Assembly (NCBI GenBank): GCA_902605445.1
Contig: CACLCL010000008.1
Span: forward strand, 1-41,528
DNA: 41,528 nucleotides
Reading direction: 5' to 3'
Source of the DNA: an uncultured Bacteroidota bacterium
GTDB lineage: Bacteria; Bacteroidota; Bacteroidia; Flavobacteriales; Flavobacteriaceae
Below are positions 1 to 41,528 of the stretch, piece by piece (the first letter of the stretch is position 1; each line of letters starts with the position of its first letter). The position numbers were made by a program, and so were the translations under genes. Below the pieces are notes generated by a model, which ran no database searches, was not told the DNA's origin, and saw nothing but the letters and a program-made list of their open reading frames with translations.

Positions 1-2
1 AA

Positions 3-701
3 TTCAAAAAATCTGATTTAATTAATTTTACTGAAAGTGCCATTTTAGAAATAAATGAAAAACATTTAGATATTTTTGGGAGTGATAGTACTATTCCAAC
101 AAATAAATATGATTTTGAGAAAAGTGTTAAAATTTCAGTTGAAAATATGAAAGATTTGAAAAACAGTGATATAGGTGAATTTGTGAATATTAATTATGAA
201 TATAGTTCCGTTAAGAAGTCCATCTTTAGTAAATTACTCACCTACATGGGCTTTAGTGGATACATAAATCCCTTTACTAATGAGGCAAACATAAATATAA
301 AAATCCCTCAGAGTGATTTGATTTTTGTAATAAATCACGAAATTTCACACCAGTTGGGAGTTGCGAAGGAAAGCGAAGCTAATTTTTTAGCATACAACTT
401 ATTGATTAATAGCAAAAATGACTATTTAAAATTTTGCGGCTTAAATTACGCACTAAAACTATCATTGGGCGAATTATCAAAAATTGATTATAGTATTTAT
501 TCTTTTTTTTTCAACCAAATAAATAGTGGAGTTACCAAAGAATACATCAATACGTCAAAATTTTGGAAAAAATATGATGGTAAAATTGAAAAAATTTCTA
601 AAAAGACTTACGATTTTTATCTAAGGCAAAATAATGTTGATAGCGGGTTACAAAATTATAATGAAAGTTTATCACTAATTTTAAACTACAAGAAAGAATA
701 A
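3..701 (+). CDS. DUF3810 family zinc-peptidase-like membrane protein, 5'-truncated
   Basis: The reading frame is open from base 3, so the gene starts outside the window; only about the last 232 codons are present. The first internal ATG, at 147, is not a credible start because the frame upstream of it is open and protein-like. The visible part carries a gluzincin-type motif, HEISHQLG, followed by KESEANFLAY, as expected for a metal site with HExxH and a downstream glutamate. This pattern and the position before a TrmH-type gene match the DUF3810 family of Bacteroidota, whose N-terminal half usually holds membrane segments (not visible here). The substrate is unknown. The stop codon directly abuts the ATG of the next gene, so the two are probably co-transcribed. 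The family call is fairly sure; peptidase activity is an inference from the motif. Confidence 0.8.
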   Translation, partial: FKKSDLINFTESAILEINEKHLDIFGSDSTIPTNKYDFEKSVKISVENMKDLKNSDIGEFVNINYEYSSVKKSIFSKLLTYMGFSGYINPFTNEANINIKIPQSDLIFVINHEISHQLGVAKESEANFLAYNLLINSKNDYLKFCGLNYALKLSLGELSKIDYSIYSFFFNQINSGVTKEYINTSKFWKKYDGKIEKISKKTYDFYLRQNNVDSGLQNYNESLSLILNYKKE

Positions 702-1502
702 ATGTCTAAACGAATTACAAGCGCAAGTAATAAAGAAATTAAATATTTAAATAAACTTTTAATAAAATCTTCTTTTAGAAAAAAAGAGAGGAAATTTGTT
801 GTAGAAGGAAAGAGGGAAATTATAATGGCAGTTGAAAATGGATTTAAAATCCTCAAATTGTATTACAATCCGAACATAATCGACGTAAACAAATTTTCAA
901 TCGAAATAGATTGTGATATCATTGAATTAAGTGATTCTGTATATTCTAAAATTAGCTATCGTAAATCTACTGAGGGATTGATAGCTGTCTACAGCATGAG
1001 AGATTATTTATTAAAATTGGATAACACTAATAACAACTTGGCACTTGTGTTAGATGGAATTGAAAAACCAGGAAATCTTGGTGCTATTTTGAGAACTTGT
1101 GATGCAACTAATGTAAGTGTTATTATATTAACAAATCATAAATGTGATATTTTTAATCCAAATGTAATAAGATCAAGTTTGGGGGCTGTATTCTCTAAGT
1201 TGATAATCTCAATGCGCTCTGATGATGCGTATACTTTTTTTAAAAAAAATAATTATTCCATTTTTTCTACATCGAGTAAAGCCAAAAAAATGTATGATAA
1301 AGTAAATTTTAAAAAATCATGTGCAATTGTTGTTGGATCTGAAAAAAAAGGGATATCTGATTTCTGGAAAGAAAAGTGTTGTGAATTAATTAAATTACCA
1401 ATGTTAGGTAAAATTAATTCTTTAAATGTTTCTGTTTCAGCTGCAATAATCCTGTATGAAGTTAATCGTCAAAGAAATAGTAAAAAAAATAGTTTTAAAT
1501 AG
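702..1502 (+). CDS. TrmH/SpoU-family RNA 2'-O-methyltransferase
   Basis: A 266-residue SPOUT-class methyltransferase that should transfer a methyl group from S-adenosylmethionine to a ribose 2'-OH in rRNA or tRNA. The three family motifs are visible: KPGNLGAILRT (residues 122-132, catalytic Asn125 and Arg131), VVGSEKKGIS (210-219), and LNVSVSAAIILYE (241-253), which form the knotted SAM site. The N-terminal 100 residues resemble the SpoU substrate-binding domain, with a KFVVEGKREI start typical of the RlmB/TsnR branch. The ATG follows the previous stop codon with no spacing. The exact target nucleotide cannot be read from sequence, so no gene symbol is given. Length is normal for the family. 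Confidence 0.92.
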   Translation: MSKRITSASNKEIKYLNKLLIKSSFRKKERKFVVEGKREIIMAVENGFKILKLYYNPNIIDVNKFSIEIDCDIIELSDSVYSKISYRKSTEGLIAVYSMRDYLLKLDNTNNNLALVLDGIEKPGNLGAILRTCDATNVSVIILTNHKCDIFNPNVIRSSLGAVFSKLIISMRSDDAYTFFKKNNYSIFSTSSKAKKMYDKVNFKKSCAIVVGSEKKGISDFWKEKCCELIKLPMLGKINSLNVSVSAAIILYEVNRQRNSKKNSFK

Positions 1503-1549
1503 TTTTTAAAGAAATTGTCTATTAACCGTCTTTGTGCTAATTTTAAGTG

Positions 1550-3769
1550 ATGTCTGATCAAAAACTAGAAAAAGAGAAGAAAGCGTTAGCAAAAGAATAT
1601 AAAGAGCTTTTAAAAATTAGCTATCAATCATTGAATAAAAGTGATAAAAATTTAATCAGAAAAGCTTTCGATTATGCTGTAGATGCTCATCAATTTCAGA
1701 GAAGAAAATCCGGTGAAGCATACATTTTTCATCCTATCGCAGTTGCAAAAATAGTAGCTCATGAGATTGGCCTTGATGCAATCTCAATAGCATCTGCCTT
1801 GATTCATGATGTGGTCGAAGATAATAATGATCACACACTTGAAAGAATTGAAGAAGAATTCGGTAAAAATATTTCTAAAATTGTAGATGGTCTAACAAAA
1901 ATTGGCAGGCTGAATACTAAAGGTTACTCTGATGTTTCAATTCAAGCTGAAAACTATAGAAAAATGCTGTTAACCTTGAATGAGGATGTTAGAGTTATAA
2001 TAATTAAAATTGCTGATAGACTACATAACATGCAAACACTTTCAAGCATGTCAACTGAAAAGCAAATACAAAAAGCGTCAGAGACTCTTTATATATATGC
2101 ACCATTAGCTCACCGAATTGGACTTTACAATATTAAAACACAACTTGAAGATTTGGGTCTGAAGTACACTAATCCTGATGCATTCAACGAAATATCAAAA
2201 AAATTAATTGAAAATAAAAAAGATCAAGATAATTACATAAAGAAATTTAATTCAATCATCAGTAGTACTCTGACCAAAGAAAAATTAAAGTATGAAATAA
2301 AAGGCAGATCAAAATCAATTTTTTCGATTAATAATAAAATGATTAAACAAGGAATTTCTTTTGAAGAGGTTTATGATAAATTTGCAGTAAGAATAATATA
2401 TAAATCTAAACTTGAAAAAGAGAAATTCATCGCATGGAAAATATATTCAATTATTACAGATAACTTTACACCAAATCCTACTAGACTTAGAGATTGGATT
2501 TCTGCACCAAAATCAAATGGTTATGAAGCATTACATATCACTGTTGTTGGGCCTAAAAACAGGTGGATTGAAGTTCAGATAAGAAGTGAGAGAATGGACG
2601 AAATTGCTGAAAAAGGTTATGCAGCACACTATAAATACAAGCAAAAAAACGATATAAATGACAGTTTAGATACGTGGATTAATAAATTGCAAGAGGCTCT
2701 TGAAAATCCTGAGACAAATGCTGTAGATTTTGTTGAGCAGTTTAAATTAAACCTTTATGCAAAAGAAATTTTTGTATTTACTCCTAATGGAGAATTAAAA
2801 TCTCTTCCAAAAGGAGCTACACCTCTTGATTTTGCTTTCGCCATTCATACTGAAGTTGGACTCAAAACTCGTGGTGCTAAAGTCAATGGAAAACTTGTCC
2901 CCTTAAATAAAATTCTTTCAAGCGGAGATAGAATTGAAATTTTAACCTCAGATAAAATAAAGCCAAGTGCTAATTGGCTTGACTATGCAACAACTGCTAG
3001 GGCAAAATCAAAGATTAAGGCTACTCTTAACGAAGAAAAGAAATTACTAGCAGATGAAGGTAAACAAATATTAAAAAGAAAGCTTAAGCATCTTAAAATT
3101 AATTTTAATGATGGTATTGTTACTGAACTTCAAAAGTATTTTAAATTGAATACTAGTCAAGATTTATTTTACAGAGTTGGTATTAATACAATTGATAATG
3201 AAAAATTGAAAAAATTTATATCTTCTAGAAGTAATAAATTTATAAGCTACATAAGAAAAAAAATATCCAGAAAAAACGAAATTAAATTAAAAGACGAAAA
3301 CCAAAATGAAATTACTTCAAAATATGATTTATTAGTTTTCGGGAATGATGAAGAAAGACTTGACTACAAAAATGCACCTTGTTGTAATCCAATTCCAGGA
3401 GATGAGGTTTTTGGCTTTGTTACAATCAAAGATGGTATTAAAATTCACAAAAAAAATTGTCCTAATTCACTTAGCCTTCAATCAAATTATGATTATAGAA
3501 TAATTAAAGCAAAATGGATTGACTCATCACTTGAAAAATTTACAGTTCAAATTAATATTACCGGAATTGATAAGCTAGGCCTTTTAAATAATATAACAAA
3601 TGTAATCTCCGAAAATATGAATATTAATATGAAAAGACTTAATTTTGAAACTGCAGGTAATACTTTTGTTGGTAATATTATAATTTCTGTAAAATCTAAC
3701 TTGGAGGTTAATAATCTTATCAAAAAGCTAAAACTGTTAAACGGAATTGATAGAATTAAAAGAACTTAA
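1550..3769 (+). CDS. rsh: Bifunctional (p)ppGpp synthetase/hydrolase (RelA/SpoT homologue)
   Basis: A full-length Rsh enzyme of 739 residues that makes and degrades the alarmone (p)ppGpp. Domain order is HD hydrolase, synthetase, TGS, then a C-terminal ACT domain. The hydrolase metal site is intact: RRKSGEAYIFHP near residue 51 and LIHDVVED near residue 85. The synthetase region has IKGRSKSIFSI, SAPKSNGYEALH and EVQIRSERMDEIAEKGYAAH; the EVQIR motif is preserved, so both activities look possible. TGS is seen at KEIFVFTPNGELKSLPKGATP, and a Cys pair plus GDEVFGFVT lies before the ACT domain. I use ATG at 1550; a GTG directly upstream at 1547 is also possible. A 47-base gap precedes it, and a Fur-family gene follows after 15 bases. 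This is probably the only long Rsh of the organism, as usual in Flavobacteriia (inference). Confidence 0.95.
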   Translation: MSDQKLEKEKKALAKEYKELLKISYQSLNKSDKNLIRKAFDYAVDAHQFQRRKSGEAYIFHPIAVAKIVAHEIGLDAISIASALIHDVVEDNNDHTLERIEEEFGKNISKIVDGLTKIGRLNTKGYSDVSIQAENYRKMLLTLNEDVRVIIIKIADRLHNMQTLSSMSTEKQIQKASETLYIYAPLAHRIGLYNIKTQLEDLGLKYTNPDAFNEISKKLIENKKDQDNYIKKFNSIISSTLTKEKLKYEIKGRSKSIFSINNKMIKQGISFEEVYDKFAVRIIYKSKLEKEKFIAWKIYSIITDNFTPNPTRLRDWISAPKSNGYEALHITVVGPKNRWIEVQIRSERMDEIAEKGYAAHYKYKQKNDINDSLDTWINKLQEALENPETNAVDFVEQFKLNLYAKEIFVFTPNGELKSLPKGATPLDFAFAIHTEVGLKTRGAKVNGKLVPLNKILSSGDRIEILTSDKIKPSANWLDYATTARAKSKIKATLNEEKKLLADEGKQILKRKLKHLKINFNDGIVTELQKYFKLNTSQDLFYRVGINTIDNEKLKKFISSRSNKFISYIRKKISRKNEIKLKDENQNEITSKYDLLVFGNDEERLDYKNAPCCNPIPGDEVFGFVTIKDGIKIHKKNCPNSLSLQSNYDYRIIKAKWIDSSLEKFTVQINITGIDKLGLLNNITNVISENMNINMKRLNFETAGNTFVGNIIISVKSNLEVNNLIKKLKLLNGIDRIKRT

Positions 3770-3784
3770 ATTTCAAATATAAAA

Positions 3785-4234
3785 ATGTCTGATATTAAAA
3801 ATAATATTGAAACTGTAAACGAAGTATTCACAAAATTCTTAGAAAAAAAGGGGTTTAGAAAAACTCCAGAAAGATATGCGATTCTAAAAGAGGTATATGA
3901 AACAAAATTTCATTTTGATATTGAATCTCTATATGTTAAAATGAAGAATAAGAAATACAGGGTGTCACGTGCAACTCTATATAACACTATTGAGCTTCTT
4001 CTTGAATGTTCATTGGTAAGAAAACATCAATTTTCTGCTGATCATCAAGCATCATATGAAAAATGTTACTTTAACAATCAGCATGATCACCTAATTATTA
4101 ATGATTCAGGGGAAGTTTTCGAATTTTGTGATCCTCGAATTGAAACTATAAAAAAAACTATTGAAGATATTTTTGACGTTACAATTGATAGTCATTCATT
4201 ATACTTCTACGGCAAAAAAAATAAAAATATTTAG
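3785..4234 (+). CDS. fur: Fur-family transcriptional regulator lacking the CxxC zinc site
   Basis: A 149-residue winged-helix regulator of the Fur/PerR/Zur family. The DNA-binding domain is clear ([11 protein letters not shown] at residues 24-34, [13 protein letters not shown] at 60-72). The dimerisation domain keeps a metal-site motif, NNQHDHLI (97-104), and EFCDPRIE (113-120). Where most Fur proteins have the structural zinc CxxC directly after HDHLI, this one has Ile105 and Ser108, and no second CxxC is present near the C terminus. From memory this replacement is common in Bacteroidota Fur-like proteins, so it may be lineage-typical rather than degenerate. The gene lies 15 bases after rsh and its TAG stop abuts the purA ATG. 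Whether it senses iron, peroxide or something else cannot be told; 'fur' is a family label only. Confidence 0.85.
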
Positions 4235-5500
4235 ATGAAAGTTGACTTATTACTTGGATTGCAATGGGGAGATGAGGGAAAAGGAAAAATAGTAGATGTT
4301 TTGACTTCCAAGTATGATATTATCGCTAGATTTCAAGGTGGACCTAATGCTGGTCACACCCTTGTATTTAATAATAAAAAGTATGTTTTACATACAATTC
4401 CCTCCGGAATTTTTCATAAGAATAAAATTAACCTGATCGGAAATGGAGTCGTAATTGACCCTGTGATTTTATGCAAAGAAATATTGAATATCAGAAATGA
4501 AAACATAAAAATTAGTGAAACACTATTAATTTCAAAAAAAGCACACTTAATTCTTCCAACCCACAGAATTCTTGATGCTGCAAGTGAAATGTCCAAAGGA
4601 AAAAATAAAATTGGCTCAACGCTCAAAGGAATAGGTCCAACATACATGGACAAAACCGGAAGAAATGGGTTTAGAGTTGGTGAACTTGAGAGTAAAAAAT
4701 GGAAAGATAAATACGTAGAATTAAGAGATAAACATATTGAATTAATAAAATTTTTTAAAGTCAATTTAAACTTTAATTTAAAAAAGTTGGAAGAAGAGTT
4801 TTTTCAATCTGTTGATGAACTAAAAAAAATAGATTTTGTTGATTCTGAAAATTTTTTATTTGAAGCTAATGATAAAAAGATATTAGCCGAGGGAGCCCAA
4901 GGCTCATTACTTGATATTGATTTTGGCACCTACCCATATGTTACTTCATCAAACACTACCGCTGCTGGTGCTTGCACTGGTTTGGGAATATCACCAAACT
5001 CTGTAAATCAGGTATTTGGTATTTTCAAAGCATACACCACAAGGGTTGGCTCTGGTCCTTTTCCAACAGAATTATTTGATAGTTATGGTGAAAGAATGAG
5101 TAAGGTTGGTAATGAGTTTGGTGCCACAACTGGTAGGCCAAGAAGATGTGGATGGTTAGATTTGGTAGCGTTAAAATATGCTTGCAGAGTAAATGGAGTA
5201 AGTAAATTAATGATGATGAAAACTGATGTTTTAAGTGGTTTTGATAAAGTTTTAGTTTGTACTAATTACAATTATAAAGGTAAAATTATTAATTATCTTC
5301 CCTATGATTTAAGCGAAAGTTCACTCAAGCCAGTTTATAAGGAATTTAAAGGATGGTCAGAAGACTTGAGACAAATTGATAGTTTTGAAAATTTACCCGA
5401 AAACCTAAATTATTACATAAAGTTTCTTGAGAAAGAGCTTGAAGTCCCAATTGTAATTGTCTCTGTTGGGCCTGACAGAAAAGAAACCCTATTTAGATAA
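4235..5500 (+). CDS. purA: Adenylosuccinate synthetase
   Basis: A 421-residue enzyme that joins IMP and aspartate using GTP, the first committed step from IMP to AMP, in the cytoplasm. The phosphate-binding loop WGDEGKGK (residues 11-18, catalytic Asp13) and FQGGPNAGHT (33-42, catalytic His41) are intact, as are GSTLKGIGPTY, EGAQGSLLDIDFGTYPYVT and TTGRPRRCGWLD, all PurA signatures. Length is normal. ATG directly follows the stop of the Fur-family gene. The next gene begins 4 bases after the stop, so purA lies inside a longer operon that begins with rsh or earlier. In E. coli, PurA is a known direct target of (p)ppGpp inhibition, which makes its linkage to rsh notable. Confidence 0.97.
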   Translation: MKVDLLLGLQWGDEGKGKIVDVLTSKYDIIARFQGGPNAGHTLVFNNKKYVLHTIPSGIFHKNKINLIGNGVVIDPVILCKEILNIRNENIKISETLLISKKAHLILPTHRILDAASEMSKGKNKIGSTLKGIGPTYMDKTGRNGFRVGELESKKWKDKYVELRDKHIELIKFFKVNLNFNLKKLEEEFFQSVDELKKIDFVDSENFLFEANDKKILAEGAQGSLLDIDFGTYPYVTSSNTTAAGACTGLGISPNSVNQVFGIFKAYTTRVGSGPFPTELFDSYGERMSKVGNEFGATTGRPRRCGWLDLVALKYACRVNGVSKLMMMKTDVLSGFDKVLVCTNYNYKGKIINYLPYDLSESSLKPVYKEFKGWSEDLRQIDSFENLPENLNYYIKFLEKELEVPIVIVSVGPDRKETLFR

Positions 5501-5504
5501 TTTT

Positions 5505-7115
5505 GTGAGTATACATTTAAAAATATTTTTAAGAATTTTTCTGATATTGGTTAGTTTCAGTTCATTTGGTCAGGAAAAAAGAAAAATTATAATAAAGAAA
5601 GCTCCTTTTTTTGAGAAAGATAAAATTAATTTTCCTGATGCTTCATTGTTAACCAGAAATGATAAAGATCAAGTTTTGATTTCTCACGATGGAATTATGC
5701 TGTACTGCAATAAAGCATATTTTTATGAAAATAAAAACTTCGTTGAAGCCTTTGGAAATGTAGTATTGAAACAAGGAGATTCGATATATTTAAATGCTGA
5801 TTATGTTGAATATAATGGTGATATTAAATTTGCATTTGCCAAAGGTAATGTCACATTCAAAGAACCCCAATCAATATTATATTCAGACTCACTTTTTTTT
5901 AACAGAAATATACAACAGGTATATTATAAAAACAGAAGTAAATTAATAAGAAATTTAACTGACACTATACTAAGTGATAATGGAATTTATTATTTAAATG
6001 AAAAAAAATATAGTTTTAAATACAATGTTGATCTTAAAACTCCCAAATACCTTATATACTCAGATTTATTAGACTTTTATACATTAAGTGGAAAATCAAA
6101 TTTTTATGGTCCTACTGAAATTTTCACTGATGATTCTGAAATATTCTGTGAAGTTGGTTATTACGATACAACAAATGATAACGGCTATTTTATAAAAAAT
6201 GCAGAAATTGATTTCAATGAATACAAAATAAATGCAGATAGTATATATTTTGATAAAAGAAAAAATTATTCATCGGCCACAAACAATATTAAAATTTTAG
6301 ATACACTTAACAAAACCCTTACAAAAGGCCATTTTGCAGAGATTTTTAGGAATAAAGATTCTATGTTAATTGAAAAAAGAGCAATAATTGCTTCGTTTAA
6401 AGAAGTTGATACAACCTATATTCATGGAGAAACAATTATTGTAACAGGTAAGAAAAACCAACAAACTATTAAAGCCTCAGAAAATGGTAAAATTTTGAGT
6501 GGAAAAATTAGTGGTAAATGTGACTCAATCCATTACAGTCAAATAACCGGTATTGTACAAATGATAAATTTTAAGCATCTAGATAAAAGAAAAAGAAAAA
6601 ATCCTATCCTATGGAATGGTAAGAGTCAAATTACAGGCGATTCAATAAGAATTAAATTTGATCCAAAAAATAGTGCTATTGATTCACTTTATGTTTATGA
6701 CAACGCATTTATAATTGAAAAAGATTCAGTGGGCGAAGGATATAATCAAATTTCTGGTAAAAAGTTTTATGGTAAGTTTATTGATGGAAAGTTAATTAAG
6801 GTAGATATCGTCAAGAATGCCGAATCCATATACTATCTAAGAAATTCAGAAAATGAGCTTGTTGGAATCGATAAATCTAAATCTGCGTTAATACAGATTA
6901 CGTTTGTTGACGATAAGATAAACTCCTTTACAAAAATCAATCAAATTAGCGGAAAAACATTTCCAGAAAATGATATAAAAGAAAATGACAAAATATTAAG
7001 AGGTTTTTATTACAGAGAAAACGAGATAATTGAAAATATTGAAGATTTATTTAATGATGATAAAGAATTTATTCTACCAAAAATTGAACAACTTGAAGTC
7101 GAATTCATCAAGTAA
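5505..7115 (+). CDS. OstA-like (LptA/LptD-N fold) secreted envelope protein
   Basis: A 536-residue exported protein with the repeated short beta-strand pattern of OstA/LptA domains (for example FGNVVLKQGDSIYLNADYVEYNG and AKGNVTFKEPQSILYSDSL, split here by function), which in other bacteria carry lipopolysaccharide across the periplasm. I start it at GTG 5505: this gives a good signal peptide, with hydrophobic core FLRIFLILVSF and a cleavage site near SSFGQ at residue 23, and a 4-base gap from purA. A longer TTG reading from 5457 would overlap purA and break the signal peptide. Bacteroidota commonly have such an OstA-like protein upstream of a class III aminotransferase and a TPR protein. A role in LPS transport is inferred from the family. 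The 3' end overlaps the likely start of the next gene by 23 bases. Confidence 0.85.
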   Translation: MSIHLKIFLRIFLILVSFSSFGQEKRKIIIKKAPFFEKDKINFPDASLLTRNDKDQVLISHDGIMLYCNKAYFYENKNFVEAFGNVVLKQGDSIYLNADYVEYNGDIKFAFAKGNVTFKEPQSILYSDSLFFNRNIQQVYYKNRSKLIRNLTDTILSDNGIYYLNEKKYSFKYNVDLKTPKYLIYSDLLDFYTLSGKSNFYGPTEIFTDDSEIFCEVGYYDTTNDNGYFIKNAEIDFNEYKINADSIYFDKRKNYSSATNNIKILDTLNKTLTKGHFAEIFRNKDSMLIEKRAIIASFKEVDTTYIHGETIIVTGKKNQQTIKASENGKILSGKISGKCDSIHYSQITGIVQMINFKHLDKRKRKNPILWNGKSQITGDSIRIKFDPKNSAIDSLYVYDNAFIIEKDSVGEGYNQISGKKFYGKFIDGKLIKVDIVKNAESIYYLRNSENELVGIDKSKSALIQITFVDDKINSFTKINQISGKTFPENDIKENDKILRGFYYRENEIIENIEDLFNDDKEFILPKIEQLEVEFIK

Positions 7116-8295
7116 TGACTTTTTAAAATATCAAGCACAAACATCTCCATTTCCGCTGATGGTCGATGTGAAAAAAGCTAAAGGAAGCTATATATATGAT
7201 AAGTCAGGAAAAAAATATTTGGATTTTGTTGCTGGTGTTTCTGCTTGTAGCGTTGGACACTGTAATAAAAAAGTTATAAGTGCAATTAATAAACAGGCAA
7301 AAAAGTACTTGCATGTCATGGTTTATGGAGAATTCATTACAGATGCAGCTTTAGAGCTTGCAAAGATAATCTCTAAAAATATTCCAGCCGGGTTAACAAC
7401 TACATACTTTACCAATTCTGGGACAGAAGCTATAGAAGCCTCAATTAAGCTTGCAAGACGATACACTGGCAAAAAAAAAATAATTGGAGCCGAAAAAGCA
7501 TACCATGGAAGTACCTTAGGTTCGTTGACCCTTATGGGAATGGAAGAAAAGAAAAAACCATTTGAGCCATTAATTCCGATGGTTGATTTTATTAAATATA
7601 ATTCTATTAATGATATTTCTAAAATTGATTCTGATACTGCATGTGTAGTTCTTGAAACAATTCAAGGTAGTGCCGGATTCATTAAACCAAAAAATAATTA
7701 TTTGAATCTTGTAAAAAAACAATGTCTTAAGGTTGGCGCACTTTTAATACTTGACGAAATTCAAACGGGTATTGGAAGAACTGGCAAACTGTTTGGATTT
7801 CAAAATTTCGCATGTGTCCCTGATATTATTGTCTATGGTAAAGGATTAGGTGGTGGTGTTCCCATTGGAGCGTTTACCACAACAAAGGAAAAAATGGATG
7901 TTCTTCACAAAAATCCAACCCTAGGACACATAACTACATTTGGTGGTAATCCCCTAGTAACAGCAGCAGCATTACAAACAATTAAGATAATTTTGAATTC
8001 AAATTTGATGGAAAAGAGCCTTGAATATGAAAATATTTTTAGAAATAACTTGAAGCATAAATTAATTCAGGAAATAAGAGGTATGGGGCTAATGCTATGT
8101 TTAATAATGAAAAATTCTGAAATTGCTAATAGCTTAGTTTTACGGGCTAAAGAAAAAGGTCTAATTCTTTTTTGGCTTTTAATAGAAAAAAAAGCAGTAA
8201 GAATAACCCCTCCACTAACAATTTCAAAAAAAGAAATAAGTTTAGGATGTGAAATTATAATCTCAATTTTAAACTCAATTGAATCTGAGTGTTAA
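7093..8295 (+). CDS. Class III PLP-dependent aminotransferase (ArgD/GabT-like)
   Basis: A cytoplasmic class III transaminase of about 400 residues. The PLP site is intact: TNSGTEAIEASIKLAR, LILDEIQTGIGRTG with Asp221 contacting the pyridine nitrogen, and VYGKGLGGG with Lys250 as the Schiff-base lysine. I choose TTG 7093 as start, which gives MKSNSSSNDFLKYQAQTSPF, matching where homologues in Flavobacteriia begin as I recall them. ATG codons at 7030-7060 would add an unrelated tail read from the other frame of the OstA-like gene; the ATG at 7115 is out of frame. The start overlaps the preceding gene by 23 bases, suggesting translational coupling. Annotated relatives are called aspartate or acetylornithine aminotransferase; the true substrate is not evident. 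Confidence 0.88.
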   Translation: MKSNSSSNDFLKYQAQTSPFPLMVDVKKAKGSYIYDKSGKKYLDFVAGVSACSVGHCNKKVISAINKQAKKYLHVMVYGEFITDAALELAKIISKNIPAGLTTTYFTNSGTEAIEASIKLARRYTGKKKIIGAEKAYHGSTLGSLTLMGMEEKKKPFEPLIPMVDFIKYNSINDISKIDSDTACVVLETIQGSAGFIKPKNNYLNLVKKQCLKVGALLILDEIQTGIGRTGKLFGFQNFACVPDIIVYGKGLGGGVPIGAFTTTKEKMDVLHKNPTLGHITTFGGNPLVTAAALQTIKIILNSNLMEKSLEYENIFRNNLKHKLIQEIRGMGLMLCLIMKNSEIANSLVLRAKEKGLILFWLLIEKKAVRITPPLTISKKEISLGCEIIISILNSIESEC

Positions 8296-8297
8296 TT

Positions 8298-8323
8298 AGT
8301 TTGTTAAGAAGTTTAGACAAACT
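8298..8323 (+). terminator. Possible hairpin after the aminotransferase gene
   Basis: A 7-base inverted repeat, AGTTTGT at 8298-8304 and ACAAACT at 8317-8323, with a 12-base loop, begins two bases after the aminotransferase stop. One G-T wobble can be added at each end. There is no T-run directly after it, so it is at best a weak terminator or an mRNA-processing hairpin. The 85-base gap that holds it (8296-8380) is the largest in the first plus-strand run. Confidence 0.3.
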
Positions 8324-8380
8324 GAACACTTTATCTTCATTTCATATTTACTTTTATAAATAATAATAAAATTTTACGAT

Positions 8381-9427
8381 TTGAAGAATTTTAAAATTTG
8401 TGTTGATAAGTTTGAGAAAATGGTGAAAGACAAAAAAATTATTTTTTTTGACTCTTTTGAATTTGAAAATATAATTTTACACTACTTAGACAATGGGAAA
8501 CTTGGATTAGCTAAAAAGGCGTTATCAATTTCCTTAAATCAATATCCATTTAATTCAAATCTGTCTTTATTACAAGCTGAAATTTATATACACGAAGATA
8601 AATTCAATGATTCAATCGAACTAATTGATTCTCTTTTAAATATTGAGAAAAATAACAGTGATGCACTTGTTTTAAAAGCTAATGTTTTATCTAAGATGAA
8701 AAAACATAAAGAAGCCATAAATATTTTAAAAAATATAGTTAATAAAATTGAGGATAAGAACGAAATTTATAATCAAATAGGACTTGAATTTCTATTTCTT
8801 GAAAAATATGAAATATCAATATCTTATTTTGAAAAATCGCTTTGTTATGATAAAAATGATAACTCTATAATTTATAACATTATTTATTGTTTTGAGAAAA
8901 ACAGAAAATCAAAGGGACTATTTAATTTTTTAAAACAATATCTTGAAAAAAATCCCTTTTCCGAACTTGCATGGTATAAACTTGGAAATGAGTATAAAAA
9001 ATTAAAAAAATATGAAATGGCTTTGGCTGCTTTTGACTTCTCAATTATTTCAGATGAGAATTTCAGTAAGGCATATGTTGTCAAGGGATTATTACTTGAA
9101 AAACTTTTCCGTTATGATGATGCTATTAAAAACTATGAGGAAATGATTGATCATTGTTCTGAAAGCTCAAATCTATTATTTAGAATTGCCCTTTGCTTTG
9201 AAAAAAAACATTTTTATGAAAATTCTATAAATTTTTATCACAAATGCATTGACACAGACCCAAAAATGCACGAAGCCTATTTTCGTATTGGAATGTTTTA
9301 TTACAAAAGAGAAAGATTTGAAAAAGCTCTAAAATTCATAGAAAAAGCAATAAATTTAAAGCAAGATAAATCTACTTATTGGAAAATGTATTTAAAGTGC
9401 TTTTCTTTAAATTCTATTAATTGCTAA
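8381..9427 (+). CDS. Tetratricopeptide-repeat protein
   Basis: A 348-residue protein built of about eight to nine TPR-like helix pairs with the usual pattern (for example AWYKLGNEYKKLKKYEMALA, AYFRIGMFYYKRERFEKALK). No signal peptide or membrane segment is seen, so it is probably cytoplasmic and acts as a scaffold. The start is TTG at 8381; an ATG in frame at 8420 would remove 13 residues. I favour the TTG because relatives I recall carry extra residues before FFDSFEFENIILHYLDNGK. The gene sits between the aminotransferase and DUF368 genes, an arrangement typical of Flavobacteriia, but its partner is unknown. A link to envelope assembly would be guilt by association only. Confidence 0.85.
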   Translation: MKNFKICVDKFEKMVKDKKIIFFDSFEFENIILHYLDNGKLGLAKKALSISLNQYPFNSNLSLLQAEIYIHEDKFNDSIELIDSLLNIEKNNSDALVLKANVLSKMKKHKEAINILKNIVNKIEDKNEIYNQIGLEFLFLEKYEISISYFEKSLCYDKNDNSIIYNIIYCFEKNRKSKGLFNFLKQYLEKNPFSELAWYKLGNEYKKLKKYEMALAAFDFSIISDENFSKAYVVKGLLLEKLFRYDDAIKNYEEMIDHCSESSNLLFRIALCFEKKHFYENSINFYHKCIDTDPKMHEAYFRIGMFYYKRERFEKALKFIEKAINLKQDKSTYWKMYLKCFSLNSINC

Positions 9428-9450
9428 TTTATTAAGTTTATATTTTGTAT

Positions 9451-10320
9451 ATGAATAATAAAAATATATTTGAATATTTTAAAATATTCATGAAGGGTGT
9501 TTTTATGGGTATAGCTGATGCAATTCCTGGTGTATCTGGAGGTACAATTGCACTATTGCTTGGTATTTACGAAGAATTAATTACTACTATAAGCAATATA
9601 AAAATAAGCCTATTCAAAATTCTTACTAAAGATGGTTTATCTGTTTTTTGGAAAAAAGGAAATCTTGGATTTTTATTTCCTCTTTTAATCGGAATTATAG
9701 CAAGTTTAATTGTTTTTGTAAATATTACGCATTATTTTTTGGATACATTTCCCCTTCTAGTTTGGTCATTTTTTACAGGGCTAATTATTGCAACATCCTA
9801 CGTAATTTTTAAGAAGATTGAGAATTTTGAACTAAAAGAATTTACACTTGTGATTATAGCTAGTATATCTTTAATACTATTTACAAAAATTTCAAGTAAT
9901 GAAGGTCTATCATCAACCAATTTTAGTATCGTCTACATATTTGTATGTGCACTACTTGCATCATCTGCAATGATATTACCCGGAATATCGGGCTCATTAG
10001 TTCTTGTGATTTTAGGTGTTTATGAATACTTGATTGAATCTTTAATTAATTACAATTTTTATATTATATCTATATTTGTAATCGGAGCTATAATTGGTTT
10101 ACTTTTGCTAAGTAAAATTCTTAACAAACTTTTTTTAAGACATAAAGATTCTACATTTTCGATTATGCTAGGATTGGTAATAGGCTCTGTTATAAACATT
10201 TGGCCCTGGAAAAAATATTCAATTAATCAAGTTAGTACAGAAATATTAATTCTTTCGTTTTTTTTAGCTTTATCTGCAATACTGTTAATTGTTCTTATTG
10301 AAAAAGTAAATAAAAAATGA
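9451..10320 (+). CDS. DUF368 membrane protein (PopT-type polyprenyl-phosphate transporter), first copy
   Basis: A 289-residue integral membrane protein with about eight to nine hydrophobic segments. The DUF368 signature appears twice, as expected from the internal repeat: GIADAIPGVSGGTIALLLG near the N terminus and ILPGISGSLVLVILGVYE in the second half. Members of DUF368 were reported in 2023 as transporters that return undecaprenyl phosphate to the cytoplasmic face, where it is needed for peptidoglycan and surface polysaccharide synthesis. I start it at ATG 9451; a TTG two codons earlier is possible. Its TGA overlaps the ATG of a second DUF368 gene by 4 bases (ATGA), so the two are translationally coupled. 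The role for this copy is inferred from the family. Confidence 0.92.
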   Translation: MNNKNIFEYFKIFMKGVFMGIADAIPGVSGGTIALLLGIYEELITTISNIKISLFKILTKDGLSVFWKKGNLGFLFPLLIGIIASLIVFVNITHYFLDTFPLLVWSFFTGLIIATSYVIFKKIENFELKEFTLVIIASISLILFTKISSNEGLSSTNFSIVYIFVCALLASSAMILPGISGSLVLVILGVYEYLIESLINYNFYIISIFVIGAIIGLLLLSKILNKLFLRHKDSTFSIMLGLVIGSVINIWPWKKYSINQVSTEILILSFFLALSAILLIVLIEKVNKK

Positions 10321-11273
10321 AATATTTTAAAATCTCTAAACATCTCAAAATAACTTTTTATGGTATTTTGATGGGTACAGCAAATAAAATCCCTGGTGTC
10401 TCTGGTGGGCTTGTTGCAATAGCAATTGGATTTTACAAAGAGTTACTAGAAAGCCTTAATAAATTTGATAATAAAGTATTAAAAAAATTAATTGGGCTAA
10501 GGTTTTCAGATTTTTATAATTACGTTAACGGGTCATTCCTTTTTTTTATATTTTTTGGTATAATAATTAGCTATTTTTCAACATCCAAGTTACTTGACAT
10601 TTTAATTAAAAATTACGAGTTATATGTTTGGAGTCTTTTTTTTGGACTCGTTATAGGTACAATATTTCACTTAAGAGATCTAATCAAATTTGATGAATGG
10701 AGAAATATTATAATGATTTTTTTGGGTATTTCATTTGGCTTAATATTAAGTTTTCTTGATCCTGCAAAAGAAAATGATAATTTATTTTTTGTTTTTGGAT
10801 GTGGAATGATAAGTGTAATTGGAATGATAATACCTGGTTTGTCAGGATCTTTTCTATTGATGCTAATGGGCAACTATGTTTTACTGTTAGTTGATTCTGT
10901 TAATGCTCTCTACGACTCTATCATGGATTTAATTTATTTAGATTTTTCAAATTTTGAAAGCGATGAAAGGATGAATTATCTTAAAATAGTTATTATTTTT
11001 TCACTTGGATCACTGACTGGTTTGATTTCCCTTTCTAAGGTATTAAGCTATTTACTAAATAAATATACTCAGCTAAGTAATTCCTTAATTTTTGGATTTA
11101 TAATTGGCTCTTTGGGGGTCATATGGCCATGGAAAATGAGGTTTAATTTTGAGGGTGGTGAAAAAATTCTTAGGTATTTTCCTGAGCTTAGCTATGAATT
11201 AGTCTACGCCATATTTTTTATCTTATTGGGTTTAACAACAGTAATCATTCTAAGTCGTTATGAAAAAAAATAA
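10317..11273 (+). CDS. DUF368 membrane protein (PopT-type), second copy
   Basis: A 318-residue polytopic membrane protein of the same family as its upstream neighbour, from which it has diverged strongly. It keeps GTANKIPGVSGGLVAIAIG near the N terminus and IIPGLSGSFLLMLMGNY in the second half, plus a WPWK motif near the C terminus that the first copy also has. A polar loop near 10910-10980 (FSNFESDERMNYLK) is longer than in the first copy. The start overlaps the previous gene by 4 bases and the end overlaps aroE by 14 bases. Side-by-side copies suggest either a heteromeric transporter or two lipid or condition specificities; which one cannot be told from sequence. Confidence 0.92.
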   Translation: MKYFKISKHLKITFYGILMGTANKIPGVSGGLVAIAIGFYKELLESLNKFDNKVLKKLIGLRFSDFYNYVNGSFLFFIFFGIIISYFSTSKLLDILIKNYELYVWSLFFGLVIGTIFHLRDLIKFDEWRNIIMIFLGISFGLILSFLDPAKENDNLFFVFGCGMISVIGMIIPGLSGSFLLMLMGNYVLLLVDSVNALYDSIMDLIYLDFSNFESDERMNYLKIVIIFSLGSLTGLISLSKVLSYLLNKYTQLSNSLIFGFIIGSLGVIWPWKMRFNFEGGEKILRYFPELSYELVYAIFFILLGLTTVIILSRYEKK

Positions 11274-12003
11274 AATATATGGACTAATTGGGAAAAATAT
11301 TTCTTACAGCTTCTCCAGAGAATATTTTTCAAATAAATTTAAAACTGAAAAAATTAGTTCAAAATATTTTAACTTCGATTTAACTGAAATTGACCAGATT
11401 TATAAGTTAACAAAAGAATTTAATTTAAGTGGTTTAAATGTTACTATTCCATATAAGGAATCAATAATACAATTTTTGGATGAAACAGATTCAAAAGCAA
11501 GGCAAATTGGTGCTGTTAATACGATTAAATTTTTCAATAATAAAATGATTGGATATAATACCGATTATATTGGTTTTAAACAATCACTACAAAATCTTTC
11601 AAATATAAATATTCCTAAAAATGCTTTAGTTTTGGGGACTGGAGGTGCATCGAAAGCAGTAAAATTTGCTCTTTCTGAACTAGGAATTGAATTTAAAACC
11701 GTTTCAAGAATAAAAAACAATGCTGATTATACCTATCAAGAAATTGATAAATATATAACTGATAAAAAACTTATTATAAATTGTAGTCCAGTTGGGACCT
11801 TTCCGAATATTAATGATTCTCCAAAAATTCCATATCAATATTTAACATCTGAAAATTTTTTATATGATTTAGTATACAATCCAGACAAAACATTATTTCT
11901 TAAGAAAGGTGATGAAATCGGATGCTTTACAAAAAATGGAGTTGAAATGCTTAAAATCCAGGCGGAGAAAGCATGGGAAATTTGGAATGATATTTCTAGC
12001 TAA
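11260..12003 (+). CDS. aroE: Shikimate dehydrogenase
   Basis: A 247-residue NADPH-dependent enzyme of aromatic amino acid biosynthesis, reducing 3-dehydroshikimate to shikimate. The substrate-binding pieces are visible: [10 protein letters not shown] (the SxS site), LNVTIPYKE with catalytic Lys, GAVNTIK and YNTDYIGFK with the conserved Asp. The cofactor domain has [14 protein letters not shown] (glycine-rich loop) and [10 protein letters not shown]. It is short for the family but complete, as is typical for Flavobacteriia. The ATG lies inside the end of the second DUF368 gene (14-base overlap). It is the last gene of the first plus-strand run and overlaps the 3' end of the convergent mnmA by 8 bases. 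Confidence 0.93.
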
Positions 12004-13171
12004 TAATCCCAGAACCAATTAATTCATCTTCAATATACCATGTTACGAATTGGCCTGAAGTTACTGATGACATTGGATTGTCAAATAAAATATATAAACC
12101 GACTTTGAATTTATATATAGTCCCTTTTTTTAATGGTTGTCTATATCTTATTCTGAATTTAACAATTAAGCTATGATTTTCGTTAACTTTTAAATCTTCT
12201 CTAATCCAATGTATGTCTGAGTTTTTTACAAATAAAGCTCTCTTGTAAAGACCAGGATGTTTATCACCCATACCAACATAAACTATATTATTTACAATAT
12301 CTGTTGATAATACAAATAATGGTTTATCATACCCACCTATATTTAAACCTTTCCTTTGTCCAATTGTGAAAAAATGTGCTCCGCTGTGATTACCAATAAC
12401 CTCTCCCTCACTTTTAGAAAATTGATAAGGTAAGCTAAGAAACTCCAGTTTTTCTTGAATATTATCAAAATCTTCTCTTTCATTTTTAATTTTTAATAAA
12501 TCATTGGGAATTTTGACAACATCTCCTTTGATTGGACTCAATCGCTGTTTCAGAAATTCTGGAAGTTTAACTTTACCTACAAAACACAAACCTTGCGAAT
12601 CTTTTTTGTTTGCAGTTACAAGGTTGTGTTTTTTTGCTAACTCTCTTACCTTACTTTTCTTTAAACAACCAATTGGAAAAATAACCTTTGAAAGTTGATA
12701 CTGATTTAATTGACATAAAAAATATGATTGATCTTTATTTTTATCAATTCCGGAAAGAAGACTAAAAATATTATTATTATTAATTACCCTGCAATAATGA
12801 CCAGTTGCTATATAGTCAGCTCCTAGGTTAATGGCAACTTTTAAAAAAACATCAAATTTAATTTCGCGATTACATAAAATATCTGGATTGGGTGTGCGTC
12901 CAGATTCATATTCTTTAAACATGTAATCAATGATTCTTGCCTGATATTCTTTGCTCAGATCAATTGTTTGAAATGGAATGTCTAATTTTTGAGCTACTAA
13001 CATAGCGTCATTACTATCATCTAGCCAAGGACACTCATTTGAAATAGTTACTGAATCATCATGCCAGTTCTTCATGAATAGGCCGATGACCTCGTAACCT
13101 TTTTGTTTTAACAACAGGGCACTAACACTTGAATCAACTCCACCTGAAAGGGCAACAATTACTTTTTTCAC
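11996..13171 (-). CDS. mnmA: tRNA-specific 2-thiouridylase
   Basis: A 391-residue enzyme that puts sulfur on U34 of tRNAs for Lys, Glu and Gln, using ATP and a relayed persulfide. The PP-loop SGGVDSS (residues 9-15) binds ATP. The two redox cysteines are Cys100 in [10 protein letters not shown] and Cys196 in [10 protein letters not shown], at the spacing usual for Mnm[18 protein letters not shown] and [13 protein letters not shown] are further signatures, and the C-terminal beta-barrel domain is complete. It is the last gene of the minus-strand run that begins at bshC, 24 bases after pirin. Its stop lies inside aroE on the other strand. Confidence 0.96.
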
Positions 13172-13195
13172 TTTATAAATTTAATAATTATCAAA

Positions 13196-13942
13196 TTAAG
13201 ATGAGTATGTAGCATAGCTTGTGCTTACTGGAGATGATATTTCAAATAATCTTGAATTTTTATGAGTTTGAATTTGAACTGAGTCTGAGTTAGAAATAGT
13301 AAAAAAATCTCCTTTGTAAATATTGTTGCCACCAAGTTTTAAATAACCATCGATTAAAAAGTATGAGTGAATTTTATTTTTTGATAAGTTTAAAGATGAC
13401 TTAGAATCTTTAAGAAAAATATATTCATTTATAATCACATTCTCAGAATCGATAGACATTATTGAATTTGAATTTAAAATGTGAGTTATAATTTTATCTT
13501 TACTTTTAGTTATTTTAAAATCTTCTTGCTTGTAATCATTATAAGAAGCTGGCTTTAACAATGATTGGGAAAGTCCTGGATCAAACCAAATTTGAAAAAT
13601 TTCAGATTGTTCTAGAATTTCTTCAGAGTGAGATATTCCACTTCCAGATCTAATAACTTGCACATCTCCTTCTTCCAATTGGATCCAATTTTTTAATTTC
13701 GTGTCAAAGTGATTAATCTTTCCTTTAATTACAAATGTGAAGATTTCAAACCCTTTGTGCGGGTGGAGTCCGATTGTACTTTTTTTGTTTGAAGTAAATG
13801 CGTGAGCCCAATAAAAAATATTTGAATAAGGTTTTAGCTGACCATTATCATGGGGGAAACCAATGGGTTTTTTTTCTAAAATTTCCCCAAAATTAAAACT
13901 CCCATCAACTTGAGTTTTTTTTGGATAAAGATTAATTATCAT
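13196..13942 (-). CDS. Pirin family protein (bicupin)
   Basis: A 248-residue protein with two cupin-like halves. The metal site of the N-terminal cupin is complete: His60 and His62 in GLHPHKGFE, His105 and Glu107 in SGSGISHSEE, matching the four ligands known in human pirin and E. coli YhhW. Some bacterial pirins have quercetin dioxygenase activity, others bind metabolic enzymes; the function here is unknown. The second half lacks an evident metal site. The gene overlaps the end of the upstream FMN-reductase-like gene by 11 bases, so the two are expressed together. Length is slightly above YhhW and below human pirin. Confidence 0.9.
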   Translation of the reverse strand: MIINLYPKKTQVDGSFNFGEILEKKPIGFPHDNGQLKPYSNIFYWAHAFTSNKKSTIGLHPHKGFEIFTFVIKGKINHFDTKLKNWIQLEEGDVQVIRSGSGISHSEEILEQSEIFQIWFDPGLSQSLLKPASYNDYKQEDFKITKSKDKIITHILNSNSIMSIDSENVIINEYIFLKDSKSSLNLSKNKIHSYFLIDGYLKLGGNNIYKGDFFTISNSDSVQIQTHKNSRLFEISSPVSTSYATYSS

Positions 13943-14477
13943 CTAAAATAGATTGAAATTTAGATAAAACAAAATTGAATTCCTCATTCAAACTTAAATT
14001 TTTTATACCGTCAGTTTCACTAAAATTATCATAAAAATTAGGCAAGGAAAAGGACGGAATTGGGTATATATAATCAAGAGAAAATCTCTTGTGAGCAGTT
14101 TCTAGAATTGTTTTGCCTCCTCTAGCACCAGTTGATGTTGAAAGTAATAAAATAGGTTTGCTACTCCATACATCATTCTCAATAACCGAAATCCAGTCAT
14201 AAATATTTTTAAAAGCGGCTGTATAAGAGCCATTGTGTTCAGCTAAAGAAAGTATAATACCGTCCGAATCAGAAATATACCTTTTGAATAACATAGCTTT
14301 ATGAGGTATTCCATCAATCTCCTGACGGTCTTCACTATAAATTGGCATTTCATAATTAGTTAAGATTAATTCCTTGATATCACAATTTATAGTAAGTGAT
14401 TTAGCTGCATAATATGCAAATTTTCTATTAATCGAATTTGTGGAGCTGCTAGCCCCAATTGTGACGATATTTTTCAA
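13932..14477 (-). CDS. NADPH-dependent FMN reductase-like flavoprotein
   Basis: A 181-residue flavodoxin-like protein. The N-terminal strand and phosphate loop IVTIGASSSTNSINRK binds the FMN phosphate; SLAEHNGSYTAAFKNIYDW (around residues 77-95) is the typical loop at the isoalloxazine ring, followed by KPILLLSTSTGARGG. Relatives reduce FMN, quinones, azo dyes or chromate with NAD(P)H; the physiological substrate is not evident. The start has to be TTG at 14477: an in-frame stop lies three codons upstream and no ATG occurs until far inside the fold. The gene begins one base after the stop of a CDGSH microprotein gene and overlaps pirin at the other end, so the three form a compact redox unit. 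Confidence 0.88.
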   Translation of the reverse strand: MKNIVTIGASSSTNSINRKFAYYAAKSLTINCDIKELILTNYEMPIYSEDRQEIDGIPHKAMLFKRYISDSDGIILSLAEHNGSYTAAFKNIYDWISVIENDVWSSKPILLLSTSTGARGGKTILETAHKRFSLDYIYPIPSFSLPNFYDNFSETDGIKNLSLNEEFNFVLSKFQSILDDN

Positions 14478-14478
14478 T

Positions 14479-14562
14479 TTATTTTAGCTTATTTTGGTGA
14501 GAACCATCACAATATCCTTCTGGATTTTGTGTATTTCCACATCCGCATTTTGGTCTATCCAT
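14479..14562 (-). CDS. 27-residue CDGSH-like iron-sulfur microprotein
   Basis: A very short ORF, ATG at 14562, TAA at 14479-14481, coding 27 residues. It contains CGCGNTQNPEGYCDGSH (residues 6-22), which closely follows the CDGSH 2Fe-2S motif CxCx2(S/T)x3PxCDG(S/A/T)H: ligands would be Cys6, Cys8, Cys18 and His22. The interval between the second and third Cys is one residue longer than in mitoNEET (10 rather than 9). A TAA codon lies in frame one codon before the ATG, so no longer form is possible. It sits 55 bases after the yidC stop and ends one base before the TTG start of the flavin reductase gene. The ordered motif in such a short ORF is unlikely by chance. Cluster binding and function are inference. 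Confidence 0.75.
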   Translation of the reverse strand: MDRPKCGCGNTQNPEGYCDGSHQNKLK

Positions 14563-14569
14563 GGTTTAA

Positions 14570-14585
14570 ATTTGTGATAACAAAT
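14570..14585 (-). promoter_or_regulatory. Palindrome upstream of the CDGSH microprotein gene
   Basis: A 6-4-6 inverted repeat (ATTTGT, GATA, ACAAAT on the plus strand) lies in the 55-base gap between yidC and the CDGSH gene, ending 7 bases before the CDGSH ATG. It could be an operator or an mRNA hairpin that separates yidC from the redox genes. No good -7 promoter element was found next to it, and its arms are AT-rich, so chance cannot be excluded. Confidence 0.25.
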
Positions 14586-14617
14586 CAAAGTTTATGCCAT
14601 TGATATTTAACTATAAG

Positions 14618-18110
<3,493 letters not shown>

Positions 18111-18150
18111 ATAAATTTAAAACCAATGAAACTATAATATTGATTCATTT

Positions 18151-20046
18151 TTAGTTTTTCATTATTTCAATTATATCAAAATTGTCATATTGTAGTAAAT
18201 AAACAGATGTATTATCTAACGAACCACCCTCGGAAACTACATATTTGAATTTATTTTCAAAATAAGAAGTCTCAATTTCTAACATGTTTTCATCATCAAT
18301 ATTTCCGCTGACTAATCTCAGTATGAGGTCATAGGCTAAATCAAAACCTCTTAACGAATATCTATTTGGATAGTTATTATAAGTTTCATTATATTTTTTT
18401 ATGAATTTAGATTTTTCTTGAAAGTTAAATGGTTTATTAATTGAAGGATATATAAAACTTAAATTCGTCAAAAAATTATTTGAAATATTATTTCCATCAT
18501 AAGCCTTGTCTTTATTTGTTGTAATTAGAATAATTTGACATTCTTTAGATAAAAATGAATTCAGTAAACTAGTAACATTGGAAATAAATGCTTCAGAACT
18601 TGATTCCAAAAAAACAATATGCCTTCCGTTTTGGAATTTCAACTTTAATTCGTCACGATTTAGAGATTTTGTGTCGTTTCCGTCTTTATTTCTTTTTGAG
18701 GAAATTTGAATAGCTTCAGGAAATGACGATTTAATTTTATTACTTAAATTAATATTTTTTAAGTCTGAAATAATATATTTTTTGGTATTTGACTCAAATG
18801 TAGACACATATTCTATCACTTTGTTATAAAGAATAGAGTCAGTTGGGATAGTATTAATGACATTATTAGACTTAGAGTGGTTTTGTGATAGTGGCTTAAC
18901 TATTTTAGTGTCATTAGCTTTTGAAATTTCAATAAAATAATTAAATAAATCATCTTTGATTGGACCTATTACAAAATCATATTTAGAAAAATCATTTTTA
19001 GAAAAAAGCTCTAATAATTTATCTTTATTATTGGAGCTATCAAATACATCAAAATCAATACTATAACCATATTTTGAAATTGAATCAACTGCCATTAATG
19101 AGCCAAACAAATAATCTAAAGATATATTCAACATTTTATCATTCTTTAAAAGTGATGAATAATTATTGTTATTGTCCTCATTAAAGTTTTCTGATCTAAA
19201 ATTAAGAATTAAACCTAGCTTTATTTTCCTTTTTAAATCAACAGTATTGCCAAGAATATCAAAGTTTGATTTTGGATATGTTTTTATCGATATTGGAATT
19301 TTTATAATATCACCAAAATTTAATAATACACCATTTAAGTGAGGATTTAATTTGAAAAACGATTCTTTATTAAGTTTATCATTTGAAAATAAAGAATCAA
19401 CATGAGTTTTAGTTTTAACTTGATAAAATGAAAATTGATTTTCAAATGATAAGGAGTTTTTTTTCTTTACATAATCATTGTTAATTACTACTAATTCTTT
19501 GTTTTTTTCAATACTAAATCCTTGATTAATCTCTTTAAATAGCATTAAATTCATACCATAATCAAATGATATTTTCCATAATTTATCATTGGGTCTTACA
19601 GGAATTTTTGAAAAAAAATTATTTCTTACGGCAAGATTTTCTGAGATTTTTGGAATTTTTAAAATATTATTTTTTTTAATATTTATGTTTGGGTTGTAAT
19701 AATTGATTAATTCCTTGCTAATATTATACATTGAAGAAATGGATTCGATAGTCTGTTTTTTTTGAATTTTGTGATCAGTCAAATCATTTTCGTCATAATC
19801 ATCTTTAATACATATTTTTACTTTTTCGTTCACTAAAATGATTTTTTCCAAATCATCTTGCTTGTAATTAAATCTATCATTTGAAAATTTTGGGTTAAGT
19901 ACAAAAAAATCAAAAATTGAAATATTGTTAAGTCTTATAAAATCAATTACCTTGACATCTTTGTCAATTTCAAACTCATATATTTCTTGCGCAGAAAGTG
20001 TGTTAAATAAAAAAAATATTATGAGGTAACTTTTTATACTTTTCAT
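18151..20046 (-). CDS. Secreted LysM / periplasmic-binding-fold protein
   Basis: A 631-residue exported protein. The signal peptide is MKSIKSYLIIFFLFNTLSA with cleavage before QEIYEF, which supports ATG 20046; an ATG at 20064 would lie inside the end of guaA and spoil it. The first about 270 residues contain several LysM-like segments (for example KKQTIESISSMYNISKELIN and PNDKLWKISFDYGMNLMLFK), which bind peptidoglycan-type glycans. The second half resembles a type 1 periplasmic-binding (ABC amino-acid receptor) fold, with KIKLGLILNF and KYDFVIGPIKDD. This fusion next to guaA is common in Flavobacteriia. It probably acts at the cell wall; a ligand is unknown and no transporter is encoded nearby. 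It starts 4 bases after guaA. Confidence 0.8.
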   Translation of the reverse strand: MKSIKSYLIIFFLFNTLSAQEIYEFEIDKDVKVIDFIRLNNISIFDFFVLNPKFSNDRFNYKQDDLEKIILVNEKVKICIKDDYDENDLTDHKIQKKQTIESISSMYNISKELINYYNPNINIKKNNILKIPKISENLAVRNNFFSKIPVRPNDKLWKISFDYGMNLMLFKEINQGFSIEKNKELVVINNDYVKKKNSLSFENQFSFYQVKTKTHVDSLFSNDKLNKESFFKLNPHLNGVLLNFGDIIKIPISIKTYPKSNFDILGNTVDLKRKIKLGLILNFRSENFNEDNNNNYSSLLKNDKMLNISLDYLFGSLMAVDSISKYGYSIDFDVFDSSNNKDKLLELFSKNDFSKYDFVIGPIKDDLFNYFIEISKANDTKIVKPLSQNHSKSNNVINTIPTDSILYNKVIEYVSTFESNTKKYIISDLKNINLSNKIKSSFPEAIQISSKRNKDGNDTKSLNRDELKLKFQNGRHIVFLESSSEAFISNVTSLLNSFLSKECQIILITTNKDKAYDGNNISNNFLTNLSFIYPSINKPFNFQEKSKFIKKYNETYNNYPNRYSLRGFDLAYDLILRLVSGNIDDENMLEIETSYFENKFKYVVSEGGSLDNTSVYLLQYDNFDIIEIMKN

Positions 20047-20050
20047 CTCT

Positions 20051-21580
20051 TTATTCCCATTCAATTGTTGCTGGAGGTTTTGAACTTATATCATAAACAA
20101 CCCGATTTACACCCTTTACCCTATTTATAATTTTATTAGAAATATCTTGTAAAAAATTATATGGCAAATTGACCCAATCAGCTGTCATGCCATCTGTGCT
20201 TTCAACGGCTCTCAAAGCCACACATTTTTCATATGTTCTTTCATCACCCATTACGCCTACGCTTTTAACAGGAAGTAAAATAGCACCTGCCTGCCAAATT
20301 TTATCGTACAAACCTTCTTCTTTCAAACCACTTATAAATATATCATCAACCTCCTGTAAGATATTGATATTTTCAAGATTAATCTCATCTAGAATTCTAA
20401 TTCCCAGACCAGGTCCTGGAAATGGGTGTCGACCCAATATAGATTTATCAATTCCTAGAAAACCTCCCACTTTTCTAACTTCATCTTTAAATAATAGTTT
20501 TAATGGTTCGATAACCTTAAGTTTCATCTTTTCAGGTAATCCACCTACATTATGGTGACTTTTTATAGTCGATGAAGGCCCCCCAGTTGCTGATATACTT
20601 TCAATAACATCAGGATATATTGTGCCTTGTGCTAGCCATTTTACATTTTTAATTTTTTTGGATTCTTTTTCAAAAGATTCTATAAATACGCGTCCGATAA
20701 TTTTTCTTTTGATTTCCGGATCAATTATACCCTTAAGATTTTTATAAAAATCCTCGGAGTAATCAACACCTATAACATTCAAATCCATTTTTTTGTATTG
20801 ATTCAGTACATCATTAAACTCATTTTTTCTAAGTAAACCATTGTTTACAAAAACGCAATACAAATTTTTTCCAATTGACTTATTTAAAATAGCTGCTGCT
20901 ACCGATGAATCAACACCTCCTGAAAGACCCAATATAACTTTGTCATTTTTAATTTCAGATTTTAATTTATTTACGGCTTCATCAATAAATGAGGCTGGTG
21001 TCCAAATTTGCTTTAGGTTGCAGATATTTATTAAAAAATTTTCAAGAATTTTTTCACCAAAGGTTGTATGATATACTTCTGGATGAAATTGAAGGCAGTA
21101 TACATTTTCATAATATTTGAAGGCTACGTTTTCTACATCATCGGTACTTGCCAATAATGTAGACTTATTTGGGAGTTTCTTAATTGTATCACTGTGGCTC
21201 ATCCAAACTTGCGATTTATTCTTTACATCTTTAAAAAGAATACTTTTTTTATTATTCAGATTTAAATTGGCCCTCCCATATTCTCTAATATTTGATGAAA
21301 CTACAGAGCCACCCATTTCTTGGGCGACTAATTGAGCACCATAACAAACAGCTAAAACTGGGAAATTATTAAATAGTTTTAACAAGTCTATTCTTGGTGA
21401 ATTATGATCTCTAACTGAAAAAGGGCTTCCAGAAAGAATTAGACCTCCGAAGGAATCTAAGTTTTTTGGTATTTTATTATATGGATAAATTTCAGAATAA
21501 ATATTTAATTCTCTTACTCTTCTGGCAATGAGCTGTGTGTATTGTGAACCAAAATCGAGAATTAGAACGTTGTTAGGCAT
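20051..21580 (-). CDS. guaA: GMP synthase (glutamine-hydrolysing)
   Basis: A 509-residue enzyme that converts XMP to GMP with ATP and glutamine. The N-terminal class I amidotransferase has [29 protein letters not shown] (nucleophile Cys79) and [10 protein letters not shown] (His-Glu). The ATP pyrophosphatase domain has [14 protein letters not shown], and the C-terminal dimerisation domain ends in the family's usual PPATIEWE. It is complete. It lies between bshC (53 bases upstream) and the LysM protein (4 bases downstream). With PurA on the other strand and PyrG two genes on, most of the window's intermediary metabolism is nucleotide supply. Confidence 0.97.
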
Positions 21581-21633
21581 GTGTAAAAATAGAAATTGAT
21601 TCTTTAAATAAAAAAAATAGAAATATATAATTT

Positions 21634-23229
21634 CTATAATTCAATTATTGAGAACTTTTTATTTAAAGGATTTAAATTATCTTTTAAGAGCTTTATAAAA
21701 TTAGGTCCATGTAATTTATAAAATTCCGTGAAATTGATTATACGTTCTTGAGGTTTTCCATCAAAATAAATTTTGTTTCTTATCTTGATAATCTTATCAA
21801 TTTTATCCGAGTGGATTTTTAATTCAGCTTTTTTTAACCTTTTTTCAAGTTTATTCAAGCCATTGATTTGTTTTTTTTCCTGGGCACTTAAAGCTCCAAT
21901 AAAAGATTTGTCAGTTTTTTCCGAGAGTTTTTTCAAATCTAAAAATTGCTTTTTCAACTGACCTTTTAACTCCGTAAAATCTAATTTTAGATTTGAGTAT
22001 TTTTTTAATAAAGTATCTTTTATAAATTTTTCAGATTCAAATAATAGTTCAATATCAATTTTATTTTTACTTAAAAATTTTCTGATTTTTTTTTCGATAA
22101 TTAATACAGAATTTCTGTTTAAAATAATAGGATATGTAATACCCTGACTATCAAAAACAGATTTTAATTCAAGCCAATATGCGACCTCTGAAGGGCCTCC
22201 AATATAACATATATTTGGTAATATAAATTCTTGAAATAATGGTCTAAATAAAACATTGGGTGAAAACCTCTCTGGATAATTGTCAACTTCTTTTTTAATT
22301 TGGTTTAACGACCAGCTCATTTCTCCACTTTTAGTTAAAAAAATATTTCCATCATTTAAAATTCTTTCTCTTTTTTTATCTTTTAAGTAGAATAAATTTA
22401 TTTTTCTTGGATTTGCTTGAATTTTGTATCCAGATTTTTTCAAATTAGTAATCGAAAGTTTTGAATGATCATCAACAATATTATGTTCCAGTTCCTTTTT
22501 CAATATTTCACAAAAAATTGACTTAAGTTTTCTGTTATTTGCATCAATGCTCAACAATCCATAAAAACCAAACAAATTATTAACGATACTAATAGTTGCC
22601 TCAGAGAGGTTCCTTGAGCTCAAGTAAGCTTTATCAATGATCTTAACAAGATCATCGTAAAATGTTGAATTCTTAATTTGTTTAGTGTAGTCCTCAATTA
22701 CATTTTTAATTGATTTTAAATTAAAATCACCAACTGCACCCGATTGATTTGTATTCCATTTAAATTTTTTATCATTTGTGAAGAAATGATTTATCTCCTC
22801 GAAATCATGATCTTCACTTGCTAACCAATAAATCGGAATAAAATTATATTTAGGATATTTTTTTTTTAATTTTTCACATAGATTTATGACAGTAATTATT
22901 TTGTAAATAAAATAAATTGGACCTGTGAGTAAGTTGAGTTGATGACCTGTTGTAACTGTAAATGTATTCTTTAGTCTAAGTTTTGAGATGTTATCTTTCT
23001 GAATATTTGACAAGTATTCATCATTATAATTATTTGAAATTACATCTATAAGTACTTTTCTAAACTTATTATTATAGTTTTTAGACTTTAAATTTATTTG
23101 ATTTTCAAAAGAATTGATTTCTGGAAAGTTATTAATCAATTTTCGAAATTCTTCACCATTTCCTGTATAATTTACAAGAAGCTTACTAAATGAGTTTGTA
23201 TTTCTATATTCTATTTCCTGTATTAACAT
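21634..23229 (-). CDS. bshC: Bacillithiol biosynthesis cysteine-adding enzyme BshC
   Basis: A 531-residue protein matching BshC, which attaches cysteine to glucosaminyl-malate as the last step of bacillithiol synthesis. Visible landmarks are [20 protein letters not shown] near residue 100, [20 protein letters not shown], and a long coiled coil near the C terminus (residues about 410-490), as in the B. subtilis enzyme. Start is ATG 23229; a TTG three codons upstream is less likely. BshA and BshB are not in the window. It is the first gene of the minus-strand run and is divergent from the M14 peptidase gene (85 bases between starts). Bacillithiol is known in several Bacteroidota, so the call fits the lineage. 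Confidence 0.92.
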
Positions 23230-23284
23230 AGATAACAAATATACTGAACTAAGAAATTTTAAAATATTAGAATTGATTTCTTTT

Positions 23285-23292
23285 TATATTTG
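23285..23292 (+). promoter_or_regulatory. Putative -7 element for the M14 peptidase gene
   Basis: TATATTTG matches the Bacteroidota -7 consensus TAnnTTTG exactly and lies 22 bases before the ATG at 23315, in the divergent gap with bshC. No TTG box sits at 17-23 bases upstream (one at 23273 is too close), so this is only half of a promoter. Confidence 0.4.
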
Positions 23293-23314
23293 TAGGACGC
23301 TACATACATTAAAA

Positions 23315-25783
23315 ATGAAAATTAAATTTAATATAATACTTCTATTGACAATTACTTTTGCAACAATAACAAATGGGCAAGATTTAAAATCCCCATCAGA
23401 TTTTCTTGGATATGAAATTGGCACTCAGTTTTCTAGACATTACCAAGTTTTAGATTATTTTAATCACATTGCAAAATCAAAAAAAAATAATATTATTCTT
23501 AAAAATTATGGTTTAACATATGAAAGGAGACCACTATTTTATGCTGTAATATCGTCAGAAAATAATATTTTAAATATTGAAAATATTCGAAAAAGTAATT
23601 TAAGTTCATTAAATATAGAGAATAAAGAAATTAATGATAAATCTATAGTATGGTTGAGCTATGGAATTCACGGAAATGAGTCGTCTTCAACAGAAGCTGC
23701 AATGCAAACAGCTTATGAACTTCTTACTGAAAGGACAGATCTTCTTGAAAATACCATTGTTATTATAGATCCCTGTTTAAATCCTGACGGCAGAGACAGA
23801 TACGTAAACTGGTATAATCAAACAAAATCAACTCCATATAATAACAATATAGAATCAAAGGAACATACTGAGCCATGGCCTAATGGTAGATCAAATCATT
23901 ATTTATTTGATTTAAATAGAGATTGGGCATGGTTAACTCAAGTTGAATCTGAACTAAGGATTAAAGAATACCAAAAATGGCTTCCTCATGTACATGTTGA
24001 TTTTCACGAGCAAGGAATTGATGAACCTTATTATTTTGCCCCAGCTGCAGAACCTTATCACGAGCAGATTACAAAATGGCAAAGGGAATTCCAAAATATA
24101 GTCGGAGAAAACAATGCTAAATACTTTGATAAAAATGGCTGGCTATACTTTACGGGAGAAATATTTGATTTGCTGTACCCTAGTTATGGTGATACATATC
24201 CATCCATGCTAGGATCCGTTGGAATGACATATGAACAAGCTGGTGGTGGTATTGCTGGATTAGGTGTTATTAATGGCTCTGGAAACAATTTAACACTAGT
24301 TGAAAGAGTAACACATCACACCATAGCAGGAATTTCTACTGTAGAAATATCATCTAAATATGCTGAAAAATTAAATATTGAGTTCAAAAAATTCTTTGAA
24401 TTTGATAAAAACAATGAGGTAAACTATATTTTATCTGGACACCAAAATAAAATTGAACAATTAACAAATTTTCTACAAAAACATAATATAGAGTTTTATT
24501 CAACTAAAGAAAACCGAATAAACGCATATAGCTATCAAAAAAATAAAAATATTTCATTTGAGACAAATAAAAAAGACTTAGTTATTTCTAATTCACAACC
24601 TAGAGGTAAGATGGTAGATATTTTATTTGAGCAAAATACCAAAATAACTGATTCACTAACATATGATATCAGTGCATGGAGCCTTCCTTACGTATATGGT
24701 TTAGATGCGTATTCAACAAATAAAAAAATAGAAAAATTTAATTATACAAACACTAAAAATAAAAACGAAGTTAGCGTAAATTCATTAGCATATGCATGTA
24801 AATGGGAACATTTAAATGATGCTACTTTTTTATCTAATTTGATAAAAAATAATATAAAGGTTAGATATACCGAAAAAATAATAGAAAACAGTGAGGTTAC
24901 ATTACCAAGGGGATCACTAATAATTTATTTGGGGGAGCAGAAAATTAAAAATTATGAAAAAACAATTTTAGAGATAGCTAATATTCATAATGTTAAACTT
25001 TACCCCCTGAAATCCGGGCTTTCTGATTCTGGACCAGATTTAGGTTCAGCTGATATTAAGTTAATAAATAAAAAAAATGTTGCAATTTTTTCAGGTGAAG
25101 ATAATTTAAATTCCGTTTCATCCCTAAAATATGGTTCAATATGGTACTTTTTTGAACAAGAACTTAAATATCCATTAACTCATATTAACGTATTTGAATT
25201 TTCTGATTTTCCACTGGATGATTATGATGTGCTAATAATTCCTGATGGGTATTATGGCTCAATTGGAGAATCAAAAAATTTAGACAAATTACTCACTTGG
25301 ATTGATAAAGGGGGTAAGGTTATTGCATTTGAAAATGCAATAAGGATTTTTAGCTCAATAGACGATTTTTCTGTTAAAATAAAAAACTATTTTGACGTTG
25401 TTGAAGAGGATATTAATTATAAAGACACCAAAAGAAATAGTATTCAATATTCAATTTCTGGCGCTATATTTAAAACTAATATTGATAATACGCACCCGAT
25501 AGCATTTGGGTATGATAAGGAATATTATTCCTTAAAAACCTCATCATTAACCTTTGAAAAATTAAATGAAGGATTCAATGTTGGAAGTATTTCTGAAATT
25601 GAAACTTCAATTATAGGGTTTGTCGGCAATAAGATAAAAAGGAAATTTGATAACTCAATGGTATTTGGACACGAAACTTATGGAGACGGAAACGTAATAT
25701 ACTTTGTAGATAATATTATGTTTAGGAGTTTTTGGGAAAACGGTAAGTTATTTTTAGCTAACTCTACTTTTTTTATGAATTAA
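23315..25783 (+). CDS. Secreted M14 family zinc carboxypeptidase
   Basis: An 822-residue exported metallopeptidase. ATG 23315 begins a clear signal peptide (core NIILLLTITFATIT, cleavage near NGQ); the longer reading from 23273 would hide it. The zinc site is complete: His119 and Glu122 in YGIHGNESSSTEA, His231 in HVDFHEQG, with the catalytic Glu307 in MTYEQAGGG; NPDGRDRYVN and DLNRDWAW shape the substrate pocket. The C-terminal part carries a class I glutamine-amidotransferase-like fold (VAIFSGEDN, DYDVLIIPDGYYGS), a known companion in this M14 subfamily. No type IX secretion tail is visible at the end. It probably trims peptides in the periplasm or outside. It converges on rimO with only 9 bases between the stops. 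Confidence 0.92.
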   Translation: MKIKFNIILLLTITFATITNGQDLKSPSDFLGYEIGTQFSRHYQVLDYFNHIAKSKKNNIILKNYGLTYERRPLFYAVISSENNILNIENIRKSNLSSLNIENKEINDKSIVWLSYGIHGNESSSTEAAMQTAYELLTERTDLLENTIVIIDPCLNPDGRDRYVNWYNQTKSTPYNNNIESKEHTEPWPNGRSNHYLFDLNRDWAWLTQVESELRIKEYQKWLPHVHVDFHEQGIDEPYYFAPAAEPYHEQITKWQREFQNIVGENNAKYFDKNGWLYFTGEIFDLLYPSYGDTYPSMLGSVGMTYEQAGGGIAGLGVINGSGNNLTLVERVTHHTIAGISTVEISSKYAEKLNIEFKKFFEFDKNNEVNYILSGHQNKIEQLTNFLQKHNIEFYSTKENRINAYSYQKNKNISFETNKKDLVISNSQPRGKMVDILFEQNTKITDSLTYDISAWSLPYVYGLDAYSTNKKIEKFNYTNTKNKNEVSVNSLAYACKWEHLNDATFLSNLIKNNIKVRYTEKIIENSEVTLPRGSLIIYLGEQKIKNYEKTILEIANIHNVKLYPLKSGLSDSGPDLGSADIKLINKKNVAIFSGEDNLNSVSSLKYGSIWYFFEQELKYPLTHINVFEFSDFPLDDYDVLIIPDGYYGSIGESKNLDKLLTWIDKGGKVIAFENAIRIFSSIDDFSVKIKNYFDVVEEDINYKDTKRNSIQYSISGAIFKTNIDNTHPIAFGYDKEYYSLKTSSLTFEKLNEGFNVGSISEIETSIIGFVGNKIKRKFDNSMVFGHETYGDGNVIYFVDNIMFRSFWENGKLFLANSTFFMN

Positions 25784-25792
25784 TTAAAAAAT

Positions 25793-27094
25793 TTAAACAC
25801 TTGCATATAAGTCAAAATCTGATGCTTCATAAATCTTTGCACTAACAAATTCGCCAACCCTAAAGAAATTTGATTTTGCGTCAATTAGCACTTCATTGTC
25901 AACATCTGGGGAATCATATTGAGTTCTACCGATATAATAATTTCCTTTTTTTCTGTCAATTAAAACTTTATATGTCTTTCCGATTTTTTTTTGATTAAGC
26001 TCCCAAGAAATCTGAGATTGAATTTCCATAATTTCGTTCAATCTCGAATTCTTAACCTGCTGGGGGACATCATCTTCTAAGTCATGAGCTGATGTGTCTT
26101 CTTCATGGGAATATGTAAAGCAACCAAGCCTATCAAATTTAGTGTCCTTTACCCATTTTTTTAATAATTGAAAATCTTCTTCAGTTTCACCTGGATAACC
26201 CACAATTAATGTAGTTCTTATTGCAATATCTGAAACCTTATTTCTGAAATCAGAAAGTAAATTATTAATTTTTTGAGAAGTTGATTTTCTTTTCATTGAT
26301 TTGAGAATCTTCTCGGATATATGTTGCAAGGGGATATCTATATATTTACAAATTTTCTCCTCTTTGTTAATTACGTCCAAAACATCCATAGGGAAACCGT
26401 TTGGAAATGCATAATGTAATCTTATCCACTCTATTCCATCAACTTTACACAATTCAGTCAAAAGTTTTGATAACATTCTTTTTCCATAAAGATCTATTCC
26501 ATAATATGTTGAGTCCTGCGCTATAAGAATTAATTCTTTCACCCCTTGTTTTGCTAAATTATTAGCTTCAATTATCAAATTTTCGATTGAAACACTTTTG
26601 TGTTTACCTCTCATCAGTGGGATGGCACAAAAGCTACATGGTCTATCACATCCCTCTGAAATTTTTAAGTATGCATAATTCTTTGGTGTTGTAAGTAATC
26701 GCTCACCCGCAAGCTCATGTTTATAATCAGCACCTAAATGCTTTAGCAAAGAAGGCATTTCAGTTGTTCCAAAATAGTTATCAACCTCAGGGATCTCAGC
26801 TTTTAAATCTGACTTATACCTTTCACTAAGGCAACCGGTAACAAAAACTTTATCTACAAGACCCTCTTTCTTTTTATTAACGTTTTCAATAATTGTATTT
26901 ATGCTTTGCTCTTTTGCATTTTCTATGAAACCACATGTATTAATAACAACTATATTTCCGTCTTCTTTATCGTGGGTAATATTTTTATTATTTGCTTTTA
27001 ATTGACCCATTAAAACTTCAGAATCATAGGTATTTTTGCTACAACCCAAAGTAATTACGTTTATTTTATTTTTGTCAGAATATCTTGCCCTCAT
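25793..27094 (-). CDS. rimO: Ribosomal protein S12 methylthiotransferase
   Basis: A 433-residue radical-SAM enzyme that adds a methylthio group to the conserved aspartate of ribosomal protein S12. Three cysteines of the N-terminal cluster are present (Cys18 in TLGCSKN, Cys54 in NTCGF, Cys88 in TGCLSERY) and the radical-SAM cluster CDRPCSFC has Cys149, Cys153 and Cys156. A TRAM domain ends the protein (GKTYKVLIDRKKGNYYIGR region). RYSDKNKINVITLGCSKN separates it from the MiaB branch. ATG 27094 fits family length. It lies 5 bases after ftsY, at the end of an operon with ribosomal proteins L28 and L33, which suits its ribosomal target. Confidence 0.95.
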   Translation of the reverse strand: MRARYSDKNKINVITLGCSKNTYDSEVLMGQLKANNKNITHDKEDGNIVVINTCGFIENAKEQSINTIIENVNKKKEGLVDKVFVTGCLSERYKSDLKAEIPEVDNYFGTTEMPSLLKHLGADYKHELAGERLLTTPKNYAYLKISEGCDRPCSFCAIPLMRGKHKSVSIENLIIEANNLAKQGVKELILIAQDSTYYGIDLYGKRMLSKLLTELCKVDGIEWIRLHYAFPNGFPMDVLDVINKEEKICKYIDIPLQHISEKILKSMKRKSTSQKINNLLSDFRNKVSDIAIRTTLIVGYPGETEEDFQLLKKWVKDTKFDRLGCFTYSHEEDTSAHDLEDDVPQQVKNSRLNEIMEIQSQISWELNQKKIGKTYKVLIDRKKGNYYIGRTQYDSPDVDNEVLIDAKSNFFRVGEFVSAKIYEASDFDLYASV

Positions 27095-27099
27095 ATTTT

Positions 27100-28248
27100 C
27101 TAATCAAAAAATGAATCGATAAATTCAAGTTTGTTAAATTCTTGTAGATCTTCTAATGCCTCACCAACACCAATATATTTAACAGGGATTTTAAACTCAT
27201 CGCTAATTCCAATTACTACACCACCCTTAGCAGTACCGTCTAGTTTTGTAATTGCCAATGATGTAACTTCTGTTGCATTTGTAAACTCCTTTGCTTGTAT
27301 AAATGCATTTTGCCCAGTTGATCCGTCTAAAACTAACATTACATCATGGGGAGCATTATCAATGACCTTATCCATTACTCTTTTAATTTTTGACAACTCA
27401 TTCATTAAGTTTACTTTATTGTGTAAGCGCCCAGCTGTGTCAATCAGTACTATGTCAGCATTTTTATTTTTTGCATAGTTCAAAGTATCAAAAGCAACTG
27501 ATGCGGGGTCACTACCCATATTTTGTTTTACAATTGGTACATCTACTCTATTAGCCCAAGTTACCAACTGATCAATTGCAGCAGCTCTGAATGTATCAGC
27601 TGCTCCAATGACAACACTCAAACCTAATTTTTTATATTTATTAGCTAGTTTACCAATTGTTGTTGTTTTTCCAACACCATTAACTCCAACAACCATTATA
27701 ACATGAGGTTTATTTTTGAAACTATCATCTGCTAAATTAAGTTCGTTTTCATCTTGAATTAATAGTGATGCAATCTCAGCTTTTAAGAGGATGTTAAGTT
27801 CATTTAAATTTGAATATTTTTCCTCAGAAACTCGAGCTTCAATCTTATCGATTATTTTTAAGGTTGTAGCAACCCCAACATCACTTGAAATCAATACCTC
27901 TTCAAGGTTGTCAAGTACTGAAGCATCAATTTTTGATTTTCCTGAAATTAGTTTATTTAGCTTTGAAAAAAATGATTTATTTGATTTTTTTAAACCTTTA
28001 TTTAATGTCTCTTTCTTTTTCTTAGAAAAAATATTGTTAAATAAACCCTTTCGCTCTGGCTCAGGTTCCGGTTCTGGCTCAGGTTCTGGCTTTATTTTCA
28101 GATTTTGTTCAGTATCTTTTTTAAGTTCTTTAGATAAGGTAGTTTCCTCTTTTAAATTGTCTTTTTCTAAATTCTCAGTATCCTTAGTTGATGATTTATC
28201 CTCTTTCTTTCGTTTAAACAGAGAAAAAAACTTGTTAAATAATCCCAT
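27100..28248 (-). CDS. ftsY: Signal recognition particle receptor FtsY
   Basis: A 382-residue SRP receptor GTPase that docks SRP-ribosome complexes at the membrane. The NG domain is complete: GVNGVGKTTTIGKLANKY (P-loop), DTFRAAAIDQL, DTAGRLHNK and ITKLDGTAKGG. The N-terminal 100 residues are an acidic and charged linker with a (PE)6 run at residues 54-65. The start MGLFNKFFSLFKRKKE looks like an amphipathic membrane-targeting helix, and a near copy, GLFNNIFSKKKKE, recurs at residues 68-80 after the PE run. The gene lies between the DUF4295 gene (82 bases upstream) and rimO. A palindrome and a possible promoter are in the upstream gap. Confidence 0.96.
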   Translation of the reverse strand: MGLFNKFFSLFKRKKEDKSSTKDTENLEKDNLKEETTLSKELKKDTEQNLKIKPEPEPEPEPEPERKGLFNNIFSKKKKETLNKGLKKSNKSFFSKLNKLISGKSKIDASVLDNLEEVLISSDVGVATTLKIIDKIEARVSEEKYSNLNELNILLKAEIASLLIQDENELNLADDSFKNKPHVIMVVGVNGVGKTTTIGKLANKYKKLGLSVVIGAADTFRAAAIDQLVTWANRVDVPIVKQNMGSDPASVAFDTLNYAKNKNADIVLIDTAGRLHNKVNLMNELSKIKRVMDKVIDNAPHDVMLVLDGSTGQNAFIQAKEFTNATEVTSLAITKLDGTAKGGVVIGISDEFKIPVKYIGVGEALEDLQEFNKLEFIDSFFD

Positions 28249-28267
28249 TTTACATTATATAATAATA

Positions 28268-28295
28268 TAAAGATAATTCAAAGTGAATTAACCAA
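28268..28295 (-). promoter_or_regulatory. Putative ftsY promoter with palindrome in the spacer
   Basis: On the minus strand TTG (28293-28295) is followed after 17 bases by TATCTTTA (28268-28275), one base off the -7 consensus TAnnTTTG; the ftsY ATG is 20 bases further. Between and touching these boxes lies the perfect hyphenated palindrome TAATTCA-AAG-TGAATTA (28274-28290). A repressor bound there would block the promoter, or it could be a hairpin in the read-through mRNA from rpmB. Confidence 0.4.
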
Positions 28296-28330
28296 TAAGG
28301 ATATTGTGTAAAAATGAAAATAAAAATATG

Positions 28331-28480
28331 CTACTTGCTTAGAAACTCATTTACCTTCTCTGGTGGTAATATCGATTCAACAAAAGTATAGGCACCAGTC
28401 TTAGAAGATTTAACCATTTTGATAGCTTTAGTGAGCCTTTTAGATTTTGATTGTAAGGATGCAACTGCTTTTTTTGCCAT
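28331..28480 (-). CDS. DUF4295 family small basic protein (candidate ribosomal protein bL38)
   Basis: A 49-residue basic protein starting MAKKAVASLQSKSKRLTKAI and including KTGAYTFVESILPPEKVNEF. This is the DUF4295 family, restricted to Bacteroidota and nearly always encoded after rpmG. My recollection is that a Bacteroidota-specific large-subunit protein named bL38 was seen in a Flavobacterium ribosome structure and corresponds to this family; I am not fully sure of that link. Its start is 8 bases after the rpmG stop. The gene is easily missed because of its size. Position with L28 and L33 supports a ribosomal role. Confidence 0.85.
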   Translation of the reverse strand: MAKKAVASLQSKSKRLTKAIKMVKSSKTGAYTFVESILPPEKVNEFLSK

Positions 28481-28488
28481 AACTAAGT

Positions 28489-28671
28489 TTATTTAATTTC
28501 TTTGTGAACAGTCATTTTTTTAAGAATAGGATTGAATTTTTTTAATTCAATCCTGTCAGGTGAATTCTTTTTGTTCTTGGTTGTTATGTACCTTGATGTT
28601 CCAGGCTTTCCACTGTTTTTGTGCTCAGTACACTCTAAAATTACTTGAACTCTGTTTCCTTTCTTTGCCAT
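28489..28671 (-). CDS. rpmG: 50S ribosomal protein L33
   Basis: A 60-residue L33 (bL33) beginning [18 protein letters not shown] and containing [20 protein letters not shown], the family core. It has a single Cys and therefore no zinc ribbon: this is the zinc-free form of L33. It lies 5 bases after rpmB and 8 bases before the DUF4295 gene, the standard Bacteroidota order. Confidence 0.96.
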
Positions 28672-28676
28672 TTAGA

Positions 28677-28913
28677 TTATTTTAAAAAACCTTTGAGTTT
28701 GGCATCTTTCAATGCTGCCTGTATTCCTATCTTATTAATTGTTTTCAAAGCAGATGTAGTGATTTTCAAGGTTATCCACTTATCCTCTTCAGGAATATAA
28801 AAACGTTTCTTTATTAAATTAGTATTAAACTTTCTTTTTGTTCTATTCAAAGAGTGAGAAACATTATTTCCAACCATTCTTTTTTTTCCAGTAAGATCGC
28901 AAACTCTAGCCAT
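28677..28913 (-). CDS. rpmB: 50S ribosomal protein L28
   Basis: A 78-residue L28 (bL28) beginning MARVCDLTGKKRMVGNNVSH, followed by SLNRTKRKFNTNL, which are the family's hallmark. It has one N-terminal Cys and no zinc-binding pair. It is the first gene of the ribosomal block and has the best promoter in the window directly upstream. The gene before it on this strand (CinA C-terminal-type) ends 71 bases away. Confidence 0.96.
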   Translation of the reverse strand: MARVCDLTGKKRMVGNNVSHSLNRTKRKFNTNLIKKRFYIPEEDKWITLKITTSALKTINKIGIQAALKDAKLKGFLK

Positions 28914-28928
28914 TTTAAATAAATTTAT

Positions 28929-28959
28929 AAAATATATAAATCCAGGCGCGAATTTACAA
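28929..28959 (-). promoter_or_regulatory. Putative rpmB operon promoter
   Basis: On the minus strand a TTG box (28957-28959) is followed, after exactly 20 bases, by TATATTTT (28929-28936), one base off the Bacteroidota -7 consensus TAnnTTTG. The rpmB ATG is 15 bases downstream, giving a very short leader. The spacer holds a small GC-rich patch, which stands out in the AT-rich gap. It would drive rpmB, rpmG, the DUF4295 gene and perhaps ftsY and rimO. Confidence 0.5.
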
Positions 28960-28984
28960 TTTTTTTACAATCTACAAGTTTATT

Positions 28985-29440
28985 TTACAAAAAATTATCT
29001 AGAAATGTAAATACTTCATTCAAGATAAAATCAATATTTTGTACTCTACTTTGAGTCAAATCAAGTTCTTTAACATGAATTTCATTTTTAAAATTTATTG
29101 CTATGAAAACTTTACCAACAGACGAAAGTTTATCAGCAGTTGTTAAGCCGATGTTCCCTGTTGAAGAAATACAAATATCAGATTTATACATTTTTTTTGC
29201 AGAAATTGCCATATGCTTGGCAATCTCTTTACTTACTAAACCGAATTTATTTATTATTTTTTCATCAATTTTTAATATATCGATTTTTGATTTTTTTGAG
29301 TAAGCAACTACTCCTCCCAAAAAAATATCAGAGATGCCTTCATGTGTAACTAAGCTGGATGCTAATTTACCACCTGTACAACTTTCAGCGAAAGATATAG
29401 TTAAATTTGATTGTTTTAGTTTGTTGATAACGGACATCAT
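28985..29440 (-). CDS. CinA C-terminal domain protein (PncC-type nicotinamide-nucleotide amidase)
   Basis: A 151-residue stand-alone CinA C-terminal domain. ISFAESCTGGKLASSL (residues 15-30) and FLGGVVAYSKKSK are the family signatures, and CISSTGNIG-type residues follow near position 110. Proteins of this size, such as E. coli PncC, deamidate nicotinamide mononucleotide to nicotinate mononucleotide in NAD recycling. In most Flavobacteriia I know of, the gene at this place (before rpmB) codes for full-length CinA of about 410 residues with a MoaB-like N-terminal domain; here only 10 bases separate its ATG from the upstream gene, so that domain is absent. Two ATGs in a row (29440 and 29437) are possible starts. 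Confidence 0.88.
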   Translation of the reverse strand: MMSVINKLKQSNLTISFAESCTGGKLASSLVTHEGISDIFLGGVVAYSKKSKIDILKIDEKIINKFGLVSKEIAKHMAISAKKMYKSDICISSTGNIGLTTADKLSSVGKVFIAINFKNEIHVKELDLTQSRVQNIDFILNEVFTFLDNFL

Positions 29441-29450
29441 GGCTTAATAT

Positions 29451-30062
29451 CTATTTGATTTTTAAGTTAAACATTTTTTTATTTTCTAGGAATCCTTCTA
29501 AGATATCATTCTTGCTAACTTTACCTACTCCAGATGGAGTTCCAGTAAAAATTATATCTCCTATTTTTAATGTAAAGAAAGTAGAAATATAAGAGATAAG
29601 TTCATCAATTTTCCACAGCATTAAATTTGAATTTCCGTTTTGAACAATATTATTATTTAATTTGAGATTGAAATCAATTTTATTTAGATCTTTAAAGTTT
29701 GACTTATGAACCCATTCACTTACAAAGCATGAACCGTCAAAAGCTTTCGACTTTTCCCAAGGAAGACCCTTTTTTTTCAGATCAGTTTGCATATCCCTTG
29801 CGGTAAAATCAATGCCTAGCCCAATGTATTCGTAATACTTATGACTAAATTTCATTTGTATATGTTTACCGAGTCTTGAAATTTTAATTATTAATTCAAT
29901 CTCATAGTTTATATCATTTGAAAAGTCAGGAATGTAAAATGGTCTATTTTTTAAAATAATAGCAGAATCAGGTTTTAAAAATAAAACAGGTTCTGATGGT
30001 TTTGTATTATTTAACTCAGATATGTGATCTGCATAATTTCTCCCTACACAAATTACCTTCAT
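29451..30062 (-). CDS. Fumarylacetoacetate hydrolase family protein
   Basis: A 203-residue member of the FAH family, of the short type (as YcgM/FAHD1). Metal ligands are visible in YEIELIIKI (the ExE site) and in GIDFTARDMQ; WEKSKAFDGSC and FTGTPSGVGKV are further family motifs. FAHD1-like proteins act as acylpyruvate hydrolases or oxaloacetate decarboxylases; which one applies cannot be decided here. The start MKVICVGRNYADH is canonical. It lies 5 bases after the E2 gene and 10 bases before the CinA-type gene, so all three probably share a transcript. Confidence 0.92.
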   Translation of the reverse strand: MKVICVGRNYADHISELNNTKPSEPVLFLKPDSAIILKNRPFYIPDFSNDINYEIELIIKISRLGKHIQMKFSHKYYEYIGLGIDFTARDMQTDLKKKGLPWEKSKAFDGSCFVSEWVHKSNFKDLNKIDFNLKLNNNIVQNGNSNLMLWKIDELISYISTFFTLKIGDIIFTGTPSGVGKVSKNDILEGFLENKKMFNLKIK

Positions 30063-30067
30063 TTTAG

Positions 30068-31441
30068 TTATATTTCCCGGTCAATATTCCAGTTTTCAAG
30101 GTAATCCTTTACAGATTTAATAAATTTGCTGCCAAGCGCCCCGTTTACAACTCTGTGATCATAAGAATGAGATAAAATCATTTTTTTTCTTATTCCAATA
30201 TAATCGCCCTGCTCAGTTTCTATTACACTGGGCATTTTCCGAATAGCTCCAAATGCTAAAATTCCAACCTGAGGCTGATTTATTATTGGTGTTCCCATTA
30301 TACTACCAAAAACCCCCACATTTGTAACGGTGAAAGTGCCACCACTAACATCATCAGGTTTTAAACTGTTTTTTCTTGCTCTGTTAGCCAGATCGTTTAC
30401 AGTCTTAGCCATACCGACGAGATTAAGTTGATCTGCATTTTTTATAACCGGAACAATTAAATTTCCATCTGAAAGTGCAGTTGCCATGCCAATATTAATT
30501 TTTTTCTTCATGGTAATTTTATCTTCATCAACTGAAATATTCATTAATGGGTGCTGTCTCAAAGCAAAAGCCACAGCTTCAATAAAAATGGGTGTAAATG
30601 TAAACTTTTGACCTTCTCTCATCTCAAATCCAGTCTTAACCCTATTTCTCCAGTCATGAACATTTGTAATATCAACTTCAATAAAAGATTGAACATGCGC
30701 AGATATTTTTAAAGAATCTGTCATGTGATTTGAGATTATTTTACCCATTTTGGACATCTCAATAACCTCATCACTAAATTCACTAAAGTCCTTACTAATT
30801 TCAACTTTTTTAGTTGTTGAATCATCATTTTTTTGACCTCTTGTAGATAAGAAGTCTAATATGTCATTTTTAGTAATTCTATTATCTTTTCCACTTCCCT
30901 TAATAGTTGCTAACTCATCGCTGCTGATAGCTTCCTTTTTGATTATACTTTTAACTAGTGGAGATAAAAAACCAAGCATATCATCATCTGAGCCTATTAA
31001 CTTATTCACGGATTCCTCAATCATTTGACTAACATGTTCACTAGATTCATTAGAGCTGATTTCATCCTCGCTAGATGTATTTTCCTCATGTATTGAAATA
31101 GGCTCGGTTTTCACTTCGGTTACAGAAATGTCTTCAACCTCAACATCAGATTTTCCTTTGATTATAGGCTTTTCTTCAACTTCAACATTGATGTCGATTT
31201 CGTCTGTTTGAATTATTGCCAAAGTTTCTCCAACTTTAATTATATCATTTTCTTTGAAACATTTTTCAATTAAAATACCCTTTTTTTCGGAGGGAACTTC
31301 AGAGTCAACCTTATCCGTGGCAATTTCTGCGATTGGTTCGTCAAATTCTATAGGATCACCAATATCCTTTAGCCATGCTGTAAGAGTTGCCTCAGCAACA
31401 CTTTCTCCCATTTTTGGCAATTTGATCTCAAATTTTGACAT
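30068..31441 (-). CDS. 2-oxo acid dehydrogenase E2 component (dihydrolipoamide acyltransferase)
   Basis: A 457-residue E2 core protein. It has one lipoyl domain (residues 1-77, lipoylated Lys44 in IATDKVDSEVPSE), a long acidic linker, a peripheral-subunit-binding domain (about 157-197, LSPLVKSIIKKE), and the acyltransferase domain to the C terminus. The active-site motif reads SHSYDHRVVNGALG, with Asn where the general consensus DHRxxDG has Asp; His is kept. This may be usual in the Bacteroidota branched-chain or pyruvate E2 group. No E1 or E3 gene is nearby, so the complex (pyruvate, branched-chain or other) is not identified. A -7 element lies just upstream. Confidence 0.92.
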   Translation of the reverse strand: MSKFEIKLPKMGESVAEATLTAWLKDIGDPIEFDEPIAEIATDKVDSEVPSEKKGILIEKCFKENDIIKVGETLAIIQTDEIDINVEVEEKPIIKGKSDVEVEDISVTEVKTEPISIHEENTSSEDEISSNESSEHVSQMIEESVNKLIGSDDDMLGFLSPLVKSIIKKEAISSDELATIKGSGKDNRITKNDILDFLSTRGQKNDDSTTKKVEISKDFSEFSDEVIEMSKMGKIISNHMTDSLKISAHVQSFIEVDITNVHDWRNRVKTGFEMREGQKFTFTPIFIEAVAFALRQHPLMNISVDEDKITMKKKINIGMATALSDGNLIVPVIKNADQLNLVGMAKTVNDLANRARKNSLKPDDVSGGTFTVTNVGVFGSIMGTPIINQPQVGILAFGAIRKMPSVIETEQGDYIGIRKKMILSHSYDHRVVNGALGSKFIKSVKDYLENWNIDREI

Positions 31442-31465
31442 TCTGTAACTATAGATTTAATTTTT

Positions 31466-31473
31466 CAAAATTA
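31466..31473 (-). promoter_or_regulatory. Putative -7 element for the E2 gene
   Basis: On the minus strand TAATTTTG is an exact match to TAnnTTTG, 24 bases before the E2 ATG, in the 70-base gap after the glycosyltransferase gene. No TTG box was found at the proper distance, so support is partial. Confidence 0.35.
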
Positions 31474-31511
31474 ATGAAAATACTGTAATTGATGATTTAA
31501 AACTTATTAAA

Positions 31512-32603
31512 TCATAAAAAAACAATTTTGCCTTTTTTATTCATTTTACTTGCTTCAATTAAATATAGAAAATCTGTTGAAAGAAAGTAGAAATTGATAT
31601 TTTTTTGTTTATTTAAAAAGTTTACATTTTCAATTATTTCATTAAAAGTAAGAAAGTTAGGGTCAAATATAACATTGCAATTATTAAAGGACTTATCAAT
31701 ACTTTGTTTTAAAATTATATTTCCAAAGTAGTTGTTTAATTTTAATATTTCATTATTTGATAATAATAATGTCTTATTGTAAATATGATTTGTTTTTCTG
31801 TCAAATTTAAATTTGTTAAGAGTTATCATAAAATTTGCAATAGCGTCAATTATGCTTAATAATATTCTATTTGATGAGTATACATTTTTAAAGTATATTG
31901 CCATTGCACCATAAAAATTTTTATAGTATTTTGAATCGACAACTGTACTCTCACCTTTAAAATGAATTAAAGAAATATTTCCAATGTAATGATTCTCATA
32001 ACCATTTTTATACGATTTTAAACATATTTCAATATCCTCTCCGAACATGAAATAATCTTCGTTGAAGCAACCAATTTTATTAAATATTTTTTTGTTGATT
32101 AGCATATTGGCACCACTTAACACACTTACTTGTCCAGAAGAATCCTGCTTAAGCTGAGAATAGTAACCATATCCAAATCCAAACAGTTTTTTAATAATAT
32201 TAAAAATCGTTGGAAAATTTCTTTTACTTTCCTTTAAAAAATTTCCTCTTCCATCTATCATTCTACAACCACATATCCCTTTATATTTGGTATGTTCCTT
32301 TAAAAAAATTTCGAAAATATTTTCAGGAACAATAGTGTCAGGATTTAAAAAAAATAAATAATCACCTTTGGCTAACTTTGATGCTTTATTATTTGCCTTG
32401 GAGAATCCTAAATTAATTTCATTTTCAATGATAATTAGATTTTCATATCTTGATTTTAAAAATTCAGCAGTTTGATCATTGGAGTTATTATCAATAACTA
32501 TGATTTCAGACTCTATATTTTTTAAAGCAATTAATAAACTTTGAATACAATAATCTACAAATACCTTACAATTATATGTGACAATAATTACTGAAATATT
32601 CAA
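31512..32603 (-). CDS. Glycosyltransferase family 2
   Basis: A 363-residue GT-A-fold glycosyltransferase, rhamnosyltransferase-like. MNISVIIVTYNCKVFVDYCI begins the nucleotide-sugar domain; EIIVIDNNSNDQT, YLFFLNPDT (the DxD-equivalent) and YFMFGEDIEICLKSY (catalytic acidic residues) follow in the usual order. A C-terminal extension after residue 290 has no membrane helix and no recognised fold. It would add a sugar to a surface glycan, lipid or exopolysaccharide; donor and acceptor are unknown. It starts 2 bases after the recR stop, an arrangement common in Flavobacteriia. Confidence 0.9.
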   Translation of the reverse strand: MNISVIIVTYNCKVFVDYCIQSLLIALKNIESEIIVIDNNSNDQTAEFLKSRYENLIIIENEINLGFSKANNKASKLAKGDYLFFLNPDTIVPENIFEIFLKEHTKYKGICGCRMIDGRGNFLKESKRNFPTIFNIIKKLFGFGYGYYSQLKQDSSGQVSVLSGANMLINKKIFNKIGCFNEDYFMFGEDIEICLKSYKNGYENHYIGNISLIHFKGESTVVDSKYYKNFYGAMAIYFKNVYSSNRILLSIIDAIANFMITLNKFKFDRKTNHIYNKTLLLSNNEILKLNNYFGNIILKQSIDKSFNNCNVIFDPNFLTFNEIIENVNFLNKQKNINFYFLSTDFLYLIEASKMNKKGKIVFL

Positions 32604-32605
32604 AG

Positions 32606-33223
32606 CTAGTCCTTTAATGATTTTTCAAAGGGAATCCTATTAGTTATACTTCTACCCAATGTAATCTCGTCAGTAAACTCTAAATTATCACCAACTGAAA
32701 TTCCTCTTGCAATGGTTGAGGTAATTATATTGAAATCAGATATTTTTCTGTAAATATAAAAATTAGTAGTATCGCCTTCCATCGTACTACTTAACGCTAA
32801 AATGACCTCCTTTATTTGATTACTTTTAACTTTCGTTATCAAAGATTCTATATTTAATTCATCTGGACCTATACCGTCAAGGGGAGATATTTTCCCACCT
32901 AAAACGTGATACAACCCTCTAAATGAACTTGTTTTTTCGATAGCCATTACATCTCTAATATCTTCCACAACACAAATTATGCTCTCATCTCTATTTGGGT
33001 TTGAACAAATTTCACAATTGTCAGTATCTGAAATATTATGACACTTTTTACAAAAATTAACATTTAATCTCATTTGCTCAATTGCATTTGATAGATTTAT
33101 TGACTGAGATTTAGGTTGTTTAAGAAGAAATAAGACCAATCTCAAAGCTGTTTTTTTTCCAATACCTGGTAGGCTTGAAATCTCATTTACAGCATTTTCA
33201 ATGAATTTTGACGGAAATTCCAT
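32606..33223 (-). CDS. recR: Recombination mediator RecR
   Basis: A 205-residue DNA repair protein that works with RecF/RecO to load RecA on gaps. The helix-hairpin-helix is at the N terminus ([18 protein letters not shown]), the zinc finger has Cys58, Cys61, Cys70 and Cys73, and the TOPRIM domain has [26 protein letters not shown] and [17 protein letters not shown] are highly conserved RecR segments. Length is standard. It is the first gene of the minus-strand run ending at rimO and is divergent from the symporter gene (103-base gap). Confidence 0.96.
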
Positions 33224-33299
33224 TTAGTAAAATTACAAATTTTGGATAGCTATTAATTGCATAAATACGTTCTTTTTTAAACAATATTAAATTTATAAG

Positions 33300-33307
33300 T
33301 AAATTTG
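33300..33307 (+). promoter_or_regulatory. Putative -7 element for the symporter gene
   Basis: TAAATTTG matches TAnnTTTG exactly, 19 bases before the ATG at 33327, in the divergent gap with recR. The -33 region is a T-run without a clear TTG. Confidence 0.4.
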
Positions 33308-33326
33308 AGAAAGACAACAAATTGTC

Positions 33327-34862
33327 ATGAACTCGCTTTTTATTTTTTTAATCATTGCTTCATATTTTCTCTGTCTATTTTTAATTTCATATAAGACAGG
33401 AGGTGATGATAGTAATAATATGTTCTTTCGTGCAGGCAAAAAATCAAGTTGGTATTTGGTTGCATTTGGTATGGTTGGAGCCTCACTTTCTGGTGTAACT
33501 TTTATATCAGTTCCTGGATGGATTGAAGACTCTCAATTTAGTTATTTACAAGTTGTTTTCGGATATTTTTTTGGATACTTAGTGGTTAGTTTTGTTCTTT
33601 TACCAACTTACTATAAATTGAATATAACTTCTATTTATGAATATTTGAATATTAGATTTGGAAAACCTGCCCAAATTACAGGTGCTTTTTATTTCTTTTT
33701 GTCTAGATTACTTGGTGCTTCTTTTAGATTATTTTTAGTAGCGATAGTATTACAAAAATTCGTATTTGATGTCTGGAATATTCCCTTTCCAATTACTGTG
33801 GGAATATCAATTATATTAATTTGGATTTACACTTATAAAGGGGGGATAAAAACAATAATTTGGACCGATACATTACAGACATTTTTTATGATTTTAGCTG
33901 TAGTTATTGCAATATTCTCTATACTCAAAAGTGTTGATTTAAGCCTTTTTGATTATATCAAGTCAAGTGAATTCAAAAAATATAATAAAGTTTTTTTCTT
34001 TGAAGATATTTATGCTCGTAATCATTTCATAAAATCTTTTATTGGAGGAATATTTATAACCATTTGTATGACAGGTTTAGATCAAGATATGATGCAAAAA
34101 AACCTCACTTGTAAATCAATCAGAGACGCCCAAAAAAATATGATAAGTTTTAGTATTGTGCTTGTATTCGTAACAATCCTCTTTATGTTTTTAGGAGCTT
34201 TGCTTTACACGTTTAAAGAATTAAATAATATTAGTCACGTTGCGTTAGGAAACGATATTAGGACTGACCTATTATTTCCAGAAATTGCTTTAAATAGCGA
34301 ACTTGGTATTTTATTAGGTATTAGCTTTATTCTTGGTCTTATTGCAGCTGCATACAGTAGTGCCGATAGCGCATTAACTTCACTCACCACATCATTTTGT
34401 GTAGATTTTCTAGGAATTAGCAAAAATACAAAAATCAACAAAAAGAAAAGGAAGAAGGTGCATTTGCTTATAAGTTTACTACTACTAATCACTATTATTA
34501 TTTTCAAATATGTACTCTCCAGTAATGTTATTGATAGTCTTCTTACTGTAGCATCATACACGTATGGACCACTACTGGGTTTGTTTGCATTTGGACTGTT
34601 CACAAAAAGAAAATTAATCGGAAATTTTATTTACCTGATTGTTATCATTGCACCAATAATCACATATTTAATAAATTTAAGTCCAACTCTATTAAGTATC
34701 TTGAATGAAAATATATTTATAAATTGTGAAGAATCAATATGGAATTGCGCAAACCTCTACGCAAAAAATAAATTATATGTCTTTGGGTACGAATTATTAC
34801 CAATAAATGGTTTGATTACATTTTTTGGTCTTTATCTTTGTTCAAAAAAAAATTATGAATAA
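33327..34862 (+). CDS. Sodium:solute symporter (SSS/SLC5 family)
   Basis: A 511-residue membrane transporter with about 13 hydrophobic helices. RAGKKSSWYLVAFGMVGASL near the N terminus and SSADSALTSLTTSFCVDF (around residue 345-362) are signature regions; the latter contains the Ser/Thr pair that forms the second sodium site in this fold. LLGASFRLFLVA and YKGGIKTIIWTDTLQ also match. The solute is not evident. Neighbouring recR and a symporter of this kind are often together in Flavobacteriia. The stop overlaps the ATG of the arylsulfotransferase-like gene by 8 bases (ATGAATAA), so the two are translationally coupled. Confidence 0.92.
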   Translation: MNSLFIFLIIASYFLCLFLISYKTGGDDSNNMFFRAGKKSSWYLVAFGMVGASLSGVTFISVPGWIEDSQFSYLQVVFGYFFGYLVVSFVLLPTYYKLNITSIYEYLNIRFGKPAQITGAFYFFLSRLLGASFRLFLVAIVLQKFVFDVWNIPFPITVGISIILIWIYTYKGGIKTIIWTDTLQTFFMILAVVIAIFSILKSVDLSLFDYIKSSEFKKYNKVFFFEDIYARNHFIKSFIGGIFITICMTGLDQDMMQKNLTCKSIRDAQKNMISFSIVLVFVTILFMFLGALLYTFKELNNISHVALGNDIRTDLLFPEIALNSELGILLGISFILGLIAAAYSSADSALTSLTTSFCVDFLGISKNTKINKKKRKKVHLLISLLLLITIIIFKYVLSSNVIDSLLTVASYTYGPLLGLFAFGLFTKRKLIGNFIYLIVIIAPIITYLINLSPTLLSILNENIFINCEESIWNCANLYAKNKLYVFGYELLPINGLITFFGLYLCSKKNYE

Positions 34863-36150
34863 ATATTTGACAATTATATTAGTTTTTGTCTTTTTATTTT
34901 CTTGTGAAAATGAGGAAAATGTAATTGAACCAATAAGTCTTTCGGAAAACATAGAGATTTATGAAAGAGATTTAATAAGCAATGATTATATATTTGTTGT
35001 TGAGAACTCGTCAACCTATTCATATTTAATCAATAAGGAAGGTTATAAAATTTATGAATGGAATTTTGAAACTAGCTCTGGAAATGATCTGGAAATTTTA
35101 TCTGATGGAAGTATAATTGGATTATTTAAAGACAATAATGCAACGATTGATTTTGGCGGTTTTGGCGGAACCGGTAAAATAATCGATATAAATAATAACA
35201 CAACTTGGGAATATACTGTTAGCGACGATAATTCCATAGCTCATCACGATATAGAAATTCTTCCAAATGGAAATATTTTAATGATGATATGGGAAAGAAT
35301 TCCAATTGATGAAGCCCTAGCAAATGGAGTTGATTTTAATACAGATATTTTTACTGAAAAAATAATTGAAATTAATCCAACGACAAATAATATTGTTTGG
35401 CAATGGCGAAGTTGGGAACACATAATTCAAGATAAATTTGAAGATTTACCCAACTTTGGAGACATAAATCAAAACCCTGAAAAAATAAACATTAATTATT
35501 CGATTGATAACCCTCCAGGCGGAAGCTTTTTTATAAATGGTGACATAATGCATGCAAATGGATTGGACTATGACCCAATAAATGATGTAATCTATTTGAG
35601 TGTCAATTACTATGACGAAATTTGGGTAATTGACCATAGTACAACCTCTGAAGAAGCTCAATCAAGTAATGGTGGTAATTATAATAAAGGTGGGGACTTA
35701 ATTTACAGATTTGGCAACCCAAATACATATAATAGTTTGGGAACTAAAATATTTGATAAAAATCATTTTCCTAATCTGCTTGAGGATGGTGTTTTGGGTG
35801 AGGGAAATGTTTTAGTATATGTTAATGGCAACTCTGATGAACAATCGATTATATATGAATTGGAGATGCCAGAAAGTTTTAATTTGCAGTCAAATTTTAA
35901 TAATGAGCCGAATATTATATGGAGTTACATTAACGACGATATATTCTCAGGCAAATTGTGTGGTGCTATTCGACTTTCAAACGGAAATACACTAATTACT
36001 GAATCTGATTTTGGATTGTGGGAAATTACATACGATGGAAATATCGCTTGGAAATACAGAAAAGATGAGACAACAAACTTTATTTGGAGATCTTACCACT
36101 ACTCACCTGTCGGAGAGGTAAGTGAAAATCTTGGACTTCTTAATGACTAA
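34855..36150 (+). CDS. Arylsulfotransferase (ASST)-family lipoprotein
   Basis: A 431-residue exported protein. ATG 34855 gives a lipoprotein signal, LVFVFLFSCENEE, with the lipobox Cys near residue 17 and acidic residues after it, a pattern associated with outer-membrane or surface lipoproteins in Bacteroidota. The body is a beta-propeller of the ASST type, with HHDIEILPNGNILMMIWER, WQWRSWEHIIQDKF, IYLSVNYYDEIWVIDHSTTS and RFGNPNTY. Bacterial ASSTs move sulfate from aryl esters to phenols, using a His; which His is catalytic here I cannot assign, so activity is uncertain. The upstream reading from 34825 only adds residues from the symporter overlap. It is probably produced with the symporter. 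Confidence 0.85.
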   Translation: MNKYLTIILVFVFLFSCENEENVIEPISLSENIEIYERDLISNDYIFVVENSSTYSYLINKEGYKIYEWNFETSSGNDLEILSDGSIIGLFKDNNATIDFGGFGGTGKIIDINNNTTWEYTVSDDNSIAHHDIEILPNGNILMMIWERIPIDEALANGVDFNTDIFTEKIIEINPTTNNIVWQWRSWEHIIQDKFEDLPNFGDINQNPEKININYSIDNPPGGSFFINGDIMHANGLDYDPINDVIYLSVNYYDEIWVIDHSTTSEEAQSSNGGNYNKGGDLIYRFGNPNTYNSLGTKIFDKNHFPNLLEDGVLGEGNVLVYVNGNSDEQSIIYELEMPESFNLQSNFNNEPNIIWSYINDDIFSGKLCGAIRLSNGNTLITESDFGLWEITYDGNIAWKYRKDETTNFIWRSYHYSPVGEVSENLGLLND

Positions 36151-36154
36151 ACTG

Positions 36155-36189
36155 TGCCATTATGTCATAAATAATTATTTGGCATTTTT
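36155..36189 (+). terminator. Possible terminator after the ASST-family gene
   Basis: TGCCA (36155-36159) can pair with TGGCA (36180-36184), followed at once by a T-rich tract (36185-36189). The loop itself contains the palindrome AAATAATTATTT (36169-36180 region). The stem is short, so this is a weak call, but it lies in the 80-base gap between the ASST-family gene and htpG where a boundary is expected. Confidence 0.35.
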
Positions 36190-36230
36190 ATTGAATTAAC
36201 AAATTGGAATTAGAATAAAAAATTAAAGCA

Positions 36231-38117
36231 ATGAAAAAAGGTAATATTAATGTTTCGGTCGAAAATATTTTCCCTCTTATTAAGAAGTTTTTATATAGTG
36301 ATCACGAAATATTTTTAAGAGAACTGATAAGTAACGCTACTGATGCTACAATTAAATTAAAACACATTGCAAGTATCGGCAAGGAAAAAATAGATGTTGG
36401 CAACCCTATAATAGAGGTTAAAGTAGATAAAAAAGCAAAAAAACTACACATCATTGACCATGGTATTGGTATGACTTCTCAAGAAATTGAAAAATATATT
36501 AATGAAGTTGCATTTTCTGGTGCTGAAGAATTTCTTGATAAATATAAAGATACAGCCAAAGATGCAGGTATTATTGGGCATTTCGGTTTAGGTTTTTATT
36601 CTGCTTTTATGGTTGCAGAAAAAGTTGAAATAATTTCGAAATCCTATAAAAAATCTGCTGCAGCCCACTGGACATGTGATGGCTCACCAAATTACACGTT
36701 AGAAAAATCAGACAGAAAAGAAAGAGGAACTGAAATAATATTACATATTGATAAAGATTCTAAAGAGTTTTTAGAAGAGAGTAAAATTTCTGAATTACTT
36801 TCTAAGTATAATAAATTTATGCCTATTCCAATAAAATTTGGAACTAAGGAGGAAACACTACCAAAGTCTGAAAATGCAAAAGAGGATGAAAAACCAAAAA
36901 CTATTGTTGTTGATAATATAATAAACAATCCAAGCCCAGCGTGGACAAAACCCCCAAAAGATTTGAAAGATGATGATTACAAGAGTTTTTACAGGGAGTT
37001 ATACCCGATGCAATTTGAGGAGCCTTTATTTAATATACACCTAAACGTCGATTACCCATTTAATCTAACAGGAATATTATATTTTCCCAAAATTTCTAAT
37101 GACTTAAATATCCAAAAAGATAAAATACAACTGTATCAAAATCAAGTTTTCGTAACAGATAATGTTGAAGGAATTGTGCCTGAATTTTTAACACTTTTGC
37201 GTGGTGTAATTGATTCTCCAGACATTCCCCTGAATGTTTCAAGGTCATATCTACAAGCTGATGGTGCTGTAAAAAAAATATCAGCCTACATAACAAGAAA
37301 AGTTGCCGATAAACTCAATAGTTTATTCAAAAAAGACAGAAAGGGTTATGAAGAAAAATGGAATGATATAAAGCTAATTATTGAATATGGGATGTTAAGT
37401 GAAGAAAAGTTTTTCGAAAAATCAGAAAAATTTACACTTTACCCGTCAGTAGATGGAAAATTTTACACATATGAGGAGTTGTTTAATAAAATAAAAGCTA
37501 AACAAACAGATAAAGATGACAAATTGATTATATTGTACGCTTCAGATAAAGAATCTCAGCATAGCTATATTGAAAAAGCAAAAAATAGTGGTTATGAAGT
37601 AATTCTACTAGATTCTCCAATTGTAAGTCATCTAATTCAAAAACTTGAATCAACAAAAGACAAAATTTCATTCGCTAGGGTTGACTCCGATCACATTGAT
37701 AATCTGATTAAAAAAGACAAAAAACAGGTTTCCAAGCTTGACGATGAACAAAAGAAAAATCTTGAAGAATTGGTAAAATCTATTATTGGTGAGGATAGGT
37801 TTGTAGTAAAACTCGAGGCAATGGATTCTAAAGAAAATCCATTTATTATTACCAACCCTGAGTTCATGAGAAGAATGAAAGAAATGCAGCAAACAGGCGG
37901 TGGTGGGATGTTTGGAGCCGGAAATATGCCAGAAATGTATAATCTAGTTATTAATACAAATTCTGAAATTATTTCTTCAATAGTTAATACCAAAACAAAG
38001 AAAAAACAAGAGAGGCTGATTAATCAGAGTTTAGACTTAGCAAAATTATCACATGGGCTTCTAAAAGGTGAAGAACTTACAAATTTTATTTCTAGAAGCT
38101 TTGAAATAATTAAGTAA
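36231..38117 (+). CDS. htpG: Molecular chaperone HtpG (Hsp90)
   Basis: A 628-residue cytoplasmic Hsp90. The GHKL ATPase site is intact: RELISNATDATIKL (Glu31, Asn35), IIDHGIGMTSQEI, and GHFGLGFYSAFMVAEK. The middle domain has NVSRSYLQADGAVKKI, with the Arg that completes ATP hydrolysis, and the C-terminal dimerisation domain is present (DRFVVKLEAMDSKENPFII, LSHGLLKGEEL). A Gly/Met-rich stretch (QQTGGGGMFGAG) near residue 560 is a lineage feature. ATG 36231 fits the family start. No heat-shock operator could be recognised in the 80-base gap upstream. Confidence 0.97.
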   Translation: MKKGNINVSVENIFPLIKKFLYSDHEIFLRELISNATDATIKLKHIASIGKEKIDVGNPIIEVKVDKKAKKLHIIDHGIGMTSQEIEKYINEVAFSGAEEFLDKYKDTAKDAGIIGHFGLGFYSAFMVAEKVEIISKSYKKSAAAHWTCDGSPNYTLEKSDRKERGTEIILHIDKDSKEFLEESKISELLSKYNKFMPIPIKFGTKEETLPKSENAKEDEKPKTIVVDNIINNPSPAWTKPPKDLKDDDYKSFYRELYPMQFEEPLFNIHLNVDYPFNLTGILYFPKISNDLNIQKDKIQLYQNQVFVTDNVEGIVPEFLTLLRGVIDSPDIPLNVSRSYLQADGAVKKISAYITRKVADKLNSLFKKDRKGYEEKWNDIKLIIEYGMLSEEKFFEKSEKFTLYPSVDGKFYTYEELFNKIKAKQTDKDDKLIILYASDKESQHSYIEKAKNSGYEVILLDSPIVSHLIQKLESTKDKISFARVDSDHIDNLIKKDKKQVSKLDDEQKKNLEELVKSIIGEDRFVVKLEAMDSKENPFIITNPEFMRRMKEMQQTGGGGMFGAGNMPEMYNLVINTNSEIISSIVNTKTKKKQERLINQSLDLAKLSHGLLKGEELTNFISRSFEIIK

Positions 38118-38176
38118 TAATTGTGTAAATAGTTCACATTTTATATGGCTGTTTTTTTATTGCTATCTTTAGAGCC

Positions 38177-38218
38177 TTGAATTATGCTTTTGAGGTTTAG
38201 TTTGAAGGAATAATTCAA
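38177..38218 (+). promoter_or_regulatory. Inverted repeat in the leader of the surface protein gene
   Basis: TTGAATTAT (38177-38185) and ATAATTCAA (38210-38218) are perfect 9-base inverted copies, 24 bases apart, 30 bases before the TTG start of the large surface protein. The gap of 130 bases is the longest in the window. It could be a two-site operator or a leader hairpin. No convincing promoter was found beside it; TATCTTTA at 38164 is one base off a -7 box but has no partner. Confidence 0.3.
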
Positions 38219-38247
38219 AACTTTGAAAATCTAAAATATACATCACA

Positions 38248-41200
38248 TTGAATAAAGTAATTAAATTCATACTCGTTTTAGTTTTGTTTTTTTTATTCGG
38301 TGAGTTAAATGCACAATACAGTAAAAGTCATTACATTCCCCCAATTACTTCAACGGGAAATGGAGCTGCAGCCCCTCTAGACCAGTTTTTATATATTTCT
38401 ACCCCCAGCGAAACTCCTGTAAATGTTACCATCAAACCACTTGGCTCAACGGAAATTAATGGAACAGCATCCAATACCAACCCATGGATCTATAATATTG
38501 GAACAGGCTCAAACACAAATTTGATTATCACAACAAATAATCTTGATGGAAACTCATTTTCAAATAAAGGGTTTATTGTTGAAGCAGAAGACTTAGTATA
38601 TGTTTCCGTGCGACTGTTTGCTGGAAGCTATTACCAAGCAGGTAGTGTGGTAAGTAAAGGAACCGCTGCATTGGGAACAGAATTTAGAGCCGGAAGCTTT
38701 GAAAATGAAGGTAATTTAACCGGAAATACCCCTGCCAACTACACCAATTTTATTTCAGTTCTTGCTACTCAGGACAATACTACTGTTAACTTTAGTGAAT
38801 TTGGAAATGGTGTGACTATTATTAATGGGATTCCAACAAATAATATAATTTTAAATTCAGGTGAAACATATTCCATAGCAATTACACCATACCCAAGCTC
38901 AACAAATTCTGCCAATGCTTCTGGCCTGATTGGAACTTTAATTCAATCTGACAAACCTATAGCTGTTAATTCAGGTTCATTTAATGGTAGTAATTCGAAC
39001 TACAATGAAGGGGGTGGTCAGGATTTGGGAATTGATCAAGTTGCACCTTCAAATATTATTGGAGATGAATATATTTTTGTCAGGGGTCTGGGGCCTGATG
39101 AAGTTGAAAGGCCGTTAATTGTAGCCCATGAGGATAATACTGAGATATTTGTGAACGGAAATTTACAAACTGTAATTAATGCTGGAGATTATTACTCAAT
39201 ACCATCTACTTTTTATGGTGTAAGTTATTCTAATACAGTATATAACGGATTTGGAAATGTCAACGATGACGGATTTCCAGAAACCGAAAATGGGGTTTCC
39301 ATAAATCCCGCTTTAAATGCAGACGATCAACCTCCGACAAACCAATCACACAATATGTATGTTAATACGAGTAAACCAGTTTTTGCATACCAAGTTATTG
39401 GAGGAATTAGACCTGGATCACAAGGGCCATTCGGTATAACTAATGGAGTAGCAAACGTAGGTCTCTTTTATGTTCCCCCGATAAATTGTAAAACACCTAA
39501 AAGTGTAAATAATATTCCAAATGTAAGTCAAATTGGCGATGAAATTTTCGGTGGCATAATTACCATTGTTACTGAAACAGGTGCAGATGTAACAATTAAT
39601 GGAAATCCAATAGCCACTTATGGTGCAATTGCTGAAGTTGTAAATGCTAATACCCTCTATGAATCTTACACCGTTGAAGGTCTAATTGGAAATATAAATG
39701 TAGAGTCTACAGCACAAGTTTATGTTGCAACTTTTGGGGCATATGATTACGCTACTTTTGGGGGCTACTATTCGGGGTTTGAATTTAAACCTGAAATTAT
39801 TCTTGAGACTCTTAATAACGAAGAAAATTTATGCATACCAAATTTAACTTTGAGTCTAAGTAGTATTTCTACATATGACCAATATCAATGGTATTACAAT
39901 GGTGAATTAATTTCAGGTGCTAATCAAAACAACTATACACCAACTCAAGCAGGCTATTACCAAATTTCTGGATTTCTTGATGGTTGTGAGGGTACACTGC
40001 TTTCAAATAACATTCCTGTTAGTGCATGCCCTGAGGATTATGATAACGATGGTGTAAATGATAATATAGATGTTGATAATGATAATGATGGATTATTGGA
40101 CTGTTTTGAGTCCTTAGGTAATAAGGAAATAAATTTAACAGATCCTGTTGGCGGAAATATAGAGGGATTATATAATTATACTTTTGATTTTTCAAACTCT
40201 GATGCTCAAAATTCAAATTGGATTGGAGATGAAATTGGTAATTGGGAAACTTCTGCACCCGCATCATATACCGACTCCGAAAATATTGAGCAAGATGGTT
40301 ATATTTCTTTTTCCACGACATTTGATAATGAAATTAGTTTAGCAATTACTTACAGTTCTTTTTTCAATACAGACGGTAGCCCAAATTTAACCAATACTAT
40401 TGGTAATGAAGAATGGTTTAGTCTAAGGGTTCCATTTGAAAAAACTATTACACTTATTGATCCTGATGATCAAATATTAATTGATACAAATTTTGACGGA
40501 ATATTTGAAAGTGGTATAACTAATTTCTCAAATTTTGAAATAAGGTTTAGATTAAATGGTGAAAATTTGTCAAGTACTGACGCAACTTTTAAATTTCAAA
40601 CTCATCTTACATCATTATTTGAAATGACACATTACAACTCCTCAGAAAGTCCTAATAATGCTATTTTTAACGTTACGGCAACATGTGTTCCTGTTGATAG
40701 CGATGGTGATGGTATTGTTGACGCAAGAGATTATGATAGTGATAATGACTCTATCCTAGATATTATTGAAGCTTCTGGGAGTAATTACATACCCATTTCA
40801 AATATTGATATTAATCAGAATGGATATGATGACATTTTTGAATCGAATTTTGTTCCGCTAGACTTCGATCAAGATGGAATTTTAGATTATCTTGATTTAG
40901 ACTCTGACAATGATGGTATTTACGACATTATTGAGTCAGGGGGAGTCATAGTCAATGAAAATGATATACTTGACGGAAGTCTTAACGAAACCGAATTTGG
41001 TGAAAATGGATTAGCTGATATCTTAGAAACAAATATCGATAGTGGTAACCTAAATTATTCAGTTAATAATTCAAATGAAGATGATTTTTTTAACTATATA
41101 AATTTAGATTCTGATTCAGATGGTTGCTTTGATGTTATTGAAGCAGGGTACACTGACAATGATCAAAATGGTATTTTAGGTTCGGAACCTGTCACTGTAG

Positions 41201-41528
41201 AAGAAGATTCTGGTCTTGTTACATCTGGAGTTGATGGTTATAGCCAACCAATTAATAACGATTATTTAATAAATGCACCCATAACCTTTGATATTCAACC
41301 TGAGGAAGAAGTTGTTGTTTGTGAAGAGGGAACATTACAAATTATAATTGAATCATCAAATATTGAAACTTTCCAATGGGAGTCATCAGTAGATGGAATA
41401 AATTGGAGTCAATTGATTGACAATGAATACTATTCAGGCACTAATGCGTCAATTTTAGAAATAAATAATGTTCCTTTATCACTCAACAACTTTAAGTATA
41501 GAGCATTAGTTGACAGAGAGGGTTTTGG
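38248..41528 (+). CDS. Large secreted surface protein with IgGFc-binding-like and TSP3 calcium repeats, 3'-truncated
   Basis: An ORF that runs off the right edge; about 1093 codons are visible. The only acceptable start is TTG 38248, since an in-frame TGA lies at 38224. It yields a good signal peptide (KFILVLVLFFLFGELNAQ). Residues about 30-500 resemble the IgGFc-binding N-terminal domain (ISVLATQDNTTVNF, SDKPIAVNSGSF, GLGPDEVERPLIVA). An Ig-like segment with QYQWYYNGELISG follows. Aspartate-rich type 3 thrombospondin-like calcium repeats begin near residues 597, 817, 872 and 953 (such as DVDNDNDGLLD and DLDSDNDGIYDIIE). A second Ig-like domain (FQWESSVDGINWSQL) starts near residue 1012. Such proteins usually end in a type IX secretion, gliding-motility-type C-terminal domain, which would be beyond the window. 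Likely role: adhesin. Confidence 0.85.
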   Translation, partial: MNKVIKFILVLVLFFLFGELNAQYSKSHYIPPITSTGNGAAAPLDQFLYISTPSETPVNVTIKPLGSTEINGTASNTNPWIYNIGTGSNTNLIITTNNLDGNSFSNKGFIVEAEDLVYVSVRLFAGSYYQAGSVVSKGTAALGTEFRAGSFENEGNLTGNTPANYTNFISVLATQDNTTVNFSEFGNGVTIINGIPTNNIILNSGETYSIAITPYPSSTNSANASGLIGTLIQSDKPIAVNSGSFNGSNSNYNEGGGQDLGIDQVAPSNIIGDEYIFVRGLGPDEVERPLIVAHEDNTEIFVNGNLQTVINAGDYYSIPSTFYGVSYSNTVYNGFGNVNDDGFPETENGVSINPALNADDQPPTNQSHNMYVNTSKPVFAYQVIGGIRPGSQGPFGITNGVANVGLFYVPPINCKTPKSVNNIPNVSQIGDEIFGGIITIVTETGADVTINGNPIATYGAIAEVVNANTLYESYTVEGLIGNINVESTAQVYVATFGAYDYATFGGYYSGFEFKPEIILETLNNEENLCIPNLTLSLSSISTYDQYQWYYNGELISGANQNNYTPTQAGYYQISGFLDGCEGTLLSNNIPVSACPEDYDNDGVNDNIDVDNDNDGLLDCFESLGNKEINLTDPVGGNIEGLYNYTFDFSNSDAQNSNWIGDEIGNWETSAPASYTDSENIEQDGYISFSTTFDNEISLAITYSSFFNTDGSPNLTNTIGNEEWFSLRVPFEKTITLIDPDDQILIDTNFDGIFESGITNFSNFEIRFRLNGENLSSTDATFKFQTHLTSLFEMTHYNSSESPNNAIFNVTATCVPVDSDGDGIVDARDYDSDNDSILDIIEASGSNYIPISNIDINQNGYDDIFESNFVPLDFDQDGILDYLDLDSDNDGIYDIIESGGVIVNENDILDGSLNETEFGENGLADILETNIDSGNLNYSVNNSNEDDFFNYINLDSDSDGCFDVIEAGYTDNDQNGILGSEPVTVEEDSGLVTSGVDGYSQPINNDYLINAPITFDIQPEEEVVVCEEGTLQIIIESSNIETFQWESSVDGINWSQLIDNEYYSGTNASILEINNVPLSLNNFKYRALVDREGF
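40036..41150 (+). repeat. TSP3-like calcium-binding repeats within the surface protein
   Basis: Four Asp/Asn-rich blocks of about 24 residues occur at 40036-40107, 40696-40770, 40861-40935 and 41104-41150. Each has alternating D-x-D-x-D-G pairs with a D-I-I-E or D-V-I-E close. Spacing between blocks is irregular, so they are dispersed domain repeats and not a tandem DNA repeat. Confidence 0.7.

Follow-up and report, generated by a model that had tools for sequence, protein, structure and literature searches.

A 27-residue CDGSH-like microprotein of Flavobacteriaceae, its relatives in other bacteria and their association with YceI and flavin reductase genes

The closest described relatives of the microprotein presented here are the CISD/NEET proteins (PF09360; types 3, 4 and 6 in PMC3174974). 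The available part of PMC3174974 describes a CDGSH loop of 17 residues, with a Pro11 called universally conserved, together with an N-strand and a lid-proline motif. The module is stated there to require a beta-sandwich and the loops to come in pairs, and the proteins included have 53, 75 and 79 residues. The consensus spacing of the motif is given in the accessible part of PMC5859297; in the form C-x-C-x2-(S/T)-x3-P-x-C-D-G-(S/A/T)-H it places eight residues between the second and third Cys. A second described system concerns the gene neighbourhood. In Bacillus subtilis and Staphylococcus aureus, MarR/DUF24 and MarR repressors govern quinone reductases, nitroreductases and dioxygenases, and the available portion of this account of the YodB, CatR and MhqR regulons includes no CDGSH microprotein (PMC6798810).

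The window (the whole stretch of DNA analysed, 41,528 nucleotides) comes from an uncultured member of the Flavobacteriaceae with a genome of 1.02 Mb that is 68% complete. It contains the following features.

13196..13942, minus strand: Pirin-family gene (Pfam Pirin, 55.3 bits), with an 11-base overlap with the reductase gene
13932..14477, minus strand: NADPH-dependent FMN reductase-family gene with a TTG start at 14477 (Pfam FMN_red, 85 bits)
14479..14562, minus strand: 27-amino-acid CDGSH-like microprotein ORF, ATG to TAA, read from the sequence
14497..14547, minus strand: motif C-x-C-G-N-T-x4-G-Y-C-D-G-S-H of the microprotein
14585..14599, minus strand: conserved element TGGCATAAACTTTGA, promoter-like and similar to a sigma-54 -24/-12 site
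14618..16474, minus strand: upstream gene, probably yidC-like, and boundary of the unit

The ORF product, MDRPKCGCGNTQNPEGYCDGSHQNKLK, has its ligands at Cys6, Cys8, Cys18 and His22, with five residues ahead of the first Cys, five behind the His, and nine residues instead of the usual eight between the second and third Cys. An in-frame stop leaves a single codon (Thr) before the ATG (open frame TMDRP...) and rules out an upstream extension. One base separates the TAA of the microprotein from the TTG of the reductase. The ORF, its ligands, its fixed upstream limit and the close packing of the three genes are all as the earlier note had read them. A degenerate DNA pattern for the motif has a single match in the window, and none of 100 dinucleotide-preserving shuffles has any.

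Loci from the same genus were selected by their flavin reductase gene, blind to the microprotein. This gene is present in 16 of the 21 genomes (own genome included; 15 of the 20 others), and the five that do not have it are 56-82% complete. At 12 of the 16 loci an intact microprotein (25-28 residues, all four ligands present) lies before the reductase, and across the genus its stop and the reductase start overlap or are a few bases apart. The earlier note had tied the reality of the gene to an intact, conserved frame in relatives and to dN/dS. This holds for the 12 intact copies, which give pS 0.541 and pN 0.083, a ratio of 0.153 (uncorrected proportions). It does not hold for the other four loci: one copy is broken (L192, which is alike to L067, lacks an ATG and contains an in-frame stop) and at three loci no motif was found before the reductase (L184, L185 and L187). 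For the reductase itself pN/pS is 0.212 in 11 of the 12 loci with an intact microprotein (again uncorrected proportions), and for 22 distinct motif stretches from similarity searches it is 0.209. Motif values from the pattern scan described below are biased, since the pattern fixes most ligand columns. The seven columns that it leaves unfixed give 0.42 for the scan loci and 0.51 for the similarity loci, so selection appears to act mainly on the ligand frame. The microprotein is a real, selected gene, conserved as a protein in the genus and in other Flavobacteriaceae. It is also dispensable, because 187 of 199 Flavobacteriaceae genomes have no close relative of it and it is lost or broken at four of the 16 same-genus loci.

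With the 27-mer as query, close relatives (E 5e-10 or better) were found in 12 of the 199 Flavobacteriaceae genomes, own genome included. In each genome the best locus (L001-L012) is a free-standing ORF that runs from ATG to TAA and encodes 27-30 residues; the alignment of these 12 rows has 11 invariant columns. Matches of any kind at E <=1 extend to 51 of the 199 genomes, 39 of them weakly: one of these carries a YceI fusion (L013) and the other 38 match at E 1e-3 to 1. The weak-match loci inspected (from the L014-L030 set) include ordinary CDGSH proteins with eight-residue spacing and stop-containing frames. A profile search of the order gave 28 of 395 genomes at E <=1e-6, counting the window's own, with another 10 at E up to 0.01. 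In a phylum sample of 395 genomes no genome other than that of the window matched at E <=1e-4, and the plasmid collection gave no match at E <=1.

A motif-pattern scan of GTDB species genomes returned at least 120 loci. The pattern fixes the spacing and most ligand columns in these loci (L062 on), and for this reason the scan informs on distribution and context, not on ligand conservation. Among the matches listed, 80 rows carry a title. They are mostly from Flavobacteriales or Bacteroidetes, including the Polaribacter isolates L071, L086, L110 and L120. Eight of them are from Bacillales (Paenibacillus, Brevibacillus), where the copies have 25-26 residues (for example, L092, MGKCACGNTQNAEGNCDGSHAKKDK, 25 residues), and seven are from Verrucomicrobia, with the modules in tandem.

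L078, L090, L115, L116, L118, L131 and L135: verrucomicrobial two-module tandem proteins of about 54-63 residues

In the open-licence literature on CDGSH proteins, as far as the sources found extend, no title among the matches listed concerns such a microprotein family.

Standard domain models respond poorly to these proteins. Against zf-CDGSH, whose cut-off is 29.5 bits, the window 27-mer reaches 14.5 bits, aligned to model positions 32-48 of 48, and L129 scores 12.6 bits, also below the Pfam cut-off. NCBIfam gave nothing for the 27-mer at E <=1. A PF09360 search of whole genomes detected none of the 12 intact same-genus copies, which makes it likely that the family is overlooked in genomes, and a Pfam scan of 49 members found zf-CDGSH weakly in 32, DUF1922 in one and SEC-C in none. 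A low Pfam score, together with the one broken copy and the three absences in the genus, might suggest a spurious ORF or what is left of a full CDGSH gene in decay. We consider this very improbable in view of the purifying selection and of the start, stop and ligands kept over many genera. In addition, 10 of the 21 same-genus genomes have a separate full-length CDGSH gene above the Pfam cut-off; those inspected (L201, L202 and L204) encode about 60 residues with the normal eight-residue spacing.

What the microprotein has in common with CISD/NEET domains is the ligand order C-x-C...C-D-G-(S/A/T)-H, a Ser/Thr at position 7 with Asp14-Gly15, and the existence of tandem versions; its conserved T7, D14, G15 and S/T16 match the CDGSH motif as set out in the available part of PMC3174974. 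It differs in length, the free forms having mostly 25-30 residues against 53, 75 and 79 in that source. It also differs in the nine-residue interval between the second and third Cys, seen in the window copy and in the similarity finds L002-L013 and L031-L059 and imposed by the pattern in scan loci. Gly replaces Pro11 in 12 of 12 and 35 of 35 alignment rows (again pattern-imposed in scan loci). The N-strand and lid-proline motif of the CISD/NEET beta-sandwich dimer are absent and there is no room for them: other free forms mostly have three to about 10 residues before the first Cys, judged from predicted starts, with a longer predicted stretch in L048, L054, L055, L114 and L175. Finally, the linkage to YceI and HxlR/MarR genes (see below) sets the microprotein apart. 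A gammaproteobacterial protein, L077, carries one nine-spaced and one normal CDGSH loop, and this ties the nine-spaced variant to true CDGSH domains. Judged by its residues, the microprotein is not a CISD/NEET protein proper and would be a module-only variant of that kind. The suggestion that the longer Cys interval marks a minimal or new CDGSH type is supported by the ligand set and its conservation.

A profile search of PDB sequences gave two matches, 3tbn (E 0.16) and 3tbm (E 0.62). Both alignments contain a gap of one residue, and by their aligned letters we take both entries to be CDGSH structures. The AlphaFold2 monomer of L129 (30 residues, 49 alignment rows) reached pLDDT 66 and pTM 0.21, and that of the tandem protein L118 (nine rows) pLDDT 51 and pTM 0.28. 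Foldseek found no match in the PDB with the low-confidence L129 model.

Among the matches listed, the 120 scan loci comprise 121 ORFs: 89 free, 15 from Bacillales, 12 Verrucomicrobia-like, four fused and one gammaproteobacterial. The 89 free ORFs are mainly flavobacterial and include outliers such as L075 (titled Spirosoma) and the stop-containing L067 and L093. An in-frame stop inside the motif is seen at three different loci (L038, L067/L192 and L093), perhaps through decay, an assembly error or another cause. Neighbours were named by phmmer against single queries and some loci lie at contig ends, so all neighbour counts are lower bounds. A YceI gene lies within 100 bases upstream of the microprotein in 56 of the 89 free ORFs among the matches listed and a flavin reductase directly downstream in 16; 61 have one or the other, 11 have both and 28 neither. 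The genes beyond YceI differ between groups, which argues that the YceI association is not mere synteny. The earlier note had suggested that the microprotein is possibly an electron partner of the flavoprotein; in these counts YceI, and not the reductase, is the commonest neighbour, and such a partnership is only one of several possible roles. An HxlR regulator (a family we take to be DUF24) or a MarR regulator was found within 1.2 kb of 28 of the 89 free ORFs among the matches listed, and none in 61. Among the similarity finds, HxlR was confirmed by Pfam for L007.

These counts also bear on the idea that translation of a Cys-rich 27-mer, functionless as a peptide, makes expression of the reductase depend on cysteine, iron or redox state. 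The position of the ORF in the window and the genus, directly before the reductase with stop and start overlapping or nearly so, is what one would expect of such a leader peptide. However, most scan copies follow YceI and some modules are fused inside larger proteins, which makes it unlikely, and the purifying selection on the amino-acid sequence also speaks against it. We regard this explanation as improbable, though less so than that of a remnant.

In Bacillales no neighbour is common to most loci and most show no redox neighbour. In a Bacillales MAG (L081) MarR, microprotein and Flavodoxin_2 genes are consecutive; a nitroreductase gene lies downstream at L168 and L177 (by Pfam) and its homologue at L096; and a divergent LigB dioxygenase gene is found near the microprotein at L149. 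Another divergent neighbour is common to L096, L134, L151 and L177, and two downstream ORFs to L098 and L109.

In the window, the promoter-like element TGGCATAAACTTTGA lies ahead of the unit. It resembles the consensus of a sigma-54 -24/-12 site, but its -12 part reads GA, where the consensus has GC. The form TGGCAYAANCTTTGAT precedes the unit at 14 of the 16 same-genus loci (it is absent from L187 and L188) and is still present in two of the three loci that have no motif. RpoN is encoded by 19 of the 21 same-genus genomes, and the yidC-like upstream neighbour recurs at L067 and L123. A looser promoter pattern has three exact matches in the window's own genome and none for a reversed control. 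Judged by eye, the other two matches are ahead of a thioredoxin-like lipoprotein (L200) and of another lipoprotein (L198). At L008, L119 and L152 the looser form lies ahead of the microprotein and also of a flavodoxin-like gene on the opposite strand, which in L008 is Flavodoxin_2 by Pfam.

L008, 1465-1479, plus strand, and 713-727, minus strand: element TGGCAY-A-N3-TTTGA, with an altered -12 part

One match of this element (L126) falls within a MarR-like coding frame. A palindrome just upstream of the microprotein ATG in the window (ATTTGT-TATC-ACAAAT, 14570-14585) was considered as a MarR operator and set aside: it is missing from the same-genus loci L183, L186 and L189 and is therefore probably due to chance. 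Palindromes ahead of YceI genes vary by group: some are of the GTTAC-N6-GTAAC type, those of some Polaribacter loci are of the TTTTCC-GGAAAA type, and at many loci inspected none was found before YceI.

The module is also found as part of larger proteins. In L040, L041, L043-L047 and L053 the nine-spaced module forms the N-terminus of YceI precursors and is followed by a hydrophobic segment; the YceI identity of L040 was confirmed by Pfam, and in L041, for example, there is no Met between the module and the YceI part. In L013 and L038 YceI may start later, because a Met follows the module (L013) or a stop lies within it (L038). There are 10 YceI fusions among L001-L059, all near an HxlR gene and eight with a pirin-like gene downstream. 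Since the usual gene order is YceI-microprotein and the fusion order is module-YceI, these are not simple read-through products. RicT-like proteins of marine-type Flavobacteriales carry the module as a C-terminal tail, after a Lys-rich stretch (L050 and L056-L059; PSP1 by Pfam in L056). One ribosomal S16 protein with a long C-terminal extension has the module 20 residues before its end (L161, 4289-5011, minus strand). In B. subtilis, according to the available part of PMC6751060, RicT is a member of a complex that contains iron-sulphur clusters.

This portability, at or near the N- or C-termini of unrelated proteins, and the absence of the proline and of the beta-sandwich parts that known CDGSH domains have would also suit a zinc knuckle. 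The module would then bind Zn and no cluster and act as a stabilising or docking tag, whether free or on YceI, RicT-like proteins and S16. SEC-C, the metal-binding tail of SecA, is a comparable small tag and likewise a short Cys-rich module on the ends of unrelated proteins. In SEC-C, however, the His directly follows the third Cys, whereas in the microprotein it follows D-G-S, and in the Pfam scan the members resembled zf-CDGSH, if weakly, and never SEC-C. The His/Asp/Gly/Ser set of CDGSH and T7 are retained as in [2Fe-2S] domains, and the module is linked to redox genes. A Zn-binding docking tag is the main rival; we consider it rather unlikely, but far less so than a leader peptide.

Our best reading, with a probability of about 0.5, is that of a portable, module-only CDGSH variant that probably binds a [2Fe-2S] cluster and serves in quinone/electrophile-type redox stress. 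By analogy with known CDGSH domains, a single loop of this type, with three Cys and one His, would hold a labile [2Fe-2S] cluster; two loops would need to pair, in a homodimer or in the tandem form. In the window, a promoter of its own would drive the microprotein along with the flavin reductase and pirin genes. It could act as a small redox carrier, a cluster-based sensor or a docking module for proteins of quinone/electrophile stress. The microprotein loci have the same regulator families beside flavin-dependent reductases as the YodB/CatR (MarR/DUF24) and MhqR (MarR) regulons, in the available account in PMC6798810; YceI and pirin are extra compared with the Bacillus and Staphylococcus quinone regulons as described there. 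The Bacillales loci with nitroreductase (L168, L177) or LigB dioxygenase (L149) genes recall these quinone-stress regulons. A role restricted to quinones does not account for the fusions to RicT-like proteins and S16. We propose more tentatively that there is a widespread family of free [2Fe-2S] proteins of 25-30 residues, which would also serve as a redox tag on YceI, RicT-like proteins and S16, in quinone/electrophile defence.

If it binds a cluster, the microprotein would be a remarkably small iron-sulphur protein; with 25-30 residues the family would be among the smallest natural ones. A one-loop protein of this length would provide a natural scaffold of minimal size for a metal or [2Fe-2S] site. 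It would also directly test the argument, in the available part of PMC3174974, that CDGSH loops depend on a beta-sandwich and on pairing with another loop. Its link with YceI may also provide a handle on the YceI family. The role of YceI in bacteria is poorly understood.
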